64,000 nucleotides of DNA from Candidatus Saccharimonadota bacterium (GTDB taxonomy: Bacteria; Patescibacteriota; Saccharimonadia; Saccharimonadales; Saccharimonadaceae), in contig JAFRBI010000009.1 in assembly GCA_017404935.1 (NCBI GenBank), forward strand, positions 62,001-126,000. Reading direction: 5' to 3'. How positions within the stretch are numbered: the stretch's first letter is position 1; each line of letters starts with the position of its first letter. The translations under genes and the position numbers were made by a program. This document shows positions 1 through 64,000 of this stretch, one piece after another. The notes under the pieces were generated by a model. The model worked only from the letters and a program-made list of their open reading frames with translations. It did no database searches and had not been told where the DNA came from.

Positions 1-720
1 TATAAAGTATTTTGGAATCCGGCAGATCGCGCGGGATATAGTGGCACAGCAATACTGGTTTCTTCAGCGTTAGACTTGTCCGCTTGGAATGTCATACGCT
101 GGGACGCCGAGAGAACCGCCCTAACGGGCGAACCTCTCGGGTCCGTCAGGAATATACATCCCAAGCGTCCAAATCTGGATTTTGTTCATGCTTCAGAAAC
201 CAGCACCGCTGTGCCTGAAGGCAGAGTGCAGATTCTGGAATCCCAAGATTTTTATCTCGTAAATGTTTATACCCCAAATTCTAAACCAGATTTGTCGCGT
301 CTTGATTTGCGTTATAAAACTTGGGACCCAAAGTTTTTAAACCTTCTAAAAGATTTGGAAATGAAAAAACCAGTAATTACTTGTGGCGATTTTAATGCAG
401 CACATCAAAATATTGACCTTGCGCGCCCAGACGCAAACCACAAAAATGCTGGTTTTACCGACGAAGAGAGGGAAGGAATTTCTAACATCCTCGCTTCTGG
501 TTTTATTGATACTTTTAGATTTTTGCATCCAAATTCCGAGCGTTATACTTGGTGGAGTCATTGGGGTAATGCTCGAGCAAACAACGTCGGTTGGCGGATT
601 GATTATTTCTTTGTTTCGGCAAATCTTCGCAAAAAATTAGTGGGTGCAGAAATTTATGAAAGCGTGTTTGGTTCGGACCATTGTCCGATTTCGATTGAAT
701 TAAAATTAAAGGAGGAATAA
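1..720 (+). CDS. xthA: Exodeoxyribonuclease III (5' end outside window)
   Basis: The reading frame is open from base 1, so the N-terminus lies outside the window. The product is an exonuclease III / AP endonuclease of the EEP fold, acting in base excision repair in the cytoplasm. Family signatures in order are GYSGTAI, FYLVNVYTPNS, VITCGDFNAAHQNIDL (catalytic Asp/Asn), YTWWS, NVGWRIDYFFVS and the terminal GSDHCP with the catalytic Asp-His. Between GYSGTAI and EGRVQILE, where homologues have about 20 residues, there are about 50. The excess coincides with a palindromic DNA insert at 55-203 that keeps the frame open. The stop codon overlaps the start of the next gene by one base. Family assignment is secure; whether the inserted protein is fully active is unknown. 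Confidence 0.95.
   Translation, partial: YKVFWNPADRAGYSGTAILVSSALDLSAWNVIRWDAERTALTGEPLGSVRNIHPKRPNLDFVHASETSTAVPEGRVQILESQDFYLVNVYTPNSKPDLSRLDLRYKTWDPKFLNLLKDLEMKKPVITCGDFNAAHQNIDLARPDANHKNAGFTDEEREGISNILASGFIDTFRFLHPNSERYTWWSHWGNARANNVGWRIDYFFVSANLRKKLVGAEIYESVFGSDHCPISIELKLKEE
55..203 (+). repeat. Hairpin element, copy 1, inside xthA
   Basis: Nested inverted repeat. The outermost arms CTGGTTTC/GAAACCAG and then CTTGTCCGCTTGGAATGT / ACATCCCAAGCGTCCAAAT pair almost completely. Inside them come the conserved strand GTCATACGCTGG, a GC-rich hairpin (CCGAGAG/CTCTCGG with inner GCCC TAAC GGGC), and the conserved strand CAGGAATATAC. The same plan and the same unpaired sequences recur at 30409-30573 and 42939-43107 with different arm sequences. 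The frame through it is open, adding about 30-37 codons to xthA. Confidence 0.85.
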
Positions 721-1502
721 TGGACTTTCTGCAAAAACTAGACAAAAACCCATATAAAGATCTGTATTGGAACATCCCGTCCGAGCAAAAAAATGGTGTA
801 GTCTCGGTAATTGGTGGCAATGGTCAAAATTTCAAGACACCAATGAAGACGGCAGAGTTTATGAATCAGGAGTTTCCACTAAAAGAAGTAAAAGTGGCGC
901 TGCCAGACGTTTTGAAGTCAAAACTGCCGCCACTTGATAATCTAGTTTTTTTGAAAACTACCGATACTGGTTCTTTTTCGGAAGCTGATGAAATCAAAAA
1001 CGTAATCGAAAGTGTGGATTTTTCTTTGATAGTTGGAGACATGTCCAAAAACGCTATTACAGCTAAAATTTTTGAAAAAGCTTTGCTTGATTCTAAAAGG
1101 CCAATAATTCTAACTCGCGACGCAGTAGATCTCGCCGCGGAAGGAAAAATGGAAAGGCTCTTGATGCGAGAAAATCTCACGATTTTTGGCTCAGTCCCGC
1201 AGTGGCAGAAGATTTTTAAAAACGTTCTTTATCCAAAAATTTTGATAGCATCACAATCGATTTTACAAGTAGCGGAGGCATTTCATAAGTTTACTCTCAG
1301 CTACCCAGTGCAAGTAGTGGTTTTTCATGATGGTCAAATTTTAATCTCTAAAAATGGCAAGGTGATACTAATTCCTCTGATTCAGACTAAATATTCGCCA
1401 CTAACGATTTGGAATGGAGATTTGGCTTGCAATATCGTGGCATTAAATCTTTATAATCCAGATAAATTTTTGGAAGCAACCGCAGCAGCGGTGTATCGTT
1501 AG
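720..1502 (+). CDS. NAD(P)HX dehydratase-like / ribokinase-fold protein
   Basis: 260 residues. The N-terminal YKDLYWNIPSEQKNGVVSVIGGN followed by alternating strands and helices resembles the ADP/ATP-dependent NAD(P)H-hydrate dehydratase (NnrD) branch of the ribokinase fold. That family dehydrates damaged NADH/NADPH hydrates. I do not see the usual NTPHPGE-type motif or a clear GxGD catalytic motif, and the protein is shorter than typical NnrD (about 280), so it may be a degenerate or repurposed member. The start overlaps the xthA stop by one base, and GGAGG lies just upstream inside xthA, so translation is probably coupled. The 3' end overlaps the convergent phosphatidyltransferase gene by 4 bp. 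Confidence 0.5.
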   Translation: MDFLQKLDKNPYKDLYWNIPSEQKNGVVSVIGGNGQNFKTPMKTAEFMNQEFPLKEVKVALPDVLKSKLPPLDNLVFLKTTDTGSFSEADEIKNVIESVDFSLIVGDMSKNAITAKIFEKALLDSKRPIILTRDAVDLAAEGKMERLLMRENLTIFGSVPQWQKIFKNVLYPKILIASQSILQVAEAFHKFTLSYPVQVVVFHDGQILISKNGKVILIPLIQTKYSPLTIWNGDLACNIVALNLYNPDKFLEATAAAVYR

Positions 1503-2131
1503 GATTTTTTGGAGAGTTTTTTCTCAATATCCACGGCATCGCGCGAGATATTGTGGCGGCGCTGAGAGAGAAAAATCCAGAAAAAGAGGGAACCAAAAAG
1601 CCCAATGCCCATAATAATGTTTTTGGTAACTAGCGACCATTCCGAAGCATACAAAGTCCAAACTGCCATCGTAAACAAAATTGCAAGATAAACATTGCGA
1701 CGAGCCAAAATAATTTTTTTGGCCAATTTAAAGTTTTTCTTCATCAAACAATTTTCAGTGCAATCGTCTGGGTGGCCTAAAAACTTACCATAGACTACAA
1801 ATTCGATAATTAAGCCAAATACGAGATACGGAAGAAGCATCAAAAGCCCGGCCGTGAGATTAACACGGAAAGAGAAGAATAAGTTCATCGCGACTGCAAT
1901 AGCGCCATCCGCAAACATATCGTACTTGGCAGCGTATTTTCTATATTTTGGAGTTTTATTTTTTGGGAATGGCCATCTAGTTGCGCAAGTGCCATCTAAG
2001 GCATCGGTAATTTCACCGAGCATAAAAACAATAAAGGCAGCGTGAAGTGGGGCAAGATAAAAGCTCATCACAAAAAGTGCAGCTGCTAAAATAATACGTG
2101 CGAAAGTTAAAATGTCTGCTAAATATCTCAT
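1499..2131 (-). CDS. CDP-alcohol phosphatidyltransferase family protein
   Basis: 210-residue polytopic membrane protein with about four or five hydrophobic segments. Residues 43-47 (DALDG), then R52, then D71 and D75 in YDMFADG match the CDP-alcohol phosphotransferase signature D-x2-D-G-x2-A-R...D-x3-D. The spacing between the two halves is longer than usual and the glycine before D71 is replaced by alanine. It probably transfers a phosphoalcohol from a CDP-activated donor during membrane lipid synthesis; the substrate cannot be told from sequence. It starts 2 nt after the glycosyltransferase gene, so the two form one lipid or glycolipid operon. Confidence 0.75.
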   Translation of the reverse strand: MRYLADILTFARIILAAALFVMSFYLAPLHAAFIVFMLGEITDALDGTCATRWPFPKNKTPKYRKYAAKYDMFADGAIAVAMNLFFSFRVNLTAGLLMLLPYLVFGLIIEFVVYGKFLGHPDDCTENCLMKKNFKLAKKIILARRNVYLAILFTMAVWTLYASEWSLVTKNIIMGIGLFGSLFFWIFLSQRRHNISRDAVDIEKKLSKKS

Positions 2132-2133
2132 AA

Positions 2134-3360
2134 TTATATTATATCACCAATGTATTTTTCTAGTTTGTCTACGACTTTTGAAACTCGAACTTCACCGCGA
2201 TGTTCTAGCATAGCTTCACTCATTTTGGTGATTTTTTCGGGGTTTTTGATGAGTGTATTTATGGCATTTGCCACATCTTCTGGGCTTGGTGATTTAGTGA
2301 GAATTGAGCCGTCTTTTGCAGCGATTTCCCTTAGGTTTGGATCTACATAAAGAACTGGCGTTCCAGCAGATTCAGCTTCAATTAAAGTCATTCCAAAAGT
2401 ATCAAAATTATAGGAATTTAAAACGTCTAAATGGCTTTTTACTATTTCTGGGTAGATGTCTTTGAATGGTTTTGGACCGTGAAATTTAACGTTTAATTTA
2501 TTTGCTTTTACAAATCTTTTGGCGTTTTTTAAATCATTGCCATCACCATAAACATCTAAAACATATTTGCCTTCTACATTTTTTAGAGCTTCTAGAAATG
2601 GCAAAATAGACTTTTCTTTGGAAACGCGCGAATGCCAAATAATTCTCAGAGTTTCGCCCGGATTTAATGTTTTTGGTTTTAATTTTGACTGATAGAATTC
2701 GTCTGCCACACCATTTGGAAGAACTTTAATTGGCTTATTTACACCGTAGTAGGCGAGTTTCTTTTGGAAATGTGAAGACGGAGTAAAAACTAGGTCAGCA
2801 GCGTTGGCGTGATTTACCATTAAAGTCCACATTTTGGCGGCAGCTTTGGTATTTGCTAAATAATCATCTTCTTTGACCGTGATAGGGTGGGGAAGATACC
2901 AAGAATGAAACCAATTTAGCATTGTGGCTGTGATGGTTTTAAAACCTTTTGGAATAAGATTTTGCTCGCCGATATCTTCGCGGCCGTGCATAGTTTGAAT
3001 GGTTTTGATTTTTAGCCTTTTTCCGAGCCTAAGCCCTGCGATAGAGCAGCCAGCTTCGTAGTGCACATAAAATACATCAAAATCTTTGATTTCTGGATAT
3101 TTTTCTAGAATCTCGGTTTCGATAATTTGTGGTTTTCTAGCAATAGGGGTTAAACCTCTACCCCATACACGGCAAGATTTAACCGGGAAAATATTTTCTT
3201 TTTTTAATTTTGCCAGCTGTTTTTTTGATTTTGGATAGCTGCTTGAAAAAATATAGACCGTGTGGCCACGTTTTTCTAACTCTTGTTTTTGTGCGTTGAT
3301 AGATGTAACAATGCCACCAGTAAGATCCAAATAACAATCTGAAAAAAAAGCGATTTTCAT
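2134..3360 (-). CDS. GT4-family glycosyltransferase
   Basis: 408 residues. The N-terminus MKIAFFSDCYLDLTGGIVTS and the C-terminal domain with HSRVSKEKSILPFLEAL, VYGDGNDLK, FHGPKP and GMTLIEAESAGTPVLYVDP (the E-x7-E nucleotide-sugar binding region) are typical of GT-B fold, family 4 enzymes such as diacylglycerol glucosyltransferases. Coupling to a CDP-alcohol phosphatidyltransferase suggests glycolipid or lipid-anchored glycan synthesis at the membrane. TATAAT ends 7 nt before the ATG on this strand with no Shine-Dalgarno sequence, so the transcript is probably leaderless. The acceptor is unknown. Confidence 0.85.
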   Translation of the reverse strand: MKIAFFSDCYLDLTGGIVTSINAQKQELEKRGHTVYIFSSSYPKSKKQLAKLKKENIFPVKSCRVWGRGLTPIARKPQIIETEILEKYPEIKDFDVFYVHYEAGCSIAGLRLGKRLKIKTIQTMHGREDIGEQNLIPKGFKTITATMLNWFHSWYLPHPITVKEDDYLANTKAAAKMWTLMVNHANAADLVFTPSSHFQKKLAYYGVNKPIKVLPNGVADEFYQSKLKPKTLNPGETLRIIWHSRVSKEKSILPFLEALKNVEGKYVLDVYGDGNDLKNAKRFVKANKLNVKFHGPKPFKDIYPEIVKSHLDVLNSYNFDTFGMTLIEAESAGTPVLYVDPNLREIAAKDGSILTKSPSPEDVANAINTLIKNPEKITKMSEAMLEHRGEVRVSKVVDKLEKYIGDII

Positions 3361-3415
3361 ATGGTATATTATACCGCTAATAGGGGAAAAAGGGTAGTGG
3401 TTGTGGTAACTTGAG

Positions 3416-5650
3416 CTACCATGAGACTTCCCATGGATCAGTAGCGGTACCGGAGCCGGAGGAGATATTAGTCCCCTGGGCCAGAGAAATGGCCGGGCGC
3501 ACCCCGAGCGAGTAGTTCACGTAGAGGTAGCTGTTGAGATAACCACTCGAATACAGGTGGAACACGTCCGCGTAGCCGGTCGAGACCCGGAAGTCCGGGG
3601 AGAGCAACCAGAAGCTCGAGCCGGAACGAAGGAAGGAGTTGGCGTGGTAAGTGGAACCATTAGCAGCCGCGCTAGTGCCAGAACCAGCAAATGATGCTTC
3701 ATCTGCAGTAATTAGGGCGATTGGGTTGGTAAGTTTTTTATTGCCATTGGAGGCAGAAGATGTAGTGTAGAGATCTACAGTACTACGTGGGCAACCTAGT
3801 GATGGGGTTTGGTAAGTGGAACGGTTTCTCATATGTGAGCCAAAGTAGAATATGGTAGCACTATCGCCTGATGTATATGGTGTAGTGATGCTAGTGGTGT
3901 CGCTATAGGTGGTCCAGGAAGAGCCACTATTCACGGAGCGGTCTCCACAGAAGCCAGCGCTAGTTTCTAGGTGGCTACCATAGGTACTACTGAGATTAGA
4001 AGTGTACCAAGTGTCTATCTTGCCTTTGATGGTGGAGTTGGTAGTGTTGCCGGAGAAAGCAGAGTCTTTACCAAAGAGAGTACCAGCTTGAGTAGAGGTG
4101 GTGGTGGATTTGTAGCTAGCATTGTACATATAGCCTACGCCTACGATACTCTTGCCATCGCTATTCGCAGTGGTGTCAAAGGCGGAGGTGGATGAGAATT
4201 GGGCTTTACTAGTAGCGTTAGCACAAGTAGAGCCAGTCCAGAGGCCATTGTAGATGAGCTTTGCACCGCCAGAGCCAGTAGTTCTAAGGATGCGCCAGCA
4301 GGTGCTGGTAGTGCTGTTACCACCTAGTCTGACATAGTTTGGATAAGTCACGGCTGAGCCGTTTGAGCCATAAGAGCCTACGGAGTTTTCTAGGACACCA
4401 CGGTAATAATATATCTTGTAGTCGTTTGATGCGTCTGTGGCGGCGCCAAAGGTGGTAGCGTCGTATTCATACACGCCAGAGTTGGAAGTGTCCGTGGTGT
4501 AGTTATCAGTGGTTGGGATAGTGATTTCTGCCTGGAGGTCTGCAGCGGTTTGGGTGCCTTTGCTCATGGCGGCGACAGCGTCGTAGAGCGAAGAGCCATC
4601 TTGCTCCCACATCGCATAAAGGTTAGCAGTAGTAGTGCCAGCAGCAAAGCTGGTGAAGGTGTAGGTATCACCTGGTTGGTAGGTGGCGCCTGGAGTGCCG
4701 GTGCAAGATTCGCCATCAGAGCTGAGTGTGCCATCACACCAGCCGAGGAAGTTATAACCAGATCTAGTAGGAGTGGTAGCATTTAGTTCAATTGAAGAAG
4801 CAGCGATATCACTTTCTGCATCTGGAGTAAGTAGTGGTGTAGTGCCGTCTGCGTCTAAGTAGTTTATTTGGTAGGATATGTTATTTGCCACAGCAGTAAG
4901 GACAAAGGTATTAGTATAAGTTCCTACTGGTTTAGTATAATCTACTCTTGCACCTACACCAAGTGTATAGCTATCTGCAGTAGTATTAGGAGAAGATGTG
5001 GTGTAGATAGTTTTAGCAGTAGTAGTAGATGTAGGAGCAGAAAAGAAATCTGTGGTAGTAGCACTATTTACAGTTAGTCTATAACCCCATTTGTTATTGT
5101 AAGTGGAAGCATTACCTGTTCTAAAGTCATTTTCTGTGGTATCTGCTGTAATAGTATCTAGGGTATCGCCAGTAGTGCTATTTATAAGTTGGCCAGAGGT
5201 GTCTGTTCCTAATATTTTAAGGCTATAACCGGTGAGATTATCTGTGGTGACAGTAAACTCTGCTTGGTCTGCTGCTGCACTAGTTGCAAAGGTACCAGAA
5301 GCAGAGGTTGGGGTGATATCTACTGATGCAGTGTCTTTTGATGATACGATAGATAGGGTGGTAGTGGCTGGGACGTAGGTGGCTTCGGCGTTATCAGAAG
5401 CCCTAGCAATTGGGAAAATAGTTGCAATAGTAAGTAAGCCGAAGGCAGTTATGCTAGTAAAGCCAATAATACGGACAAATCTATTATATTTAATATAGTT
5501 CTTACTAAAAGGTACTCCACTACGCCGGGGTCTAAAACCTGAGAGATGGTTATTTAAAAATAAATCAGGGTCATACAAAAGATTTACTTTTATAAGACCA
5601 CGGCGTAGGGCTAAAATAATTTTGCTGAGTTTTTGATTATGTATGACCAT
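3416..5650 (-). CDS. Large exported surface protein with InlB-type repeat and DUF6273-like C-terminal domain
   Basis: The ATG at 5650 is chosen because AAAGGAAC stands just before it; a longer start at 5674 would lie inside the leader pseudoknot. The 744-residue product has a basic N-terminus, a hydrophobic export segment near residues 45-65 ending in a plausible ARA cleavage site, and Thr/Ser-rich beta domains. Then come a Listeria-Bacteroides (InlB B) type repeat ending in NLYAMWE (about 260-340), and a C-terminal domain with SFWLLSPD...GVRPAISL (about 670-725) as in DUF6273-like proteins. No LPxTG motif or C-terminal anchor is visible. The last part changes sharply to C-ending codons (see 3485-3640). 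A structured leader RNA precedes it. Function is inferred to be surface display or adhesion. Confidence 0.8.
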   Translation of the reverse strand: MVIHNQKLSKIILALRRGLIKVNLLYDPDLFLNNHLSGFRPRRSGVPFSKNYIKYNRFVRIIGFTSITAFGLLTIATIFPIARASDNAEATYVPATTTLSIVSSKDTASVDITPTSASGTFATSAAADQAEFTVTTDNLTGYSLKILGTDTSGQLINSTTGDTLDTITADTTENDFRTGNASTYNNKWGYRLTVNSATTTDFFSAPTSTTTAKTIYTTSSPNTTADSYTLGVGARVDYTKPVGTYTNTFVLTAVANNISYQINYLDADGTTPLLTPDAESDIAASSIELNATTPTRSGYNFLGWCDGTLSSDGESCTGTPGATYQPGDTYTFTSFAAGTTTANLYAMWEQDGSSLYDAVAAMSKGTQTAADLQAEITIPTTDNYTTDTSNSGVYEYDATTFGAATDASNDYKIYYYRGVLENSVGSYGSNGSAVTYPNYVRLGGNSTTSTCWRILRTTGSGGAKLIYNGLWTGSTCANATSKAQFSSTSAFDTTANSDGKSIVGVGYMYNASYKSTTTSTQAGTLFGKDSAFSGNTTNSTIKGKIDTWYTSNLSSTYGSHLETSAGFCGDRSVNSGSSWTTYSDTTSITTPYTSGDSATIFYFGSHMRNRSTYQTPSLGCPRSTVDLYTTSSASNGNKKLTNPIALITADEASFAGSGTSAAANGSTYHANSFLRSGSSFWLLSPDFRVSTGYADVFHLYSSGYLNSYLYVNYSLGVRPAISLAQGTNISSGSGTATDPWEVSW
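3485..3640 (-). other. Candidate variable region (DGR-type) in surface protein
   Basis: About residues 670-722 of the surface protein. From SFWLLSP to GVRPAIS roughly half of the codons end in C (GAC, TTC, GTC, TAC, CAC, CTC, AAC, AGC), whereas the rest of the gene prefers T/A-ending codons. NNC codons are what adenine mutagenesis of AAC codons in a diversity-generating retroelement template yields, and DUF6273-like C-termini are a plausible variable-region scaffold. No template repeat or reverse transcriptase was found in the window, so this is inference. Confidence 0.5.
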
Positions 5651-5676
5651 ATTGTTCCTTTGTCTGTGGCCCAACT

Positions 5677-5843
5677 AAAAATGGCGCCACAAGGTGGAAC
5701 AATCAGACAAATTTACAAGCAGTATCGCCCATAAACCACTGACATCCTTATGACGCCATTTTTATGGTCTATTTGCGATATTACTTATAAATAAAAGTAA
5801 CTGCTTATTGTAAAATTATCTGATTGTTCCATTTCTTATTATA
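5677..5843 (-). promoter_or_regulatory. Structured 5' leader RNA (copy A) of surface protein gene
   Basis: Read on the minus strand: TATAAT (5843-5838), then about 7 nt to the start of stem P1. P1 pairs 5830-5801 with 5712-5696 (GGAACAATCAGA... / ...TCTGATTGTTCC, closed by AAGCAG/CTGCTT). A side hairpin TTACTT..AAGTAA follows, then P2 TATCGC/GCGATA and P3 CCATAAA/TTTATGG. The P3 loop strand AAAAATGGCGTCA (5763-5751) pairs with TGGCGCCATTTTT (5689-5677), 3' of P1, giving a pseudoknot followed by a U-run. The start codon lies about 25 nt further on. Homologous to 24589-24751 and 8620-8777. Confidence 0.8.
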
Positions 5844-5902
5844 CAGCATCAAAAATATTATGCAAGTGCTTTTTTAGTTTTTTAGCTAGTGAGCTAATCA
5901 GC

Positions 5903-5987
5903 TTGATTTTTGATGTAAAGTTTGATATAATATAAAGTATATTCGGGAATACCCGCACCCTAGTTGAAAAACTAGGGGACATTTTTT
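5903..5987 (+). ncRNA. Short promoter-terminator unit, candidate small RNA
   Basis: TTGATT (5903-5908), a 17-nt spacer and TATAAT (5926-5931) are followed within about 50 nt by the hairpin CCCTAGTT-GAAA-AACTAGGG (5958-5977) and a T-run to 5987. The predicted transcript is about 50 nt from roughly 5938, with no room for a coding region. Its end meets the 3' end of the convergent MazF-like gene, so the hairpin may serve as terminator for both. It could be only a bidirectional terminator with a chance promoter. Confidence 0.45.
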
Positions 5988-6387
5988 ATCTGGAATATAA
6001 TTTGATAAAACTTGCGCGGACCTTCTCTAAATCCACTTCTGGAATTTGCCCAATTCTACTATACAATCTAGATGCGCTATAAACCCTAGCCTGTGATAAA
6101 ACTGCCGTTTCAACTCTGTCTTGAAAAACGAAATCTTCATACCAAGACCCACTATGATGTTGTGATGTTAATGGGATACCCATAAAACCATACTTGCTCA
6201 ATTTCTTTAATACTAAAACTGGTCGCGAGAAATATTCGCTTTTGCCGTTTATCTCCACGCCAACATTTTCGCCAACCCCAACCCACCAAATTTCGCCTTG
6301 ACGAAGTAATTGAATTTTTTCGTCTGGCGTTTTGTGAAAATCTTCTTTCACAATATTCCAATCTTGTAACAATTTATGTTTATCCAT
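5986..6387 (-). CDS. PemK/MazF-like toxin-family protein
   Basis: 133 residues. Residues about 30-130 follow the PemK/MazF fold: QGEIWWVGVGENVG, RPVLVLKKL, FMGIPLTSQ, then AVLSQARVYSASRLYSRIGQI, where MazF proteins have the conserved LSQ/R segment. Family members are sequence-specific ribonucleases, mostly in type II toxin-antitoxin pairs. The N-terminal 30 residues are an extra helix not found in minimal MazF. No antitoxin gene is adjacent: 6388-6542 has no credible open frame. It may therefore be an orphan, or the antitoxin lies elsewhere. The start has GGAG 6-7 nt upstream. Confidence 0.75.
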   Translation of the reverse strand: MDKHKLLQDWNIVKEDFHKTPDEKIQLLRQGEIWWVGVGENVGVEINGKSEYFSRPVLVLKKLSKYGFMGIPLTSQHHSGSWYEDFVFQDRVETAVLSQARVYSASRLYSRIGQIPEVDLEKVRASFIKLYSR

Positions 6388-6542
6388 AGATAACTCCTTA
6401 TTTTAATTTGGAATCTTTTATCATATCTGAAACGAAAAGTAAACCACCCACCCATTTATCTCTGTTAGATTTTTAGCCTAGGCGGAATGGTTTTGCAAAA
6501 TAGTGATGATTTTGGGAATTATGATTATGGTAACTCTGTATT

Positions 6543-7856
6543 CTATTGCCCGGTAAGCCAATTCCAGATGCCTTCAAAGAATGATGGCTCGTTTGAAGGA
6601 AGTGCTTCGATTTCGCCTTCGTCCACAGTGACATTATTATTTTCGGAAGAAGCGTTTTCGTAGCTTGGTGAGATTTGCTCGCCCGTGACCAATAAACGAT
6701 AGCGAGAAGTGCCAAGTGGGGTGCAAGTAACTAGCGTAATTAACGGTTTGTCGGTTTGCATTACGAGCGCTGCCACATTGGACGGCTCAATTACTTGTTT
6801 GCCAATAACTTTGTAAGTGTAGCGCACGGAATTATAATTTACGTAAATCAAATCGCCGTCCTCTAGACGTTCTAGGCCAGAGAAGATATATTTATATGGG
6901 TTAGAGCTATAAACATCGCCTGCTGAATGTCCAGTAATCACAAAGTTGCCGATTTCGCCAGGGAAGGCACTAGCTCCGTTGATACGATAATGTGCCACAC
7001 CGTGGTTCATCGCTGCCATTACATCAGAAAGTGCCACGTTGAAATTAATCGGCACGTCGATATTAAGTTTTGGAATAATCAGGCGTGGGTCGGCTGAGAC
7101 AGTCTGAGTAATAGTGGGGTCCAAAGCCTCAATTTCGGACGCTGGCGCGTTGCCTGGTGAAACATAAGCCATAATTGGCGCAAAAATCATGCGGTTGTAT
7201 TGCAAAAAGAGAATAATAAGAACTACAGTAACACCAGCAATAATCGGAATAAAGCGGCGATACCGGCGAGATTTTTTGGCTTGATCGGTAGCTTTTTTTC
7301 GAATTTTTTGGCGAAGATCATTATCTATAATGCTGGCGTTTTCTGGAGTGTTGGTTTTTCTGATAGATGCCAGGACTTCTTCTTCATCGGCTTTTTCGCG
7401 AGCATCTTTTAGGCGCTCTCTTGCAATATAATTTCTGGCGGCATTAGCATAATATTCGCTGTAATATTTTTGATAGTAATTTTGCCAAGCAGTGTGGTAA
7501 GTTTTCCAAGAATCGGCAGTAGTGGCTGTGTTATTGGTAGTAGTATTGGCAGGGGCAGTATTAACAGGGGTAGCAGTTTGCTTTGCGATGGTATTAATAG
7601 GGTAGGCAGCTTTTGGGTTACTGTCTGGGTCGTGGCTATAAATAGCCTGGCGTGGCTGAGAATGAAGCTGAGCTTGGGTTTGCGATTGTATCTGTGGTTG
7701 TGTCAGCGTCTGCGGTCGGAATTGGTTTGTTCTAAAATTAGAGCCGAGTGGACCATTTTGAGCGCTAGAAGCATAAGCTGCCAGAACTTTCTTTCTGGCT
7801 AAATCTACCGCTGCTCGTCTTTGACCAGAGAATTGCCCACCGGTATTTGAATCCAT
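6543..7856 (-). CDS. Sortase family transpeptidase
   Basis: 437 residues from the ATG at 7856, which sits 6 nt after TATAAT (leaderless); the frame continues upstream through the tRNA-Leu gene but that part is not coding. The N-terminal 200 residues are Gln/Thr/Asn-rich with a coiled, charged stretch, followed by one transmembrane segment near 210-230. The extracytoplasmic sortase domain includes FVITGHSAGD (catalytic His), ITLVTC (Cys about 378) and SRYRLLV (Arg). Sortases cleave LPxTG-like signals and attach proteins to the wall or to each other. A candidate substrate with an APDTG motif is encoded at 52651-53718. The long cytoplasmic N-terminus is unusual. Confidence 0.9.
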   Translation of the reverse strand: MDSNTGGQFSGQRRAAVDLARKKVLAAYASSAQNGPLGSNFRTNQFRPQTLTQPQIQSQTQAQLHSQPRQAIYSHDPDSNPKAAYPINTIAKQTATPVNTAPANTTTNNTATTADSWKTYHTAWQNYYQKYYSEYYANAARNYIARERLKDAREKADEEEVLASIRKTNTPENASIIDNDLRQKIRKKATDQAKKSRRYRRFIPIIAGVTVVLIILFLQYNRMIFAPIMAYVSPGNAPASEIEALDPTITQTVSADPRLIIPKLNIDVPINFNVALSDVMAAMNHGVAHYRINGASAFPGEIGNFVITGHSAGDVYSSNPYKYIFSGLERLEDGDLIYVNYNSVRYTYKVIGKQVIEPSNVAALVMQTDKPLITLVTCTPLGTSRYRLLVTGEQISPSYENASSENNNVTVDEGEIEALPSNEPSFFEGIWNWLTGQ

Positions 7857-7915
7857 AGGTTTATTATAGCATAAACCACTAAAATGTGTTAAAATTAAGA
7901 TACAGCTTAAAATAT

Positions 7916-8002
7916 GGGCGGCTGGCGGAACTGGTAGACGCGCTAGACTCAAAATCTTGTGGTAGCAATACCGTGAGGGTTCAAGTCCCTCGCCGCCCAC
8001 CA
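7916..8002 (+). tRNA. tRNA-Leu (CAA)
   Basis: Acceptor stem GGGCGGC/GCCGCCC, D-arm GCGGAACTGGTAGACGC, anticodon loop CTCAAAA (anticodon CAA), a variable arm, T-arm GAGGG-TTCAAGT-CCCTC, and encoded CCA. The anticodon stem CTAGA/TCTTG contains one U.U mismatch, which is odd but tolerable. The 3' end and downstream sequence are repeated in degenerate form at 8546-8587. Confidence 0.95.
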
Positions 8003-8019
8003 AGGGGCTGTTTTTTATT
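7978..8019 (+). repeat. tRNA-Leu 3'-end repeat, left copy
   Basis: The T-arm, acceptor 3' half, CCA and the following GGCTGTTTTTTATT match 8546-8587 at about 33 of 42 positions, nearly all differences being transitions. This direct repeat brackets the nuclease gene at 8087-8482 and looks like an old att-type duplication. Confidence 0.65.
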
Positions 8020-8031
8020 CCATAAAAAGAA

Positions 8032-8050
8032 GCTCCTGCGGTAGGAGCAT
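8032..8050. terminator. Hairpin after tRNA-Leu and nuclease gene
   Basis: GCTCCT-GCGGT-AGGAGC lies between the convergent tRNA-Leu and nuclease genes. The tRNA side also has GGGGCTGTTTTTTATT. It could end transcription from either side. Confidence 0.5.
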
Positions 8051-8086
8051 TACACCCCGTGCAAGAACTTCAATACTTTTATTTTA

Positions 8087-8482
8087 TCAAACTAATGCCT
8101 TAATGTCAATAATCTGGCCACGTTTGTTGATGAAGATTAAATTTTTAAGAGTAGGTAAATCTTTAGCTTTATTGATCAATAAACGCTGGATATCAGAATC
8201 TTTTAGCCCTTTTATCCTAGATGAGTCGATTACCACATTAGGGCATTTTTCTAGAGCTCTCTTAACGTTACGAACTATCTTCTTAGGATTATTAGTAATT
8301 GGGGATTTTATCTCATATCTGGTGTTATCTAGGATAATGTCCGGAGTCTTAACACTGGTTTCTGGAATAAACTCTACATAATGCCCGGCCAGAGCTAAGA
8401 TTTTTGCGACACGCTCTTCGTGAGGCCACGGATTTGCAGTAGCTGGAGTCACAACTTTGCCTCGCAAATTATCCTTAATCAT
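8087..8482 (-). CDS. Small PD-(D/E)xK-type nuclease resembling CdiA-CT tRNase domains
   Basis: 131 residues. HEERVAKILALAGHYVEFIPE, then TPDIILDNTRYEIKSP places E, D and ExK in the spacing of a PD-(D/E)xK nuclease. The overall layout resembles the tRNase domain at the C-terminus of CdiA-type contact-dependent inhibition toxins, which also occurs as stand-alone small proteins on mobile elements. No immunity gene is recognisable next to it. It is enclosed by the duplicated tRNA-Leu 3' end, which supports acquisition by integration. Activity as a tRNase, rather than a DNase or Holliday-type nuclease, is inference. Confidence 0.6.
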   Translation of the reverse strand: MIKDNLRGKVVTPATANPWPHEERVAKILALAGHYVEFIPETSVKTPDIILDNTRYEIKSPITNNPKKIVRNVKRALEKCPNVVIDSSRIKGLKDSDIQRLLINKAKDLPTLKNLIFINKRGQIIDIKALV

Positions 8483-8545
8483 CTAGACGATTCTACCAGA
8501 TATGAAGTATGTTGTCAAACGTAAGTATTTTAGTAGTAAGGTGCA

Positions 8546-8587
8546 GGCTTGAATCTCTCTTCGCCCGCCAAGAGGCTGTTTTTTATT
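8546..8587 (+). repeat. tRNA-Leu 3'-end repeat, decayed right copy
   Basis: Partner of 7978-8019; CGCCCGCCAAGAGGCTG and the T-rich tail are kept, while the T-arm is degraded. It cannot form a tRNA. It is best explained as the far end of an integrated segment about 0.57 kb long. Confidence 0.65.
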
Positions 8588-8619
8588 TTAGGGCACTATC
8601 TATTGAATGTTATTTGTGA

Positions 8620-8777
8620 TATAATTAACTTGTCCTAAACAAAAGGGGAAACCCTAAAATGCAAATAGATGCTCAGCCGTAAAACATGGTGATTTCGTCC
8701 AATATACAGGACATCACGGGCAACGGACGAAAGTCTATTTGCAAAAAAGGTTTAGGACAACCATCGTGGTGTCCTGT
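8620..8777 (+). promoter_or_regulatory. Structured 5' leader RNA (copy C) of PASTA-like protein gene
   Basis: TATAAT (8620-8625) stands about 5 nt before P1 TTGTCCTAAAC (8630-8640), which pairs with GTTTAGGACAA (8750-8760). Inside are the side hairpin GGGG-AA-ACCC, P2 GCAAATAGA/TCTATTTGC and P3 TTTCGTCC/GGACGAAA. The P3 loop ACAGGACATCACG (8706-8718) pairs with CGTGGTGTCCTGT (8765-8777), 3' of P1, followed by TTTTT. This is the same topology as 5677-5843 and 24589-24751. The 346-bp gap 8483-8828 contains this element and no gene. Confidence 0.75.
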
Positions 8778-8828
8778 TTTTATGCAGGCGCTAATAAACC
8801 ATATCACTAAATAAAGGAGGTATTCCAT

Positions 8829-9761
8829 ATGGACAAAAATGACAAAAGCCCGGGGCGACATAGTGCAATAGAGCACAACGACGCTAATAACATTAGAGCA
8901 ACAGGAAATTCTGTAACTAAAAATCAAATAGATAAACAGTTTAAGCCCGACTCTAAAAATAAGAAAATATTATTTTTGGTATTGGGGATAGCCGTTCTAT
9001 TAATAGTTGTTGTTATGATTATCATGAACGTTGCCAAGCCTAGCTATGAAGAGTATGATTTGAAGGGGCTTACGGTAAAAGAGGCTTGCGAGAAGGCTCG
9101 TGGTGCAGGATGGGAAGTAAGTAGAGTAATTTCAGTTGAGGACGACGATAAAACGGATTGCTATAATACAAGCATTATCGTTACCGATTATTCTTACTAC
9201 GAATATAACCATTCTATGACCATTTATTTCGGTGAAAAGAAAACTGAAGAACAAAAGAAAGCTGAATGTGAGGCAAGTGGCAAATGGTATCGTGATAGCT
9301 CTTGCAAAAGCGAGGAAGAATGGGAGAACGATTATGCTTGGGAAAATGCGCACGCAGCCTGCAAAAAATACGGCAGTAGTGGTTACGCAAAAACATTGAC
9401 CGATTGTTATGTCGGCAGCGAATATAAAGGTCCGGTAGACGGGGCATTGACAACTGAAACGCAGAGTAACGCTTCTACTTCATCTAGTTCTAACTCTGGT
9501 TCTAATTCCAGCTGGAAACAAGTACTCAGAGAATATGAAGCTTGGATGAATGATTATGTTAATTTTATGAAAAAATACAACAATACTTCGGACACTTCAT
9601 CAAAGCTAGCAATGTTAGAAGATTACACACGTCTAGCGAGTGAAATGACCAGCTGGACTCAAAAAGTTGAAAACGTAAAAGGGGATCTATCAGAGTCTGA
9701 CTTGGTAGAATACCTTCAAACTATTAACCGTGTTAACCAAAAATTAAGTGAACTTTATTAG
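8829..9761 (+). CDS. Membrane-anchored PASTA-like protein
   Basis: 310 residues. AGGAGG lies 8 nt before the ATG. A hydrophilic 50-residue cytoplasmic N-terminus precedes one transmembrane segment (about 51-73). Then YDLKGLTVKEACEKARGAGWEV... (about 80-140) resembles a PASTA domain, a fold that binds peptidoglycan fragments in kinases and penicillin-binding proteins. The rest has a Cys-containing acidic region, a Ser/Asn linker (215-230) and a C-terminal helical segment. It is probably an envelope-facing protein. It is followed after 9 nt by a four-helix membrane protein. The leader RNA suggests shared control with the two surface proteins. Confidence 0.6.
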   Translation: MDKNDKSPGRHSAIEHNDANNIRATGNSVTKNQIDKQFKPDSKNKKILFLVLGIAVLLIVVVMIIMNVAKPSYEEYDLKGLTVKEACEKARGAGWEVSRVISVEDDDKTDCYNTSIIVTDYSYYEYNHSMTIYFGEKKTEEQKKAECEASGKWYRDSSCKSEEEWENDYAWENAHAACKKYGSSGYAKTLTDCYVGSEYKGPVDGALTTETQSNASTSSSSNSGSNSSWKQVLREYEAWMNDYVNFMKKYNNTSDTSSKLAMLEDYTRLASEMTSWTQKVENVKGDLSESDLVEYLQTINRVNQKLSELY

Positions 9762-9770
9762 GAGATAGAT

Positions 9771-10202
9771 ATGAAAAAGGGAACTGATATAGAAAATAAA
9801 AGCTTTAATGTTATGCCATCAATATTATTTACTTTGAGCACGATAGTCTATATAGTGGGCACATTTTTATCATGGTACCCGGGTAGTCTTTACGACTTAT
9901 CTAAATTAAATGGTGGAGTAGCCGCTTTTGTAATTCCGGTTGTTAGCGTTGTAGCCATTTTGGGCATTTTACAGATAATTAACTGTTTTGCCAAACGCAA
10001 TTGGCTTAGAATAATTAGTGGGGTTTTGGGTATAATAGTTAATATTATTTCTTGGCTAACCTTTATTGGTAGCGCAATAATTATATCGAATTATGGATCA
10101 GTAGGTATTGGTGCCTATATAACAGCTGCAGGCTCAATAGCACTAACTATATTCTCAATAGTTTTATTAGCCACAAATAAGAAAAAGAATACCGACTACT
10201 AA
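9771..10202 (+). CDS. Four-helix integral membrane protein, unknown function
   Basis: 143 residues with four predicted transmembrane helices (about 17-37, 48-68, 75-98, 108-132) and short loops, ending in KKKNTDY. AGGAGATAGAT precedes the ATG, and the gene follows the PASTA-like gene by 9 nt, so the two are co-transcribed. I do not recognise the family. It could be a small partner of the PASTA-like protein. Confidence 0.6.
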   Translation: MKKGTDIENKSFNVMPSILFTLSTIVYIVGTFLSWYPGSLYDLSKLNGGVAAFVIPVVSVVAILGILQIINCFAKRNWLRIISGVLGIIVNIISWLTFIGSAIIISNYGSVGIGAYITAAGSIALTIFSIVLLATNKKKNTDY

Positions 10203-10214
10203 ATTATTAAATAT

Positions 10215-10247
10215 AAAAGTGGCGTGTTGATTTTACGCCACTTTTTT
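10215..10247. terminator. Bidirectional intrinsic terminator
   Basis: AAAAGTGGCGT / ACGCCACTTTTTT lies between convergent genes. The T-run overlaps the last codons of the PEGA protein gene. Confidence 0.85.
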
Positions 10248-11652
10248 ATTTCTCAAATAAATATTCGCGAATGAGGGAACCGTCGCGGAAATAATACAAG
10301 TATTTGTCGGCAGTGATGGTGACAGGGAAGTGAGAGGAAACATTTTTGGAAAGTTCGCGATGGTTGAGGCCGTTGAAGTCATAGACATTAAGAACGCCGT
10401 CTTTTACTGCGTAAACCATACTGCTATCTAGCCACCCGAAAGTGTTGGTTTCGGTGTTCCATTCGTAAAGTTCCTGGGCTTCCATATCCAAAGTAGCAAT
10501 ATGCCCACCACTAAACATCACAATGGCTTCGCCAGCGGCGCCAACTTTGATTTCTTCGGGATTAAATGAGAGCGTAAAAGCAGATTTCGGCGCGAAATCT
10601 TTTTTGAGATAGAGTTCAATGGAGTCATCACTAATGAGGCCAATATATTCATCGTCATAAAACTTAGTAACCACTGCTCTTTTTGGAGCATCCAAATCTT
10701 CCACCAACTTTACAATTTCCTCGCTGCCAATTTTAGATGAACCGACATAATATTTGTCGGTCTTAGTATCTTTAGCTACAAACACGATATTTTGCTCATA
10801 AAAATCAAAAGACGTAATATTAGAAATCAAAACAGCGGAAATTTGTTTGGAAGAAACGTCGATGCGGTGGAGATTGCCATTTAAAACAACTAGGAGATTG
10901 TTGGCGGATTGGTCCAAAATCTTGATCTTTTCAAAATCGGCGTTGAAATCTTTGGAAAGATTGATGGAATTTGAGGGGTTTCTGGTGTTCAAAAGTACCC
11001 AATTGACTTTATCTTCGCCAGATAATTTGAGTAGCAGATGGTCGTTGTCGGCGGCCCATTCGGCATCTAAAATAGTACCAGAAAACAGCCCGACTTTGGC
11101 GCCTTCTGCTCGACTAACAAACGGCAAAACTTCGGATAAATCTAGGATAGTAGGCTTGATTTCTTCAGTATCTAAGTTAACTAACTCCCAACTAGTAGTA
11201 TTGTTTAGAAGAAGCATTTGATTTCGGTCTGGGCTAACTGACGCTAGATTGGCGGAAGAATCGTAGGCGGTCTCTTGGAGCCGATTTAGCAAGAATAAAC
11301 GGGGGTAATGCAGACGATATAAAAGCCCCTCAGTGATATTGATAGTGCGAGACCAAGAATCGTAATTTTCTTTGGTGAGTTTGATGGTATGTTCACCAGC
11401 GGTAAGAGTTTTGGAAGTATTAGTACGCTGAAGCCAAGAAGTAGGGTTGCCATCTACCTCAATATCAGCGCCGGTAGGGGTGGAATAAATCTGCAAAAGC
11501 CCCTGGCGTTCAATTTTAAAATCTGAGCCTACCCAATAGCCAGAAACCACAAAAGCTAAAATCATCACTGTAACAATAACAGTTATAACCATCAAGGCTT
11601 CAGAAATGATAATTCGGCGACTCTGACGACGAGCGCGCTTTTCTGCATCCAT
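10246..11652 (-). CDS. PEGA-domain membrane protein with beta-propeller-like ectodomain
   Basis: 468 residues from the ATG at 11652, chosen because TATAAT stands 6 nt upstream (leaderless); an ATG 6 nt earlier abuts the TATAAT. A basic N-terminus (KRARRQSRR) is followed by a transmembrane helix (about 17-41). A PEGA domain follows (about 50-120: LLQIYSTPTGADIEVDG...AGEHTIKLTKENY), then repeating beta strands to the end suggest a WD/propeller-like fold. PEGA domains are extracytoplasmic beta-sandwich modules of surface proteins. It is probably an envelope protein of unknown partner. Confidence 0.75.
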   Translation of the reverse strand: MDAEKRARRQSRRIIISEALMVITVIVTVMILAFVVSGYWVGSDFKIERQGLLQIYSTPTGADIEVDGNPTSWLQRTNTSKTLTAGEHTIKLTKENYDSWSRTINITEGLLYRLHYPRLFLLNRLQETAYDSSANLASVSPDRNQMLLLNNTTSWELVNLDTEEIKPTILDLSEVLPFVSRAEGAKVGLFSGTILDAEWAADNDHLLLKLSGEDKVNWVLLNTRNPSNSINLSKDFNADFEKIKILDQSANNLLVVLNGNLHRIDVSSKQISAVLISNITSFDFYEQNIVFVAKDTKTDKYYVGSSKIGSEEIVKLVEDLDAPKRAVVTKFYDDEYIGLISDDSIELYLKKDFAPKSAFTLSFNPEEIKVGAAGEAIVMFSGGHIATLDMEAQELYEWNTETNTFGWLDSSMVYAVKDGVLNVYDFNGLNHRELSKNVSSHFPVTITADKYLYYFRDGSLIREYLFEK

Positions 11653-11741
11653 ACCCATATTATAGCATATGTGGCGATTTCGCTCTTGTTTTTTTAAAGC
11701 AAAACTAGTATCATATTATATATAAGCTTAAGTGAGGTAAT

Positions 11742-12743
11742 ATGGCCGAAAGTGGCAAAAAACAGGGTGGCAAGACTACAACCAAGAAGCCGGCGAGTTT
11801 CAGTAAAAGCGCCGGTAGCAATAGTGCGCCTTCTATAGCGGCGAAGGCCAAGACTGTTGCTAAGAAAACTACCACCAAAAAAACCACGGCAAAAAAGACC
11901 ACAAACAAGAAAACTACCACTAAAAAAACCTCTGTTAAAGCTACCAAGAAAGCGCCTAAGAATATTCCGAAAAAAACCGAGAAGAAAACTGCTAATTTTG
12001 AAGAATTTGAAACACTCAAGCTTACCCCTATTGAAAAATTAGATTCTAAGATTATTATACGGGATGTGGAGAGAGAAACCCCGATTAAAGCGCCTGCTAA
12101 GATGTCGAAGACTGCAACGCCAACCCCAGAGCCATTGCCGGTGTTTCACCCGGTATCTCGTCCGCGCCCAGTAGCAAACCCGGTAAAAGTCCCAGCAAAG
12201 GAGCTGAAGCAGCAAGAGATTGATAAAGCTATCAAAACCGCTGCTAAGGTGCCGGCTGCAACTCGCCGCGAGAGAAAAGCGTTTGGCGAATTTGGTTGGA
12301 CTAGAGTGATTTTGGCCACCGCTTGTATCACCACGGCAATTTTTGCAGTAGTTTATTTTGTGAATATGGCTTCGCAAGATATGTCTTTACAAGTAGCCGC
12401 CAGCCAGTCTGGAATTGATGCTAAATATCCTAACCCACCGCGAGGGTATGAGCTAGCTGATGTAACCTCTGGTAGTGGTAAAGTTTCAATGCATTACAAG
12501 AGTGATGAGGGTGAATTTAGCTTAACTGAGGAATCTTCGTCTTGGGACTCGGACGCGCTTTTAAATAACTACATCAAATCTAATTACGGCAACGATTACA
12601 CCGTAGTAAGAGAACAAGGCCTCACTCTCTATATGGGTGGCAACTGGGAAGCTTGGGTGAATGGTGGTATGCTTTATAAACTCAATATCATCTCTGGCTC
12701 GCTGACCAAAAAACAGATGAAATCTATCGCCACCTCGCTCTAA
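11742..12743 (+). CDS. Lys/Thr-rich cytoplasmic-tail membrane protein
   Basis: 333 residues. Residues 1-90 are built from KKTT/KKTS-type repeats like histone H1 or AT-hook-free basic tails. Residues 90-180 are a Pro/Lys linker, followed by one transmembrane helix (about 185-207, VILATACITTAIFAVVYF). The extracytoplasmic domain of about 125 residues includes PPRGYELADVTSGSGKVSMHYKS. The basic tail could bind DNA or membrane phosphates. Homology to a named family is not recognised. It is immediately upstream of gltX, which has its own TATAAT. Confidence 0.6.
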   Translation: MAESGKKQGGKTTTKKPASFSKSAGSNSAPSIAAKAKTVAKKTTTKKTTAKKTTNKKTTTKKTSVKATKKAPKNIPKKTEKKTANFEEFETLKLTPIEKLDSKIIIRDVERETPIKAPAKMSKTATPTPEPLPVFHPVSRPRPVANPVKVPAKELKQQEIDKAIKTAAKVPAATRRERKAFGEFGWTRVILATACITTAIFAVVYFVNMASQDMSLQVAASQSGIDAKYPNPPRGYELADVTSGSGKVSMHYKSDEGEFSLTEESSSWDSDALLNNYIKSNYGNDYTVVREQGLTLYMGGNWEAWVNGGMLYKLNIISGSLTKKQMKSIATSL

Positions 12744-12761
12744 TATGATATAATGTAGGGT

Positions 12762-14204
12762 ATGGAAACTGTTACCCGTTTTGCGCCAAGCCCTACAGGC
12801 TATATTCATATTGGAAATGTGAGAAGTGCAATTTACCCTTACCTTTTGGCACGCCAAAATAAGGGCAAGTTTATCTTGAGAATTGAAGATACCGACAGAG
12901 AACGCTATGTAGAAGGTGCAACGGAGCTAATTGAAGACACTCTTAAATGGCTCGGGCTTGAATGGGATGAGGGGCCAGTTGTAGGGGGTGATCACGGGCC
13001 GTATTTTCAGAGTGAAAGACTAGAGATTTATCACGAATGGGCAAAAAGACTGCTGGCGGCTGGACGGGCTTATTCTGACGATACGCCACCAGAGAAAATC
13101 GACGAATACCGAAAACAGTGCACGGAGGCAAAAAAGCCGTTTTTATATCGTAATTATAGACCTTCTGAGCTAAACTACGAGTTTAAAGAGGGTGTGCCGA
13201 TTAGATTTAAGGCAGAGCCAAAGGATTATGATTGGGTAGATGCTGTAATGGGGCCAATGCACGCTGGCGCCGAAACCCAAGACGACATTATTTTGATTAA
13301 AAAAGATGGCTATCCTACCTATAATTTTGCCCATATCGTAGACGATGCTCTTATGCAGGTGACTCACGTAATGCGTGGGGTAGAATATCTTTCTTCTACG
13401 CCTAATTATTTGGCGCTTTATGAGGCGTTTTCGCTGGATGTGCCGGTTTTGGTGTCTTTGCCACATATTCTTGCGCCAACAGGGAATAAAAAGCTTGGTA
13501 AACGTGACGGGGCCAAATCTGCCACCGAATATCGCGATGACGGCGTGCTTCCTGAAGCAATGCTAAATTACCTTGCCTGCCTCGGTTGGAATGACGGAAC
13601 CGAACAAGAAATTTACACAAAAGAAGAGCTGATTGATAGATTTTCTCTGGATAGAATTCAAAGTTCTGGGGCTAGATACGACGAAACGAAACTTCTCTGG
13701 ATGAACGGACAATGGATTCGCCAGATTTTTGACACTCAAGGAGCTAGGGCGCTTTATGATAGAACGGCTGGTTTTTGGCCAGAGAGCGCCGATAATTATT
13801 CCGAAGAATATCGGTTGCAAGTTTTGTCTATTATCTATGATAGGCTCAAAACCCTCTCTGATCTTAAAGAGATGACGGCTTATTTCTTCGAGGACCCAGA
13901 AATTGACACTGATATGCTCAAAAATAATAAGTTTTTGAAGAAGTTATCAGAGGTAGAAATAGAAGATTTGCTCAAAAAGACTATTGCCAAATTATCGGAA
14001 ATTTCTGAGTGGAATGAAGATGTTTTGCAAGACGCCTTAAATGCTTTGCTTGAAGAAACAGGGAAAAAGCCAGCCGAATTATTCTCTTTGATTAGAATTA
14101 GTGTGAGCTTTGCACCATTTAGCCCAGCGCTTAATCTTACTCTTAATACGCTTGGTAAAGATGTTTCTTTGGCCCGTTTAAATGCGGTCGCTAGAAGTAT
14201 TTAA
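12762..14204 (+). CDS. gltX: Glutamyl-tRNA synthetase
   Basis: 480 residues, normal for bacterial GltX. The class I signatures are FAPSPTGYIHIGNVRSAIY (HIGH variant HIGN) at the N-terminus and KLGKRDGA (KMSKS variant) near residue 245. It charges tRNA-Glu. No glutaminyl-tRNA synthetase is in the window, so whether it is non-discriminating cannot be judged. TATAAT at 12749-12754 is 7 nt before the ATG, with no Shine-Dalgarno: a leaderless gene. A hairpin terminator follows. Confidence 0.97.
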   Translation: METVTRFAPSPTGYIHIGNVRSAIYPYLLARQNKGKFILRIEDTDRERYVEGATELIEDTLKWLGLEWDEGPVVGGDHGPYFQSERLEIYHEWAKRLLAAGRAYSDDTPPEKIDEYRKQCTEAKKPFLYRNYRPSELNYEFKEGVPIRFKAEPKDYDWVDAVMGPMHAGAETQDDIILIKKDGYPTYNFAHIVDDALMQVTHVMRGVEYLSSTPNYLALYEAFSLDVPVLVSLPHILAPTGNKKLGKRDGAKSATEYRDDGVLPEAMLNYLACLGWNDGTEQEIYTKEELIDRFSLDRIQSSGARYDETKLLWMNGQWIRQIFDTQGARALYDRTAGFWPESADNYSEEYRLQVLSIIYDRLKTLSDLKEMTAYFFEDPEIDTDMLKNNKFLKKLSEVEIEDLLKKTIAKLSEISEWNEDVLQDALNALLEETGKKPAELFSLIRISVSFAPFSPALNLTLNTLGKDVSLARLNAVARSI

Positions 14205-14215
14205 TTATCAAAAAA

Positions 14216-14250
14216 GGGCTAGCGATTTTGACTAGCCCTCATTTTGTTTT
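14216..14250. terminator. Intrinsic terminator after gltX
   Basis: GGGCTAG-CGATTTTGA-CTAGCCC followed by TCATTTTGTTTTT; an A-run on the other side makes it usable by the convergent surface protein gene too. Confidence 0.8.
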
Positions 14251-14256
14251 TGTTTG

Positions 14257-15234
14257 CTATTTTGTCCCTTCTTCGTCGTCATCATCTTTTCTGCGTTTAG
14301 CAGCTACGAAGAAGGCAATACCAGAGGTTGCAGCGACACCGGCGGCTACGCCAAAGGCGGTAGCAAGGGCAGAACCATTAGATTCGGAAGTTACGCCGTA
14401 AGCTTGTGCATAAGTAGTGGAGATGTCACCGCTGGTGACCTCAGTAGATGTGGAATCGGTGGCGGAAGAGCCGCTACCGGTGGTAGAGCGAGTGGTGTAA
14501 GTGGTTTGGCCAGCAGTGCCAACGCCAGCGGTAGAATCATAATGTGCAGCGTTGTTGATTGGGTCTGGCTCGGATGGGCTGGTTGGAATTACTGGGTTAG
14601 CAGTAACAGCAGCAAAATAAACCGTACGCATATAAGTACCAGATTGTTTAGTATTGTCGGCTTTGGCGCCAAAGAAAACGTCTATATCTTGTTCTACACC
14701 GACTGGAACAGGGCTATCGGAGGTGGTGTCAATTAGCGGAATTGCTGAGGTAGAAAGTGGATTATAGACTGAAGAGGTGTTTAGCGTATCGGTATCATCA
14801 ATAGAATAACCCCAGTAATTGGTTGGGAAATTGGTGCCATTTGCGCCAATTGCGCTAGTGGCAGAGGCTAGAGTAGGAATAGAGGTACTTACATCAGAAG
14901 CGCTGTAAGAAATGGTATTTCTAAGGTCGGTATCACCCTTGGTATACATAGAAACTTTTATACCTGCACCGCTATTAGACTTGGCTTCGACATTAACCTT
15001 ATTTCTTAAAAAATCACTTTCCATCACCCCAGTAGTAGAGGTGGAATTAGTAAGCCCGCCACTAGCCCAGTTGGTAGGGTCGGTAATTGTAAGAGTTAGT
15101 GCCTCGGCAATATTTACCTGAAATTGCACGGTCTCTGGGTTGGCAGCTTTAGCTGAAGATAAGATCAAAGCTGGCGTTGCAAAAACTGTTGCAACAGCAA
15201 ACAGTATTTTTGTTTTATGTAATGACCTGACCAT
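14257..15234 (-). CDS. Exported surface protein with C-terminal membrane anchor
   Basis: 325 residues. A signal peptide (1-30, ending SSAKA-A), then a beta-rich domain (about 31-215) that contains VQFQVNIAEALTLTITD, NYWGYSIDD and SGTYMRTVYFAAV. The same 'WGY...GTY...V.FT/SA' pattern occurs in the two other large surface proteins of this window, so the three share an N-terminal domain type. A Ser/Thr/Gly linker (215-275) leads to a C-terminal helix (about 290-312) and the tail KRRKDDDDEEGTK. No sortase motif is visible. TATAAT is 6 nt before the ATG (leaderless), unlike its two relatives with long leaders. Confidence 0.75.
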   Translation of the reverse strand: MVRSLHKTKILFAVATVFATPALILSSAKAANPETVQFQVNIAEALTLTITDPTNWASGGLTNSTSTTGVMESDFLRNKVNVEAKSNSGAGIKVSMYTKGDTDLRNTISYSASDVSTSIPTLASATSAIGANGTNFPTNYWGYSIDDTDTLNTSSVYNPLSTSAIPLIDTTSDSPVPVGVEQDIDVFFGAKADNTKQSGTYMRTVYFAAVTANPVIPTSPSEPDPINNAAHYDSTAGVGTAGQTTYTTRSTTGSGSSATDSTSTEVTSGDISTTYAQAYGVTSESNGSALATAFGVAAGVAATSGIAFFVAAKRRKDDDDEEGTK

Positions 15235-15306
15235 AAATTTATTATAGCATAAGCTTTGAAAAATGTGGTAAAATTAATATAAGAATTTTAAAGTGGAGTC
15301 TATAAA

Positions 15307-16509
15307 ATGAAAGCAAAAAAAGACAAATCACCCCATAAAAAACCTGTGGAAAACTCTAAGAAAAAACTTTTTGTAATTTTTGGTATTTTGGGGTTTGTCG
15401 CTGGTATCGGATGTTTAATAGGCGCTCTCTTGATGCCTACTACTTCTGGTTTTAATGCGGTTTTTCCAGAGATTCCGTCAAAAAAGTCCTCTGAGGAGGT
15501 AACTTATAGCGATCTTACTGGGCTTCCACTAACTGATTCATCCCTTAAAACTGCGCCGGCTTATTGTATCCAGACTCCAAATGGAATGGACGGGGCACGC
15601 CCTCAAGCAGGGATTAACCAAGCTGGGGTAGTATTTGAGGCGATTGCTGAGGCCGGCATTACGCGGTTTGCAGCAATTTACCAAAACCCAACTTCGGCAA
15701 TTATTGGGCCAATCCGCTCGCTTAGAATCTATTATCTCAAATGGGACACGCCATTTGATTGTACAATTGTTCATGCTGGTGGTGCACCTGACGCTATTCA
15801 AGCAGTATCTCGTGGTGGTTATAAAGATCTTACCGAAAATTACACTTATATGTACCGTGGAACTAATGGCGCAAGACGTTGGAATAATCTTTTCACCACT
15901 TCGGCTTATCTTGCACAGATGAACGCTGATAGAAATTATGGCGGCTCAAATATTAAAGGTTTTTCTAGGATGACGCCATCGGATTCTTTGATATCGCGCG
16001 TGGATGATTTAGCCGAAGAAAAATTGAATATCGTGAAGCCTTCTACGGGCAAAACTGGCAATTTAGTGGTAAAAACTCCAGCTATTGCAGTAAACTTTGG
16101 TGGGTTGGCTAACTTTAATGTACGCTATAATTACGATTTGGCCTCTAATACTTATCTTAGAAGTTACGCTAGCGGGGCGGCACACGAAATTTATGAGTGT
16201 CCTTCGGAAGATTTGGGCGAGAAAAACCCTGAAAATGTTTGTGAGCTAAAGCAACTTGCGCCTGCGGTGGTGGCGGTGATGATAGTTTCTGAAAAACGTG
16301 CATCGGACAATTATCACGAAGATATCACGGCAATTGGTTCTGGTGATGCCTATATTTTTCAAAATGGCACCGAAATTTCTGGCACCTGGAAAAAGGAGTC
16401 TGACTCTGAGCAGATTAAGTTTTATGATAAAAATGGTACCGAAATTGTGCTTGCACCTGGGCAGACTTTTGTAGAGGCAGTGCCTCAGTACGGCTCGGTT
16501 GAATACTAA
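15307..16509 (+). CDS. DUF3048 (YerB-like) lipoprotein/membrane protein
   Basis: 400 residues. Lysine-rich N-terminus, one hydrophobic segment (about 20-45), then an extracytoplasmic domain with GARPQAGINQAGVVFEAIAEAGITRF, IGPIRSLRIYYL and HAGGAPDAI, the hallmark of the DUF3048/YerB family. The family is widespread in Gram-positives and CPR and its biochemical role is not established; the sequence suggests an envelope-associated function. GTGGAG precedes the ATG by 9 nt. Two hairpins follow: ACTTTTCTTTGTAAAGAAAAGT, and the terminator at 16565-16596. Confidence 0.85.
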   Translation: MKAKKDKSPHKKPVENSKKKLFVIFGILGFVAGIGCLIGALLMPTTSGFNAVFPEIPSKKSSEEVTYSDLTGLPLTDSSLKTAPAYCIQTPNGMDGARPQAGINQAGVVFEAIAEAGITRFAAIYQNPTSAIIGPIRSLRIYYLKWDTPFDCTIVHAGGAPDAIQAVSRGGYKDLTENYTYMYRGTNGARRWNNLFTTSAYLAQMNADRNYGGSNIKGFSRMTPSDSLISRVDDLAEEKLNIVKPSTGKTGNLVVKTPAIAVNFGGLANFNVRYNYDLASNTYLRSYASGAAHEIYECPSEDLGEKNPENVCELKQLAPAVVAVMIVSEKRASDNYHEDITAIGSGDAYIFQNGTEISGTWKKESDSEQIKFYDKNGTEIVLAPGQTFVEAVPQYGSVEY

Positions 16510-16564
16510 TACGTGGACTTTTCTTTGTAAAGAAAAGTTCAGAAAAAGAAACTTAGCTTGAAAA

Positions 16565-16596
16565 ACGAACCGAAAGTGAATTCCGGTTCGTTTTTT
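16565..16596. terminator. Bidirectional intrinsic terminator
   Basis: ACGAACCG ... CGGTTCGT with A-run on the left and T-run on the right, serving the DUF3048 gene (+) and tRNA-Glu (-). Confidence 0.85.
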
Positions 16597-16609
16597 GATT
16601 ATCATTTAA

Positions 16610-16686
16610 TGGTGATCTCGGCGGGATTCGAACCCGCGATTGCCTGGATGAGAACCAGGAGTCCTGGACCGCTAGACGACGAGACC
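16610..16686 (-). tRNA. tRNA-Glu (CTC)
   Basis: Minus strand: acceptor GGTCTCG/CGAGATC (one G-U), anticodon stem CCTGG/CCAGG around TTCTCAT (anticodon CTC), T-arm GCGGG-TTCGAAT-CCCGC, discriminator A and an encoded CCA. TATAAT lies upstream on the same strand near 16775. Confidence 0.95.
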
Positions 16687-16851
16687 GAGTGAGAGGAAAA
16701 ATCCAAAATTTATTTTGGATTTTTCAACGAACGAGGAATCGAAGACCGAAGGTCTACGAGACCGTATGTCCATTATATCATATTTTTCATTATCTAACAA
16801 CTAATCCCCTTATGTATTGATTTTTAAGCTAAAATATTATATAATGATAAT

Positions 16852-18249
16852 ATGAAACGCCTACCTATTATCGCTTTAATTGGCCAAACAAATGCTGGCA
16901 AGTCCAGCATTCTTAATAGGTTTGCGCATAAAAATATCGCAATCGTGGCCCGCGAAGAAGGCACCACGCGTGACAATGTGATGGCCACTATTGATGACTC
17001 GTTTATTTTGGTGGATACCGCTGGTTTAAAAGACCCCACCGATGATTTTGAGGCCTCAATTCAAGACCAAATCGCTGATGCGATAGATTCTGCAGATGCG
17101 ATTTTGGTAGTGTTAGATTCCTCAAAATATTTTGATCACAAAGATGCCAAGATAGCAAAAGATGCTCTAAGGTCCAAAAAACCAGTATATTTGGTGCTAA
17201 ATAAGTGCGATCTTGCTGAGTCTCTACCAATTACTGAATTTCGCGCACTAGGGGTTGACCCAAAAAATACTTTCTATATTTCGGCTACAACCGGTAATGG
17301 TATTAGAGAGTTAGAAGCGGCCATTCTGGGACTCGGGTCGCTCGCTCCCGTCGTTACGGGGCTCGCGCCCTCTTCCTCGGCCGTTGCCTCCGGACGGTCC
17401 CAGAACGGCGCTTCTAACTCTCTTAAACTGGCCTTGATTGGGCGGCCGAATGTAGGGAAGTCGTCGCTGTTTAATGCTCTGGGCAAAAAGCAGCAAGCGA
17501 TTGTTTCGAGTCGTCAGGGAACTACCAGAGATATAAATCGTGTAGCGGTTCGCTATAAGGGCAGGGAAATTGAGATTTTGGACACTGCAGGGCTGCGCCG
17601 TCCAGGGAAGAGAGAAGTAGGAATTGAAAAATTCTCGGCTATCAGAACTCTCGCAGCGATTGAAGAAGCAGATGTTTGCTGCCTTCTCGTTGATTCTACC
17701 GAACCACACGTTAAGTTAGACCAAACTTTGGCCGGACAAATCGTAGAATCTGGCAAGGGAATTATGATGGTGGTAACCAAGTCTGACCTCTTAGAAAACG
17801 CCGAGCCAACCAATTATTTTGGCGAGGAAAACATCAAAAATCGCACTGCGGCAGACTTTTTGCTAGATGCCTTAGAGCGCGATTTTGATTTTTTGCCATA
17901 TGCTCCAGTGATTTTGACTTCTTCGGAGACGGGTGCTAACGTGACCCAGATTTTTGAGTTGGCGCTAGAGATAGATAAGGCGCGCCATACCGAGATTCCT
18001 ACCTCTGAACTCAATAAAATCTTGGCTGAAGCAGTGACCGATCATATTCCGGCAGGGCTTAAAAATACCCGTCCAAAGCCAAAATATCTGGTACAAACAG
18101 ACACCTGCCCACCTTGGTTTGTGCTTCACGGGCATTCTTTGGGCTTGCTCCACTGGTCTTGGAAGCGCTTTTTGGAACGTAAAATCAGGGAAAAATATCC
18201 ACTAATTGGCACACCAATCAAATTTTCGTATAGGAGCGACGATAAATGA
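16852..18249 (+). CDS. der: Ribosome biogenesis GTPase Der (EngA)
   Basis: 465 residues with two tandem GTPase domains and a C-terminal KH-like domain, required for 50S subunit maturation. Domain 1: GQTNAGKS, DTAGL, NKCD. Domain 2: GRPNVGKS (about 195), DTAGLRRPGK, TKSD. The linker between them (about 152-190) is encoded by a GC-rich palindrome at 17305-17423, replacing the usual short acidic linker. TATAAT is 6 nt before the ATG (leaderless). The last codons overlap pth by 4 bp (ATGA), so the two are translationally coupled. Core function is not in doubt. Confidence 0.97.
   Translation: MKRLPIIALIGQTNAGKSSILNRFAHKNIAIVAREEGTTRDNVMATIDDSFILVDTAGLKDPTDDFEASIQDQIADAIDSADAILVVLDSSKYFDHKDAKIAKDALRSKKPVYLVLNKCDLAESLPITEFRALGVDPKNTFYISATTGNGIRELEAAILGLGSLAPVVTGLAPSSSAVASGRSQNGASNSLKLALIGRPNVGKSSLFNALGKKQQAIVSSRQGTTRDINRVAVRYKGREIEILDTAGLRRPGKREVGIEKFSAIRTLAAIEEADVCCLLVDSTEPHVKLDQTLAGQIVESGKGIMMVVTKSDLLENAEPTNYFGEENIKNRTAADFLLDALERDFDFLPYAPVILTSSETGANVTQIFELALEIDKARHTEIPTSELNKILAEAVTDHIPAGLKNTRPKPKYLVQTDTCPPWFVLHGHSLGLLHWSWKRFLERKIREKYPLIGTPIKFSYRSDDK
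17305..17423 (+). repeat. GC-rich palindromic insert in the der linker
   Basis: Left arm AGAGAGTTAGAAGCGGCCAT.. (17305-17331) and right arm (17398-17423) are near-perfect inverted repeats over about 26 bp. The interior contains CCCGT-CGTT-ACGGG and is far richer in GC than the gene. The frame is open, encoding a Gly/Ala/Ser/Pro-rich spacer. The sequence does not match the xthA/priA element family, so it is a second kind of in-gene palindrome. Confidence 0.75.
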
Positions 18250-18770
18250 AACTAATCGTAGGTTTAGGCAATCCTGGGGCAAATTTTAACTTCACGCGTC
18301 ACAATTTTGGCTTTTTAGCGCTTGATTTTTACTTTAAGCGTAAGAACCTTAGTTGGAGCGAAAAGCCGCGTCTTTCGGCTTTAAATGCCCGAGAAGGCGA
18401 TGTTTTGTTTATTAAACCCCAAGATTTTTATAATCTTTCTGGGGTTTCCGTGGCCTCTTGGGCGAGATATTATAAGATACCAGCCTCTGATATTTTAGTA
18501 ATTTGCGATAATTTTGACCTTGGATTTGGCAAAATTCGCTATCGCTCATCTGGGGTGGCTGGTGGCAATAACGGGTTAAAATCGGTAGATAAAGAGCTTG
18601 GTACCTCTGATTACCCGAGGCTTCGCCTAGGAACAGGGAATGACGAACTCAAAAATAAGATTGGCGCCGTAGATTTTGTGCTTTCTAAATTCACCCCTGA
18701 AGAAAAAGCTAAACTCCCTGAAATTCTCTCCGAAGTTTGCGATAAAATTGACGAATTTATCGCTTCTTAG
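18246..18770 (+). CDS. pth: Peptidyl-tRNA hydrolase
   Basis: 174 residues; typical Pth is about 190. LIVGLGNPGANFNFTRHNFGF carries the catalytic His, and DNFDLGFGKIRYRSSG...GGNNGLKSV the conserved Asp/Asn. It recycles tRNA from peptidyl-tRNAs dropped by the ribosome. The start overlaps der by 4 bp. The 3' end overlaps the convergent dprA gene by 4 bp. Confidence 0.95.
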   Translation: MKLIVGLGNPGANFNFTRHNFGFLALDFYFKRKNLSWSEKPRLSALNAREGDVLFIKPQDFYNLSGVSVASWARYYKIPASDILVICDNFDLGFGKIRYRSSGVAGGNNGLKSVDKELGTSDYPRLRLGTGNDELKNKIGAVDFVLSKFTPEEKAKLPEILSEVCDKIDEFIAS

Positions 18771-19738
18771 CACAGCCCCCAATTATTCATACCGAGGGCA
18801 CGGACTTTACCTTTGATTTCTAGCATCGTAATAGACTGGTTAAATACCTCTGGTGGGAGCTTTTTTAATCTCATAATATCGTTGCCATTTCTGAGGCCGT
18901 CTGAAAGGGCGCTTAAGATGGCAGTTTCTACATCATTATCACCGATTAACCCCTGTTTTTTGGCATTTTTGTGTTTTTTGAGGTAATCTTCGGGGAAAAG
19001 TAGGCGCAATATATCGTCTGGTTCGGTATAAGGGGTGGCGCCCTGCTGAATTAACTTATTGCACCCCTGGGAGTAGGGGCTAGTGATATTACCAGGCACC
19101 GCAAACACCTCTTTACCTTGCTCCAATGCGTGAGTGGCAGTATTAAGGGAGCCAGAGCGCTCGGCTGCCTCTACCACCACCACAATATCAGAGAGACCAG
19201 AAATGATGCGGTTGCGATATAGGAAGGAGGCATACTGGTTGATAGATCGCTTGCCGGTGGATTCGTCTAGGTATTCTGCTGGGGCTATTGGGGCATTTTT
19301 TTGATTTTTTGGAGCATATTCGCTGATGATTGCGCCATTTTTCTCGATAATCTCTCGGGCTAGGGAAATATGGGCTCTAGGATAGATGTCATCTATCCTA
19401 GTGCCAAGCACCGCCACCGTAGTGCCACCAGCATCTAAACAACCCCTGTGGCCGATACTATCTATCCCAAATGCCAGCCCAGATACCACGATCACACCGC
19501 GTTTTCCTAGCTCGTAGGCTAGTTTATAGGCCACCTCTTCGCCATATCTGGTGTTATGGCGAGAGCCCACAATTGCCACTACTGGGGGCCTATTTTTTGC
19601 CACATTTTCGGGCAATTTACCACGAAAATATAACATTTTAGGCGTAAGCGCAATAGTATTTAACACCTCTGTAAAATTGGCTTCTAGGGGTGAAATTGCA
19701 TTGATTTTTTCAAAAAAATCTGTAAAAAGTGTTGACAT
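18767..19738 (-). CDS. dprA: DNA-processing protein DprA
   Basis: 323 residues. The Rossmann-like core is clear: VAIVGSRHNTRYG, VVSGLAFGIDSIGHRGCL, TVAVLGTRIDDIYP, NRIISGLSDIVVVVEAAERSGSLNTA and VFAVPGN. A C-terminal winged-helix segment follows (about 270-320). DprA loads RecA on incoming single-stranded DNA during natural transformation. Its presence supports competence, which is common in Saccharibacteria. AGGAGA stands before the ATG. The start faces a divergent consensus promoter of an RNA gene with almost no space between. Confidence 0.95.
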   Translation of the reverse strand: MSTLFTDFFEKINAISPLEANFTEVLNTIALTPKMLYFRGKLPENVAKNRPPVVAIVGSRHNTRYGEEVAYKLAYELGKRGVIVVSGLAFGIDSIGHRGCLDAGGTTVAVLGTRIDDIYPRAHISLAREIIEKNGAIISEYAPKNQKNAPIAPAEYLDESTGKRSINQYASFLYRNRIISGLSDIVVVVEAAERSGSLNTATHALEQGKEVFAVPGNITSPYSQGCNKLIQQGATPYTEPDDILRLLFPEDYLKKHKNAKKQGLIGDNDVETAILSALSDGLRNGNDIMRLKKLPPEVFNQSITMLEIKGKVRALGMNNWGLC

Positions 19739-19760
19739 ATTTTCTCCTGTGTGATATAAT
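19732..19760 (+). promoter_or_regulatory. Consensus sigma-70 promoter of structured RNA gene
   Basis: TTGACA (19732-19737), exactly 17 nt, TATAAT (19755-19760): a perfect match to the housekeeping consensus, as expected for a strongly expressed stable RNA. Confidence 0.85.
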
Positions 19761-19766
19761 TGATAT

Positions 19767-20074
19767 TAGTTAGGGACAAAAAGCCCCTAAACCGCACCTA
19801 AATAAGTTATAATTTCAGCTATACTTATTTAAGTATACCAGAAATTGCGTGCTTTTGAAACCCTTTCTGGCTTAGAATTTCTTAAAGGTTTTAAGTTATA
19901 AGTATTACCTCCACTTTGAAAGGAAAATTTCGAAGGCATAGCAATCCCTCTAACCGGCGGGCCCCAATTGTGTGAGGTGGGTCGCGCTTCCGGGGTTCAC
20001 CCGGTATAGTGATGAAGCGTTAGAGGGCCAAAATAGCCTCAGGTAGTGCCCACCCATACCTGAGGCTATTTTGG
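19767..20074 (+). ncRNA. Structured RNA gene of unknown class, about 300 nt
   Basis: It starts about 7 nt after a perfect promoter and ends at a perfect 18-bp terminator hairpin (20028-20074) with TTT. In order: TTAGGG/CCCTAA hairpin; TAAATAAGT/ACTTATTTA; CCAGAAA/TTTCTGG; CTTAAA/TTTAAG. Then comes a GC-rich 3' domain closed by CCCTCTAAC/GTTAGAGGG, holding GCTTC/GAAGC with CCGGG-GTTCA-CCCGG and a second arm GGCCC/GGGTC. AATTTC in one loop can pair with GAAATT downstream. There is no open frame of note. I do not see SRP, tmRNA, 6S or RNase P signatures. Confidence 0.7.
20028..20074 (+). terminator. Terminator hairpin of RNA gene (repeat copy 1)
   Basis: CCAAAATAGCCTCAGGTA ... TACCTGAGGCTATTTTGG, an 18-bp perfect stem with loop GTGCCCACCCA. 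Two further copies of this sequence at 20106-20151 and 20834-20874 bracket the next two genes. Confidence 0.85.
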
Positions 20075-20105
20075 TTTCAGAGAGGTGGTTTGGTTGTATC
20101 GAGGG

Positions 20106-20151
20106 CCAAAATAGCCTCAGGTAGTGCCCACCCTAGCTTAGGCTATTTTGG
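20106..20151. repeat. Terminator-like repeat, copy 2
   Basis: Same left half as copy 1 (including the preceding GAGGG) and right half CTAGCTTAGGCTATTTTGG, so the stem has mismatches. It overlaps the stop codon region of the 113-aa gene. Confidence 0.75.
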
Positions 20152-20484
20152 TTGTAGCATCATGGTGAAGCCATCATAATATCTTTGCATTTTGGTAGGA
20201 TCTGTGTGCCAGCTGTTGCCACCAAAGAAATAGTCGCAAAATTCTTCGCGGGCTTTTAAAATTTCTGTGAGACGAGCGTGATTTTTGACATTTGCTTCTA
20301 TCGTAAAATCAAAAAGCTCTAGGGCTCGGTCTATAGCGACATCAGCCCGTTTTCGATTGCCTTTTTGGGACCATTTAAGAGAGCGGGAGACTTCGCTGCC
20401 AATATTACCCATTTGATAGGCGATAGAATAATTTGGCCAATTTTGGCGAAGTTCGTCGCTGTGAATGTATTTTATTTGAGCCAT
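20143..20484 (-). CDS. Hypothetical protein, helical, paired with DUF5674-like gene
   Basis: 113 residues, mostly helical, with RSLKWSQKGNRKRADVAIDRALELFDFTI and a conserved-looking C-terminal REEFCDYFFGG. I do not recognise a named family. It overlaps the upstream DUF5674-like gene by 13 bp, so the two are translationally coupled. Both lie inside direct repeats derived from the terminator of the neighbouring RNA gene, which suggests a movable cassette. A toxin-antitoxin role would fit the size and pairing but nothing in the sequence proves it. Confidence 0.65.
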   Translation of the reverse strand: MAQIKYIHSDELRQNWPNYSIAYQMGNIGSEVSRSLKWSQKGNRKRADVAIDRALELFDFTIEANVKNHARLTEILKAREEFCDYFFGGNSWHTDPTKMQRYYDGFTMMLQPK

Positions 20485-20816
20485 TTTGCTACCACTGATT
20501 TGATTTTTTCTTGGATATTTTCATCTTCCACACTACGAGTGCGATTATTTTGCGCTGGACGAATATTAATCATAGAATCGAACTCAACCATATCATCAAT
20601 ATTATCGCTATCCAAATATAGGTTGATACCCCATAAATCTTCTTGGCTAGAACCGTTTTCTAGAAGTAGCTGCTCGCAATCATAATGCATAGGCGAATCT
20701 ACAGCCATGATTTCTTTTTTGATATCTACTACAGCTTTGATAGCGTTTTCGTCAATAAAGTTGGTAGAATTTTTGATAAGATCTGACTTTGAGGTAGGTG
20801 ATTCTAATATTCTCAT
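20472..20816 (-). CDS. DUF5674-like protein
   Basis: 114 residues. The segment ENAIKAVVDIKKEIMAVDSPMHYDCEQLLLENGSSQEDLWGINLYL and the following DSMINIRPAQNNRTR match what I know of DUF5674, a family of unknown function in CPR bacteria and some archaea. TATAAT is 7 nt before the ATG (leaderless). It is the first gene of a two-gene unit with the 113-aa helical protein. Confidence 0.65.
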   Translation of the reverse strand: MRILESPTSKSDLIKNSTNFIDENAIKAVVDIKKEIMAVDSPMHYDCEQLLLENGSSQEDLWGINLYLDSDNIDDMVEFDSMINIRPAQNNRTRSVEDENIQEKIKSVVAKWLK

Positions 20817-20833
20817 ATTATATATTATAGCAT

Positions 20834-20874
20834 ATAGCCTCAGGTAGTGCCCACCCTAGCTTAGGCTATTTTGG
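20834..20874. repeat. Terminator-like repeat, copy 3
   Basis: ATAGCCTCAGGTAGTGCCCACCCTAGC.. is identical to copy 2 over about 41 bp but lacks its leftmost CCAAA. Together copies 2 and 3 flank the gene pair as direct repeats. Confidence 0.75.
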
Positions 20875-20911
20875 TTTTTGATTTTTTAATTAGTATGTTA
20901 TTATATTATAT

Positions 20912-23179
20912 ATGTCTAACAATTTAGTGATAGTAGAGAGCCCGGCGAAGGCGCAAACAATTGAAAAATATCTGGGGAAAGATTTTAAAGTTTTGGCTTC
21001 GGTGGGGCATATTCGGAAGGACACTAAGGTAGATAAAACCACTTTTGATGTGACTTACGAGATCGATCCAGAGCATACTAAAATTATTTCGGAACTAGAA
21101 AAAGCCGTAAAAGCTGCCGACAAAGTTTGGCTGGCAACTGATGAAGACCGCGAAGGAGAGTCAATTTCTTGGCATTTATGCGAAGTTTTGAAACTGCCCA
21201 AAAATACCGCGAGAATTACTTTTCACGAAATTACCAAGCCGGCCTTAGAGGAAGCCATTAAAAATCCACGCACGGTGGATATGGATATGGTGGCATCGCA
21301 ACAAGCGCGCCAAACTCTAGATATGCTCGTGGGTTATGATCTTTCCGATATGGTTCGCAAAAAAGTACCAGGCGCAATTTCGGCTGGGCGCGTACAGTCG
21401 CCGGCTCTTCGCTTAGTAGTAGAACGCGAAAAAGAAATTGAGAAATACGAAGGCAAGTCGTCTTTTAAGATTTCTGGCGAATTTAAAAAAGGCGATAAAT
21501 TCACAGCAAATTATGACGCGGAAGCACCAAAAGACGAAAAAGAAGCTACTTTGCTTCTAGAAAAATTGTCCGCGGCTGAATTTAAGGTAGAAAGTGTCGA
21601 AGAAACCGAGGGAACCAAAGCTGGGCCGGTGCCGTTTACTACGGCTTCACTTCAAATTGAGGCCAATGCTAAGCTTGGGTTTTCTTCTCGGACTACGATG
21701 AGCGCAGCCCAAGGACTTTACCAGGCTGGTTTGATTACTTACCACAGAACGGACTCTTTGAATCTTTCTAAACAAGCTGTGGGTTCTATTGCTGGTTTTA
21801 TCGAAGGAAAATTTGGCAAAGAATATCTCAAAGTTAAAACTTTTAAGACTAAGGATGCTAGCGCCCAAGAGGCGCACGAGGCGATTAGGCCTACTAATAT
21901 ACTTATGGCTTCGGCTGGCAAGAATGATTACGAAAAACGACTTTATAATTTGATTTGGTCGCGCACCGTGGCTACTCAAATGGCTAGCGCTAAGGTAGCA
22001 AAAACTACCATTACTCTTTCACATAATTTTGTGGCAAAGGGCGAAGTGGTGATATTTGATGGGTTTTTGAAGGTTTATGGTAAGAGTAAAGATTTGGAAC
22101 TTCCAAAAGTTGCTAAAGGCGACAAGGTTGATTGCCTATCGATCACAGCAAGGCAAAACTTTGGCAAACCACCTGCCAGATACACCGAAGGTTCTCTAGT
22201 TAAAAAATTGGAAGAACTCGGCATTGGCCGGCCTTCTACCTATGCTTCTATTATGACGGCGATTCAAGCGCGTGGGTATGTGGTAAAAGGCGAATCTGAA
22301 GGGGAAGAACGTGAAGTTGTAGAACTGACTTCACAAAATGGCAAGGTCTCGCGAAGCGTCGTGAAGGAGAAATATGGGGCGAATAAGGGTAAGCTAATTC
22401 CGACGCCAATTGGCGAGCTAGTAGCCGGTTTTCTTACCGATAATTTTAAGAATATCGTAGATTATAAATTTACTGCCAACATTGAAAAAGATTTAGACCT
22501 CGTAGCTGATGCTAAGTTAGAGCGGGTAAAGATGCTGAAAGATTTTTATGGACCGTTCCGTGATACGGTGTTGGTGGCTTCAGGTGTAGAGAGATATAAC
22601 AACGCAAGGCTGCTCGGCCACGACCCAGAAACTGGCAAACCAATTTATGCCAAAGTAGGGAAGAATGGCGGGTTTATCCAGCTTGGCGACAACGAAAAAG
22701 AATCTGGCGAAAAACCACGTTTTGCGCCGCTACCTAAGAGAAAATCTACCAAGACGGTAACTTTGGACCAAGCTCTTTCGCAATTAGCCTTACCTTCACT
22801 TCCACGCGTTCTCGGAAATGCGCCAGATGGCACAGAACTAATTGCTGCTAGCGGCCCATTTGGACCATATCTAAAAGGTGGCAAATATAACATTCCGATG
22901 AAAGATTTGGACCCTTACACCGTGACGTTGAAAGAGGCTTTGCCGATTTATCAGGCTAAAATTGATTCTATTATTGCCGACTGGGGCGAAATTATGATTA
23001 TCAATGGTGCTTATGGACCATATGTGAAAGGACCGGGTCGCCGTAATAACGTGAAGATTCCAAAAGACCAAGATCCTAAGAAAATTACCGAAGCCGAAGC
23101 TCGTAAAATGCTAGAAAACAAACCAAAAACTGCTTCTAAAACTCGCCGTGGCAAACGTGGGGGACGGAAGAAGAAATAA
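20912..23179 (+). CDS. topA: DNA topoisomerase I
   Basis: 755 residues. The TOPRIM domain begins LVIVESPAKAQTIEKYLG (acidic residues in DEDREGESISWH), the active-site tyrosine is in GLITYHRTDS (about 285), followed by RPSTYASI. The C-terminus has two small Topo_C-like repeats (GPFGPYLKGGKYN, GAYGPYVKGPGR) instead of four-cysteine zinc fingers, and a basic tail of about 15 residues ending RGGRKKK. It relaxes negative supercoils. A TATA-rich -10-like sequence ends within 5 nt of the ATG. Confidence 0.97.
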   Translation: MSNNLVIVESPAKAQTIEKYLGKDFKVLASVGHIRKDTKVDKTTFDVTYEIDPEHTKIISELEKAVKAADKVWLATDEDREGESISWHLCEVLKLPKNTARITFHEITKPALEEAIKNPRTVDMDMVASQQARQTLDMLVGYDLSDMVRKKVPGAISAGRVQSPALRLVVEREKEIEKYEGKSSFKISGEFKKGDKFTANYDAEAPKDEKEATLLLEKLSAAEFKVESVEETEGTKAGPVPFTTASLQIEANAKLGFSSRTTMSAAQGLYQAGLITYHRTDSLNLSKQAVGSIAGFIEGKFGKEYLKVKTFKTKDASAQEAHEAIRPTNILMASAGKNDYEKRLYNLIWSRTVATQMASAKVAKTTITLSHNFVAKGEVVIFDGFLKVYGKSKDLELPKVAKGDKVDCLSITARQNFGKPPARYTEGSLVKKLEELGIGRPSTYASIMTAIQARGYVVKGESEGEEREVVELTSQNGKVSRSVVKEKYGANKGKLIPTPIGELVAGFLTDNFKNIVDYKFTANIEKDLDLVADAKLERVKMLKDFYGPFRDTVLVASGVERYNNARLLGHDPETGKPIYAKVGKNGGFIQLGDNEKESGEKPRFAPLPKRKSTKTVTLDQALSQLALPSLPRVLGNAPDGTELIAASGPFGPYLKGGKYNIPMKDLDPYTVTLKEALPIYQAKIDSIIADWGEIMIINGAYGPYVKGPGRRNNVKIPKDQDPKKITEAEARKMLENKPKTASKTRRGKRGGRKKK

Positions 23180-23255
23180 TCTATTGAAATTTTATTAAGC
23201 TTTGACTCGTAGATCTCTCCTTTCTGGGACAACTTTAACTTACCTAGCATACTGG

Positions 23256-23280
23256 GGTGGGGAAGTCACCCTCCCCCACC
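23256..23280. terminator. Hairpin between topA and FISUMP gene
   Basis: GGTGGGG-AAGTCACCCTC-CCCCACC between convergent genes; no strong T-run, so efficiency is uncertain. Confidence 0.5.
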
Positions 23281-23286
23281 TCATGC

Positions 23287-24549
23287 TTATGGTTGTTTAA
23301 GAATGCAGCGGATAGAATAACCCATATAAGGGTAGGTTCTAGCGTACGGGTGAACTGTGTTTGGTCTCGAAACTTGGAAGGTATCTACGGCGGCGTTGTC
23401 AACCATATCAGATTCCCAAAATTGACCATAAGTGCCAGTGCCAGACACACTCTGGAATAATTGACCAGCAAGAGCAAAAGCAAACCCGCCGCTAGAAATT
23501 GGTGCTACCAATTCAGCGACTGTATTATATTCAGACTGAGCGTAGAGATTCGTGCCGTCATTAGCGCTTGGTAAACGCCAACCAGCTGGGCAAAGGTCTT
23601 CGGTTGAATCGCCAGCAATTCTTCCATTCTCGCAATAAAAGGTAGTCATAGCCGTAGCGGCACAATAGTTGTATAACACTCCATAAGAAGTTTGCGAGGT
23701 TGAGTCTATGCCCGCCACAGAAACAAGTTCTGGAGTAAGGCCATTACCAATAGCAGTAGTTTTTTTCCAGGTAGCGACATCGGAAGCTGAAATCATTCCG
23801 GAAAAGTTGGAATTAGCGCTCGTCAAATCTGTAACCAACGGGACCGCCCCAAGATTAAGATTTGTCATCATCCAACAATTACCATCAGCAAGTCTCTGTA
23901 TAATATATTCCTGGTTATCGCGAATATCTAGAACAGTTAGTGGTGTTGAGGTACAACGAGTTGGCGCAATGTTTTGAATAGTTGGAGTGAGCGGGTTAGC
24001 AACCAAGCTAAAATTAAAGGTAGTAGAATACGTTCCTTCCGGTTGCATATAATCTATTTTGGTAGCAAATCTAAGAGTGGTATTATCATCATTTACTGGA
24101 CCTGTATTTTCTAGAACTATATCTCCGGAATTGAATGGGAAATAGTTATTTGAAAGACCATTTTTATAACCCCATTTGTTTGCTACAAAGTCTGAATCTG
24201 TATAACCAGCGGTAGTAGGCGATGATGGTGGAAGTGTCTCTATTACAGTGTTAGAGTCTGCTGTATTAACCAGATTGGTATCATCATTGTTGGTAGATAT
24301 AGTTAGTTTGTAGCCAGTTTCATTATTAGTACCGACACTTATCGGTAAATCTTTATAGCCAAAGGTGGTAGATGATGGGTCTAGTGAGAGATTAAGTGCG
24401 GTAGTTGGCATGGTAAGGGTAAGAGATGGCTCTATGCCTACGCTGGTGGTAATGGTTTCTGTCGCAAAAGCATTATTTACAAAAGTTAAACTTATAAAAC
24501 TTAATGTTATGATTTTTATTGCCCCTGTTAAAACCCGTTTTATGATCAT
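23287..24549 (-). CDS. FISUMP-domain surface protein
   Basis: 420 residues. A signal peptide (1-29, NNAFA-T) is followed by the shared beta domain (about 30-185, with NKWGYKNG and GTYSTTFNFSLVA). The C-terminal Fibrobacter-succinogenes-major-paralogous (FISUMP) domain contains LADGNCWMMTNLNLG, TSYGVLYNYCAATA, LCPAGWRLPSAND, QFWESDMVDN and GYSIRCIL. The FISUMP fold is related to C-type lectin-like domains that can serve as retroelement variable regions. No anchor motif follows. GTGAGG precedes the ATG; a structured leader RNA homologous to that of the large surface protein lies upstream. Probably a secreted or surface-bound ligand-binding protein. Confidence 0.85.
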   Translation of the reverse strand: MIIKRVLTGAIKIITLSFISLTFVNNAFATETITTSVGIEPSLTLTMPTTALNLSLDPSSTTFGYKDLPISVGTNNETGYKLTISTNNDDTNLVNTADSNTVIETLPPSSPTTAGYTDSDFVANKWGYKNGLSNNYFPFNSGDIVLENTGPVNDDNTTLRFATKIDYMQPEGTYSTTFNFSLVANPLTPTIQNIAPTRCTSTPLTVLDIRDNQEYIIQRLADGNCWMMTNLNLGAVPLVTDLTSANSNFSGMISASDVATWKKTTAIGNGLTPELVSVAGIDSTSQTSYGVLYNYCAATAMTTFYCENGRIAGDSTEDLCPAGWRLPSANDGTNLYAQSEYNTVAELVAPISSGGFAFALAGQLFQSVSGTGTYGQFWESDMVDNAAVDTFQVSRPNTVHPYARTYPYMGYSIRCILKQP

Positions 24550-24588
24550 TTTTACCTCACTTATGATTTTTTAACGTGGGGCCAAACT

Positions 24589-24751
24589 AAAAACGGCACC
24601 ACGAGGTGCAACAATCAAATATATGTACTAGCATTGCCAATACAGTATACTGACTTCCTCATGATGCCGTTTTAATACTGTATTGATGCGCCAACTAAAT
24701 AAAAATTGGCTGCTTTACATGCATATATTTAATTGTTGCAATTTTATTATA
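24589..24751 (-). promoter_or_regulatory. Structured 5' leader RNA (copy B) of FISUMP gene
   Basis: Minus strand: TATAAT (24751-24746), about 6 nt, then P1 GCAACAATTAAATATATG.. pairing with ..CATATATTTGATTGTTGC. A side hairpin GCCAATT/AGTTGGC follows, then P2/P3 CAATACAGTAT/ATACTGTATTG. The loop strand AAAACGGCATCA (24673-24662) pairs with TGGTGCCGTTTTT (24601-24589), 3' of P1. Compared with copy A the pairing changes from ATGGCG/CGCCAT to ACGGCA/TGCCGT, compensatory in both strands. The loop sequence TCATRAGGAWGTCAGT is nearly identical in A and B. Confidence 0.8.
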
Positions 24752-25984
24752 TCACATTTTGAGTTCTGCATATGCTTTTTTCAAAACTTCTAGCATATCT
24801 TCATAATCTTTTTCGCTGACGGCCGAGATTGGAGCGTAAATATAAATCACATTATCTACTACTTCTAAGCTGTAGCTTGGATTTTTACTATATAGATATT
24901 CCATAAATTTAGGATTTAGAAGTTCAAAAGCTGGCAAAGCGTCGCGAGAAGCCGCGTAGACTTCGTAGCGATCGTTAAATTCGTTCCATTCCATTTCGAA
25001 CTTTTCGTAAGATTTGTCGGGTTTTTTGCCAGAATTGAATTTGCGAGATTTTACAATTACACCAAGATAATCTTTTGGCACGTTGATTTGGCCGACAATA
25101 TAATAACTACCCACTGTACGACCAGGAGTTTCGGCGTAAGTGTAAAGTTGAATTAGAAGGTCGCCCCATTTGCCAATTACGTGGTTATTAATATCGGCAA
25201 TCTTCATACTGGCACCACCAAAGATTAAACCTCGCTTTGGCAGAGCATAGCGGCCCCAATCTGGGCTGTAGAATAGACTGTTCTCGTCGGCAAAGTTCGC
25301 AAGGGAACGAACGAGATGCGGGGCAGACTCAGTTGGTTGAGAAATGCCAGAAAGTTTAATGGTTTTGCCATCATAAACAAAGTCCCAAGTTTCTACTGCG
25401 TCTGAAACGTATTGGCTGTAAAGTTTGGTGCCGTCGTTTTCTATAACTTCGTCTAGACCAGCAAAACTAAATGCGATACGAAGATGTGCTGGTGTGCCAG
25501 TGTTTTCATTGACCGGGTCTAGGAGATAAACTTTTTTGACTTTAAGTTTAGAGACTTTGTTGGCACGATGAAGATTTTGTAATAATTCTAACATTAACTC
25601 GGCGTGTTTATAATAATGCGTAGTGGTGTATTTTTTGATGCTCTTGGTGTTAAAATCAGACCAATCGGCTTGGTAAGATTTGAAGATTTCTTCGGCCTGA
25701 CGGTGAATTTCTTTTTCTTCGGCAGTAGAATTGTAATCTTTGAAGCTAAGTTTTCTGCCACTTTTTACGCAGGCGAAAATTACAATTAAAACAATGGCGA
25801 TTGTAAATAGTCCGAGGATAGGGTCGGAATCACTAGACGAACTGGAAGAGCTAGAAGAACTGTGCGATGAGCTGTGGTAGGAGCCGCCCCCGCCACCTCC
25901 ACCGCCGCCGGATGAAGAACCGCCACCACCGGCAAAGCCAAATATGGCAATGGCAGCACTGATGACAATAGCAGCAATATTCAT
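24752..25984 (-). CDS. Membrane protein with Tim44-like and DUF3137-like regions
   Basis: 410 residues. An N-terminal hydrophobic segment (1-18) is followed by a Gly/Ser/His tract (18-52), then a second transmembrane helix (about 56-74). Residues 85-225 resemble the Tim44-like / calcium-activated-channel-associated NTF2-like domain (FKSYQADWSDFNTKSIKKYTT). Residues 270-410 resemble DUF3137 (YEVYAASRDALPAFELLNPKFMEYL). The function of such fusions is not established. TATAAT is 7 nt before the ATG (leaderless). The ATTATA at the extreme 3' end doubles as the -10 of the FISUMP leader. Confidence 0.65.
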   Translation of the reverse strand: MNIAAIVISAAIAIFGFAGGGGSSSGGGGGGGGGSYHSSSHSSSSSSSSSSDSDPILGLFTIAIVLIVIFACVKSGRKLSFKDYNSTAEEKEIHRQAEEIFKSYQADWSDFNTKSIKKYTTTHYYKHAELMLELLQNLHRANKVSKLKVKKVYLLDPVNENTGTPAHLRIAFSFAGLDEVIENDGTKLYSQYVSDAVETWDFVYDGKTIKLSGISQPTESAPHLVRSLANFADENSLFYSPDWGRYALPKRGLIFGGASMKIADINNHVIGKWGDLLIQLYTYAETPGRTVGSYYIVGQINVPKDYLGVIVKSRKFNSGKKPDKSYEKFEMEWNEFNDRYEVYAASRDALPAFELLNPKFMEYLYSKNPSYSLEVVDNVIYIYAPISAVSEKDYEDMLEVLKKAYAELKM

Positions 25985-26162
25985 ATATATTATTATACCA
26001 CTTCCTTACCATAATCGTTTTACAATTTTTTTTCAAAAATGTAAAAAATGTGCTACAATAGTTATAGAAAATAATAAATTCCATAGTTGACACAAGTCTA
26101 AAACAATGGTATTATAAATAAAAGTAATATAATTAACAGAGTTGGGCGAAGGGAAAAAATAA

Positions 26163-27191
26163 ATGGACCAAAATGCGGAAATCCTAAAAAAAGCAATTGC
26201 TGGAAGCCTCAAAATCGTAGAACAAGATCGCGAGAAAGAAATCATTTCAAGGCGATTTGGGCTAAAAGGCAGCAAAGAAACTCTTGAACAAATCGGTGAA
26301 ACATTATCTATTACTCGTGAACGTGTTCGCCAACTCGAAAAAGCAATCTTGATTCGTCTCCAAATTTCCGCAGAGGAGAACAAAATCCCAGAACTCATCG
26401 CCGCAGAAAAGATCTTGGTCCGTAATCTTACTGAAATGGGTAGAGTTGCTAGATTAGATGAGCTAGCATCTAAAATCTACGGCAAACCAGCCACTGGGGC
26501 CCAGCAAAATGGTATTTACTTTATTGCTACTTTTGCTAAAAATCTTACTGTAATTGAAGAAAACGACCGTTATTATAATGGTGTTGGTATCGCTGAATAT
26601 GGTGATGCTATAACTACTCGTGGCAAAGTAGATAAGATTGTTTCTACTATTTCTGCCAACAAACAGCCGATGACTCTAGATGAACTTGACAGCAAGTTAG
26701 ATTATGAGCATCCTGACCATATTAAAGCTGTTGCGTCAATCTCTAAACTCCTTGCCACTCTTAACGGTTTATGGGGTCTTGCTAAATGGCCAGCAGTAAA
26801 TCCAAAGAATATTCGCGATAAAATCTTCGTAATTCTCGAGACCAAGCACGAACCAATGCATTTTTCCGACATCGCTGAAGAAATTAAAAATTCCAATTTT
26901 AAGCGCAAAAATGTTACCGTGCAGGCTATTCACAACGAGCTCATCAAAGACCCACGTTTTATCTTAATCGGTCGTGGTATTTATGCACTTAGCACCTGGG
27001 GCTACAAGAAGGGAACTATCTCCGATATTATCGTTTCTATTCTAGAAAGGTCTGACAAGCCTCTTTCAAAAGAAGAAATCGTCAAGCAAGTTCTTAAAGT
27101 TCGCAAGGTCAAAGAAACTACGATTCTTTTGAATTTGCAGAACAAAAAGCTCTTCAAAAAAGTAGATAAAAATTCTTACGAAAAAGCATAG
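26163..27191 (+). CDS. Sigma-region-4-like and HARE-HTH regulator
   Basis: 342 residues. Residues about 18-75 (REKEIISRRFGLKG..ETLEQIGETLSITRERVRQLEKAI) are a sigma-70 region 4 helix-turn-helix almost identical in style to housekeeping sigma factors. There is no region 2, so it cannot be a complete sigma factor. Residues about 205-275 and 280-340 form HARE-HTH/RpoE-type winged helices (MHFSDIAEEIKN...VTVQAIHNELIKDPRFILIGRGIYAL and PLSKEEIVKQVLKVRKVKETTILLNLQ). It may bind -35 elements or RNA polymerase as a regulator. It is co-directional with, and 32 nt from, the TraG-like ATPase gene. Confidence 0.75.
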   Translation: MDQNAEILKKAIAGSLKIVEQDREKEIISRRFGLKGSKETLEQIGETLSITRERVRQLEKAILIRLQISAEENKIPELIAAEKILVRNLTEMGRVARLDELASKIYGKPATGAQQNGIYFIATFAKNLTVIEENDRYYNGVGIAEYGDAITTRGKVDKIVSTISANKQPMTLDELDSKLDYEHPDHIKAVASISKLLATLNGLWGLAKWPAVNPKNIRDKIFVILETKHEPMHFSDIAEEIKNSNFKRKNVTVQAIHNELIKDPRFILIGRGIYALSTWGYKKGTISDIIVSILERSDKPLSKEEIVKQVLKVRKVKETTILLNLQNKKLFKKVDKNSYEKA

Positions 27192-27223
27192 TTTTTATCT
27201 CTATTCTATGCTATAATTAAACT

Positions 27224-30172
27224 ATGGAAAACGTCATACATTTTATATTGATGCCGATTTTCTGGATACCGGTAGTAGGTATTTTGGCGTTTTTGACTTA
27301 TAAAAATTACAAAAAACTCAATAAACTTAAAGTTTTGAATGTAGATTCGGTGCTTCTCATGCTAGAAATTCCACGCACCAATGATAAGCAGGAGCTCGCG
27401 GCAGAGCAGTTATTTGCAAGCTTACACGGTATTTTGCGCGACAAAAGGGAACTAAAAAATTCTGGTGGTGTGCAGGAACATCTTTCTTTTGAAATTGTTT
27501 CTACTGCTGGGCAAATTCGGTTTTATGTATGGGTGCCAAAAGTTCTTCAAAGTTTTGTAGAAGGACAGATTTATGCGCAATACCCAACCGTGCAGATTTA
27601 CAAAATGGACGAAGATTATGCTGATGATCGCAGTAGATACCCAGTGTCTTATACTACTGAGCTTACTTTGACTGATAGCGATGCTTTGCCGATTAAAACT
27701 TTTGATTCTTTTGAGGTGGACCCTCTGGCAGGTATTACTGGGACTTTAGCCAAGCTAGACCCAGATCGCACCGAAGAAATGTGGATTCAGATTTTGGCAC
27801 GGCCAATTCCGGATGATTGGCATAAAACCACTACCGATAAATGGGTATCTGCCGTAAAATCAGGGAAGAAAGTACTGACTTCTGGCATTGATTGGACTTG
27901 GTTTGTTGAAGCCATTGGGGCCTTATTCCGTCCACCAGCTGGTGGCACTAATTCCGAAACCAAAGTGGAACTTTCTGAACGCGCCAAGGCCCAAATTGCT
28001 AAGGCCGAAGAAAAGGCTACCAAACTTGGTTTTGATGTAAAAATTCGTTTGGCTTATCTTGGCCAAAACGAAACTGATGCCAAACTTAATATGCAGGCCC
28101 TGGTTGGGACATTTAAGCAATATAATTCTACTTCAATTAACGGCTTCCAACAAAAAGGTGGCAGCTTTAATAAAAAAGATCTTGAGGCTTACAAAACTCG
28201 CGAGTTTTCGGACAATGGTTTTATTTTGAACATCTCCGAGCTAGCTTCGGTTTATCACTTGCCGCACACCTCGGTAGAGACGCCAAATATTGTCTGGGCT
28301 AACGCCAAAACTGCTGAGCCACCAGCCCAACTTCCAGTCTTAACTGGCGACAAAGCAATTGACGAAAATATCTCGGCCTTTGGTTTGACTAATTTCCGTG
28401 GCATTAATCATCAATTTGGTTTGCAGAGAATCGATCGGTCTCGCCATGTTTATATCATCGGGCAGACTGGGGCAGGGAAGAGCGGCATGTTGGAGCTTCT
28501 TGCGCTCTCTGATGTATTTTATAATCAAGGCTACTGTATTATCGACCCACATGGTGATTTCGCGATCGACAACCTCAAATTTATTCCTGAATCTCGTGTC
28601 CAGGACGTGGTATATTTCAACCCGGCCGATACGGCATTTCCGGTGGCATTTAACCCACTTGAGATTTCTGACCCGTCTAGAAAACCTAATATTTGCTCTG
28701 AAGTAATTGGCGTTTTAAAACGGATGTTTGGCGATTCTTGGGGCCCTCGACTCGAGCATATTCTTCGCTATACTCTACTTGCGCTTCTCGATCGTCCATC
28801 TACTACGCTACTTGATATTTCTAGAATGCTGACCGATAAAGAGTTTAGAAAAGAAACTCTAAATTACTGCCAAGATGTGACGGTTTTGCAGTTCTGGAAA
28901 CACGAGTTTGGACAGTGGAACGAAAAGCAGGTAAATGAGTCTATTGCGCCGGTATTAAATAAGGTGGGGGCTTTTACGGCTAATCCAATTATTAGAAATA
29001 TCATCGGGCAACCTAAATCTTCCTTTGATATTCGCCAGATTATGGACGAAGGCAAGATTTTAGTAGTAAATCTTTCTAAAGGTTTGATTGGTGAAGATAA
29101 CGCTTCTATTCTGGGTGCGTTTCTGGTTACCAAAGTCCAGCTCGCTGCGATGAGCCGATCTGATATCCCACGCGTCGAAGACCGTCGTCCGTTCTATCTT
29201 TACGTAGATGAGTTCCAAAACTTTGCTACTGATTCGTTTGCTGTGATTTTGTCTGAGGCTCGTAAATATGGCTTGAACTTAACCGTAGCCAACCAATATG
29301 TAGCCCAAATGACCGATTCGGTGCGTGATGCTGTATTTGGCAACGTCGGCACCACGATTTCGTTTAGAGTGTCGGCAGAAGATGCACCAATTTTAGTAAA
29401 GCAGTTTGAGCCAACTTTTGATGCTTCTGACCTCTTGCAGCTCAATAACCGCCACTTCGTGATTTCGATGATCATCAACGGCGAAAAGGTGCCTGCTTTC
29501 TCTGCTACTACCCTTTCGATTCCATCTTCGCCACAAGATAACTTTTCGGCTATCGTAGAATACTCTCGGGTGCGTTATGGTCGCCCACGCGAAGAAGTAG
29601 AGAAGGAAATTAAAGAGACGATTGAACAAGCAGAGAAGTATAAAGAAGAGCTTTCTAACTCTGGTAGAGCAGCTGGTAGTGCTCCGGTGTTTGCGCCGGT
29701 TTCCACCTCTGTTTCCACCTCTGTTCCCTCCCCTGTTATCTCCCCTGTTGATAAGATAGAAACTACCGAACAAAAACCGAACAAGAGGCCTCGCACGCCA
29801 CAAGGTGATTTTATGAAGGCCAAGCTCAGCCCTAATGCTGCTGAAGGCAAAGACCGTCCAGGCTTGAAAGATCTGGCAAAGTTAGCAGAACAAGTGGCAG
29901 GGAATGAAGACAAAGCCGAAAAAACAGGGAACGACAAGAAAGTAGGGAATGAGCCTAAAAAACCGAACAAGCATAAAAATAAGAATAAAAGACGGGGTAA
30001 AAAGGCTCTGAACCCTCATGTAAAGGTAGAATTTCAAGAGAAATCTGCGGCAAAAGTCCCAACTTCTAAGAGGCAAGCTTCCCCGGTTTCCCTATCCACC
30101 CCTGTTAGCAACCCTGATAACTATGAGTCGAAAGATGTTTCGGCCGATGGGTTTAAGGCAGCCAGAAAATAA
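27224..30172 (+). CDS. VirD4/TraG-like membrane-associated ATPase
   Basis: 982 residues. One N-terminal transmembrane helix (about 5-25), a region of about 370 residues typical of CPR homologues, then the motor domain. Walker A GQTGAGKS is near 415, IDPHGD follows, Walker B is LYVDEFQNF (about 665), and the sensor region is ANQYVAQM. Related ATPases couple substrates to type IV secretion channels or pilus-like machines. No VirB-type genes are adjacent. The C-terminal 170 residues are low-complexity: VSTSVSTSVPSPVISPV repeats and Lys-rich KPNKHKNKNKRRGKK. TATAAT is 6 nt before the ATG (leaderless). The substrate (DNA or protein) is unknown. Confidence 0.8.
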   Translation: MENVIHFILMPIFWIPVVGILAFLTYKNYKKLNKLKVLNVDSVLLMLEIPRTNDKQELAAEQLFASLHGILRDKRELKNSGGVQEHLSFEIVSTAGQIRFYVWVPKVLQSFVEGQIYAQYPTVQIYKMDEDYADDRSRYPVSYTTELTLTDSDALPIKTFDSFEVDPLAGITGTLAKLDPDRTEEMWIQILARPIPDDWHKTTTDKWVSAVKSGKKVLTSGIDWTWFVEAIGALFRPPAGGTNSETKVELSERAKAQIAKAEEKATKLGFDVKIRLAYLGQNETDAKLNMQALVGTFKQYNSTSINGFQQKGGSFNKKDLEAYKTREFSDNGFILNISELASVYHLPHTSVETPNIVWANAKTAEPPAQLPVLTGDKAIDENISAFGLTNFRGINHQFGLQRIDRSRHVYIIGQTGAGKSGMLELLALSDVFYNQGYCIIDPHGDFAIDNLKFIPESRVQDVVYFNPADTAFPVAFNPLEISDPSRKPNICSEVIGVLKRMFGDSWGPRLEHILRYTLLALLDRPSTTLLDISRMLTDKEFRKETLNYCQDVTVLQFWKHEFGQWNEKQVNESIAPVLNKVGAFTANPIIRNIIGQPKSSFDIRQIMDEGKILVVNLSKGLIGEDNASILGAFLVTKVQLAAMSRSDIPRVEDRRPFYLYVDEFQNFATDSFAVILSEARKYGLNLTVANQYVAQMTDSVRDAVFGNVGTTISFRVSAEDAPILVKQFEPTFDASDLLQLNNRHFVISMIINGEKVPAFSATTLSIPSSPQDNFSAIVEYSRVRYGRPREEVEKEIKETIEQAEKYKEELSNSGRAAGSAPVFAPVSTSVSTSVPSPVISPVDKIETTEQKPNKRPRTPQGDFMKAKLSPNAAEGKDRPGLKDLAKLAEQVAGNEDKAEKTGNDKKVGNEPKKPNKHKNKNKRRGKKALNPHVKVEFQEKSAAKVPTSKRQASPVSLSTPVSNPDNYESKDVSADGFKAARK

Positions 30173-30314
30173 CTAAATAAATAGTAGGGTATAAAACTAC
30201 TAAAAGTTTTAGTGGCTTGAAAAAAATGGTCGCGAAAAGCCACAACGTTAGTCGTTCAAACATACATACATCAAACGTCGCACAATATAGATTTCCAGAC
30301 ATTGAGGTTAAATC

Positions 30315-30342
30315 AAAAAGACGATAAGTTAATCGTCTTTTA
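30315..30342 (+). terminator. Intrinsic terminator after TraG-like gene
   Basis: AAAAAGACGAT-AAGTTA-ATCGTCTTTT. The stretch before it (30185-30270) also folds: ACTACTAAAA/TTTTAGT and GTGGCTT/AAGCCAC. Confidence 0.75.
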
Positions 30343-30408
30343 TAGGGGCGATATTCTACTTATGCTTAAAAAGCCAGGGGAGGAACAAATTTCGGAAATT
30401 AGTAGGGT

Positions 30409-30573
30409 GGCTTTAAACCAGTCATTTGCTTATCTGGACTTGATTTTTTAAGCACGTCATACACTGGGCCGCGGGCAGAACCGCCCTTCGGGCGAACCTG
30501 TCCGGGCCGTCAGGAATATACGTGTTAAAAATTCAAATCAATTTTATGATTCGCAACTAACTGGTTTAAAGCC
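30409..30573 (+). repeat. Hairpin element, copy 2, intergenic
   Basis: Outer arms GGCTTTAAACCAG (30409-30421) / CTGGTTTAAAGCC (30561-30573), then GACTTGATTTTTTAAGCACG / CGTGTTAAAAATTCAAATC, then the conserved GTCATACACTGG and CAGGAATATAC around the hairpin GGGCAG/CTGTCC with inner CGCCC-TTC-GGGCG. Same architecture as the xthA and priA copies, here in the 673-bp gap 30173-30845, which contains no gene. The rest of that gap is AT-rich with repeated CCCTATTT and CCCCTGTT motifs. Confidence 0.85.
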
Positions 30574-30845
30574 GTGTTCAGCCTGTAAAATTATTTTTAT
30601 AACCCCTAAATTTACCGCCACCCCTGTTACGTTGATCTGGGTCCGTGAAGTTTTCCACATTTGACTTTTTCCCTCGTTTATTTCCCTATTTGCTATTTTC
30701 CCCTGTTATTTTCTATATTTTTATTCCCTATTTTATGTGAAGTTTCCAAATTTACCGAACAAAAACCGAACAAGAAGAGAAGAAAATAGGGTACTTAACA
30801 GAGGTAAAACAGGGGTGAAATAGGGGTAAAATAGCCTTATCTTCC

Positions 30846-31445
30846 CTATTTCCAATAGGCTTTGCCATCTATACGTACATCGATATACTGAAAATCACCT
30901 ATTCCCTGCTGCCCAAGATAACGAAGCATTCTTTCGGTGTCTTCAGCAGTGACCCCTGAGCCTCTATCTATAGTGGTTTTAATAAAACCAGTGTAACCAT
31001 CTAAATAGACATCTACTTCCCTGATGGCGCCAGCTGGGACTACGGCTTTAACAGGGGTAATACTGAGGTCGCGAAGATCTGCCTCTAGCTGACCGATGTA
31101 TTCGCTCATACGATTAGTGATGCCAGAGGTAGTATTTTCGTTTATAATTTCTATGGTTGGTTTGTAAGTTTTTACTACGGTGGTAGGGGTAGTTTCGGCT
31201 TCGTTTTCGGCGCGATTTTTTAAGAAAACTGCTATAAGAATGGTCACAGTTATTGCGACTGCCATAAAAAGAACTACCGTAAAACCAACTCTAAAGGTTT
31301 GACGCTTTTTGACCTTTTTCTTGGCTTCGAGACGTTCTGAGGTGGTTTCGGGACGCTCGCGAGTGCTTGCGATAGTGCGCCCAGATTTGATGCGAGAATG
31401 TTTGTTGGCGCGCCTACGAGTTAATTTAGGTTCCTGATTTTCCAT
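30846..31445 (-). CDS. ftsQ: Divergent FtsQ/DivIB-like division protein
   Basis: 199 residues, shorter than classic FtsQ (about 250-280). A basic N-terminus of about 50 residues is followed by one transmembrane helix (about 52-75). The extracytoplasmic domain ends in TAEDTERMLRYLGQQGIGDFQYIDVRIDGKAYWK, matching the end of FtsQ proteins (helix, 'yIDlR..gkvyvk'). Its position directly after murG, with a 20-bp overlap, is the standard place for ftsQ. It would bridge FtsW/FtsI and the cytoplasmic divisome. The call rests on position and the C-terminal pattern. Confidence 0.65.
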   Translation of the reverse strand: MENQEPKLTRRRANKHSRIKSGRTIASTRERPETTSERLEAKKKVKKRQTFRVGFTVVLFMAVAITVTILIAVFLKNRAENEAETTPTTVVKTYKPTIEIINENTTSGITNRMSEYIGQLEADLRDLSITPVKAVVPAGAIREVDVYLDGYTGFIKTTIDRGSGVTAEDTERMLRYLGQQGIGDFQYIDVRIDGKAYWK

Positions 31446-32673
31446 CAGCTTCCTCCAGAATCAAATCGGCAAGACGGCTGGCTGCGTCTGAATGTGCCTC
31501 GGCGTGAAGATGCTCGGCGAGATCGGCACGCTCACGAGGGCTCCTTATTAGATGACGAATAGCATCTAAAAGTGCGGAAGGGTTTTTCATCATTTTGGAA
31601 TCGCTAACAACTAAAGCGGCGTTCGCGGCTTCGAGACGTTTAGCGTTTTCGGTTTGGTGACCGCCTGGCAGACGTTCAAACGGTACTAAAATTACAGCCT
31701 TTTGAAGCGAAGCTAACTCGGCAATGGTGGTGGCACCAGCACGAGAAACTATTACGTCGGCAGCGCCCATCAGTTCGTCCATCGTGGTATTAAACTCCCA
31801 CATTCTGAAGTTTGACTCGAGTGAGGCATGATCCCAGTTTTCGTATTTTTTGAGATCGAGCATATTTTCGTAATGTTTGCGGCCGGCAACGAGAGCTACG
31901 GAAGTAAATTGTAATAACTCTGGCAAAATCAGACGCGTGGTTTCGTTTAGATTTTCGGAGCCTTGAGAACCACCGGTGATTACTACAAGTGGTTTGTCTG
32001 GGCTAAAGGAAAAGGCTTTTTTGAGTTGCTCTTCTTTAAATAGACTTACGGCTTTGAATTCTGGAGCTACCGGAATCCCGGTATAAACGTAATTTTTGTG
32101 TTTTTCCATCGTTTCCTCGGATGGTGGCATACCAAAAGCAACCTTTTTGGCCTTTTTCATGAGAAGACGGTTGGCTAGACCAGCGACAGAATCGGACTCG
32201 TGAATAATATATGGAATACGAAATAGCTTAGCTACAATGCCAATAGGAAGACAAGTGTAACCACCTTTTAAGAAAATTACGTTAGGACGGTTAAACATTA
32301 ATCTGAAAAAGCTCATTATAAGGCCGCTTAAGAAACCTAGGAAGCCAAAGAGATTACCAAAAATCAGGTCTTTGACAGTGATATCAAAATGCACAAAATA
32401 ATCTCTAAAACTCCAACCGGCAAAACGATGGAACTTGCCGGCTAAGGTTCTTTTGACTCTAATAACTGGGCCTCTTCTTCCTTTTTTGGACTCGTAGCCT
32501 TCGGCCCAAGACACGCCGATTTCTGAACAAAGTTTGGTGACATTTTTAAAATATTTAAAATCGGTCCAAAATTCTACCTCGGTGCGAGGACGTTTTTCTA
32601 GAATTTCACGAATGACGGCGACGGCTGGAGTAATGTGACCCCCGCTGCCGCCCCCCACTACTAATATTTTCAT
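31426..32673 (-). CDS. murG: UDP-N-acetylglucosamine transferase MurG
   Basis: 415 residues from the ATG at 32673, which begins MKILVVGGGSGGHITPAVAV and is preceded by AGAGGGA; the frame is open further upstream but that part lies in ftsW. GGSQGSENLN and SRAGATTIAELASLQKAVILVPFERLPGGHQTENAKRLE are the GT28 donor-binding motifs. It adds GlcNAc to lipid I, making lipid II on the inner membrane face. The middle region has an insertion of about 40 residues near residues 70-110 compared with E. coli MurG. It overlaps ftsW by 68 bp and ftsQ by 20 bp. Confidence 0.95.
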   Translation of the reverse strand: MKILVVGGGSGGHITPAVAVIREILEKRPRTEVEFWTDFKYFKNVTKLCSEIGVSWAEGYESKKGRRGPVIRVKRTLAGKFHRFAGWSFRDYFVHFDITVKDLIFGNLFGFLGFLSGLIMSFFRLMFNRPNVIFLKGGYTCLPIGIVAKLFRIPYIIHESDSVAGLANRLLMKKAKKVAFGMPPSEETMEKHKNYVYTGIPVAPEFKAVSLFKEEQLKKAFSFSPDKPLVVITGGSQGSENLNETTRLILPELLQFTSVALVAGRKHYENMLDLKKYENWDHASLESNFRMWEFNTTMDELMGAADVIVSRAGATTIAELASLQKAVILVPFERLPGGHQTENAKRLEAANAALVVSDSKMMKNPSALLDAIRHLIRSPRERADLAEHLHAEAHSDAASRLADLILEEADGKSGT

Positions 32674-33832
32674 GCTTAATTCCCTCTCTACTAGTATAAC
32701 ACGAAAGTTGCAAAACAAGACCAATTGCGAAGGCAATAAAGACCATCGAGGTGCCACCATAAGATAGAAGTGGCAAGGTAATACCAGTAACTGGAACTAG
32801 CGCAGTCATTGCCATTATATTAACCACTACTTGAGCTAAGGTCCAAGAAAACACGCCTACGATGAAAAAACGGTTGTTGTCGTCTGGGGTGTGATCGGCA
32901 ACTTTAAGCATTCTAAGTAGCATAATACAAAAAACTGCGATCACTAAAAATAGCCCAACAAAACCGAAAGTCTCACCCATAATGGCAAAGACCGAGTCGT
33001 TGATAGATTCTGGAAGATAACCAGTGGCTTGGACAGAATTGCCAATGCCTACGCCAGCAAAACCACCAGCGCCGATGGCGAGCATAGCGTTGTCAATATG
33101 ATAGGTAGAATCTGATGATTCCCCACCGGTTAAAGTGGTAAACCAAGCATTAACGCGCTCCATACGGTGAGAAGATAGGGCCACCGAACCTACAGCTCCT
33201 ACTAATACAATCAATAGCATTAAAAGATACTGCCATTTTGGGACTTTGGAAACTAAAAGCATTCCAAAAATAATTGCCATCAAAGCTACGCCAGTGCCGA
33301 GATCGCCTTGTGCTACGACTACGAGCCCTAAAGATAACCCACAAACGATAATAAGTGGAAGCCAAAATTCTTTCGGGTCGCCGATTTTGCCTTCTTCCCT
33401 TTTTCTGGCAAGAAAATCTGCAAGATAAACCACGAGAGCGATTTTTAGAACTTCGGCTGGCTGGAAGCTGGTGCCACCAAACTGAAACCAACGACATTCA
33501 CCAAGCTCGCATTTAACGATAGATGAATGAGAAAGTGATAGAATCCATAGAAGCCCCGATAAAACTAACGCAAAAATAAGGAGTGGTTTAGCAAATTTTT
33601 TAATGTATTTATATGGAATAACTTTGAAAGCTAGAAAAAATGCAGCAAGCGACAAACCAACTGAACGAAGCTGCCCCAAGAAAAAATCGTTTGGACCGTA
33701 GTCGGTGCCGTAGGTAGTATTTAAAACGTTGGCACGCATTGGACCAATGGCATAGATTACAATTAACCCTAGCGCCATTAAACCTAGCGTGGTAAAAAGT
33801 ATCACGAGGTCCGACTTGTGTTTTCGGTTCAT
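32606..33832 (-). CDS. ftsW: Peptidoglycan glycosyltransferase FtsW (SEDS family)
   Basis: 408 residues with about ten transmembrane helices. WFQFGGTSFQPAEVLKIALVVYLADFLA, AQGDLGT, NAWF and the C-terminal TGITLPLLSYGGTSMVF are FtsW/RodA signatures. The SEDS protein polymerises lipid II during septation. The C-terminal tail (SSGGRQRGSHYSSRRRHS) is translated from sequence that also encodes the start of murG. It is preceded after 3 nt by mraY. Confidence 0.95.
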   Translation of the reverse strand: MNRKHKSDLVILFTTLGLMALGLIVIYAIGPMRANVLNTTYGTDYGPNDFFLGQLRSVGLSLAAFFLAFKVIPYKYIKKFAKPLLIFALVLSGLLWILSLSHSSIVKCELGECRWFQFGGTSFQPAEVLKIALVVYLADFLARKREEGKIGDPKEFWLPLIIVCGLSLGLVVVAQGDLGTGVALMAIIFGMLLVSKVPKWQYLLMLLIVLVGAVGSVALSSHRMERVNAWFTTLTGGESSDSTYHIDNAMLAIGAGGFAGVGIGNSVQATGYLPESINDSVFAIMGETFGFVGLFLVIAVFCIMLLRMLKVADHTPDDNNRFFIVGVFSWTLAQVVVNIMAMTALVPVTGITLPLLSYGGTSMVFIAFAIGLVLQLSCYTSREGIKHENISSGGRQRGSHYSSRRRHS

Positions 33833-33835
33833 TGT

Positions 33836-34861
33836 TTAGACCGCTCCCCCAACGGCAGCTAGAAATACGCCAAAGATAGCGCAAACGCCAGCAATAATCC
33901 AAAAGCGCATTACGATCTTTGCTTCCCCCCAACCTTTGGCTTCTAGGTGGTGATGAAGTGGTGCGGAAATAAAGATTTTTTTATGCCAGAATTTTTTGGA
34001 AATTAGCTGAATTAAAGACGAACTAGTTTCTACTACAAACGGAAGACCAATGATAGGAAGAAGTAAAAGTGAGTTAGTCATCATTGCGACTACGCCAAGC
34101 CCGGCGCCAAGCGCAAATGAGCCGGTATCGCCCATCATAAAACGAGCTGGTGGCACGTTAAACCAAATGTAGCTTAAGAGCCAACCGATAACTGTCATAC
34201 AGAAGCCAAAAATTAAAATGTTGCCTTGAAGAAGTGCGATAATTCCAAAAGCACCGTAGCTTAGCATTGCCAGACCACCAGCAAGACCGTCTAGACCGTC
34301 GGTGATATTAACGGCGTTCGACGTCGCCACAACAATGAAGGCAAAGATGATGATCATACCGACTATGCCTACCTCTAGGTTGCCAATAAATGGCACTAAG
34401 ATGGTAGTCCAACCGAGTTTGGTGGCAAAGAACCAACCAAGCAAAACGCCAACTAGAGTGATTAAGAAGAATTTAACTGGCCCACGAAGACCCGCAGCGC
34501 CACGACCGGTGCCAAAAATGTTGATAGAATCATCTACTACACCCACAAAAGAGCCACCAAGAAAACCGATGAGCGGAAGCCAAGTTTGTCCACGATCTAG
34601 GTTAAAAATCCAGGTGACAACTGTAACTGAAATGATACCAATTAAACCTGCCATAGTTGGGAACTTACGCGTAAATTTGTGCGCGTGAAGTTTGCTCATC
34701 ACTGGCAAATCTTTGCCATCTACGGTTTTTTCTTTTTGCTTTTTCCAGAAATGATATTTGTAAGCAAAATGCGTATAAAGAGGGGTCAAAATCATTGACA
34801 AAAGAAAGCCAGCTAGCGCTAATAGTAAGCCGTAAAATACCTCCTCGTTAATAACTCCCAT
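33836..34861 (-). CDS. mraY: Phospho-MurNAc-pentapeptide transferase MraY
   Basis: 341 residues, multi-pass. NAVNITDGLDGLAGGLAM (the NxxNxxDGxDGLA motif), FMGD equivalent RFMMGDTGSFALGA, and near the C-terminus APLHHHLEAKGWGEAKI are diagnostic. It makes lipid I from UDP-MurNAc-pentapeptide and undecaprenyl phosphate. TATAAT lies 6 nt before the ATG on this strand, giving an internal, probably leaderless promoter inside the dcw cluster. Confidence 0.96.
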   Translation of the reverse strand: MGVINEEVFYGLLLALAGFLLSMILTPLYTHFAYKYHFWKKQKEKTVDGKDLPVMSKLHAHKFTRKFPTMAGLIGIISVTVVTWIFNLDRGQTWLPLIGFLGGSFVGVVDDSINIFGTGRGAAGLRGPVKFFLITLVGVLLGWFFATKLGWTTILVPFIGNLEVGIVGMIIIFAFIVVATSNAVNITDGLDGLAGGLAMLSYGAFGIIALLQGNILIFGFCMTVIGWLLSYIWFNVPPARFMMGDTGSFALGAGLGVVAMMTNSLLLLPIIGLPFVVETSSSLIQLISKKFWHKKIFISAPLHHHLEAKGWGEAKIVMRFWIIAGVCAIFGVFLAAVGGAV

Positions 34862-34868
34862 AGTGCTA

Positions 34869-36611
34869 TTATACTCCTTCTGGTTTAATTTTTAAATAGT
34901 CTATCACGTAGTTTGAAAGCGTGTCGAAGAGATTTTGGGCTTCCCCACCAGAAAGGGCTTTGCCTTCGCCCCACATTTTTACCATAATTACATAGGAAGG
35001 CATCTGCCCAGACGGAGCGACAAAACCAATATAAGAACCAACAAGGTTACTCATAGATTCGTCATAAGCACCATCTACGATTACCTGAGCAGTACCAGAT
35101 TTACCACCTACATCATAGCCTGGTTTATCGATGCCAGCACGAGCTTTGTAACTACGGTTGTTGATTAAAAGACTTCTCATCGTGGCAGAAGTTTCTGCAG
35201 TTAAAATTTGGTCTTCGACTTTTTCGTGATTTTCTAGTGGCTTGATGGTGCCATTTTCTAACGTTCCTTTGACAACTGACGGGGTGCGCCAAACGCCACC
35301 ATTTACTACGGATGAAAAGGCAGTTGCAGTCTGAATCATCGTGGCAGAAAGGTTTTGGCCGAAAGTCATATTGGCATAGGCTGCGTTAAGACCATAAATC
35401 TCGGCGTGTGGCTCCCAAATAAAACCTTCTTGTTCGATTAGCTCAATACCAGTAGCATGACCCAAGCGAAATTTATTGTAATAATAATCGTACATTTTTT
35501 CCCTGCCTTCTGCAGTAATTTCGTTAGGGTTGCCACCTAAAAATTTGAGCGCTTGAATTGAGCCAACGTTTAAGGACCAATAAAGAGCGTCTCTCATAGT
35601 GAGAGTTTGATTATTTAATTTGGCGCGCTGCTCGGCGTTCCAAATCGTGTTGCCATCAACTTCGGTAGAAGGCGTGTTGACGTAAGTGGTATCGGCAGTC
35701 ATTTTGCCTTCATTTAGAGCAGCTGAGAAAATAAAGTTTTTGAAAATAGAAGCTGGTTCGTATGGAACTTCCGTAACTTGATTAATATAAATAGATGCGT
35801 CTTTAACATTGCCATAATCGCCTGGATTGTAGCCTGGAAGAGCAGTCATTGCTACTACCTCGCCAGTGTTTGGGTTCATTACAAGTGCGGCGGCGTTAGT
35901 GGCGGCGGTGCTATTGATAGCGTCTGCTAAAACTTCTTCTACGCCTTTTTCTAAGCCACGATCGATTGATAAAACTACGTTTTTGCCATCTTCGGCTGGG
36001 ATTTTGATATTGTCTTTACCAATTGAAAGAGCCACGTTATTAACGTCAGAGATAGATTTTAAAAGACCGTCTTTTCCAGTAAGTAAAGTATTTAAAGAGC
36101 CTTCTACGCCATATTGACCAAGCCCGTCTGAATTAACAAAACCAAGTACAGTTGAGCCCATTTCGCCTTCTGGGTAAACGCGTTTGTTTCCCTCTTTTAG
36201 CCAAACATTTTTAATTCCCTCTTCAGCGATTTTGCTAGCGTTGGTGTATGGCACATTTTTGGCCACAATAAAATAACGTAAGCCTTCAGTATTATAAACT
36301 TCATCTAAATTGGCAGTAATATATTCTTTGGCGTGTTTTTCGAGAGCATTTTTAATTTCGTCTTTTGGCGTAACGGCTGGATCGATAATCACTTGATAAA
36401 CAGCTTGATTCAAAACTACGGCAGTTGGTTCTTCCCCGTCCATCATATAGATTTCGCCACGTTTGGCAGTGATAGTTTCGAGAATCGTATGTTGCTCGTT
36501 GGCTTTTTCTACCCATTTATCGTGCTCAATAATTTGAATAAAAAATAGCCGCACGGTAATAATCAAAAATGCGCCTAAAGTAATATATTTTAGAACTTTG
36601 AGGCGCTTCAT
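34869..36611 (-). CDS. ftsI: Division-type class B penicillin-binding protein
   Basis: 580 residues: N-terminal transmembrane helix (about 7-25), dimerisation/pedestal domain, then the transpeptidase domain. It contains PASIFKNF (SxxK, catalytic Ser about 285), SLN (SxN, in YWSLNVGSI) and KSGTAQ (KTG motif variant). It cross-links septal peptidoglycan. Placed between ftsL-like and mraY genes, as in dcw clusters. The stop and the next upstream gene are 2 nt apart. No PASTA domains are present at the C-terminus. Confidence 0.93.
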   Translation of the reverse strand: MKRLKVLKYITLGAFLIITVRLFFIQIIEHDKWVEKANEQHTILETITAKRGEIYMMDGEEPTAVVLNQAVYQVIIDPAVTPKDEIKNALEKHAKEYITANLDEVYNTEGLRYFIVAKNVPYTNASKIAEEGIKNVWLKEGNKRVYPEGEMGSTVLGFVNSDGLGQYGVEGSLNTLLTGKDGLLKSISDVNNVALSIGKDNIKIPAEDGKNVVLSIDRGLEKGVEEVLADAINSTAATNAAALVMNPNTGEVVAMTALPGYNPGDYGNVKDASIYINQVTEVPYEPASIFKNFIFSAALNEGKMTADTTYVNTPSTEVDGNTIWNAEQRAKLNNQTLTMRDALYWSLNVGSIQALKFLGGNPNEITAEGREKMYDYYYNKFRLGHATGIELIEQEGFIWEPHAEIYGLNAAYANMTFGQNLSATMIQTATAFSSVVNGGVWRTPSVVKGTLENGTIKPLENHEKVEDQILTAETSATMRSLLINNRSYKARAGIDKPGYDVGGKSGTAQVIVDGAYDESMSNLVGSYIGFVAPSGQMPSYVIMVKMWGEGKALSGGEAQNLFDTLSNYVIDYLKIKPEGV

Positions 36612-36613
36612 AA

Positions 36614-36964
36614 TTATTCGGCAGCGTAGCCGGTGACGGTGGCGTCTGGCATAGCAGCTGCTACGGTGCTGGCTTTGGCGTTAGCGACAGAGGTAAGACG
36701 AGCCTTTTCGACCGCAAGGTCATCACGACGAGCATTCAAATCGGAAATTTCAGATTCAACAGCAGAGATTTCATAATCAAAACTAGTAGCTTTAGTTCCT
36801 TCAGCAGCATAAATCAAACCAAATACTAAGGTAAGAAGACTAACAATGACAATTTGAGAAATTGAACCAAGATTTTTCTTTTCTAGACGAATAGTATTTC
36901 TACCACGAGCGAAACTCATTGGCACGGCTTCACGACGGCGGGCATAAGTTTGATAGCTACTCAT
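36614..36964 (-). CDS. ftsL: FtsL-like septum protein
   Basis: 116 residues: basic N-terminus (about 1-35), one transmembrane helix (about 36-55), then a heptad-like helix with EISAVESEISDLNARRDDLAVEKARL. That layout, and the position between rsmH and ftsI, define FtsL/DivIC-like proteins even without sequence conservation. It would assemble with the FtsQ-like protein. GGAG stands upstream of the ATG. Confidence 0.7.
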   Translation of the reverse strand: MSSYQTYARRREAVPMSFARGRNTIRLEKKNLGSISQIVIVSLLTLVFGLIYAAEGTKATSFDYEISAVESEISDLNARRDDLAVEKARLTSVANAKASTVAAAMPDATVTGYAAE

Positions 36965-37031
36965 TTTTTATTTTTAACTCCTATTTTATTTTCTACTTTT
37001 TGTTTTTGTTCTCTTTGGTGCTGATCATAGG

Positions 37032-37210
37032 CCAATGGCGCTTAAGTTAGCAGAGCTATAAGTGACTAGCTTAAGGCCATTGGAAAGGTCATACACTACA
37101 CTCTACACCAAGTGTGAACTCTATTTTGGTGAGCCCGAAGGCCCATGTATTAAGGTGCTTTTAGATTGTGGGGTCGTTTTGATGGGCGACCCCACCAGGT
37201 CATACAATAA
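37032..37210. other. Pair of strong hairpins between rsmH and ftsL
   Basis: Hairpin 1, 37032-37083: CCAATGGCGCTTAAGTTAG pairs with CTAGCTTAAGGCCATTGG. Hairpin 2, 37168-37195: GTGGGGTCG/CGACCCCAC. Both are followed (+ strand) by AGGTCATACA, at 37086 and 37197. GTCATACACT also occurs in the xthA/priA hairpin elements. Together with a 22-codon frame (37217-37285) they fill the 358-bp gap 36965-37322; there is no larger gene. Confidence 0.6.
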
Positions 37211-37216
37211 AGTTAA

Positions 37217-37285
37217 TTATTTCTTGAAATTAACTTTGATGGTTTGGGTGCGAGAGCGGCTCGCGACTACGATTTGCTTAGGCAT
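37217..37285 (-). CDS. Small ORF, 22 aa, basic peptide between rsmH and ftsL
   Basis: AAAGGAGG stands 4 nt before an ATG that opens a 22-codon frame reading MPKQIVVASRSRTQ...KVNFKK, strongly basic. The stop codon is embedded in an inverted repeat AAAGTTAATT/AATTAACTTT, and two strong hairpins follow before ftsL. That combination looks like a leader peptide or a real mini-protein. No homologue is known to me. Confidence 0.45.
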   Translation of the reverse strand: MPKQIVVASRSRTQTIKVNFKK

Positions 37286-37322
37286 ATTGCCTCCTTTTTT
37301 TGTTTTTATTGTTTTTATTTTA

Positions 37323-38198
37323 TCAATTCCGCTTCTTCGCAATGCGTAATTTTGCGCTGCGTGCACGCGGGTTGATAAACAACTCCTGATTTCCCGCAGT
37401 GATTGGTTTTTTAATCTCTACTTTTAGTTCGGACTCCTCGCCGAGGCTGGTGGCCTCTTTCAAAAATTCTTTGACTAACCGATCTTCTAGACTATGAAAA
37501 GTGATAATTGCGAGCCTGCCGTTTTTGTTTAGCAGTTTTGGCATAAGTGGTAGAGCGTATTCTATCACTTTTAGCTCGTCATTTACCGCGATTCTGATCG
37601 CCTGAAAAATGCGTGTAGCTGGATGTGTTTTTGAAAAACCGTGCGTTTTTGATTTAATCAAATTGGCTAGTTCTTCTGTGTCTTTAATCGGGCGGTGATG
37701 TACGATTTCTCTTGCTAGCATCTTGCTACGTCCGGGTTTTTCTTCCCCATACTTTTCAAAAATGCTGGCTAAATCTCGCTCGCTCCAATGGTTGACAATT
37801 TTGTCTGCCGTAAGAGTTTGCCGCCTGTCCATACGCATATCTAGCGGGGCTTTTTCCTTGAAGGTAAAGCCGCGATCTTTTTGATCTAGCTGCGGTGAAG
37901 AAACTCCAAAATCCGCAAGTATTATATCAAAAGTTTTTCCACTCTCTAAAAGCTGTAGCATAGCATTATAAAAATCATCGTGAATAATCGTGATGTCTTT
38001 GAATTTGCCTCTTAAATACTCCACTGCAAATTCGTCACGATCCACTAAAACGGAATCTTTATAATTCTGTGTTACACCCAAAATTTCTGCAGCGTGTCCT
38101 CCATAACCTGCTGTGAGATCTAAATATTTCTCGCCAACTTTAGGCTGGAGCCCTGCCAAAACTTCTGGTAGTAATACCGGAATATGTAATTTCTCCAT
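37323..38198 (-). CDS. rsmH: 16S rRNA m4C1402 methyltransferase RsmH (MraW)
   Basis: 291 residues from the ATG at 38198 (MEKLHIPVLLPEVL). The SAM-binding region YLDLTAGYGGHA, the DFGVSSPQLD and DRGFTF motifs, and AIRIAVNDEL with ITFHSLEDRLVK are diagnostic. It methylates N4 of C1402 in the ribosomal P-site. It is the first recognisable gene of the dcw cluster; no mraZ precedes it. TATAAT lies 6 nt before the ATG, and a large palindrome is just upstream. Confidence 0.96.
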   Translation of the reverse strand: MEKLHIPVLLPEVLAGLQPKVGEKYLDLTAGYGGHAAEILGVTQNYKDSVLVDRDEFAVEYLRGKFKDITIIHDDFYNAMLQLLESGKTFDIILADFGVSSPQLDQKDRGFTFKEKAPLDMRMDRRQTLTADKIVNHWSERDLASIFEKYGEEKPGRSKMLAREIVHHRPIKDTEELANLIKSKTHGFSKTHPATRIFQAIRIAVNDELKVIEYALPLMPKLLNKNGRLAIITFHSLEDRLVKEFLKEATSLGEESELKVEIKKPITAGNQELFINPRARSAKLRIAKKRN

Positions 38199-38226
38199 AT
38201 ATATATTATACAATATATATTCTTTG

Positions 38227-38462
38227 TTTGAGAACGCTCAACTAGAAATTTCAGCGGGTTTGTGTTTATTTGTTTTTTGTTTTAACACAATCTATCTACC
38301 ACAATTATAAAAATTGTAGCCGTTGAGAGACTTATTGTGTTTGGTCTTGACGACCGATAGAGTTTTTATTGGGAGGTGTGTTAAAGAAGGTGCGCACGAT
38401 TTTGATTTCGCATTTCGCTTAAAATTAATGCGCGCCGAAACTCCTAGTTGGCCGTTCTCAAA
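38227..38462. other. Large imperfect palindrome / candidate structured RNA upstream of rsmH
   Basis: Arms TTTGAGAACGCTCAACTAG.. (38227-38258) and ..CTAGTTGGCCGTTCTCAAA (38431-38462) pair over about 32 bp. The interior has CTACCACAATT/AATTGTAG, TTTAACACA/TGTGTTAAA and GCGCACGATTTTGA.../...TTAAAATTAATGCGC. On the + strand the closing stem is followed by CCTTTTT. On the minus strand a promoter (TTGCAT-17-TATACT near 38520-38550) could make this a 300-nt leader of the dcw operon. The region 38199-38634 has no gene. Confidence 0.6.
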
Positions 38463-38634
38463 CCTTTTTAATGTGCGTGTTTGTTTGTGGGTTTTTGTGA
38501 TGACTTTCCACTAATCTCAGTATAGTATGTTTTTTCAAAAAATGCAAGTGCTTTTTTTGACTTTTTTTACATTTTCTTATATGAGAGTTTTCCACAAGTG
38601 TGGTATAATGGTAAAAAATAAAGTGAGGTAAATT

Positions 38635-39615
38635 ATGGAAACTGAAGAACCGTTTGATGTGTTCTTGTGGGCGAACCAAGTAGATGCGATAAAAAACAAT
38701 GTGTCGGCAGAGCTGTTTTTATTTAATAAAAATTACACTCCGTACAAAATTCGCTATTCCGATAAATTGACAGGGGCGGTAAAGTCGATTTTTATTCAAG
38801 AAGCGGTGTCTTATATTATTGAAGAAGCCGAAAAAGGTTTGGAATGTAGAGATTACGAAAAGGCCGATGGCGAAGATAACGTAATCTACCGCGCTTCCCT
38901 TTCCAAGGTAGAACGAGCGGATACTTTGATTCATTTGATTGAGCACGAGTACAAAGATATCGATTATTTTTCTGAGAATGAATACGATTTTAAAAAGGTC
39001 AAAGGTATTATCGCTAAGTTTACCTACCCTGGCGATGATGGAATGAAAACGTTTTATATTGCCAAATTACTTCCGGCGTCTTCGGCGCTTAAAGGTGGTT
39101 CTTCTTGGGAAATTAACGGCGAAAGTTTTGAGCCTTTCTCTGCCGAAATCGCGCTCAAAATGCCAACCGACAACCAAGTGGCAATTGTAGATGGCACGAT
39201 TATCGTATTTAATCAGTCCAAATTTGAAAATATGTTCCAATATGATTTTAAATCGCAGGTTTTGGCAGAAGCCAAGGCTAAAGAACTTTGCGATAAATAT
39301 AAACTTTCCTTCTCTGAAGGTTTGACTTTGGATGGTTTATTGGCGGACAAAAAACCTCTGCTCAAAAAAGTTCAGGCAATGGATATTGCTGAAGAAATGC
39401 CACAGGATAAACTACTTGATTATGCCGACGAAATGCAGCTTGAGCTGATGACTGATGATGATGGCTCGATTATCATTATGGACGACAAAGACCTCACGAT
39501 GTTTGTAAATTTACTAAACGAAGATTACTATGTGTCGCCGGTAAATGGCAGACGCTACGAAATTAAGAGCAAAAAACTTCTCGGTGAGCCAGATGGCGAG
39601 CCACCACGGGGCTAA
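38635..39615 (+). CDS. DUF4868 (Kiwa KwaB-like) protein
   Basis: 326 residues. The C-terminal half with TIIVFNQSKFENMFQYDFKSQVLAEA... and the end MFVNLLNEDYYVSPVNGRRYEIKSKKLL fit DUF4868, the domain of KwaB in the two-gene Kiwa anti-phage system. KwaB binds DNA; its membrane partner KwaA senses infection. No KwaA-like four-helix gene is adjacent: upstream is noncoding and downstream is a convergent CYTH gene overlapping by 4 bp. It may act alone or have a different role. GTGAGG precedes the ATG and GGTATAAT lies about 25 nt upstream of it. Confidence 0.65.
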   Translation: METEEPFDVFLWANQVDAIKNNVSAELFLFNKNYTPYKIRYSDKLTGAVKSIFIQEAVSYIIEEAEKGLECRDYEKADGEDNVIYRASLSKVERADTLIHLIEHEYKDIDYFSENEYDFKKVKGIIAKFTYPGDDGMKTFYIAKLLPASSALKGGSSWEINGESFEPFSAEIALKMPTDNQVAIVDGTIIVFNQSKFENMFQYDFKSQVLAEAKAKELCDKYKLSFSEGLTLDGLLADKKPLLKKVQAMDIAEEMPQDKLLDYADEMQLELMTDDDGSIIIMDDKDLTMFVNLLNEDYYVSPVNGRRYEIKSKKLLGEPDGEPPRG

Positions 39616-40142
39616 AGTTCAAAATAAGTAGATTCGATAACGTCGGTTTCGCCGAAAGATCTTAGAGTATTGATGAGCTCTAGTTTGGCTTTCATGGCTG
39701 GTTCTTTCTCTGATAAGACTGATTCAATTTTGGCGTAAATGGTGTTGTTTTCGTCTAAAGTGTCTAGGTAAAGCATAGTGTTTTCGGTCATTTTGATTTC
39801 TTGACGACGACGCGAAACTTCGCCGAATTGTTTGAAGCCAAGCTGCAAAATTACATTGACCATTCCCTGATAATCGGTAATCGGACAATCTTCAATGATA
39901 TCTACGCCAGAATCTTCGATGTGACGACGAAGACTTAAAAGATAGGTAGGTGGGTCGTCGATGGCGTGCATCTCGGTGCGCATAATCAGGCGTGGGAAGT
40001 TGCTTCTTCCCTTGTAGCCACGTGGAACGAACACACGGTCGTGTTGCCAATAAACCGGCGAAAACTCTAAATCTACGCCTTCTAATTTTTTCTCAAAACG
40101 TTCCCTGTTATGCACTTTGCATTTTACAATAACCTTCCTCAT
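39612..40142 (-). CDS. CYTH-domain protein (triphosphate-binding fold)
   Basis: 176 residues. The N-terminus MRKVIVKCKVHNRERFEKKLEG (an ExExK-like strand, here with K/K substitutions), the RLIMRTEMHA strand, and YQGMVNVILQLGFKQFGEVSRRRQEI plus YLDTLDENNTIYAKIE follow the CYTH/class-IV-adenylyl-cyclase barrel. Members hydrolyse or bind triphosphates (thiamine triphosphate, polyphosphate, cAMP synthesis). The usual N-terminal ExExK acidic residues are not intact, so catalysis is uncertain. GGAAGG precedes the ATG. Confidence 0.7.
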   Translation of the reverse strand: MRKVIVKCKVHNRERFEKKLEGVDLEFSPVYWQHDRVFVPRGYKGRSNFPRLIMRTEMHAIDDPPTYLLSLRRHIEDSGVDIIEDCPITDYQGMVNVILQLGFKQFGEVSRRRQEIKMTENTMLYLDTLDENNTIYAKIESVLSEKEPAMKAKLELINTLRSFGETDVIESTYFEL

Positions 40143-40178
40143 TCTACCTTCCTTTTGATTTCATTATAACATAAAAAA

Positions 40179-40205
40179 GGCCCGAGTAATAAAACTTCTC
40201 GGGCC
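40179..40205. terminator. Hairpin terminator-like stem
   Basis: GGCCCGAG-TAATAAAACTT-CTCGGGCC with AAAAAA on its left; it lies between two minus-strand genes, ending transcription from the 104-aa gene before the CYTH gene. A second short hairpin GGCTCCCC/GGGGAGCC lies at about 40223-40240. Confidence 0.6.
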
Positions 40206-40253
40206 CCACTCAAGATATTTCGGCTCCCCGGGGGAGCCAAGGAGGTGTGAGAA

Positions 40254-40568
40254 TTAGTCGTTTTTAGTAATGACGTAATAGTCTTTGTCCCCCACTTCTA
40301 CTGCAGCTTTTGCGCTGCCCTTTCTGATAAGCTTTTCCATAACTTTGGCAGCGGTCAAGGTGATAAATTTTTCGAACTCTTCTATAAGCGTAAATGATCT
40401 ATCTACGCTTGTTACCCTTACTACCAGCCAAGTCGGAATACGATTAGCGTCAATTTCGGCCCCTATCGGGACCATCGAGTCGAGACTCATTACAACACCA
40501 CCGGGTGGCGTGTCTATATCGCAAGTAAGCTCAAAGAGCTCGGCGGCAATACGATCGAATGCGAACAT
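40254..40568 (-). CDS. Hypothetical protein, 104 aa
   Basis: Soluble, no signal or transmembrane segment. Contains PPGGVVMSLDSMVPIGAEIDANRIPTWLVVRVTSV and a C-terminal VEVGDKDYYVITKND; alternating strands then a helix. I do not recognise a family. It is flanked by recJ upstream (27 bp gap) and terminator-like hairpins downstream, so it is probably co-transcribed with recJ. Confidence 0.55.
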   Translation of the reverse strand: MFAFDRIAAELFELTCDIDTPPGGVVMSLDSMVPIGAEIDANRIPTWLVVRVTSVDRSFTLIEEFEKFITLTAAKVMEKLIRKGSAKAAVEVGDKDYYVITKND

Positions 40569-40595
40569 TTCTGCACCAGTAGTGTAATCTGTTAT

Positions 40596-42215
40596 TTAGG
40601 CTTCTATATCGATGAGACGGGCCTCGATGGAGCGGACGCCGTTCCATTCGTTTTCTGTAGGTTTGATGAGAAAATTATATTTTTCGTCTTCGTATAGACT
40701 AAACCAATCTTTGGGGGCGAAAAAGGCGACTGATTTGATGGTTTTGTGGTCTTTGGCCTTTAAATCTAATCTGAGGTGGTTTTGGTCCTCGCCCATTGCC
40801 TTCTTCTCTATTATCTGGGCTTGTTTTAGGCAGAAAATTGGTTCTTCATTCCCTGGCCCGAAGGGCTCTAAGGTCTTTAAATCTTCTAGAAGTTCTAAGT
40901 TGAAATCTTTCAAATCTTCGATGTCTAAATCGGCGCTGGTTTTTAAAAATCTCTCTTGGTTTTTGAGTTTTAGACTCTTGTAATAGTCGTTAATTTTTTC
41001 GTAAAATTTATAGAGGTTTTCTTGTTTAATTTGCACGCCGGCTGCAGCTGCGTGGCCACCTCCGCCTTCGATAATATCTTTGGTTTTTAGAAGCGCATCG
41101 GCCAAATTGAAATCGCCAAAACTTCTGCCGGAACCTTTGAAAATGCCCTTTTCTACCTCTGTTAAAACAAAAGTTGGCTTATGATAAGTTTCTGCCAAAC
41201 GGCCGGCGATAATGCCGAGAACTCCTTCGTGATAATCGCCGGTTTCGACAATTACAGGGGTGTCTATCGGGTGTTCTTCGTATCTTTTGCTGATTTCTTT
41301 GACGGCAGCGCGTTGCTCATCGCGACGTTTTTTATTGAGTTCTTCTAACTTTCTGGCGAGTTCGGCAGCTTCGGTACTAGAGGTAGCCCTTAATAAATCA
41401 AGGGCGATTTTGGCAGTATCAAGACGCCCAGCAGCGTTAAGGCGAGGTCCAATCTGAAAACCGATAGACTCTGAGGTAATTTGTTTTACCCCAGCATTTT
41501 TCATCAGCTCTAAAAGTCCTTTTCTTCTGGTTTTTTCTAGGACGATTTTGCCAAAATAGGTCAAAATACGATTTTCCTTTGAGAGTACCATGCTATCGCA
41601 AATCGTGCCAAGAAGCACTAAATCTAGAAGCCACTTTTCCTGGCCCTCTTTGATTTTCCCTGTTTTTACTAGCCCTTGGGCAAGTTTAAAGGCTACGCCT
41701 ACGCCGGCGAGGTCTTTTAATTCTTCGGGGCCGTGATAGTCGTGGCGATGTGGGTTAATTACTGCTGCTGCCTCTGGTATGGTCTTTTCACATTCGTGAT
41801 GATCGGTGATAATGGCATCGATTTTTGCCTGGTTTAGTTTATCTATAATTTCGTGATTTCTCGACCCACAGTCTACCGTAATAACGAGGGTGATTTGGTC
41901 TTTTTTGGCGCGGTTTATGAGCCGCTCACTCATACCGTAACCATCTACAAAACGGTCTGGCAGCATAATTTCTACCTCTGTTAAACCGGCCATTTTAAGG
42001 GCCTGTTCCATTAAAGTAGAAGCCGTTACGCCATCCACATCGTAGTCGCCATAAACTAGCACTTTCTCCCTGTTTTTTATGGCTTTTTCGATGCGTTTTA
42101 GGGCCTTTTTCATATCTGGAAGCTGGTCTGGGCTTTCGAGATTCTCATATTTTGGGTTTAAAAAATCTGGAGAAAGCCCACGAGCCTCTACAAGTTGAGT
42201 AAAAATTTTGTTCAT
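40596..42215 (-). CDS. recJ: Single-stranded-DNA-specific exonuclease RecJ
   Basis: 539 residues. DHH-family motifs: VYGDYDVDGVTASTL, ITVDCGSRNHE, ITDHHECEKTIPEAAAVINPHRHD (the DHH core), and GVGVAFKLAQ. The DHHA1 motif is GGGGHAAAAGV; GDYHEGVLGIIAGRLAE lies in the linker. It degrades 5'-tailed single strands in recombination and repair. Shorter than E. coli RecJ (577), with all motifs present. Confidence 0.95.
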   Translation of the reverse strand: MNKIFTQLVEARGLSPDFLNPKYENLESPDQLPDMKKALKRIEKAIKNREKVLVYGDYDVDGVTASTLMEQALKMAGLTEVEIMLPDRFVDGYGMSERLINRAKKDQITLVITVDCGSRNHEIIDKLNQAKIDAIITDHHECEKTIPEAAAVINPHRHDYHGPEELKDLAGVGVAFKLAQGLVKTGKIKEGQEKWLLDLVLLGTICDSMVLSKENRILTYFGKIVLEKTRRKGLLELMKNAGVKQITSESIGFQIGPRLNAAGRLDTAKIALDLLRATSSTEAAELARKLEELNKKRRDEQRAAVKEISKRYEEHPIDTPVIVETGDYHEGVLGIIAGRLAETYHKPTFVLTEVEKGIFKGSGRSFGDFNLADALLKTKDIIEGGGGHAAAAGVQIKQENLYKFYEKINDYYKSLKLKNQERFLKTSADLDIEDLKDFNLELLEDLKTLEPFGPGNEEPIFCLKQAQIIEKKAMGEDQNHLRLDLKAKDHKTIKSVAFFAPKDWFSLYEDEKYNFLIKPTENEWNGVRSIEARLIDIEA

Positions 42216-42227
42216 TTGATACCCCTG

Positions 42228-42518
42228 TTAGTTGATGGTTTTTGAAGGTTTTCCGCCCTTTTGGCTTTTGATGACGATAGACTGAAGTTCCTTTAAAATT
42301 GGGTAGTTTTTGTTGGTTTGGTAGATTCTAGTAGCGCCTTTTTTGGTCATTACAAGGAAATTGCCATCCACAAGACGTTGAAGTTCTCTTTGAATGTTGC
42401 CTGGGTCTTCTTTGATAAGCTTGGCAAGACCGCGAGAGTGTATCTTAAAATCTGGATATTTCGCAAAAACCACCACAATTTTGCGACGGACACGCGACGA
42501 AATAAACAGATCTAACAT
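42228..42518 (-). CDS. Winged-helix DNA-binding protein
   Basis: 96 residues. SSRVRRKIVVVFAKYPDFKIHSRGLAKLIKEDPGNIQRELQRLVDGNFLVMTKKGATRIYQTNKNYPIL is a complete winged helix of the ArsR/MarR-like or nucleotidyltransferase-associated HTH type, with recognition helix around GNIQRELQRL. It ends 12 nt before recJ and may autoregulate the pair. No metal-binding cysteines. Confidence 0.75.
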   Translation of the reverse strand: MLDLFISSRVRRKIVVVFAKYPDFKIHSRGLAKLIKEDPGNIQRELQRLVDGNFLVMTKKGATRIYQTNKNYPILKELQSIVIKSQKGGKPSKTIN

Positions 42519-42590
42519 ACTCTACCTCCTTTAACTTACCCCATTATACCACACCTTTTGTAAAAAATACAACAATGATATAATTAAGAT

Positions 42591-44693
42591 ATGCATGTGG
42601 AGGTAGTCGTCGGAAAGGCGGTGGGCAAGGGGGCAAGTATTTTGACCTATGCTTCTTCTCTACCGGTTGAGGTGGGCTCTATCGTGGAAGTGCCTTTGAT
42701 GCGAGGGCGTGCTCCGGGCGTAGTATACAAAAAAGTTGCTCAACCGAAATTTAAGTGCCGGGAAATTACACGAGTTTTGTATTCAAAACCACTGCCATCA
42801 CATCTTCTTGAAATTGCGATATGGATTTCGGAGTATTACGCTGCGCCACTCTCGAGCGTGATGAGTATGGTGCTACCTACCGGTGTCTTGAAAAAGCGGC
42901 GTTCTAGGGGTAAAACCGAACAGACCGAACATGAACAAGTGGCTGAACCTGTTTTTCTCTCAGCTGGACTTGAATTTTTAAGCACGTCATACACTGGTCC
43001 GCCGAGAGAACCGTCCCTTCGGGACGGACCTCTCGGGGACGGCAGGAATATACGTGTTAAAAATTCAAATCAATCTTTATGCTTCGAGAAAAACAGGTTT
43101 CAGCCACCGACCTATTCCATCCCTCTCAACCCTGCGCAAAAAATGGCGCTTAAAGGGCTTCAGACACCCCTAGAAGGCACGAAAGTGCTGTTTGGCGTTA
43201 CCGGTAGTGGTAAAACCAACATCTACCTTAAAATGGCTCTAGATGCCCTTTCCGGGCAAAAGTCAGTTGTGCTTTTGGTGCCAGAAATCGCTTTAACCGG
43301 GCAGCTTGTTAAGGTGTTTCAAGATACTTTTGGCGATATTGTAACAGTAATTCACTCTAAACAAACAGAGGTGGAAAGGCAACGAATTTTTGATTCCCTC
43401 CTCTTAAAAGACGCGCCTAAAATCGTAATCGGGCCCCGTTCTGCGCTGTTTGCCCCCCTTGATGATTTGGGGCTAATTATCATCGATGAGGAACACGAAT
43501 CTACTTACTACCAAGAAAATACCCCTAAATACTCTGCGATAAGGGCAGCTTCCAAGATGGCCTCTATCTTAAAGTGCCCTTGTATTCTCGGTTCGGCCAC
43601 GCCGACTTTGGAAGATTTTTATCTGGCGCGTCAAAAGAACTCTCTTATAACTTTATCTGAAAAGGCCAAAAAAACTGCCATAAAACCAGAGGTCAAAATT
43701 ATTGATTTTAAAAATCGTGATAATTTTACAAAGAATCGGTATTTTTCTAACGACCTCTTAAAATCTATCACTGACAATCTTAAAAATGGGCGCCAAACGC
43801 TGATTTTTCATAACCGGCGAGGGTCTTCTCCTCTAACGATTTGCGAAAATTGTGGCGAGGAATTGCTCTGTCCTACCTGTTATTTGCCACTGACTTTGCA
43901 TGTAGATACCTATGAAATGCGTTGCCATACTTGTGGCTATAAGAGTAAGGTGCCTTCATCTTGCCCTCATTGTGGGGCTGCTGGGCTGATCCACAAGGGC
44001 TTTGGGACGAAGCTTTTAGAGAGTGAACTGGAACGGCTGTTTCCAAAGACTAGAATTAAACGTTTTGACGGAGATACTAAAAAAGGCGAGGGCTTAGAAG
44101 AGATTTATCAAGAGGTAAAAGACGGCGAGGTAGATATTTTGGTGGGAACACAGACTCTCGCTAAGGGGTTAGATTTGCCACTTCTGGCCACCGTAGGGGT
44201 GGTGCAAGCTGATGCTGGCTTGTCTCTCCCTGATTTTAGTGCCGAAGAACGAGTATTTCAGCTAATTACTCAGGTGATGGGGCGCGTGGGACGTGGGCAT
44301 CTGGAGCAAGCTGAGGTCTTTATCCAGACTTTTCGGCCAGAGCACCCGGTGATCAATTTTGCAATTTCGGAAGATTATCTGGGGTTTTCGGAATACCTGT
44401 TAAAACAGAGGCGACGTGGAGGGTTCCCGCCATTTAAATTTGTGGCAAAGGCCTCGGCGACGGCCAAAACAGAGGCCACGGCGCTAAAAAAGATTCGGGC
44501 GCTTTATAATCAGCTCTCTTCTGATTCGCGGTTTTTGGTTTCGCCACCTCAGCCGGCGTTCCATGAGCGAACGGCGCGTGGTTTTACCTGGGAAATCATA
44601 ATAAGATCTTCCTCTAGAAAAGCCTTAGTAGATGTGCTTTCTGGGTTAGATGCTAGTTTTCATTCTTCCCTGGACTTACCTTCCCTTTTATGA
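42591..44693 (+). CDS. priA: Primosomal helicase PriA
   Basis: 700 residues. The N-terminal 3'-DNA-binding domain (1-110) is followed by the helicase with Walker A GVTGSGKT (about 205), DEEH box and motifs IVIGPRSALFAP and LGSATP. The zinc module has eight cysteines (CENCGEELLCPTC ... CHTCG ... CPHCG), then VGTQTLAKGLD and QVMGRVGRG. It restarts stalled forks. Residues about 117-172, between the DNA-binding and helicase domains, are encoded by a hairpin element (42939-43107) and are not part of normal PriA. TATAAT is 6 nt before the ATG (leaderless). Confidence 0.96.
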   Translation: MHVEVVVGKAVGKGASILTYASSLPVEVGSIVEVPLMRGRAPGVVYKKVAQPKFKCREITRVLYSKPLPSHLLEIAIWISEYYAAPLSSVMSMVLPTGVLKKRRSRGKTEQTEHEQVAEPVFLSAGLEFLSTSYTGPPREPSLRDGPLGDGRNIRVKNSNQSLCFEKNRFQPPTYSIPLNPAQKMALKGLQTPLEGTKVLFGVTGSGKTNIYLKMALDALSGQKSVVLLVPEIALTGQLVKVFQDTFGDIVTVIHSKQTEVERQRIFDSLLLKDAPKIVIGPRSALFAPLDDLGLIIIDEEHESTYYQENTPKYSAIRAASKMASILKCPCILGSATPTLEDFYLARQKNSLITLSEKAKKTAIKPEVKIIDFKNRDNFTKNRYFSNDLLKSITDNLKNGRQTLIFHNRRGSSPLTICENCGEELLCPTCYLPLTLHVDTYEMRCHTCGYKSKVPSSCPHCGAAGLIHKGFGTKLLESELERLFPKTRIKRFDGDTKKGEGLEEIYQEVKDGEVDILVGTQTLAKGLDLPLLATVGVVQADAGLSLPDFSAEERVFQLITQVMGRVGRGHLEQAEVFIQTFRPEHPVINFAISEDYLGFSEYLLKQRRRGGFPPFKFVAKASATAKTEATALKKIRALYNQLSSDSRFLVSPPQPAFHERTARGFTWEIIIRSSSRKALVDVLSGLDASFHSSLDLPSLL
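42939..43107 (+). repeat. Hairpin element, copy 3, inside priA
   Basis: Outer arms GTGGCTGAACCTGTTTTTCTC (42939-42959) / its complement at 43086-43107, then GACTTGAATTTTTAAGCACG / CGTGTTAAAAATTCAAATC. Then come the conserved GTCATACACTGG and CAGGAATATAC around CCGAGAG/CTCTCGG with inner CCGTCC-CTTCG-GGACGG. Translated in a different frame over its left half than the xthA copy, so the protein sequence is not what is conserved. Confidence 0.88.
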
Positions 44694-44706
44694 TATAATT
44701 AAGCTT

Positions 44707-45282
44707 ATGAAAATTATTACCACGCCAGATAAAAGGCTCAGGGAGAAATCGGAAAAAGTCGCAAAAATTGACGACGAAATTCTTGATGTGATTGAAAATA
44801 TGCGGAAATTGTCTCTGGATTGGGAGGCCAAGCACCCTTATGAGCTCTCGGCGGCGATGGCAGCACCTCAGATGGGGGTTCTGAAGCGTATTATTATTAT
44901 TCGCGATGATATGGAAGACAAGAAAAACGCGCATTTTACAGCCTTTATCAACCCAGAGGTGACTAAGACCGAAGGTAAGACGGTAACTGATTTTGAGGGG
45001 TGTTTATCGGTGCCTCATATTTATGGCAAAGTGCCTCGTCCTTTTAAGGTGAGAGTAAAGGCTAAAACAGAGGACGGTAAAGAGGTGAGAATTAAGGCTA
45101 CTGGCGAACTCGCTCGGACGCTTTTACACGAAATTGATCACCTTAATGGGGTTCTCTTTATTGATCATATTCGCGACAAAAAAGATGCATTTTACAAAAT
45201 GGATAGCAAAGGCGAGCTTTTGCCGGTAGAAGATTACGAGAAGGAGATAAAAAATAATGACAAACTCTGGGGCGAAGAGTAA
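44707..45282 (+). CDS. def: Peptide deformylase
   Basis: 191 residues from the ATG at 44707; TATAAT (44694-44699) is 7 nt upstream, so it is leaderless, and the longer upstream frame overlaps priA and is discarded. The zinc motifs are AAPQMGV (GxGLAAPQ), EGCLSVP (Cys ligand) and LLHEIDHLNG (HExxH). It removes formyl from nascent proteins. It overlaps fmt by 26 bp, the classic def-fmt pair, following priA as in many bacteria. Confidence 0.95.
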   Translation: MKIITTPDKRLREKSEKVAKIDDEILDVIENMRKLSLDWEAKHPYELSAAMAAPQMGVLKRIIIIRDDMEDKKNAHFTAFINPEVTKTEGKTVTDFEGCLSVPHIYGKVPRPFKVRVKAKTEDGKEVRIKATGELARTLLHEIDHLNGVLFIDHIRDKKDAFYKMDSKGELLPVEDYEKEIKNNDKLWGEE

Positions 45283-46075
45283 TTCTAAGCGAAAAATCAT
45301 CTTTTTTGGGAATGGACCTCTATCTTCGTATGCCCTTGGTGCGCTCTCTGATTTTGAGGTGGTTTTTCACGCGCACGATAAAGAAGATTTATCAGAGGTG
45401 GTAAGGTTAAAACAAGAAAACCCTGATGCAATCGGTGTTTTGGCTTCGTTTGGGGTTTTGATTCCCTCCTCTGTTCTGGAGGCTTTTGAACCAGAGGGGA
45501 TTTTAAATATTCACCCGTCGCTTTTGCCTCTTTACAGGGGTGCTTCGCCGATTGAAAGTGCGATTCTTAATGGTGACACAAACTTTGGCGTATCTGTGAT
45601 GAAACTCGCTAAGGCGATGGATGCAGGACCGATTTATTCCCAGGCTACAATAGAGAATGTGCCACTTTCTAGCGATTTGAAAGATTACCTCTATAGAACT
45701 TTGGCGGAAATGGGGGCGGCGATGGTCTCTTCTCTGTTGAAGGCTAAGGAGTGGCCTGAGCCAGTGGCACAAGATGATTCAAGGGCTACTTACTGTGGCA
45801 AATTAAATAAAAATATGTCATTTTTGACACCAGAAACAGATACGGCCGAGCAGACTTTACGTAAAATCGTGGCTTTTCAAGGTTATCCAAAACCTAAATA
45901 TACGTTTTTTGGCAAAAATTGCATCATTTTAGAGGCGCATATAGTAAAGCAGGGTGAGACAGCCCTAATTCCTTTAAAGTGTGCTGATGGCAAAATTTTA
46001 TCTATTGACCTCTTGCAGCCAGAGGGTAAAAAACCAATGGACGCAAAAAGTTTCCTTAATGGATACGGAAAATAA
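45257..46075 (+). CDS. fmt: Methionyl-tRNA formyltransferase
   Basis: 272 residues, shorter than typical Fmt (about 310). FGVLIPSSVLEAF, NIHPSLLPLYRGASPIESAILNGD and GVSVMKLAKAMDAGPI contain the catalytic Asn-His-Asp set. The C-terminal OB-like domain is reduced. AGAAGGAGAT lies in def just upstream of the ATG. It formylates initiator Met-tRNA and works in sequence with Def. Confidence 0.93.
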   Translation: MTNSGAKSNSKRKIIFFGNGPLSSYALGALSDFEVVFHAHDKEDLSEVVRLKQENPDAIGVLASFGVLIPSSVLEAFEPEGILNIHPSLLPLYRGASPIESAILNGDTNFGVSVMKLAKAMDAGPIYSQATIENVPLSSDLKDYLYRTLAEMGAAMVSSLLKAKEWPEPVAQDDSRATYCGKLNKNMSFLTPETDTAEQTLRKIVAFQGYPKPKYTFFGKNCIILEAHIVKQGETALIPLKCADGKILSIDLLQPEGKKPMDAKSFLNGYGK

Positions 46076-46366
46076 TTAAGCTAGTAGTTTAGCGCGATTT
46101 TTAGTAATAGCATCTTTCATTTCTTCGATGCAGCGATTGACGATTTCGCGGTAGTCTGGACGATTTTTTTGAAGCCACTCGGCAGCAGCTTCAGTGCCGA
46201 GAAGTGAGTCAAATTCCTGGAGCTGTTCGTCGGTGAGGCCTTTTGAAATACGCTCGCCAATTCTAACTTCTAGTTCCTCTTGAATATAATTCAAAAATTC
46301 TTGTTTTTTGTCTGCCGGCATCGCCGAAAGACCCATTTCTTGTAAAAAGTTTTCGTCAAAATTCAT
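46076..46366 (-). CDS. DUF5663-like small protein
   Basis: 96 residues from the ATG at 46366, with TATAAT 6 nt upstream (leaderless); an upstream in-frame ATG lies before the promoter and is rejected. FLQEMGLSAMPADKKQEFLNYIQEELEVRIGERISKGLTDEQLQEF ... WLQKNRPDYREIV fits DUF5663, a helical family common in CPR. Function unknown. A similar small helical protein is encoded at 62401-62700. Confidence 0.7.
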   Translation of the reverse strand: MNFDENFLQEMGLSAMPADKKQEFLNYIQEELEVRIGERISKGLTDEQLQEFDSLLGTEAAAEWLQKNRPDYREIVNRCIEEMKDAITKNRAKLLA

Positions 46367-46399
46367 AAGCTTATTATAACACAAAATAGTTATGGCAAT

Positions 46400-47248
46400 C
46401 TACATATTTTGAGTATAAGTCGTGATCCAATATTCAATTTGGTCTTGGTTGTGGGCGGCGAGGTTGTCTAATGGGTTTATGCCATTTTCTGTAGGGAAAG
46501 CCTCGGCAAGTTTGTTCCTAAGCGTGGCGACGGCTTGGTCGCCCTCATCACCACTTAGACAATAAGCATCCACAAAATATTTCATATCTACTTTAGTAGC
46601 ACCGGCAGAACTTAAGAATTTGATGAATTTATAGTATCTTGGGTAGCCAGGTATTTTGCCATTTTTTTCATCTTTCTCGTAAACATTTTTTTGGCCAGAA
46701 ACTAATTCTGCCATGTAGTCTGTCATGCCCTCGTTAATACATGTGCCGAGATAACTATTCTCATCTTCAAATAGTCTATTCATCCCCGCGACTAAATCAC
46801 TATTTAGGCCTTCTAGCATATGCGAAAATTCGTGCCTTATCGTTTGTTCGCCTGCATCGTATTCAAAAATGTCTTCCGGAAATTGGACCTCGTGGCGATA
46901 AGCCAATCTACCATCATTCATTCTATAACGGTCGGAGACATGGTTTGCGAAGGCTCTTCCTAGATGTTCTTCAGTCGTTTCTATTTGTTCGGCGGGTATT
47001 ACTTCTATTCCGGCACTCCAAATCTCCCTTTTTCTGCCCACATCTTTATATAAGTCCGGCAATTCTCCGCTAGCGATTTTTGCATCAATATTTTTCAAAA
47101 AAGTTACTTTTTGCTCGCCAATGGCTAATTTAATTGCCTCGGTCTCCCGAAGTTTTTTGGCTTTATCTGGGTCAAAATCTGGGTATTCTACCACCTCAGA
47201 CGGCTGGCTGGTATTATCTTGCTCAGCGCTGAAATTATCTTTTTCCAT
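46400..47248 (-). CDS. Gluzincin-type metalloprotease-like protein
   Basis: 282 residues from the ATG at 47248, which has GAGAGGTTGT before it. RHEFSHMLEG (HExxH zinc motif, about 140) and NEGMTDYMAEL (E-x3-D, third ligand region) about 35 residues later are typical of gluzincin peptidases. No signal peptide is seen, so it is probably cytoplasmic. It overlaps the phosphotransacetylase gene by 14 bp and is the third gene of the operon behind the G11 promoter. Confidence 0.7.
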   Translation of the reverse strand: MEKDNFSAEQDNTSQPSEVVEYPDFDPDKAKKLRETEAIKLAIGEQKVTFLKNIDAKIASGELPDLYKDVGRKREIWSAGIEVIPAEQIETTEEHLGRAFANHVSDRYRMNDGRLAYRHEVQFPEDIFEYDAGEQTIRHEFSHMLEGLNSDLVAGMNRLFEDENSYLGTCINEGMTDYMAELVSGQKNVYEKDEKNGKIPGYPRYYKFIKFLSSAGATKVDMKYFVDAYCLSGDEGDQAVATLRNKLAEAFPTENGINPLDNLAAHNQDQIEYWITTYTQNM

Positions 47249-47987
47249 ACAACCTCTCAATAATTTCAATTGTAAAACTGACATTATCTACTGTGCTTCC
47301 CCGAGATAAATCTGCTAGCGGCTTATCGAAACCCTGAACAATTGGCCCGGCCACTCGCCATCCACCTAAATATTCTAGAGATTTATACAGAATGTTGCCA
47401 GAGTTTAAATCTGGGACAATTAAAATATTGGCATGGCCCTGGATGGCGGAATTTGGGAATTTTTTCTCGGAAATTTGATGGCTCATCGCGGTGTCTAATT
47501 GCATTTCGCCATCGATTAGCCACTCTGGGTGGTTTTGTCTTATCTCGGAAATTACAAAATAGATTTTTTCTAAATCAGGGTTTTTGCCACCAGAACCATT
47601 GGTAGAATACGAAAGCATTGCGATTCTTGGCTGGTCATTAAAACATTTTTGGAAAGTTTTGGCAGTGTCTTCTACGATGCAATATAATTGCTCTTTAGTG
47701 GGGTCTTTGTTGACACCACCATCGGCAATTGCTATATTTTGACCATTTTTACTACAAATAAAACAACTAGAGAAAAATTCCGAAGTCATTTTGAAATTTT
47801 CTTTGAAACAAAGAATCACATCTCGCGTAGAATAATTAAACCCGGAAATCATCGTATCAACCGCGCCGGCGTTTACCAAGTTCGCGGCCTCGTTTAAATC
47901 TCTGGCCGGCACAAGCGATACGTCTTCATAAATATCAGCGGCCTCTTTAATAATTGGATCGTTTGATTCTGGAATGACTATTTTCAT
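47235..47987 (-). CDS. Phosphotransacetylase (Pta/Ptb-fold) protein
   Basis: 250 residues, against about 325 for a full Pta. MKIVIPESNDPIIKEAADIY, GMQLDTA-type motif in IDGEMQLDTAMSHQ, IVPDLNSGNILYKSLEYLGG and the end PLADLSRGSTVDNV match the phosphate acetyl/butyryl transferase family. The reaction would interconvert acetyl-CoA and acetyl phosphate. The shortening affects the N-terminal domain, so activity is not certain. Start overlaps the acetyltransferase gene by 4 bp (coupling). Confidence 0.75.
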   Translation of the reverse strand: MKIVIPESNDPIIKEAADIYEDVSLVPARDLNEAANLVNAGAVDTMISGFNYSTRDVILCFKENFKMTSEFFSSCFICSKNGQNIAIADGGVNKDPTKEQLYCIVEDTAKTFQKCFNDQPRIAMLSYSTNGSGGKNPDLEKIYFVISEIRQNHPEWLIDGEMQLDTAMSHQISEKKFPNSAIQGHANILIVPDLNSGNILYKSLEYLGGWRVAGPIVQGFDKPLADLSRGSTVDNVSFTIEIIERLYGKR

Positions 47988-48706
47988 TTGTTTTTACGGA
48001 CCATGTTATGAGTTTTAACTGATTCGTCTGGGTAGCCGGTTTGGCTAGAGACAATTTCAAACCCATTCTTTTCATAGAGATGGATAGCTGGTGGATTGTC
48101 GGCTAGGACAGTTAAGTGTTGTTCTTGATATGGAAGGCTTAAGAATTTTTCAAACATTTTTGACGCAACACCTTTGCCACGAGCTGATAAATCTGTGGCA
48201 CACCATTCAACTTCGGCAACACCATCTGGCAAACTTCTGGCGTCTTCTGTGACGGCTTCCATATAGTTTTTATTTGCACGATCAAACTGTTCTGGCATCT
48301 CGATACCAAGGTTCTCAACCTTTTCCTTCATTCCTTCAGTATCCCAAGGTTTGATGGTATTGTCGGCATAGACCAAGATACCAAGGAGTTTGCCATCCTC
48401 TTCAGCTACGATAGTGTGATTTGGGTCAAACAGACCACCTTCTTCGCCAAAAATTAGTGGCCCCATTTTTTCAGCGCGCTCGGCATCACCAAAGAAATCA
48501 GGGCAAATATAAGGATCAACTTGGTATATTAAATTCGCTGCACGATTTAGATCGTCTTTTTCTGGGTCGAGTAGGCGAACTTTAACTTCGCTAGCTACCT
48601 CATGGTTTTCGCCAGCTTGTTTACCTGCCATAGCGGCGACAGATTCCCAACCGGTATTTTCACTATTGCCATTACTGCTTACTGTGGCTTCGTATTTACC
48701 TTCCAT
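47984..48706 (-). CDS. GNAT-family N-acetyltransferase
   Basis: 240 residues. Residues about 45-240 form a GNAT domain with VAEVEWCATDLSARGKGVASKMFEKFL (the R/Q-x-x-G-x-G/A acetyl-CoA loop) and the C-terminal LADNPPAIHLYEKNGFEIV. Substrate unknown. First gene of an operon with the phosphotransacetylase and metalloprotease genes. GGAGG precedes the ATG. The promoter carries an 11-G tract in its spacer, suggesting phase-variable expression. Confidence 0.85.
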   Translation of the reverse strand: MEGKYEATVSSNGNSENTGWESVAAMAGKQAGENHEVASEVKVRLLDPEKDDLNRAANLIYQVDPYICPDFFGDAERAEKMGPLIFGEEGGLFDPNHTIVAEEDGKLLGILVYADNTIKPWDTEGMKEKVENLGIEMPEQFDRANKNYMEAVTEDARSLPDGVAEVEWCATDLSARGKGVASKMFEKFLSLPYQEQHLTVLADNPPAIHLYEKNGFEIVSSQTGYPDESVKTHNMVRKNK

Positions 48707-48730
48707 TACACCTCCGTATTATTGCATCTA

Positions 48731-48759
48731 ATTATACCCCCCCCCCCGTGAGATGTCAA
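48731..48759 (-). promoter_or_regulatory. Consensus promoter with G11 tract in the spacer (candidate phase switch)
   Basis: Minus strand: TTGACA (48759-48754), TCTCAC plus eleven G (48747-48737), TATAAT (48736-48731). The spacer is exactly 17 nt. A gain or loss of G residues by slippage would change the -35/-10 distance and hence promoter strength. The start codon of the acetyltransferase gene is about 25 nt downstream. Confidence 0.8.
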
Positions 48760-48773
48760 GAGCCCACCAAAAA

Positions 48774-50540
48774 TTAGAGGGTGCGTTTTTTGGTTTCGCG
48801 AGTGAAGAATGATAATCTGTCGCCGATTTGGAGATCGATTTTACTCTTAGTTTTAAGAGCCAAGCCACCGGTTTCGCCGGCCACAAGGGCTGGGACATCC
48901 ATTTTTTCTTTTTGAGTGCTAGTCACTTCAGCTTCGCCGATGAATTTTTTATCTCTGACTATACGAGCAAGATAACCTGGTTTTACGTCGCCTTTTAGGA
49001 CTTCCCCACCGGCGATGATGCTAGTCTTTTCTGTACGAAAGACCCCGAGGACTTTCATTTCGCCTTTGTCTTCTTCGACGATTTCGGCATCCAAGAGATT
49101 TTCCATCTCTTTTTTGGCATCGTCTAGGAGTTCGTAAATCACTTTGTAGGTGCGAACCGGAATATTATCGCGCGCAGCCATCTTTGAGATGTTGATTGGC
49201 ACCCCTACGTTAAAACCATAAACGACGGTGTTTTCGCCAGCGGCCATATAGACGTCGTTTTCGTTGATGTCGCCAACGCCAGTTGAAACGATATTTAAGG
49301 TGATTTCGCCGTGAGTATCAATCATTTTGAGGCTATCTACTACGCTTGTAACAGAGCCTAAAACATCGCCTTTGACGATCACGTTAAAGACTTTGGAGTT
49401 GTCGGCAACGTTCATCATGCGAAGAAGGTCGGTTGAGGTGACATTAGCATTGGCAGATTCGTCGGCAGCGGCTTGGGCATTTAGAAGAGCCATTTTTCTG
49501 GCAGTTTTTTCGTCTGCGACTTCTGTGAATCTATCGCCGAAGTTTGGAAGTTCTTTAAAGCCAGTGATGGTGACAGGAGTAGATGGGGTGGCTTTGCCTT
49601 TTGGTTTGCCCTTCCAATCTAACATCGTGCGAACTTTGCCATAGGTAGAGCCTGCCACGACAAACTCGCCGGTTTTTAATTCCCCACCGGTTACAAGTAA
49701 ATTTACTACCGAGCCTTTGCCGGTTTCCATATGAGATTCAATAACAAGACCTTCGGCTGGGATATCGACGTCGGCTTTTAGTTCCTCAATGTCGGCAGTG
49801 AGTAAAATCATATCAAGAAGCTGATCGAGATTTTGATTTTGCTTAGCAGAAATTGGGACCATAGTAATGTCGCCGCCCCATTCTTCTGGCTGAAGGCCGT
49901 GATTTGAGAGGTCAGCTTTGGTGCGATCGATGTCAGCGCCTTCCCTATCGATTTTGTTGATAGCCACAATAATCTTGGCGTTGGCAGATTTGGCAAAGTT
50001 GATGGCTTCTACGGTTTGTGGTTTTACGCCGTCATCGGCAGCGACTACAATAACTACGATATCAGTAAGCAGAGCGCCGTGCTGGCGAATTGCAGCAAAA
50101 GCTTCGTGCCCTGGGGTATCTAGAAAAGTGATTAATCTATCATTATATTTTAGCTGATAAGCCGAAATGTGTTGAGTAATACCACCGGCTTCGCCTTCGA
50201 CGGTTTTCTTGTTCAATAAAGTATCGAGTAATGTGGTTTTACCATGGTCGACGTGCCCCATTACGGCTACTACTGGCGGGCGTAAAACGGCTTTATCTGA
50301 TAGTTCTCTGTGATAATCAGAGGTCTTGGTAGCGGTGTTTTTCTTCTCGAGTTTAACGTTTTTAAGCCCCAATTCATCGATGATGATCTGGGCAGTTTCG
50401 TAATCTAGTCTTTGGTTGATAGTAGCAACGATACCATTTTTGAACAGTGTCCCAATTAATTCGGTAACAGAAAGCCCAAGGGCGTTTGCTAATTCGTCCA
50501 CAGTAATAGAACCTGCAATCTGTATCGTTTTTTCTTCCAT
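48774..50540 (-). CDS. infB: Translation initiation factor IF-2 (short form)
   Basis: 588 residues; it lacks the long charged N-terminal region of E. coli IF2 and begins with one small IF2-N domain (1-55). The GTPase domain has [23 protein letters not shown] and NKID, followed by domains II, III and the fMet-tRNA binding C-terminal domain. It delivers initiator tRNA to the 30S subunit. TAAAAT lies 7 nt before the ATG, consistent with leaderless transcription. Confidence 0.97.
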
Positions 50541-50600
50541 TCTGTTAATTTTACCACATTTTGAGAAAATATGCTATAATAGAGGTACTATACCTTATGA

Positions 50601-50675
50601 TCCCGGGTAGCTCAATGGTGGAGCAAGAAGCTGTTAACTTCGAGGTTGCTGGTTCGAGTCCAGTCCCGGGAGCCA
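50601..50675 (+). tRNA. tRNA-Asn (GTT)
   Basis: Acceptor TCCCGGG/CCCGGGA, D-arm GCTC..GAGC, anticodon loop CTGTTAA (anticodon GTT), T-arm GCTGG-TTCGAGT-CCAGT (last pair G-U), discriminator G and encoded CCA. A terminator AGACC-TAT-GGGTCTTTTTTT follows. The last 22 bases are repeated exactly at 50716-50737. Confidence 0.95.
50654..50675 (+). repeat. tRNA-Asn 3'-end direct repeat, copy 1
   Basis: TCGAGTCCAGTCCCGGGAGC plus CA, the T-arm to CCA part of tRNA-Asn, identical to 50716-50737. A 22-bp exact repeat of a tRNA 3' end is the usual signature of tyrosine-integrase att sites. Confidence 0.75.
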
Positions 50676-50715
50676 TAGACCTATGGGTCTTTTTTTCTTG
50701 GACTCGTTCTTCGAA

Positions 50716-50737
50716 TCGAGTCCAGTCCCGGGAGCCA
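50716..50737 (+). repeat. tRNA-Asn 3'-end direct repeat, copy 2
   Basis: Exact copy of the tRNA-Asn 3' end, 40 bp after it. GGACTCG just upstream can pair with CGAGTCC. The hairpin AATGCC-TTTTA-GGCATT with a T-run follows at 50748-50772. No integrase lies nearby, so it is a scar or an unoccupied tandem site. Confidence 0.75.
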
Positions 50738-50769
50738 CAAAAAAACAATGCCTTTTAGGCATTATTTTT

Positions 50770-50982
50770 TTAGCCCTTCACTTCCTCAAACCGATATTTG
50801 CCGGGTTCGATTTCTTCCATAAACATATCATACGGCCGGCACCAGAGTTTATTGTCGCCGTATAGGGCACGGTAGGCCACCATTTTCTCCCCTGTTTCGG
50901 AATGATAAATAATATCTTCTACTAGATAAAGCCCACCTTTAAAATGTTTATAAACACCGTGAATTTTGAGTTTTCTATCCAT
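50770..50982 (-). CDS. DUF1653 protein
   Basis: 70 residues. VYKHFKGGLYLVEDIIYHSETGEKMVAYRALYGDNKLWCRPYDMFMEEI is an almost complete DUF1653 domain, a small beta-rich family of unknown function in many bacteria. Cytoplasmic. It is separated by 6 nt from the upstream 147-aa gene and probably shares its transcript. Confidence 0.85.
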   Translation of the reverse strand: MDRKLKIHGVYKHFKGGLYLVEDIIYHSETGEKMVAYRALYGDNKLWCRPYDMFMEEIEPGKYRFEEVKG

Positions 50983-50988
50983 TTTAAA

Positions 50989-51432
50989 CTATTCTACAAT
51001 ACGGTAATAGATGCCATCTGGATGATAGGAAGCGTCGTCGTGATATGAGTAGGCGTGGCCAAAGCTACCGTGTTCAGCGTCCCATTCAATATAGAGAATG
51101 CCGTGGTGAGCGCCTTCCATAGGGTCTAGCACAAAATCAAAAGTAATGTAGAATACATCATTTTCATCTGAGATGCCATAGCCGGTGATGTAAGTATTGG
51201 CGTCTTGGTCGTTCACTATTAAATCCATATCGCGAATATAGCTTTCGGCAAGATCATCAAAAACTTCGAGCTTTTTGGTTGCTATATCAGACTCATACGT
51301 TTTTAGTTGAGTGAAAGAAACGACACTAATGATAATAGAGATAATTAGTGCTATGCTCAAAGCAAAAATAATTCCTACCGATGGGCGGATACTTGATGAA
51401 ACTTTAGTTTTCTTGCTGGTTTTCTTTAACAT
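50989..51432 (-). CDS. Single-pass membrane protein, unknown function
   Basis: 147 residues: basic N-terminus KKTSKKTKVSSS, one transmembrane helix (about 18-42), and an extracytoplasmic acidic/aromatic domain with YITFDFVLDPMEGAHHGILYIEWDAEHGSFGHAYSYHDD. I do not recognise a family. AAGGAG-like sequence (aaggagtttatc) lies upstream of the ATG. Confidence 0.6.
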   Translation of the reverse strand: MLKKTSKKTKVSSSIRPSVGIIFALSIALIISIIISVVSFTQLKTYESDIATKKLEVFDDLAESYIRDMDLIVNDQDANTYITGYGISDENDVFYITFDFVLDPMEGAHHGILYIEWDAEHGSFGHAYSYHDDASYHPDGIYYRIVE

Positions 51433-51483
51433 TGATAAACTCCTTATGCTATTTATTCAATTATAACACAAAAATGCCCCGCT

Positions 51484-51510
51484 TGTAAAAGCGGGGCTAA
51501 GGTGGGTGGT
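51484..51510. terminator. Intrinsic-type hairpin
   Basis: GCCCCGCTT-GTAA-AAGCGGGGC between two minus-strand genes; ends transcription of the 329-aa gene. Confidence 0.75.
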
Positions 51511-51511
51511 A

Positions 51512-52501
51512 TTAGCCGTTTTCGCTGGTGTTTTTGGCGAAACGACTCGTGTTAATTTCTTTGTCGTTGACAAAAAACTTGAAGCTTCTAAAACCGAAAA
51601 AGTCTTTGGCAATATCGCGTGGAATCATAACTAATTCCGGCCAAAACTTGAGAGCGCCGACATCAAAACCATCCGAAACGGTATAGTGAAGCTCGGCTGC
51701 GTTCTTGGGTGAACGATAAGCGCTTCTGCCAAGATTCTCGTTGTAGGTAAGCCTGAAATCGACCTTTTCGATGTGCTTGAAAGCCAGCGCCAAAGTGCGG
51801 ATGTTGTTATCAAATGTATGAGCATTAACTTCATACGTTGACGTGGTAACGCGGTCCGGCCCGATGTTGAGCGCGCTTGCCAAAAGTAGCGCAACCTTGG
51901 CGGCAGTGCCGGTATCCAAAATCGGCTTCGTCTTATGGACTTTGGCAAGCTCTTTCATTTTGTCGAAGTCCCTGAAGAGCTTATCTCTTTCGTTGTAATG
52001 TAAAATCACATCGGTGATGATGTCCTTGTCTTCCTCTGAAAGTCCAGATTTTTCCAAAAATCTATTGATTATAGTTTTCTTAGGTTCATTTTTCACATTA
52101 ACCTCACAGAGTAAAGCCGCAATGGTTGCAACATGTTTGTCGCGCTCAACTGAGTGGCAGGCATCATCATAGAAGAAGTCTTTAAAAGCACTGTCCTTTA
52201 AGTTTTCTAAAAACGCCTTTGTGATCTCAGCCGTCTTTGTGGCGTAGTTGATGCCCCGGTCAAATGCCAATTCTGGCGAATTCCAGATGTTCTTGGTATT
52301 TGCATTCATCGCAGAAATCCAATCTTGATCCTCAGTGAGTTCCCAAGCGAACGTGAGATACTCCTTTAAGATGAACGGGCACCAATCCGGAACGTCGCCA
52401 TGCGTTTCTCTGTTTTCTATCGTACAACGGCTGCCAGATTGTTGCTCATGATATGGACATTTAGAGCACTTTTCAATTTCTACAGTTACTTTAGCCTTCA
52501 C
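51512..52501 (-). CDS. Hypothetical protein with N-terminal Cys cluster
   Basis: 329 residues. The N-terminus has CSKCPYHEQQSGSRC ... WCPF, four cysteines spaced for one metal site. The rest is helical, with HSVERDKHVATIAALLCEV and TAAKVALLLASALNIGPDRV, reminiscent of the helices of HD/GppA-type domains but without an HD pair. Codons are visibly more GC-rich (GCC, GTC, GGC, GCG) than in neighbouring genes, suggesting recent acquisition. GGAGG precedes the ATG. Function not assignable. Confidence 0.55.
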   Translation of the reverse strand: MKAKVTVEIEKCSKCPYHEQQSGSRCTIENRETHGDVPDWCPFILKEYLTFAWELTEDQDWISAMNANTKNIWNSPELAFDRGINYATKTAEITKAFLENLKDSAFKDFFYDDACHSVERDKHVATIAALLCEVNVKNEPKKTIINRFLEKSGLSEEDKDIITDVILHYNERDKLFRDFDKMKELAKVHKTKPILDTGTAAKVALLLASALNIGPDRVTTSTYEVNAHTFDNNIRTLALAFKHIEKVDFRLTYNENLGRSAYRSPKNAAELHYTVSDGFDVGALKFWPELVMIPRDIAKDFFGFRSFKFFVNDKEINTSRFAKNTSENG

Positions 52502-52650
52502 AAAACCACCTCCTTGTTAAAAAACACCCACCTTTCGTTCTATTATAACATATTTTTCTGTTTTTGGCTAGTTTAATGATAACGGTACTGCTTGCATACT
52601 GCCTCTGTATTTTATATAATTGAGGCAATATAATTAAAAGAGGTTGTTGT

Positions 52651-53718
52651 ATGAAAAAACTATCAATTCTCACTACACCAGCGATTGCGCTTGGTGTTGG
52701 TGTTTTGTGTGCCCCGCAAGCTTTGGCGGTAGGGTATACTCTGAATCAAACTAATGTTGATGCAGCAGTGGCTGCAGCTGGGCATAACACAGAGGGTATA
52801 TTCTGTGATGATGGTGGTGGACAATTCTGTACTCTAAACGAGGGCGATTGGACTCAAGAGGGTGATGTCGCGATGCCCGTCATTGATGATTCTCTTACTC
52901 CTGCTATGAGGTGGGGATTAGTACTTCAAAATGACGTCAATATCTCTAACCCAGATGGCGGGACTATTACCGGTGATGTTGCTATTACTGCCGATGAGGT
53001 TACACTTACCGATGTAAATCTCACTGGTAGCGTGACTATCGATAATGCCAATGCCGAAGTGACTATCGATGGTGGTTCTTATACTGGTGAAGGGTGGGGG
53101 GCAGCGCTTAATATCAATAACGTAAACACTGTCACTATCAATAATGCCACTTTTACGGCTGGTGAGGCTAGCGCAGCCTATATTGGGGGTGGAGACATTA
53201 CTATCACTGGCAATTCTTCTTTTGCTTCTGATGATGATTTTGGGATTTTGGTCTTTGGTGGTCTCAATTCTTTGAACATTGCTAGTGGCACGTTCAGTGG
53301 CGCTAGAGGCGGCCTAGCCTTTGAAGGTGGCATCCCGGATGGGAGCACGGTCTCTTTGAGTGGTGGCACCTTTACTGGTACTGGCGCAAATGGTCGTGCC
53401 ATCACGGTTGATAACACCGATGACACTACTGCTATTAGTGGCATGTTGGCTTCTGGTTACCATTTTACCAATGATACTATTGAAGCCGAATCTGGAATGG
53501 GTGCTGGCGTTTATATTGCTGGCACCACTACCGTAACCGATGGTAGCGATGAAGATAGCTCAGATTCTGACTCTACTTCCAAGAGTGGTCTTGGTGCACC
53601 AGATACTGGCGTCTTTACCGCCGAAGGTGGTAGCGCAGAAGATACTACTGCTATCATAGCAATTTTGGCTGTTCTTGCTGCGGCAGGACTTTACTTGCGG
53701 CGCAGAGTTCTAAGATAA
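52651..53718 (+). CDS. Sortase-type cell-surface protein
   Basis: 355 residues: signal peptide (1-26, PQALA-V), a domain of repeated short beta motifs (about 95-270) such as VTIDNANAEVTIDGG, VNTVTINNATFTAG and LNIASGTFSGA that looks like a right-handed parallel beta-helix. An acidic SDEDSSDSDSTS linker follows. The C-terminal sorting signal is GAPDTG (about 310), a hydrophobic helix and the tail RRRVLR. Two cysteines near the mature N-terminus may pair. It is a likely substrate of the sortase at 6543-7856. GAGG precedes the ATG. The 3' end overlaps the convergent alkylation-repair gene by 28 bp. Confidence 0.8.
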   Translation: MKKLSILTTPAIALGVGVLCAPQALAVGYTLNQTNVDAAVAAAGHNTEGIFCDDGGGQFCTLNEGDWTQEGDVAMPVIDDSLTPAMRWGLVLQNDVNISNPDGGTITGDVAITADEVTLTDVNLTGSVTIDNANAEVTIDGGSYTGEGWGAALNINNVNTVTINNATFTAGEASAAYIGGGDITITGNSSFASDDDFGILVFGGLNSLNIASGTFSGARGGLAFEGGIPDGSTVSLSGGTFTGTGANGRAITVDNTDDTTAISGMLASGYHFTNDTIEAESGMGAGVYIAGTTTVTDGSDEDSSDSDSTSKSGLGAPDTGVFTAEGGSAEDTTAIIAILAVLAAAGLYLRRRVLR

Positions 53719-54404
53719 TTCTTGACGTCCGGCTCTACACGAAGTGAATCGCAAATTTTGGAAATGGCCTTATTAAAAGTCCATTTCGGAAGGTGAGAGA
53801 CTTTGAGATAACTCAGAGTCTCTTCTTCATATTTGACGAAACATTCGGCGATTAGCCAAGCGATGGCCATTTTGATATAATATTCTTCCCTGTTTCTTAG
53901 CGATTCTACACGGTCAAAAATCACGGCGAGATAATCTTCTGTAACATAGCTTCCGAGTAGCAAAACTAGCCCCACGCGGACTCCAAATTCGCCTTTTCCC
54001 TGCAAAAGTGGGTCAATTTTTTGTTCAAAGAATTCCTGGCGGTGCTTTTTGATGAGTGGTTTTAAGCTCGAGCAAAAAATGTCGCATGAACACCAATCTA
54101 CAATTTCTGCTACTTCGGAGTCGAAATATTCTAGCATTTCGTCGTAATTCAAACACGAAATCAAAATCCCGCGGAGCATCACTTCTTCCATAGAGATTGG
54201 TTTTTCTTCTAGAATTTTCTTGACATTTTCGCGCGGGACACTTCTGGCGATTTCGCGAATAATCGGCACGCGCACACCTAAAATCGGCCGCTCAGTGGGA
54301 ATGCCTTTGGCTTCAAAAGCCTGAAATTTGTCATCGATATTTTTGGTAAGCGTAAGTTTTATGTCGGCATAATTCATAGCTACATTTTGGCAAAGATTTT
54401 TCAT
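53691..54404 (-). CDS. AlkD-like DNA alkylation repair protein
   Basis: 237 residues of HEAT-like helical repeats. ILGVRVPIIREIAR, MLRGILISCLNYDEM, VDWCSCDIFCSSLK and REEYYIKMAIAWLIAECFVKY are the conserved segments of the AlkD/AlkC glycosylase superfamily, which excises alkylated bases. The frame's first ATG at 54404 overlaps the regulator gene stop by 4 bp; an internal ATG at about 54377 is an alternative start. Confidence 0.85.
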   Translation of the reverse strand: MKNLCQNVAMNYADIKLTLTKNIDDKFQAFEAKGIPTERPILGVRVPIIREIARSVPRENVKKILEEKPISMEEVMLRGILISCLNYDEMLEYFDSEVAEIVDWCSCDIFCSSLKPLIKKHRQEFFEQKIDPLLQGKGEFGVRVGLVLLLGSYVTEDYLAVIFDRVESLRNREEYYIKMAIAWLIAECFVKYEEETLSYLKVSHLPKWTFNKAISKICDSLRVEPDVKNYLRTLRRK

Positions 54405-55435
54405 AATTTATTTCTTCCAGTAAGGTCGTTTTGAGCGTGAGAGACCATTAGTTTAACGCTGTCAGACATATTGATGGGTTCTAAAATTATATCTGGATGT
54501 TCAATATTGAAGACACGGAAAATTTCGTCGGCAAAGGCTTGGCCAATCACTTCCACCCCAGCAAAATTGAAAATAATTTTTTTATACTTATCAAGACCGG
54601 CAAGAACTTTTTTGGCCTGAGAGCGAGAGATCCAAATATCACCTTCGCTATATAAATTAATCGGGATAGCCGTGGTATCTAGAGTTAGGTGCTCGGTATC
54701 AAAAGTATAGTCGCGGAATATTTTACGAATAGATTTTGAAGTATTTTTGGAAATTTCAAAATAAACTTCGGTCCCAATAAGGTTTTTTTCTAATTTTTTA
54801 ATAGTATAATCTTCTATATTATTATCTACAACCAATTCATATTTATAACTTTTTAATATAAATTTATCGGCAATTTTTGAGGTCCAAAAAATACCTTCAC
54901 CAGAATGGCGACGAGCAGCAGTAGTGAGTTTGCCTTTGACTATCTCTTGAATGGCTTCGGTTTCTGATGCAAGATGTTTTTCAGCCATCACATTTTTAAA
55001 AACACCAATGCCGCTATCTTTGACAATAAATTTGAGTTTATTATCTTCTAACCAAATTTTGGCATAGCCTACACCGGAGTGAGAATGATCAATGGCGTTA
55101 TTGAGCATTTCGGTAAAAGCAAAATAGAGAATATTCTCCGCTTGCTCGGAAATATCGTTTAAAAAGGTAGTAGTTTTTCTAAGTTTGGCCCAAATTTCGT
55201 CCTCGTGAAGACCCTTTAATTTGAGATTTTCTTCTAAGCCAATAACAACGTCTGATACAAAATAAATTACGTTCCTTCCCTGTTTTTCGCGGCGAATGCG
55301 CTTTTCTGCCACTAATTGACTGAGCAGGCGACTAACATAGGTGCGTTGGGAAAAATTCCCTAATTTCACAATTTTAGAAGCAAAAACACCTGGGTTTTTT
55401 GAAATGATATTATAGATTTGGTCTTTTTCATTCAT
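54401..55435 (-). CDS. Regulator with winged helix, HATPase and DUF4325 (STAS-like) domains
   Basis: 344 residues. A winged helix (about 5-62), then a GHKL ATPase domain: EMLNNAIDHSHSG (N box), VKDSGIGVF (G1) and RRHSGEGIFW (G2). Last is DUF4325 (about 255-335, KYKKIIFNFAGVEVIGQAFADEIFRVF). The layout resembles SpoIIAB/SpoIIAA-type kinase and antagonist fused in one chain behind a DNA-binding domain. It may control transcription in response to ATP-dependent self-modification. TAAAAT lies 6 nt before the ATG. Its target may be the adjacent AlkD-like gene or itself. Confidence 0.8.
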   Translation of the reverse strand: MNEKDQIYNIISKNPGVFASKIVKLGNFSQRTYVSRLLSQLVAEKRIRREKQGRNVIYFVSDVVIGLEENLKLKGLHEDEIWAKLRKTTTFLNDISEQAENILYFAFTEMLNNAIDHSHSGVGYAKIWLEDNKLKFIVKDSGIGVFKNVMAEKHLASETEAIQEIVKGKLTTAARRHSGEGIFWTSKIADKFILKSYKYELVVDNNIEDYTIKKLEKNLIGTEVYFEISKNTSKSIRKIFRDYTFDTEHLTLDTTAIPINLYSEGDIWISRSQAKKVLAGLDKYKKIIFNFAGVEVIGQAFADEIFRVFNIEHPDIILEPINMSDSVKLMVSHAQNDLTGRNKL

Positions 55436-55491
55436 AGATACATTTTAGCAAATATGTATCTATTTGTCAAGAATATGTATCTAATATGTAT

Positions 55492-56682
55492 CTATTTTCT
55501 GAGTTTTAGTTTTGGAAAGCTAAGACCAAAGTTGATAGCGTTTTTCTGGAAGCTTCTGATGGTGGCTTTGATGACGATGACTGACAATACTGCAATTTCA
55601 ATAAGACCAATCAAAAGCTCTGGTGTGGTAAGTGTGCCGAAGGCACTTCGAAGCATCATCGCGGTAGGCGCAGTGAGTGGGAAAAAGGTCAAGAAATAAA
55701 CAAACCCAGTAGGCTCGGTAGCCATAAAGGCAGACATAAAGTAGAGCGGAAAGACTACGCCGATAATCACCGGGCCGATAAATTGTGAAGCGTCTTTGGC
55801 AGTGGGTGTGATGGTGCCGATATAAGTAAGCAGCCCCGTAGCCAAAAATGACGAGAATACAAATAAAAGCAGGTTGGTGATAATTGCCGCCGGATCAAAC
55901 TCAATGCTAGAAATGATACCACTAACCATTTCGTTGTCTTTATAAATAATTAGCGCCACGATAACCGGTATAATTAGTGTGGCGATTTGAATGAGGCCAA
56001 GCAGCATCATTGAAAGAATCTTGCCCACAATTAAATGTTTGGTAGAAACGCTGGTTAAAATCATCTCGCTGATGCGATTTTCTTTTTCTTCTACTACGGT
56101 CATTAGCATGCGCCCACCAAAGAGCGTGATTAGAAAGAAGAATAGCACCAAGAACAAAAATGGAATAATGGCTTTGCCGAGGGCGTTGGAATCTTCGCCG
56201 GTGGTGGTGAGTTTGTTGTCGGTGACTTCAAAATTACCAGTAAGCGCAGTGACGTCTAAATCGGAAAATCTGGAAGCTACCGCTTGATTCAAAATGCCTT
56301 TGATAGCCTGGCCATCCATATTGAAAATTTCTAGACCTTCAGAAATGTGATAAAAACCAACCTTTTTGTTTTCTGCAAAATCAGCTGGAATATAGAAATA
56401 CAAATCTACTTCGCCATCTACGACTTTTTGCTTCCCTTCTTCTTCGGTATAGTCCACCACCATTGGGAAACCAGCCGGAAAGACTTTGGCTTCGTCGGTG
56501 ATGGCAACTTTGGTGTTTTCGTCAATGGTAGGCGTGGAAGTATTATTTGAAGAGACCAAAACCGAAATCGTCATCATCGCAATGACAAGAAGTGGAATTA
56601 AAATAATTGTTGCCCAAAAAGATGGTTTTTTGATCTGTCTGATAAATTCAAATTTGGTAACGGTCCAAAGTGGGTTATTCAT
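55492..56682 (-). CDS. ABC-2 type exporter permease (NatB-like)
   Basis: 396 residues from the ATG at 56682, preceded by GGAGG; earlier in-frame ATGs lie before the ribosome binding site. N-terminal transmembrane helix (about 22-45), a large extracytoplasmic domain (50-170) and about five further helices. EEKENRISEMILTSVSTKHLIVGKILSM is the characteristic motif of ABC-2/NatB permeases. It overlaps the ATPase gene by 8 bp. Substrate unknown (Na+ or small molecule export in relatives). Confidence 0.88.
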   Translation of the reverse strand: MNNPLWTVTKFEFIRQIKKPSFWATIILIPLLVIAMMTISVLVSSNNTSTPTIDENTKVAITDEAKVFPAGFPMVVDYTEEEGKQKVVDGEVDLYFYIPADFAENKKVGFYHISEGLEIFNMDGQAIKGILNQAVASRFSDLDVTALTGNFEVTDNKLTTTGEDSNALGKAIIPFLFLVLFFFLITLFGGRMLMTVVEEKENRISEMILTSVSTKHLIVGKILSMMLLGLIQIATLIIPVIVALIIYKDNEMVSGIISSIEFDPAAIITNLLLFVFSSFLATGLLTYIGTITPTAKDASQFIGPVIIGVVFPLYFMSAFMATEPTGFVYFLTFFPLTAPTAMMLRSAFGTLTTPELLIGLIEIAVLSVIVIKATIRSFQKNAINFGLSFPKLKLRK

Positions 56683-57397
56683 CTTCGCCTCCATATACAT
56701 CTATAAAGATTTGTTCTAAGGATTTGTTTTTGTGCTGCTTCTTGATTTCGGCGATGGTGCCGTAAGCGTGAGCCACGCCATCTTTTAAAAGAATCGCACG
56801 GTCGCAAAGTTTTTCTACTTCGTCCATGTAATGAGTAATCATGATAATAGCAGCGCCTTTTTCGTGGGCTTCTTCAATAATTTCCATAAGAAGTCTTCGG
56901 TTTATTGGGTCAAAACCTTTGGTAGGCTCGTCTAAAATCAAAAGTTTTGGATCGCCCATAATCGTGACACCAAGCTGAACTTTTTGTTGCTGACCACCAG
57001 AAAGTTTTTCGAGCTTCTCGGTGGCTTTGTCTTCTAGTTTGACACGCTTTAGATATTTCATAGACCAGTCTTTTGGGTCTTTCAAGCCTTTGAGCTCACC
57101 AAAATAAACCATATTATCTAGGACGGTTTCTTTTTTATAAAGACCGCGCTCTTCTGGCAAATACCCGATAGTGATTGAAGTATCTTCTGGGTCGTATTTT
57201 TTGCCGTTTATTAAAAGTTCGCCTTTGGTTGGTTGGTAAAAACCTAAAAGCGCCCTTAAAGTAGTAGTTTTGCCGGAGCCGTTGGAGCCAAGCAGCCCAA
57301 AAATCTCGCCGGCTTTGACATCAAAGGACAAGTCCTTGATGACAGTTTTGTTTCCAAACTGCATCTTAAAATTTTTGATCTCCACAATGTTTTTCAT
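56675..57397 (-). CDS. ABC transporter ATP-binding protein
   Basis: 240 residues from the ATG at 57397, where TATAAT lies 7 nt upstream (leaderless). Walker A GSNGSGKTT, signature LSGGQQQKVQLG, Walker B LLILDEPTKGFDP and switch His in MITHYM. C-terminal DUF4162-like tail. It powers the permease encoded next to it. Confidence 0.95.
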   Translation of the reverse strand: MKNIVEIKNFKMQFGNKTVIKDLSFDVKAGEIFGLLGSNGSGKTTTLRALLGFYQPTKGELLINGKKYDPEDTSITIGYLPEERGLYKKETVLDNMVYFGELKGLKDPKDWSMKYLKRVKLEDKATEKLEKLSGGQQQKVQLGVTIMGDPKLLILDEPTKGFDPINRRLLMEIIEEAHEKGAAIIMITHYMDEVEKLCDRAILLKDGVAHAYGTIAEIKKQHKNKSLEQIFIDVYGGEDE

Positions 57398-57410
57398 ACT
57401 ATGAATTATA

Positions 57411-57893
57411 TCACCCAAACAAAACTCTGAAAACGCCTAGTGAGACGAGTAGCATAATTAAGCCGGCGGTAATGACGCCGGCAATGACGGCGAGCATAGA
57501 TTTTTTGAAATCTAGATCGAGAATGCTGGCAGCAAGCGTGCCGGTCCAGGCGCCGGTGCCTGGAATTGGGATAGCTACAAACAAAAACAACGCCACATAA
57601 ACGCCGGCTTTGGCTTTTTTCAACATTTTGTCGCCGGCTTTTTTGCCCTTTTCCAAGCAAAAATTGCAGAATTTTTTAAACCATTTGATTTTACATTTTT
57701 GGCCCCATTTGAGGACTTTTTGGGCGAATAAATAGATGATTGGAACAGGGAGAATATTGCCAATTAGAGCGATAATTAGAACTGCCCATTCGGGAAGACC
57801 CAAGTCCATGCCGATGGCGATAGGAATAGCGCCTCTAAGCTCGATCAAAGGGACCATTGAGACAATTAAAATCAAAAGAATTTTCCAAATCAT
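57411..57893 (-). CDS. Small multidrug-export-type membrane protein
   Basis: 160 residues, four or five transmembrane helices. ELRGAIPIAIGMDLGLPEWAVLIIALIGNILPVP and GVYVALFLFVAIPIPGTGAWTGTLAA match the putative small multidrug export (COG2426) family. The ELRGAIP and PIPGTGAW re-entrant motifs resemble DedA-like lipid transporters. TATAAT is 6 nt before the ATG. Divergent from the GT2 gene, with back-to-back -10 boxes. Confidence 0.8.
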   Translation of the reverse strand: MIWKILLILIVSMVPLIELRGAIPIAIGMDLGLPEWAVLIIALIGNILPVPIIYLFAQKVLKWGQKCKIKWFKKFCNFCLEKGKKAGDKMLKKAKAGVYVALFLFVAIPIPGTGAWTGTLAASILDLDFKKSMLAVIAGVITAGLIMLLVSLGVFRVLFG

Positions 57894-57927
57894 GAACTAA
57901 TTATACCACAGGTGGTATAATTTAATT

Positions 57928-58887
57928 ATGTTACTTTCTGTCATAATTCCAGTTTATAACGCAGAAAAATACCTAGACCGGTGCCTTCAGTCTGTTTTTA
58001 AGGCGGTGGCACTTTCTAAAGTGTCGGCAGAAGTAATTTTGGTAGATAATGGTTCGACCGATGATTCCATAAAAATCGCTAAGGAATTTGCGGCAAAATC
58101 TCCGCTTCGAATTAAGATTTTACAGTGCCCGACAAGGGGCGCAGCAGCAGTGAGAAATTTTGGCGTCCCCCACGCTCTTGGCGAATATATTTGGTTTGTA
58201 GATGCTGATGACACCATAGCCGAAAACAGCATCAAACTCTTGATAGAAAAGGCTCGTAAATCCAAGGCAGACATTACGATGATGGGTGCAAAACGCGTGT
58301 ATGAAGATGGACATTCTGACTATCTTTCGGCAATTGACCCTAAATCTTCTGATTATAAAAGTCGGTTCGTGAGGTATGGTGCTGGCCCGTGGCAATTTGT
58401 CTTTCTAAAATCTTGGTGGGTTTCTAATGGATTTTTATTTAAGGAAGGCATTATCCACGAAGATATGGAACTAATTTCTTCCCTAATTTTATATACTGAC
58501 AAATTTGCTTCCGTAGATAAACCACTTTATACTTACTACCAAAATGAAGATTCGGTGCTGCATAAATCTCGGTGGGACCCACATTATCTTGATATTTTCC
58601 CGGCGCTAACCGGACTTTATAATCGATTTTTAAGAATGGGGGCGGCAAAAGAATACCACGATGAGCTGGAATGGTTCTTTATTTGGAATCTTTTGATTGA
58701 CTCGGCCTCTGATTTTTCTAAGTTCCCGGAAGGAAAAGAAGGCTTTTTGTTCTCGCGCGAGATGCTGAAAAAGTATTTCCCGAAGTGGCGCAAAAATCAC
58801 TTTTTGAAGCAAAAACCTTTAAAACTTAGATTGCGAGTAAGACTAAATTATAGAAAATCACAATATTTCGGAAGTTTCGCATCGTGA
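57928..58887 (+). CDS. GT2-family glycosyltransferase
   Basis: 319 residues. LLSVIIPVYNAEKYLDRCLQSV, VDNGSTDDS and WFVDADDTI (DxD metal motif) define the GT-A catalytic domain; GIIHEDMELISSL is the acceptor-side ED motif. It probably adds a sugar to a surface polysaccharide or lipid. TATAAT (57916-57921) is 6 nt before the ATG (leaderless). The last codons (KSQYFGS) lie inside a palindrome that also forms the end of the convergent ligase gene. Confidence 0.88.
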   Translation: MLLSVIIPVYNAEKYLDRCLQSVFKAVALSKVSAEVILVDNGSTDDSIKIAKEFAAKSPLRIKILQCPTRGAAAVRNFGVPHALGEYIWFVDADDTIAENSIKLLIEKARKSKADITMMGAKRVYEDGHSDYLSAIDPKSSDYKSRFVRYGAGPWQFVFLKSWWVSNGFLFKEGIIHEDMELISSLILYTDKFASVDKPLYTYYQNEDSVLHKSRWDPHYLDIFPALTGLYNRFLRMGAAKEYHDELEWFFIWNLLIDSASDFSKFPEGKEGFLFSREMLKKYFPKWRKNHFLKQKPLKLRLRVRLNYRKSQYFGSFAS

Positions 58888-58976
58888 TAATCTTCGATTA
58901 TATCACGATGCTCCACCTCTGCGCGCACAAAATCAAAGATTTTGTGCTTGATGTTCCTCAATATTGTGATTTTCTA
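58851..58976. repeat. Three-stem palindromic element between convergent genes
   Basis: Terminal inverted repeats TAGAAAATCACAATATT (58851-58867) and its exact complement (58960-58976) enclose two hairpins: GCATCGTGAT../..ATCACGATGC (58879-58911) and GCACAAAATC-AAA-GATTTTGTGC (58925-58947). As RNA or DNA it makes a three-way junction. The repeats supply the last codons of GT2 and the stop codon of the ligase gene. There is no T-run typical of a simple terminator. Confidence 0.75.
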
Positions 58977-60719
58977 TTTCTGCTTCTCTTCAGCTTCTAA
59001 TTTTTTGAAGGCGACTTTGCCAACGAGAGTTTTTGGAAGTTCATCTCTAAATTCGTAAGCAGTTGGCATAGCGTAAACTGGAATGTTCCTCGAGAGTAAT
59101 TCTCTGATTTCTTTTTCGATACGTTTGCCTGGCTTGTAACCTTCTTTTAGAACGATAAAGGCTTTTGGCACCTGACCTTTGTGTGGGTGGTCGATACCGA
59201 TGACGATAGAAGTTTCAACAGCTTCGTGCGAGTTGATAATAGATTCGAGGTGGGTTGGGTAGATATTGTAGCCTGACGAGATAATAATACGTTTGAGGCG
59301 CTGACCGAAGTAAATCAAACCATCATCACCAAGATGACCGATATCGCCGGTGTGAAGCCAGACTTTGCCGTCATCGTGAACTTTGATTACCTTTTTGGTT
59401 TCTTCTTCGTCACCAAGATAGCCCATCATTACAAGTGGACCAGAAATACAAATTTCGCCATCTTCCCCATTTTTGATTTCTTTTTTGGTGCCTGGTTTGA
59501 CGATTTTAAAGTCCATATTCGGCATCGGAGCACCGATGATGCCGTCTTTAAAGGCGTTTTCTGGGGAGAGACAAACTGCGCCAGAACCTTCGGTAAGACC
59601 ATAACCGACGCGGATTTTGGCTTTGGAACCGTGAGCAGCCAAGAATTCGTTAACTTTATCTCTGAGGGTGCTATTTAAAGTATCGCCACCACAGATTACA
59701 GCAGTAACAGACTCGAGGTCGTTTGGACCGAGCTTGGTATTGATAAGGGCTTCAAAGAGTGTTGGCACGCCTACGATGAAGCTAGGGGTGTTTTTGCGTA
59801 AAATATCGGCAAATAGCTTGTGCGAAAAGGCTGGAATAAGGTTACATTCCATACCTTTACAGAGAGGGGTGTGAATACAAACACCTAGCCCAAAGCAGTG
59901 AAATAGTGGCAAAATAGACAAAACATTAGCCCCTGGGACGATTTGGCGTATCATAGTGGCGTCGCAGATAGATTCTGCGTTGATATTAAGGTTTGAAAGC
60001 ATAACCGCCTTAGGAGCGCCCGTAGTGCCTCCAGAGTACATGATAATGGCAGGATCGGCACCACCACGGTCTTCGTGGTAGCTTCCCTGATAGAAATAGC
60101 TATTGGCGATAAAATCTTCCCAGAGAACTACCCGGCCATCGTTCATCGGTAGGCGAACTTTTTTGACGTGCAGTAATCTGTAAAGTTTTTGCTTTAAGAA
60201 ACCTAGACCATCTGATGGGCGCACGACAATGATGCGTTCTAAGCCAGCAGTATCTCTTAACCTGTAAATCTTATCAAATACAGCGTCGATAACCATCACG
60301 TATTTGGACTCTGCCACCTTGATATAATACTCTAATTCCTTCTCTGATGATAAGGGGTGGACCATATTACAGACAGCGCCAACCATATTTACAGCGTAAA
60401 CCATAGTAATACCCTCTGGGGTGTTTGGCATACAAATAGTAACCTTATCACCCTCCTTGACACCGTAGTTTTTAAGGGCGCGAGCGGCTTTTTCGATCTT
60501 TCTGACGAAGTTTTTATAGGTGACTTTGTGGCCATAATAAGAATATGCCACGTTGTCTGGGTATTTTTCGGCAGTCTGAATAATCATATCTACAATGGAA
60601 CAATCTGGGAATTCCAATTTTTCTGGAATGCCATCTTCCTTGTAGTATCTTAGCCAAGGTTTCCCACTAGTTTTTACAGTTTTTGCAGTTTTTTTCGCAG
60701 TTGATACTTTTTTCTTCAC
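58974..60719 (-). CDS. AMP-dependent synthetase / acyl-CoA ligase
   Basis: 581 residues starting at GTG with AAGGAGA upstream. The adenylate-forming signatures are IIMYSGGTTGAPKAVMLSN (P-loop), GYGLTEGSG and WLHTGDIGHLGDDG, with the lysine near the end in GKVAFKK. It likely activates a fatty acid, giving an acyl-adenylate and then acyl-CoA. The N-terminal 20 residues are Lys/Thr-rich. CPR bacteria usually lack fatty acid synthesis, so it may serve use of host lipids; this is inference. Confidence 0.9.
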   Translation of the reverse strand: MKKKVSTAKKTAKTVKTSGKPWLRYYKEDGIPEKLEFPDCSIVDMIIQTAEKYPDNVAYSYYGHKVTYKNFVRKIEKAARALKNYGVKEGDKVTICMPNTPEGITMVYAVNMVGAVCNMVHPLSSEKELEYYIKVAESKYVMVIDAVFDKIYRLRDTAGLERIIVVRPSDGLGFLKQKLYRLLHVKKVRLPMNDGRVVLWEDFIANSYFYQGSYHEDRGGADPAIIMYSGGTTGAPKAVMLSNLNINAESICDATMIRQIVPGANVLSILPLFHCFGLGVCIHTPLCKGMECNLIPAFSHKLFADILRKNTPSFIVGVPTLFEALINTKLGPNDLESVTAVICGGDTLNSTLRDKVNEFLAAHGSKAKIRVGYGLTEGSGAVCLSPENAFKDGIIGAPMPNMDFKIVKPGTKKEIKNGEDGEICISGPLVMMGYLGDEEETKKVIKVHDDGKVWLHTGDIGHLGDDGLIYFGQRLKRIIISSGYNIYPTHLESIINSHEAVETSIVIGIDHPHKGQVPKAFIVLKEGYKPGKRIEKEIRELLSRNIPVYAMPTAYEFRDELPKTLVGKVAFKKLEAEEKQK

Positions 60720-60755
60720 AAAAATCTCCTTATGAATAATTATAGCATAGTTTCA

Positions 60756-62399
60756 TTAGGCTGCCAGAATTTTGCTAGCGTTTTTGATGATGAGCCAAGT
60801 ACGAAAACCATTGCCCCATTTGAGATTGTAGCGATCTGGATATCTGTTAACCTGCTCAACGAGCTTGCCAACATATTCTCTGCCTTCGTCTGAAAGGCCG
60901 TCCCACCACTCGTTCCAGCGTTTTTGAGATTCTACGCTAATTGGGCTTTCGTCTAGCATAATCTTGATGCCCTCTTCGCCACCGATTAATTCTTCACTAC
61001 TTTTAATGTTGTCTACGAGAGCTTCTTCGCTCGTATCTAACGTAAGGTCGTCCACTGCCTCTGAAAAATCGGCCGCGTCCATCACACTAATCTTATTTTT
61101 CTCGATAAAATCAAGAATCTTGGTGATGTTGGCTTTTTTGGCCACCGTAAAGGCTTTTTCGGATTTAACATCATAGGCTTGAAAACCAGCCATCACTCGA
61201 GCCATAGCAGTTTCTTGCTCAACCTTGCTCTTAGCATTTTTGGCGATATTCATATATCGCATTGCGACAGTTTTGGCGATATCGAGATAGTTGTTAGCAT
61301 CGCCTTCCACCATTTCGTCCATATAACGGTTAAATTTGCGATCTACCTCTTTGATAAAATCAGGGTCGTTTACTACGTCTGGGCGAATTTCGCTAACATC
61401 AAGCATAAATTTAGCATAATCTTCGATGGTGCTTTTGATTTTGGCGTTAGTTTCTTTATCAACTGGGGTAAGTTTTTCGCCATTTTTACCACGAAAACCT
61501 TCCTCGGCCCACCTTTTATGGTCGATTTCACGCATTTCTTCTACAGCATCATTTCTAAAGTCGTCGATTAGATTTTGCTTTTGCTCTTCGATAGCTTCGG
61601 CGATAGTCTTGCCGTTTTTGTCGGTGCGTTCACCGTCTAGAAATTCTTCGGTATATAAATCTATATAAGTCTGACGGAAAAGCCTGCCCTTCCAGATTTT
61701 CTTGATTAGGCCGGCTTCTTTTAATTCTTTGTTTAATTCTTTTTCGGCGAGATTTTTAGCCAAACGCTCTTCGCTTTTGCTCCAATCAACGTTCATAGCT
61801 ACGAGTGGCTCTGGAGCTTCCTCTGGCTCTTTATTTTTGATGCTGGCAATTTCTTGGTCTACTTCTTCTAGCTCTTTTTTGAGCGCCATAATTTCTTCAA
61901 CTTTTTTGGCAAGCTCTTGATCTACCGGTTCGGTGCCTTGACCAATAACATCAATCTCTTTGCGAGGTTCTTTGGCGATAGTAAGTTCTTCCATTTCTGG
62001 ATCAAATTCGGAAACTTGCCTAATCACTCTAGGAGCAGGAACGACTTCTCTTTCCTTTTTGGTAGCTTCCTCTCGCTTAGCAGCTTCTTCAGCCATGATT
62101 CTTCTAACATCTAGACCACGAGTTTGTTCCATTTCTTTAGAATTTTCTAAATCTAGTGCCTTATCTGTAGCTAGTTGAATCTCTCTAGAACGATCTAGCG
62201 CTTCTTCTCTGCCTTTAGCAAGCTCTTCTTCTCTGATGCCGGTTCTGGCTTCTTCAGCGCTCATCAACCGCACTTCTGGCTGACCGGTTTTTCTGTTGAT
62301 TTCGTTAATTTCTTTTACAATAGAGGCGAGATATTCTTGGTTATTTTCTTCGCCACCTGGTTTTACGGCGTCCCAGTTAGAATTTATTTTTTCAGACAT
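60756..62399 (-). CDS. Large charged coiled-coil protein
   Basis: 547 residues with no signal peptide or membrane segment. Residues 1-250 are Glu/Lys/Arg-rich with heptad-like stretches (KKVEEIMALKKELEEVDQEIASIKN). The C-terminal half is helical with WWDGLSDEGREYVGKLVEQVNRYPDRY and a hydrophobic end. I do not recognise a family. It follows the 99-aa gene by one base and was probably co-evolved with it. Possibly structural. Confidence 0.6.
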   Translation of the reverse strand: MSEKINSNWDAVKPGGEENNQEYLASIVKEINEINRKTGQPEVRLMSAEEARTGIREEELAKGREEALDRSREIQLATDKALDLENSKEMEQTRGLDVRRIMAEEAAKREEATKKEREVVPAPRVIRQVSEFDPEMEELTIAKEPRKEIDVIGQGTEPVDQELAKKVEEIMALKKELEEVDQEIASIKNKEPEEAPEPLVAMNVDWSKSEERLAKNLAEKELNKELKEAGLIKKIWKGRLFRQTYIDLYTEEFLDGERTDKNGKTIAEAIEEQKQNLIDDFRNDAVEEMREIDHKRWAEEGFRGKNGEKLTPVDKETNAKIKSTIEDYAKFMLDVSEIRPDVVNDPDFIKEVDRKFNRYMDEMVEGDANNYLDIAKTVAMRYMNIAKNAKSKVEQETAMARVMAGFQAYDVKSEKAFTVAKKANITKILDFIEKNKISVMDAADFSEAVDDLTLDTSEEALVDNIKSSEELIGGEEGIKIMLDESPISVESQKRWNEWWDGLSDEGREYVGKLVEQVNRYPDRYNLKWGNGFRTWLIIKNASKILAA

Positions 62400-62400
62400 T

Positions 62401-62700
62401 TTAGTTTTTCCCTCCTAAATATAGTTCGCGAAACTTTTTCATTGTGTCTTCGGTGGTTTTTTCGATGTTTACGCCGGCGTTTTTAAAGAATTCGGCAATT
62501 TCAGATTCGGACAAATTCTTGATTTTATCAGCTAATTCTTGGGCTTTTTCATCTGATAATGCATTGACGGCAGCGCGATTAATTTCTGCCTCTAACTTCT
62601 TTGCCATATCGGCTACCACTTGTTTCTTAGCCTCAAGGTCATCAATAGAAATCCCCTTTTCTTTAAGGAGAGTCTCTACAAATTCGTTTATTTTTTGCAT
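62401..62700 (-). CDS. Small helical protein, DUF5663-like
   Basis: 99 residues: INEFVETLLKEKGISIDDLEAKKQVVADMAKKLEAEINRAAVNALSDEKAQELADKIKNLSESEIAEFFKNAGVNIEK. The arrangement (short helix, 'L..e..K..v...m...lE..in.a....L.de...el') resembles DUF5663 proteins such as the one at 46076-46366. Function unknown. It is directly before the coiled-coil gene with one base between stop and start. Confidence 0.6.
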   Translation of the reverse strand: MQKINEFVETLLKEKGISIDDLEAKKQVVADMAKKLEAEINRAAVNALSDEKAQELADKIKNLSESEIAEFFKNAGVNIEKTTEDTMKKFRELYLGGKN

Positions 62701-62804
62701 TTTTGTTGTAGCCTTTCTTTAGCTGTTTTCTTTATTATAACGCTTATTTTTAAAAATGCAAGAAAAAAATTGCTAAGTTTTACCTTAGCAATTTTTTCGT
62801 TTAT

Positions 62805-63869
62805 CTATTTGCTGACAGACAAAGAGATTTTGCGGCCTTCTTTGTCGATGTCGAGAACCTTGAAGCTCTTGCGTTCGTTTAAGGTGAAGACCTTCTCTGG
62901 GTCGACATCAGAACCTTCGCCAAGCTCAGATACGTGGACCAAAGCTTCTACGGCTGGGCTGATTTGAACGAAGGCACCAAATGGGGTGATACGGGTAACC
63001 GTACCTTCTACCTTGGAGCCTTTTTTGAGCTTTTCGACTTCGTTTAGCCATGGATCTTCGGTGAGTTGTTTCATCGAGAGAGACAAGCGTTCTTTATCAA
63101 TAGCAATAATCTTGGCTTCGATTTCGTCGCCAATTTTGACGTAATCAGATGGGTTATTGACACGCTCCCAAGAAATCTCGGAAATGTGGACCAAACCTTC
63201 GATACCGTCGACATTTACGAATACACCGAAATCTACTACGCCAGTGACTACGCCCTTTACTACATCGCCAACTTTGAGGCTGGAGAAGCGTTCGGCGAGA
63301 CCGTCTTTGATGGCTTCCTTCTCTGAGAAGATAAGCTTGTTTTCTTTCTTGATGGCGTCCAAGATACGCACCTTGATAGGCTTACCTACAAGAGAGTTGA
63401 GTCTCTGCAAGATTTCGTCTTTGTCGGCGCTACCAACTCTTGGGTAATGCTCGGCAGAAAGTTGAGAAACTGGCAAGAAACCTCTGATTCCTTCGTATTC
63501 TACCAAAAGACCACCACGGTTGGCGTCGTATGGAGTAATTTCCACGGTTTCGGCGTTGTCCATTTTTTCTTGGACCAAGTCCCAACCTTTGTCTTTGACA
63601 GCTTTTCTGAGCGAAAGTAGCACATAACCGTCGTCCATCTCTGCTTCGATAACAGAGGCGGTAACATCGGCACCTACTTCTAGATCTTTGATATATGAAG
63701 CCTCGCGGCGAGGTACAAGACCTACCCCTTGACTTCCGAGATCGATCAAAATCTCGTGTTTTTTGACAGAGATAACTTTACCATCAATGGTATCTCCGGC
63801 AACAACTTTTTTGGACGCATTTTCATCCTTTAGGAGTTCGTCCATAGTAACTTTTTTGGCATTAGCCAT
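62805..63869 (-). CDS. rpsA: S1-domain RNA-binding protein (ribosomal protein bS1-like)
   Basis: 354 residues with four S1 OB-folds (about 20-90, 105-175, 195-262, 280-350). The third and fourth have the best consensus: GDVVKGVVTGVVDFGVFVNVDGIEGLVHISEISW and GSKVEGTVTRITPFGAFVQISPAVEALVHVSEL. Four domains rather than six is common in compact genomes. It binds mRNA on the 30S subunit. GGAAGG precedes the ATG and a leader hairpin lies upstream. Many leaderless genes here would not need it for initiation. Confidence 0.9.
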   Translation of the reverse strand: MANAKKVTMDELLKDENASKKVVAGDTIDGKVISVKKHEILIDLGSQGVGLVPRREASYIKDLEVGADVTASVIEAEMDDGYVLLSLRKAVKDKGWDLVQEKMDNAETVEITPYDANRGGLLVEYEGIRGFLPVSQLSAEHYPRVGSADKDEILQRLNSLVGKPIKVRILDAIKKENKLIFSEKEAIKDGLAERFSSLKVGDVVKGVVTGVVDFGVFVNVDGIEGLVHISEISWERVNNPSDYVKIGDEIEAKIIAIDKERLSLSMKQLTEDPWLNEVEKLKKGSKVEGTVTRITPFGAFVQISPAVEALVHVSELGEGSDVDPEKVFTLNERKSFKVLDIDKEGRKISLSVSK

Positions 63870-63890
63870 AATTATATTTTCCTTCCTTTA

Positions 63891-63963
63891 GGCTCATTCA
63901 GAGGTCTCGTTTTGTAAGTTTGTGACGAAATCTTTGAATGAGCCCAAATCTAGTCTAATTATA
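63891..63963 (-). promoter_or_regulatory. Promoter and hairpin leader of the S1 protein gene
   Basis: Minus strand: TATAAT (63963-63958), then about 13 nt to a stem GGCTCATTCA / TGAATGAGCC (63944-63935 with 63900-63891) with a 34-nt loop, then the ribosome binding site GGAAGG. The stem is a plausible target for autoregulation by the S1 protein. Confidence 0.6.
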
Positions 63964-64000
63964 GCAAATTTCCCTTAAAATGTCTAGGGTGTAATTTTGA

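Follow-up and report, generated by a model that had tools for sequence, protein, structure and literature searches.

A probable relic of a lost diversity-generating retroelement at the C-terminus of a Saccharibacteria-type surface protein

Diversity-generating retroelements (DGRs) make errors opposite adenines during reverse transcription, a chemistry that is well established. Near the 3' end of a surface protein gene in a Saccharibacteria-type genome lies a patch of codons that resembles the variable region (VR) of such a system. The window, here the whole 64,000-nucleotide stretch that was analyzed (G000:C5:62001-126000), belongs to a genome assembly of 740,059 bases in 11 contigs that is 98.76% complete. 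The locus raises two questions: was the patch written by a DGR and, if so, where are the template repeat (TR) and reverse transcriptase (RT) that wrote it?

Architecture and codon usage of the target gene

From N- to C-terminus, the target protein consists of a hydrophobic stretch, a long Thr/Ser-rich extracellular stalk, and a DUF6273-like/C-type-lectin-like domain. The features of the gene in the window are as follows.

3416..5674, minus strand: target gene, 752 amino acids, from the open reading frame list and translation, counted from the TTG of the listed frame
5405..5470, minus strand: hydrophobic stretch IIGFTSITAFGLLTIATIFPIA near the N-terminus, read from the translation
3419..4396, minus strand: predicted C-type-lectin-like domain (DUF6273 type), C-terminal 326 amino acids, from an AlphaFold2 model and PDB matches
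3485..3631, minus strand: DGR variable region, 49 codons, 147 bp, LRSGSSFWLLSPDFRVSTGYADVFHLYSSGYLNSYLYVNYSLGVRPAIS, from codon alignment to relatives' TRs and third-position G/C content
3419..3484, minus strand: conserved 22-codon tail LAQGTNISSGSGTATDPWEVSW after the VR, beyond the TR match

The true start of the gene may be a later ATG than the listed TTG. To judge from the translation, the hydrophobic stretch is likely a signal or membrane anchor, and by analogy the likely role of the protein is surface adhesion to host cells or phages. The VR reads LRSGSSFWLLSP...GVRPAIS, and the stop codon follows 66 bp past its end. Because the gene lies approximately 65 kb inside the 133-kb contig C5, chimerism at a contig edge is unlikely.

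We modeled the last 326 residues with AlphaFold2 from an alignment of 47 homologues, which gave a mean pLDDT of 89.6 and a pTM of 0.90; an earlier model from 15 sequences was poor (pLDDT 44) and was discarded. The best PDB match is 9qa6, the Thomasclavelia ramosa IgA peptidase, residues 38-304 (Z 13.6, rmsd 3.0, 188 aligned). C-type lectins make up most of the lower-ranked matches, with Z of 4-5, values that are weak when taken alone, and the DGR protein Mtd (1yu1) matches with Z 4.2 and rmsd 4.4 over 127 aligned positions. The model points to a C-type-lectin-like fold for the scaffold, albeit with modest Z values, and agrees with the first-pass annotation of this DNA, which had proposed a VR scaffold at the extreme C-terminus. 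Similarly modest Z values accompany the C-type-lectin-like fold of DUF6273 DGR targets (PMC10743442), and in Faecalibacterium prophages the VRs lie at the C-terminus of DUF6273 (PMC11792537). The DUF6273 Pfam match of our target (E 0.0016, 18.8 bits) falls under the 23.5-bit cut-off, and the domain profile, when searched against PDB sequences, had no match.

The patch is set apart by the share of its codons that end in G or C (GC3). In the VR core (45 codons, SSFWLLSP...GVRPAIS) GC3 is 87%, compared with 40% in the rest of the 752-codon gene (Fisher 7e-10), where 45-codon stretches that end 20 codons or more upstream of the VR reach a maximum of 67%. Among 15,842 codon windows from 46 open reading frames of at least 150 amino acids, the median GC3 is 40% and the 99.9th percentile is 84%. 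Along the gene, GC3 is 0.46 over codons 150 to 41 upstream of the VR, 0.30 over codons 40 to 11, and 0.70 over the last ten; it is 0.84 over the 49 codons of the VR and 0.62 over the 16 that follow. The abrupt switch described in the first-pass annotation is present in GC3; the NNC codons to which it had been ascribed account for only part of it, as they alone make up 53% of the patch and as much as 56% of another stretch of the gene. Third-position G/C is the signal because fixed template codons (CGG, TCG, GCG, GTG, CTG) add to the NNC codons. Across 44 VRs, raised GC3 was confined to the VR (Wilcoxon 1.3e-8). With such a codon imprint alone, a stretch written by a DGR can be recognized from one genome, even when template and RT are lacking. 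Targets such as this one escape RT-first detection, and metagenome surveys that take the RT as their starting point state that remote targets are missed (PMC8144416).

Template repeats in sister species

In a first search, the C-terminus of the target was compared with 60 genomes of the genus, of which 15 held homologues. Several of these had a second short match beside the first, and most of the second matches are template repeats. Five same-genus genomes (G051, G011, G022, G156, and G104) carry a TR of asparagine codons that reads LRSGSNFWLLSPNNRNSNGNANVFNLNSNGNLNNNNVNNTNGVRPALS or nearly so and ends ...NRNSNGNANVFNLNSNGNLNNNNVNNTNGVRPALS; those of the first four contain 17-18 AAY codons per 48. 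The cassettes run in the order target, TR, a gene of ~150 amino acids, and RT, and the third of these we take to be Avd-like by its size, position, and recognition rather than by a profile match. The RTs of G011, G104, and G051 are ~64-65% identical to one another. In G022 the RT gene is interrupted (L050/L197, G022:C24) and in G156 it has nine stops (L161/L198, G156:C13), with the TR still present in both; decay of these two GVRPA-type DGRs is in progress.

The five cassettes, three of them in G011, G051, and G104 and the degraded two in G022 and G156, share their domain and VR boundaries with the window gene, and their template codons agree with the window VR at non-adenine positions. In contrast to the window gene, which has none of the three, their targets adjoin a TR, an Avd-like gene, and an RT. 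The relatives' TRs end at GVRPALS, and the tail LAQGTNISSGSGTATDPWEVSW beyond that point is kept in all relatives' targets. These templates place the VR at 3485-3631 on the minus strand, almost exactly where the patch had been put from the window alone (3485-3640).

Differences between the window VR and these templates fall mainly on adenines. Compared with the nearest TR, that of G051, the VR has mismatches at 21 of 38 adenines and 12 of 106 other positions (codon alignment; Fisher 1.9e-7); as the template comes from a sister species, the 12 non-adenine differences mix drift of the TR with drift of the VR. The other four TRs gave p values of 2.8e-8, 1.5e-5, 3.8e-9, and 8.4e-4, and across all five, mismatches amount to 55-66% at adenine sites and 11-28% elsewhere. 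The relatives' own cis VR-TR pairs, used as positive controls, showed changes at 26/38, 28/42, and 28/40 adenines with one non-adenine change each. Non-adenine divergence among the TRs of different species is 12-33%. At 11% from its nearest TR, the window VR is not above this range, so its imprint is not visibly decayed, and such a divergence is expected if the VR was written by a TR of its own that is no longer seen. It is also one codon longer than the relatives' TRs, within an NNNN run, which is consistent with a separate TR. Judged by these alignments, window positions 3485-3631 are the VR of a DGR target protein. The N-rich TRs of the five genomes and the adenine-specific differences bear out the earlier proposals that the region was written by a DGR and that its codons derive from AAC/AAT template codons.

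Two other candidate templates were rejected. A second VR-like copy in G005 (C10:2089; L047:2092-2235) has 3 AAY codons, as opposed to 17-18 in the TRs, and a 78-amino-acid open reading frame on C4 of G092 is a displaced VR-like tail instead. The G005 copy lies directly downstream of the target, at the spot expected for a TR, and is diversified rather than N-rich. Separately, perfect hairpins of 7-9 bp follow the VR at a distance of 96-146 bp in 4 of 5 cassette targets (loci L049, L048, L170, and L161) but only 4 of 40 other targets (Fisher 0.002); these could be a homing element, a template-RNA element, or a terminator. A scan of the 200 nt downstream of the window VR found no stem of at least 7 bp.

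Retroelements of the host genome

The genome has four RT matches, on contigs C3, C7, C8, and C9. None is on C5, the contig of the window, in agreement with the earlier statement that the window holds no RT. Three of the matches belong to intact-looking DGRs, whose own TR-VR pairs served as further positive controls.

G000:C3 (L011:6239-10702): changes at 18/58 adenines and 0/136 non-adenine positions
G000:C8 (L014:6880-10560): changes at 22/47 adenines and 0/147 non-adenine positions
G000:C9 (L013:6375-10399): changes at 25/55 adenines and 1/138 non-adenine positions

Each consists of an adjoining target, an accessory gene of ~300 amino acids with no Pfam match, an RT, and, downstream of it, a TR in inverted orientation. 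Because of this inverted arrangement, a same-strand scan of the genome for TR-VR pairs found nothing; the pairs were found by a scan for AAY codons and an opposite-strand comparison. The three TRs match another target fold, not the window VR, and the three RTs are just 28-30% identical to the GVRPA-type RT. Two of the targets were scanned against Pfam: that on C8 matches Fib_succ_major, and that on C3 has no match. The fourth RT (C7, L012:9097-10410; 437 amino acids) is Drt2-like, scoring 259.8 bits against a cut-off of 390, and sits inside an island of glycosyltransferase and sugar-nucleotide genes. On C10 (L200:6486-7796), a further protein of 437 amino acids ends in IRCVAS like the DGR targets and adjoins a MurA-like gene.

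No cognate TR was found in the assembly. The VR as DNA and as protein, and likewise the pattern of the conserved TR start, returned only the VR itself or chance matches, and neither a relative's TR as DNA nor the TR consensus as protein located one. An adenine-tolerant scan of the VR against all four RT neighborhoods, on both strands, did not find a TR, and no RT of the GVRPA type was found in the 740,059 bases. One short BLAST match near an RT (C3:49794-49811) was rejected as a TR since it is a chance match within that DGR's own target gene. The organism uses DGRs, but the writer of the window VR is not in the assembly. The reading of the patch as a remote target, served by a DGR at another place in the genome, is not borne out: protein, DNA, pattern, and RT-family searches gave no cognate TR or RT, and the three DGRs present use different templates. 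The first-pass annotation had also named the absence of a TR and RT from the genome, together with a lack of hypervariability among strains, as grounds against a DGR. The former holds for the cognate system, but the DGR origin stands because N-rich templates exist in sister species.

Origin and fate of the variable region

Across the genus, the domain or VR is present in 31 of 174 genomes (E<=0.01), and a cognate RT and TR cassette in five, two of them with broken RTs. Among the 21 high-quality genomes (completeness of 90% or more, contamination of 5% or less) in which the domain or VR occurs, G051 alone has the cassette. In a family sample of 394 genomes over 61 genera, matches were found solely in this genus, and viral contigs yielded no useful relative. 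GC3 is at least 0.70 in 20 of the 31 VRs whose genomes lack a TR and ranges down to 0.25-0.62 in the others. It correlates negatively with non-adenine divergence from the nearest TR (Spearman -0.69, p 1.5e-7, a value that is only a guide as the sequences are related). We read falling GC3 as an imprint that fades after DGR loss, with the window VR seemingly at the fresh end; G144, G116, and G157 likewise carry orphan VRs of the fresh kind, and G136 and G003 faded ones.

Based on these observations, we consider it probable (roughly 0.7) that the window VR is left over from a DGR whose cassette has been lost and that it is frozen rather than an active target. To judge from the relatives' templates, the VR was written from a template RNA with many AAC/AAU codons: reverse transcription made errors opposite its adenines, and the cDNA took the place of the last ~147 bp of the binding domain. 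The outcome was a randomized set of some 20 residues at the surface of a C-type-lectin scaffold that itself stayed fixed, and the G/C-ending codons of the template, foreign to the gene, remained in the target. The writing cassette (target, TR, Avd-like gene, and RT) would then have disappeared from the lineage, and the protein would now keep a single fixed variant of its binding surface.

What the window VR represents in a Saccharibacteria-type genus has a precedent in Treponema denticola, where isolates without RT and TR retain targets whose VRs differ mostly at adenines from the TRs of other strains; the authors read these as remnants of lost DGRs or as targets acquired alone (PMC4891356). 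Both have an adenine-pattern target in a genome without cognate TR or RT, but the T. denticola remnants belong to another phylum and to other target proteins, and the window genome also has three unrelated DGRs. Faecalibacterium prophage targets (PMC11792537) and tentaclins (PMC10743442) likewise carry their VR inside a C-type-lectin-like DUF6273 domain; these are phage receptor-binding or structural proteins, whereas the window protein is cellular. Remote variable proteins of cyanobacterial DGRs (PMC7517822) resemble the window gene in that a VR-bearing gene lies far from the DGR core, but there the matching TR is in the same genome.

Could the cassette instead lie in an assembly gap or have been binned out, the VR being a live remote target? 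The assembly is in 11 contigs, the cassettes of G011, G022, and G104 sit at contig ends inside the target gene, indicating that VR/TR repeats break assemblies, and remote targets are real, as G022 has further VRs on other contigs. However, an assembly that is 98.76% complete leaves little room for such a gap, and gaps alone would hardly explain why 20 of the 21 high-quality genomes that have the domain or VR lack the cassette. We therefore regard this explanation as unlikely and loss of the cassette as the most likely reason for its absence.

A smaller chance attaches to import of the C-terminal cassette, already diversified, by recombination or transfer into a lineage where no such DGR ever worked. 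The stalk is shared with two proteins, its closest matches: a G103 protein that bears a different C-terminal domain (76% DNA identity, query 284-1070) and the DGR target on C9 of the window genome (69%, 649-1077). Since stalks are common to proteins with different variable domains, C-terminal domain swapping has happened. GC3 is also raised in the flanks, over ten codons upstream and 16 codons downstream of the VR, to levels above those of most relatives. Nevertheless, the GC3 peak still matches the TR-defined VR, and the DNA outside the VR shows divergence from all relatives sampled. It is very improbable that no DGR was involved and that the patch reflects a usual preference for G/C-rich codons or the coding of a conserved domain: some relatives' domains show normal codon usage (GC3 0.25-0.56), but the mismatches to templates are adenine-specific and the GC3 boundaries at the VR are sharp.

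Cassette loss in this lineage may be one instance of a wider pattern, which we put forward tentatively and hold to be rather unlikely: the GVRPA-type DGR would come and go in the genus, write surface proteins, and then be lost or decay, leaving VR imprints graded from fresh to faded. If so, frozen randomized binding domains would supply new adhesins over the long term, or mobile cassettes would rewrite them once more in trans. With 31 genomes that have the domain or VR and five cassettes, two of them broken, the genus is a natural series in which DGR loss and the later fate of randomized domains can be followed. We also looked in this genome for an empty former cassette site near the PfkB-type gene; none was found, a result that is uninformative because cassettes occupy different places in different species. 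At the UvrD-side site, G103 carries a large target (G103:C6, L150:5433-9020), and the window genome has only a ribosomal L27-like gene there.

Follow-up and report, generated by a model that had tools for sequence, protein, structure and literature searches.

What does the sequence between the promoter and the gene at about 8.6 kb do, and is its fold more than chance? In the window, by which we mean the whole 64-kb stretch of Saccharibacteria DNA that was analysed, positions 8620-8781 of the plus strand hold a promoter-linked leader in which helix P1, a side hairpin, helices P2 and P3, and a 14-bp pseudoknot between the P3 loop and the 3' tail follow one another in order. A sequence-only reading had named these elements in this order, and all of them were found when the letters were read directly. 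The span it gave, 8620-8777, was right at its start and too short at its end; 8777 lies within the T run, and the unit extends to 8781.

Architecture of the 8.6-kb leader

The following features were located on the plus strand:

8620-8625, plus: extended -10 element TATAAT, preceded by TGA (sequence; in other copies, TATAAT stands 2-9 nt before P1)
8630-8640 and 8750-8760, plus: P1, 11 bp, TTGTCCTAAAC/GTTTAGGACAA (sequence and RNAfold; the helix covaries in 20 outgroup copies)
8644-8647 and 8652-8655, plus: side hairpin AGGG-GAAA-CCCT with a GAAA loop (sequence and RNAfold; kept in the G426 orthologue)
8660-8669 and 8734-8743, plus: P2, a perfect 10-bp complement, TGCAAATAGA/TCTATTTGCA (sequence)
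8693-8700 and 8725-8732, plus: P3, a perfect 8-bp complement, TTTCGTCC/GGACGAAA (sequence)
8706-8719, plus: anti-tail 1 (AT1) in the P3 loop, ACAGGACATCACGG, the 5' strand of the pseudoknot and proposed antiterminator (pairing with 8764-8777)
8764-8777, plus: tail strand TCGTGGTGTCCTGT, the partner of AT1 (sequence and structure-only scan)
8754-8781, plus: predicted intrinsic terminator AGGAC(A)ACCA-TCG-TGGTGTCCT, then G and TTTTT; 9 bp with one bulge, -10.2 kcal/mol
8813-8820, plus: Shine-Dalgarno sequence AAAGGAGG (sequence)
8829-9761, plus: downstream gene, 310 aa, with one N-terminal membrane segment and a C-terminal DUF6591 domain (Pfam)

TATAAT and P1 are 4 nt apart, and the RNA should begin with the first base pairs of P1. 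The end of the P1 3' strand doubles as the 5' arm of the terminator, and the Shine-Dalgarno sequence and the ATG (8829) follow the end of the leader by 31 and 47 nt, respectively. Attenuation by a ribosome translating a leader peptide was considered here, as a 7-codon reading frame (MQIDAQP) is readable at 8659-8682 and some copies carry a Shine-Dalgarno-like sequence inside AT1. However, such a frame occurs in 62 of 147 copies versus about 40 after shuffling, the lengths are scattered and none is conserved, and the frame at 8659 closes elsewhere in the G426 orthologue, which makes this explanation highly improbable.

Three copies in the window and their common family

A structure-only scan, which asked for P1, the loop-to-tail helix and T5 and required no sequence, returned exactly three sites in 64 kb: 8630 on the plus strand (score 57), 24740 on the minus strand (73) and 5829 on the minus strand (70), each with a six-of-six TATAAT 4-8 nt before P1. 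These are the same three copies that had been counted earlier, with no others. When the whole window was dinucleotide-shuffled 120 times, the highest score reached was 55, and the shuffled windows held a mean of 0.025 sites scoring at least 46 with TATAAT in place.

Three covariance models were used: R1, built from five alike copies of the window's own genome without the 8.6-kb copy; R2, from 102 copies; and R3, from 20 outgroup-type copies, none of them from this genome. The other two copies are:

24581-24751, minus: second copy, of the amplified gut type (R1 E=2e-36, R3 E=2e-8)
5669-5843, minus: third copy (R1 E=2e-36, R3 E=1e-6), with a weak terminator hairpin of -4.3 kcal/mol

The 8.6-kb copy had been described as a diverged member of a structured leader family, and R3 bears this out: its top match in the window is 8620-8787, with 52.8 bits (E=7.5e-10), followed by the 24.6-kb and then the 5.7-kb copies. 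Taken literally, the suggested check that a covariance model of the other copies should recognise this one fails; the amplified-type models barely score it (R1 13.4 bits, E=0.25; R2 15.8 bits, E=0.055), because it is nearer the ancestral type. Of the three, the 8.6-kb copy is the nearest to that type, and the 24.6-kb and 5.7-kb copies are of the type amplified in gut lineages.

The pairing itself covaries. In the 20 outgroup leaders, 98.8% of the cells in P1 and the pseudoknot are paired versus 82.5% when shuffled, with 72 two-sided changes versus 22.8 and a covariation of 0.533 versus 0.209, a value reached in 0 of 500 shuffles; at most 50% remain paired when the alignment is slid. Unprompted, RNAalifold folded the pseudoknot helix with 20/20 copies paired in each of 10 pairs, and all 20 outgroup copies pair throughout the helix homologous to AT1/tail, four of whose pairs covary on both sides. 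Across 147 copies, about half of which were found by a pattern requiring pairing and the rest by R1, which is without the pseudoknot, pairing is complete at the six core pseudoknot positions, where up to six pair types occur. Chance structure is ruled out by the structure-only scan, the shuffles, the covariation and the R3 match. After AT1 comes an unpaired AARCA-like stretch, present in 27 of 34 outgroup copies versus 27% in random 16-mers, and this would fit a ligand-binding or aptamer core.

Two exclusive partners of the tail

The tail strand has two mutually exclusive partners, namely the P3 loop, with which it forms a 14-bp helix including two wobbles at 8.6 kb (duplex -22.9 kcal/mol), or the end of P1 (-10.2 kcal/mol); the 8.6-kb terminator excludes both the base of P1 and the pseudoknot. 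The pairing between the P1 end and the tail is GCACC/GGUGC in most gut copies, GACACC/GGUGUC in the outgroups and ACGCC/GGCGU in L091 and L092; it is rewritten to GGCCCU/AGGGCC in L069 and UCGAAGCC/GGUGUCGA in L044, reads GACGACC/GGUCGUC in L279 versus GACAACC/GGUUGUC in L276, and is AGGAC(A)ACCA/UGGUGUCCU at 8.6 kb. In every copy listed the hairpin stands directly ahead of the U run, and the outgroup copies have the textbook terminator form GACACC-UUGC-GGUGUC-G-U5. The 18 copies with altered tails have a mean hairpin score of 15.06 versus 11.40 (sd 0.50) when 5' segments were taken from other copies, and 0 of 1000 such permutations did as well, a figure that is not a clean probability since related copies share changes.

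The segment 8754-8781 has the features of an attenuator, a G+C-rich hairpin that adjoins a U run and is exclusive with an alternative fold; the bulged A hides it from a simple terminator scan. The terminator hairpin of the gut copies is mostly 4-5 bp, and a few copies besides the 5.7-kb one score low. On paper the pseudoknot, at about -23 kcal/mol, is far stabler than the terminator, at -7 to -10 kcal/mol, so some factor or kinetics would be needed for the terminator to win.

A second anti-tail complementary to the tail (e.g., GTGGCACCGCAAGGGG) can follow the U run at a distance of a few to about 60 nt, before the Shine-Dalgarno sequence. Among 80 non-redundant gut-type copies, it reached p<=0.05 individually in 41 and p<=0.01 in 36 (94 of 142 copies before redundancy reduction). 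In the window's own genome it is short (e.g., CGGCCTCACG), and the Shine-Dalgarno sequence GTGAGG is another possible partner for it; at the 8.6-kb copy none was found (p=0.6). It probably adds a translational or refolding layer. Control might even be mainly translational, with this segment near the Shine-Dalgarno sequence taking the tail or, in the own genome, pairing with the Shine-Dalgarno sequence itself. The 41 non-redundant copies with a tail-complementary segment and the CCTCAC/GTGAGG pairing present in own-genome copies speak for such a scheme, but the 8.6-kb copy is without the partner and the terminator and its U tract are kept family-wide, and we consider it decidedly unlikely. At L278 (1-1500, minus strand), a second complete terminator hairpin, GTGGCACC-GCAA-GGTGTCAC-TTTT, directly follows the leader, and the second anti-tail of the gut copies may be a remnant of a second terminator of this type.

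Distribution of the leader

The window's own genome (740 kb, from a parasitic member of the Saccharibacteria) has at least 11 copies, at C1:43819, C1:101221, C3:48011, C3:80744, C5:47856, C5:67669, C5:70620, C5:86581, C7:49635, C9:30575 and C10:15310. With R1, 13 of 40 relatives proved to carry the leader, with as many as 16 copies in one genome. When named genomes were scanned with a pattern, at least 118 stretches matched, nearly all in metagenome-assembled genomes (MAGs) of Candidatus Saccharibacteria, and where titles name a source it is mostly cattle, sheep, goat or roe-deer gut among the matches listed. R2 extended the range to further genera within the family and to three more families of the order, and R3 gave matches in 127 of 392 genomes sampled from the class and 23 of 379 from the phylum, six of these 23 outside the class. 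Four of the six were read; L280, L281 and L283 show the full arrangement, and the phylum match L274 is probably contamination from the same family. Ruminant-gut relatives have tens of copies, and other genera, families and apparently other classes have one to a few; these copy numbers are lower bounds, since searches of more than 40 genomes scored 7-9 candidates per genome.

Several candidates were set aside. A viral origin or spread was rejected, as exact, strict patterns for both sub-types had no match in 2.9 million viral contigs. The leader also occurs, with Saccharibacteria-like genes alongside, in rabbit-gut MAGs labelled Oscillospiraceae (L140), Dysosmobacter (L144) and Bacilli (L198). 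The neighbours of L140 match the window at 52-56%, and L144 and L198 match loci of the set, so these are probably misbinned contigs and transfer to those groups was rejected. L083, L087 and L088, together with antisense R1 matches, are hairpin look-alikes and were removed from the set, and L172 (no P1), L219 and L264 were kept out of the evidence. The three look-alikes represent a separate long imperfect palindrome (TTTGTGAGTATTTGTTAAGTCAGATTTGAATTAGAAAAATGCCACC...) that recurs in genome G005 and is not a leader.

We also observed that in many copies (L015, L040, L072; contig ends in G005, G011 and G022) the contig breaks off 100-300 nt away on the side of the gene. Within one genome, paralogous surface genes have almost the same sequence past the leader but different leaders, as would be seen if coding parts had been copied behind standing leaders.

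Genes behind the leader

The product of the downstream gene had been called PASTA-like; a weak PASTA-like stretch is present, but the Pfam PASTA match (E=0.018) falls under the cut-off, and the domain that is found is DUF6591 (E=5e-16). The closest orthologue (G426, 65% identity) keeps the leader and its pseudoknot, the same helix with a G-U to A-U change, whereas three remote homologues (37-54%) are without a detectable leader. The genes behind the other two copies are:

23287-24549, minus: secreted Fib_succ_major protein (PF09603), after the 24.6-kb leader (Pfam)
3416-5650, minus: exported 744-aa protein, after the 5.7-kb leader

Targets were counted for the 99 non-identical copies that are followed by 600 nt or more of sequence. 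An open reading frame with a Shine-Dalgarno sequence follows within 260 nt in 92 of these, and 87 of the 92 begin with a signal or membrane segment, versus 21 of 55 open reading frames of the window; most of the other five appear secreted by eye. With at least 11 copies in the genome, the earlier idea of a regulon of envelope genes is supported, as judged by shared architecture and gene class. Outside the gut clade, the targets are small membrane proteins, TM2, DUF4352 and OmpA-domain proteins, together with restriction-modification genes: type II/III DNA methylases in L226, L235, L260, L278 and L282, and a Tsp45I-type restriction enzyme in L267. A probable OLD-type ATPase gene, identified by eye, lies just 3' of the leader in L022.

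Proposed mechanism

Both tail pairings survive full rewriting of the sequence, which makes an attenuator with a pseudoknot antiterminator the best explanation. The leader is probably a cis-acting, riboswitch-like element of this kind that works by transcription attenuation. We infer from sequence and structure that termination occurs, in which direction it is regulated and that a signal sets it. Transcription would start at the first P1 pairs, and P1, P2, the side hairpin and P3 would fold co-transcriptionally as the RNA emerges. If the tail then paired with the P3 loop on an intact P1, no terminator would form and the polymerase would go on to transcribe the gene; should the end of P1 open and pair with the tail instead, the G+C-rich hairpin followed by U5 would stop transcription. 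A signal (small molecule, protein, ion or temperature) that stabilises or loosens the P1/pseudoknot state would set the ratio, and in most gut relatives the second anti-tail just before the Shine-Dalgarno sequence could capture the tail after read-through.

Direct ligand sensing by the leader would be the likeliest form of the signal, and the leader is a plausible candidate riboswitch. However, a metabolite riboswitch would usually control genes of a common metabolic pathway, and the targets here share none. The same attenuator could instead have a macromolecular trigger, such as an RNA-binding protein of envelope stress or host attachment, for which the leader would be the recognition site of a global regulator. 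The envelope and restriction-modification targets without a common metabolite, and a copy number that grows with a surface-protein family in one genus, favour such a trigger, but the AARCA-like unpaired nucleotides would suit an aptamer core equally well, and we regard the protein version as possible and somewhat doubtful.

Another explanation is a constitutive 5' stabiliser without any switch, in which P1 buries the 5' end, the pseudoknot resists degradation, the mRNAs of abundant surface proteins are long-lived and the hairpin is a by-product. P1 does begin at the expected transcription start, the pseudoknot is more strictly conserved than the hairpin and the 5.7-kb terminator is poor. Nevertheless, the CACC/GGTG complementarity survives several independent rewrites and always ends 0-3 nt before T4-5, which would be superfluous in a stabiliser, and restriction-modification genes would be odd clients, making this explanation unlikely.

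Attenuation through the pseudoknot would matter for a phylum, the Patescibacteria, with tiny genomes and little-known gene control. One leader RNA that precedes the majority of the large surface proteins in a genome, and restriction-modification genes in relatives, would globally regulate the molecules that face host and phage. We also propose, tentatively and with less than even confidence, that the leader is a Patescibacteria-wide orphan riboswitch class, a global switch of the surface and DNA-restriction repertoire in epibionts, with more than 10 copies per genome in gut Saccharibacteria, that senses a signal linked to host attachment. The leader could also serve as a structure-defined marker to find surface and accessory genes in the phylum. 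Its role is directly testable, as culture and genetic manipulation are now possible for members of the Saccharibacteria (PMC11665869).

Comparison with known RNA systems

A known RNA family was ruled out by covariance-model searches against Rfam 15, which gave no family match for the window at the gathering score, for 8560-8850 and three copies at E<=5, or for twelve loci at E<=1; the matches in those searches were chance, tRNA, RNase P and the unrelated LOOT RNA only. LOOT RNA (RF03000) is a structured RNA that likewise occurs in these genomes; in L227 it occupies another stretch (2749-2866, 74 bits), about 1.1 kb downstream of the leader, and does not match the leader.

In terminating riboswitches with pseudoknot aptamers (preQ1-I, fluoride/crcB), a promoter-proximal pseudoknot competes with an intrinsic terminator that contains the shared 3' arm. 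The leader resembles these in the competition between pseudoknot and terminator, in its place near the promoter and in the conserved unpaired nucleotides beside the pseudoknot; however, its loop-to-tail pairing is far larger (12-14 bp) and encloses the whole P1-P3 domain, and its targets are envelope and restriction genes rather than one pathway. The competing terminator and antiterminator and a GGCACCG-like string recall the T-box, but there is no Rfam T-box match, the U of UGGN is not kept (C, T, G or A precedes GGC), there is no specifier stem and the targets are not aminoacyl-tRNA genes. EAR and put-type processive antiterminator RNAs are promoter-proximal structured RNAs ahead of long genes for exported products; the leader shares this placement but differs in having its terminator inside the element and no Rfam match. 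A mainly open-access literature search found no description of such a leader in Saccharibacteria or the Candidate Phyla Radiation. The RNA family, its host phylum and its target set appear to be new, and the type of mechanism is already known.

Neighbourhood of the copies

Two further features lie close to the copies in the window. A 57-nt direct repeat (7963-8019 and 8531-8587, 74%) of the 3' half of a tRNA-Leu and its terminator flanks a 131-aa CdiA_C-domain gene (8087-8482, PF18451 E=1e-8). The repeat pair resembles what an insertion at a tRNA end would leave behind, and it ends 33 nt upstream of the promoter of the 8.6-kb leader. Directly upstream of the 5.7-kb leader is a PemK/MazF-like toxin gene (5986-6387, minus strand, PF02452 E=3e-7), and a protein similar to its product is also encoded near L088 in another genome.

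Follow-up and report, generated by a model that had tools for sequence, protein, structure and literature searches.

A hairpin inserted in frame into priA, a likely copy of a mobile element of one Saccharibacteria genus

Introduction

The gene for the primosomal helicase PriA of a tiny bacterium of the gut, a Candidatus Saccharimonadota bacterium (assembly GCA_017404935.1), contains within its open reading frame a hairpin of 169 bases, which raises the question of what this sequence is, how it came to lie there and whether the protein carries it. To our knowledge, most descriptions of in-frame coding palindromes come from Rickettsia, and a literature search, with most subscription journals outside its coverage, returned no report on such elements in Saccharibacteria or Patescibacteria. 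Here we describe the locus and its relatives in the window, that is, the whole stretch of 64,000 nucleotides of contig JAFRBI010000009.1 that was analysed, and in other genomes (Table 1).

Table 1. Features of the window discussed in the text (window coordinates)
Feature	Position	Strand	Remarks
priA (primosomal helicase) ORF, 700 aa	42591..44693	+	open through the hairpin element
Family-1 hairpin element in priA	42939..43107	+	full outer stem; g42939 pairs with c43107
Covariance-model core of the priA copy	42964..43073	+	E 5.3e-30
Sister copy core in xthA-like exonuclease gene	69..177	+	frame differs from priA; outer arms enter host codons for GYSGTA
Intergenic sister copy core	30434..30541	+	outer arms about 30409-30573
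Family-2 (three-way-junction) element in der/EngA	17323..17406	+	different family; linker between the two G (GTPase) domains

Results

The priA hairpin and its sister copies

Folded as single-stranded DNA, the priA element reached -53.7 kcal/mol compared with -17.9 +/- 3.0 kcal/mol in dinucleotide shuffles (z -11.8), a fold far beyond chance. Together with the uninterrupted ORF, this bears out the initial annotation, which had placed a hairpin element at this position. The same annotation had located the insert in a flexible linker between PriA domains, and here, too, it proved right: by Pfam, residues about 102-169 separate PriA_3primeBD (17-96) from the DEAD domain (181-339), and their pLDDT values stay below 50 in an alignment-based AlphaFold model that is otherwise good (mean pLDDT of the whole model 77), which predicts a disordered linker for the insert. 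The core contains two conserved loops, TCATAC facing GGAATATA and GAACC facing GAACC, and the priA copy departs from them on the right side of the second loop, where it has GGACC instead of GAACC. In PriA of the relatives L108-L135, the insertion site in the linker is bordered by tandem ACCGAACA motifs and by a short palindrome, ACCGAACAAATGTTCGGT, whose peptide reads KTEQMFG.

Three copies of this element, which we refer to as family 1, are present in the window (priA, xthA and an intergenic copy) and five in the genome; one of the two copies outside the window is located in tatD. The priA and xthA copies do share the motifs quoted earlier as common to both, but not to the exact letter, as xthA has GTCATACGCTGG and CAGGAATATACA. 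They are read in different frames, as proposed (priA in phase 2, xthA in phase 0). The accompanying claim that the encoded peptides are unrelated holds for the left halves, whereas the right halves are similar (priA ..GPLGDGRNIRVKNSN.., xthA ..EPLGSVRNIHPKRPN..), because the tips of the two copies differ in length by one base and the reading frames coincide again beyond it. The intergenic copy is without any open frame across the 190-nt element region.

Other repeats were seen in the window. The outer arms of the family-2 insert in der overlap host codons of the GIRELE region. A 43-nt repeat, ATAGCCTCAGGTAGTGCCCACCC..GGCTATTTTGG, occurs in three copies (20033-20075, 20111-20153 and 20834-20876), each of which can form a stem. 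Strong hairpins outside long ORFs are found at 8600-8780, 58841-59000 and 37160-37320, with fold energies far lower than the GC trend would suggest.

Level of conservation

Across 71 aligned cores, 98.7% of the helix cells were paired and 15 of the 25 pairs had changed on both sides. Covariation was strong, with 228 double-changed cells compared with 67 in shuffles. As a control, the partner was slid by one to three columns, upon which pairing dropped to 33-42%. Both mismatched internal-loop motifs were invariant or nearly so. The third codon position was no more variable than the others in copies of the commonest frame (left half 0.62/0.60/0.64 bits, right half 0.48/0.36/0.27 bits); there was no codon-position signal, and conservation of the peptide in excess of that of the structure was not found. 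Judged from these alignments, the family-1 element is conserved as nucleic acid and not as encoded peptide. The earlier statement that selection or replication acts on the nucleic acid is thus supported with regard to the level of conservation, by the pairing, by the use of five of the six frames and by the absence of a third-position excess. To tell RNA from DNA folding, G-U pairs and A-C mismatches in the arms were compared. An apparent A-C excess was due in part to fixed subfamily mismatches (GACTTG/CAAATC), and once the core had been removed the bias (102 vs 71) was too weak to favour either.

Distribution

A covariance model built from 71 family-1 copies matched in 74 of 294 related genomes, all of them in the host's own genus, and in none of the other 93 genera sampled (1 of 94 genera positive). 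An exact-pattern scan of the GTDB species genomes (about 85,000 species) returned 68 DNA stretches, all titled Candidatus Saccharibacteria, and many of these carry ruminant gut sites in the isolate name. Phage collections, plasmids and viral contigs gave no family-1 match. Family 2 has the fold of a three-way junction, in which 16 of 26 pairs have changed on both sides. It turned up in 143 of the 294 genomes, again in this genus only, with at least 15 matches in the host's own genome. The genus is heavily loaded with elements of both families.

Reading frames of in-gene copies

Among 80 distinct copies with enough flank, 69 sit in a long ORF that is open through both flanks; these represent 24 gene groups and 43 genomes. 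Every one of the 69 is open in the frame of its host gene, with five of the six frames and both orientations in use. The mean number of open frames per in-gene copy is 1.55 of 6, and in 42 copies the only open frame is the gene's own. Given so low a mean, the fact that the host frame is open in every in-gene copy is strong, if indirect, evidence for translation and against splicing or bypass, and the in-gene insert is very probably translated.

The remaining copies lie between genes, at the start of a gene or at contig ends that truncate them, and none of them breaks a gene; one candidate for a frameshifted gene (L099) was rejected, as the copy is intergenic. Seven of 11 intergenic copies lack an open frame through the 190-nt element region. 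We also noted that in-gene copies far outnumber intergenic ones (69 to about 11), which exceeds the expectation of random insertion followed by loss of frame-breaking copies and could mean that intergenic copies decay more quickly or that coding DNA is preferred. Two single ORFs contain two family-1 copies each, a TsaD-like ORF (L070; positions 6550 and 7216; 453 aa) and an MnmA-like ORF (L097; positions 3896 and 4550; 495 aa).

Movement, inheritance and shared insertion sites

For 10 of the 69 in-gene copies, the nearest relative was a copy in another gene of the same genome (permutation mean 1.1), and for 14 it was a copy in the same gene of another genome (permutation mean 3.3); neither value was reached in any of 2000 permutations. 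These excesses argue for both movement and inheritance of family 1. Some genomes have their own family-1 variant repeated in several genes. The genes for TatD, XthA and a PheT-like protein each have copies in several species, and xthA, UvrD-like and ValRS-like genes of different species carry the core at roughly the same position but in one orientation or the other. The PriA linker holds family 1 in three genomes (the host's own, G053 and G081) among 30 relatives examined, and elsewhere family 2, a third family, others or nothing. Similarly, the loop after GIHP in TatD holds hairpin-forming inserts of one family or another at the 30 loci examined. Extra small palindromes are nested in some family-1 copies (L031, L043, L119 and L104).

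Arms reaching into host codons

Within a copy the outer arms complement each other (score 20.5), which arms of different copies do not (8.0), and the arms extend into the host genes. In XthA the arm takes in codons of the conserved SGTA, in TatD codons just before and in the conserved VAIGE. Host codons match the opposite arm better within than across species (TatD 6.3 vs 4.5, XthA 7.4 vs 5.6), and none of 10,000 permutations reached the observed arm-to-host-codon match. Such arms are kept in XthA of G088 and G004, where the core is eroded or missing. No target-site duplication could be resolved, because the arms blend into the host sequence.

The complementarity statistics at these two genes suggest templated copying between the arms during replication, i.e. 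quasi-palindrome template switching. Alternatively, insertion itself might copy the target flank in inverted form, or the element might enter hairpins that already exist; copying between the arms is the simplest reading. We put forward, as a tentative extension of arm copying, that template switching might use host codons on the essential side as the template for the dispensable side. The palindrome would then grow outward into conserved codons, co-evolve with synonymous changes in them and yield in-frame loops that are the reverse complement of host coding sequence.

Candidate mobilising enzymes

A Y1 transposase (Y1_Tnp) was found in 5 of 118 genomes of the genus and not in the host's own genome, and the TnpB zinc-ribbon domain in 0 of 15 genomes; both enzymes were rejected as general mobilisers. 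An autonomous version with its halves far apart and carrying a gene was not present among the copies. Apparent left-only matches were rejected as split elements, being contig ends or variant right halves, and wider gaps turned out to be small extra inserts.

Discussion

The best explanation of the findings as a whole, and one that we consider likely, is that the insert in priA represents a non-autonomous mobile hairpin element whose copies spread among the Saccharibacteria genomes of one genus. The element would insert at many places, and insertions that break a gene would be lost. The survivors would be those whose open frame matches the gene and that lie in a surface loop able to accommodate them; there, translation of the hairpin would give a flexible stretch of about 55-60 residues. 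A trans-acting factor probably recognises the invariant loops when the strand is single and folded. Templated copying between the arms (quasi-palindrome correction) would keep these complementary and lengthen them into the adjoining host codons, with the result that arm sequences may diverge between sites while their pairing persists.

Several other explanations have to be weighed against this one. The element could be an RNA that removes itself, as a self-splicing intron or ribozyme, in which case the host protein would never carry the insert; the strong conserved fold, the invariant internal loops, the covariation and the interruption of conserved genes would all fit. Excision, however, needs no open frame, yet all in-gene copies have one although few frames are open on average. 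Antisense-oriented copies, too, lie inside genes, G-U pairs in the arms show no clear enrichment over A-C mismatches, and the element has no match to Rfam families at the curated gathering threshold, while a permissive search gave sub-threshold matches to unrelated families only. We regard self-removal as very unlikely, and the RNA excision or self-cleavage envisaged in the initial annotation is unsupported. Ribosomes might instead skip the hairpin by translational bypass, a proposal to which stable hairpins within genes at many loci lend themselves and for which a precedent exists in the mitochondrial palindromic elements of the yeast Magnusiomyces, which, according to PMC6649704 and the work cited there, are transcribed but untranslated. 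As bypass would not require a stop-free frame and every in-gene copy has one, we find this extremely improbable.

With regard to the origin and persistence of the copies, a resident reverse transcriptase could move the element, which would then spread as an RNA copy. Reverse transcriptase proteins (RVT_1) of about 380-440 aa were detected in 13 of 15 element-carrying genomes, one to four in each, and the host's own genome has four such genes of about 390-440 aa (at C3:51587, C7:14348, C8:23619 and C9:41773). Against this stands that RVT_1 was not found in the carriers G081 and G111, both incomplete MAG-type genomes, the former with 13 family-1 covariance matches with model R1 (per-genome counts of this search may include reverse-strand matches of one copy, as in the window). 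Moreover, we presume that the RVT_1 proteins of these genomes may belong to diversity-generating retroelements. Mobilisation by reverse transcriptase thus appears unlikely. A benefit of the hairpin or peptide to the host, for instance in mRNA stability or linker function, might also maintain the element and would make it something other than selfish. The persistence of copies at the same gene in several species and the heavy load of the genus are compatible with such a role, whereas the patchy presence even in priA, the occupation of one loop by different families and a peptide without codon-level conservation speak against it and render it quite unlikely.

If the mobile hairpin element is the right explanation, the presence of several families in a single genus of ultra-small Saccharibacteria with reduced genomes would mean that selfish hairpins can colonise housekeeping genes over and over, and in unrelated bacteria. 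Their loci would then serve as many natural experiments on the kinds of protein loop that tolerate arbitrary peptide inserts, and the complementarity between arms and host codons would make quasi-palindrome template switching, a mutational process long suspected, directly testable as a source of new protein sequence.

Comparison with known systems

REP/BIME elements are short palindromes with conserved imperfect stems, and REPs lie mostly outside genes and are linked to Y1 (RAYT) transposases. Family 1 resembles them as a short palindrome with a conserved imperfect stem and differs from the REP/RAYT system in the rarity of Y1_Tnp (0 in its own genome, 5/118 in the genus). Prokaryotic MITEs are, according to PMC10969869, inverted repeats that are short, non-autonomous and multicopy and that sometimes form in-frame fusions. 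Family 1 shares these traits, but nearly the whole element is paired, and neither a transposase (Y1 and TnpB were searched) nor a target-site duplication nor a parent insertion sequence came to light. In the mitochondrial coding palindromes of nematomorphs, inverted repeats lie inside genes, both arms are translated and apparently kept complementary, and template switching has been proposed for them (PMC6649704). Those palindromes are perfect repeats scattered in mitochondrial genes, whereas family 1 has a conserved core with invariant mismatched loops that recurs in many genes and many species.

The Rickettsia palindromic elements (RPEs) reportedly go back to studies by Ogata et al. of 2000 and 2002. 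In PMC10969869 and PMC6649704, they are described as hairpin-forming repeats of about 150 bp, of several families, that are inserted in frame in unrelated metabolic genes, are predicted to be translated and are tolerated by the proteins; the latter source adds that they lose repeat identity over time. Family 1 likewise is a short palindromic repeat with several copies per genome, inserted in frame in unrelated genes (69 in-gene copies, 24 gene groups). In contrast to RPEs, it resides in Saccharibacteria rather than Alphaproteobacteria, uses five frames and both orientations with no peptide-level constraint seen, and has arms complementary to host codons; the Saccharibacteria inserts also comprise several families, one a three-way junction, in the same protein loop. 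By likeness of kind, as judged from the descriptions of RPEs, family 1 works like these elements in an unrelated phylum.
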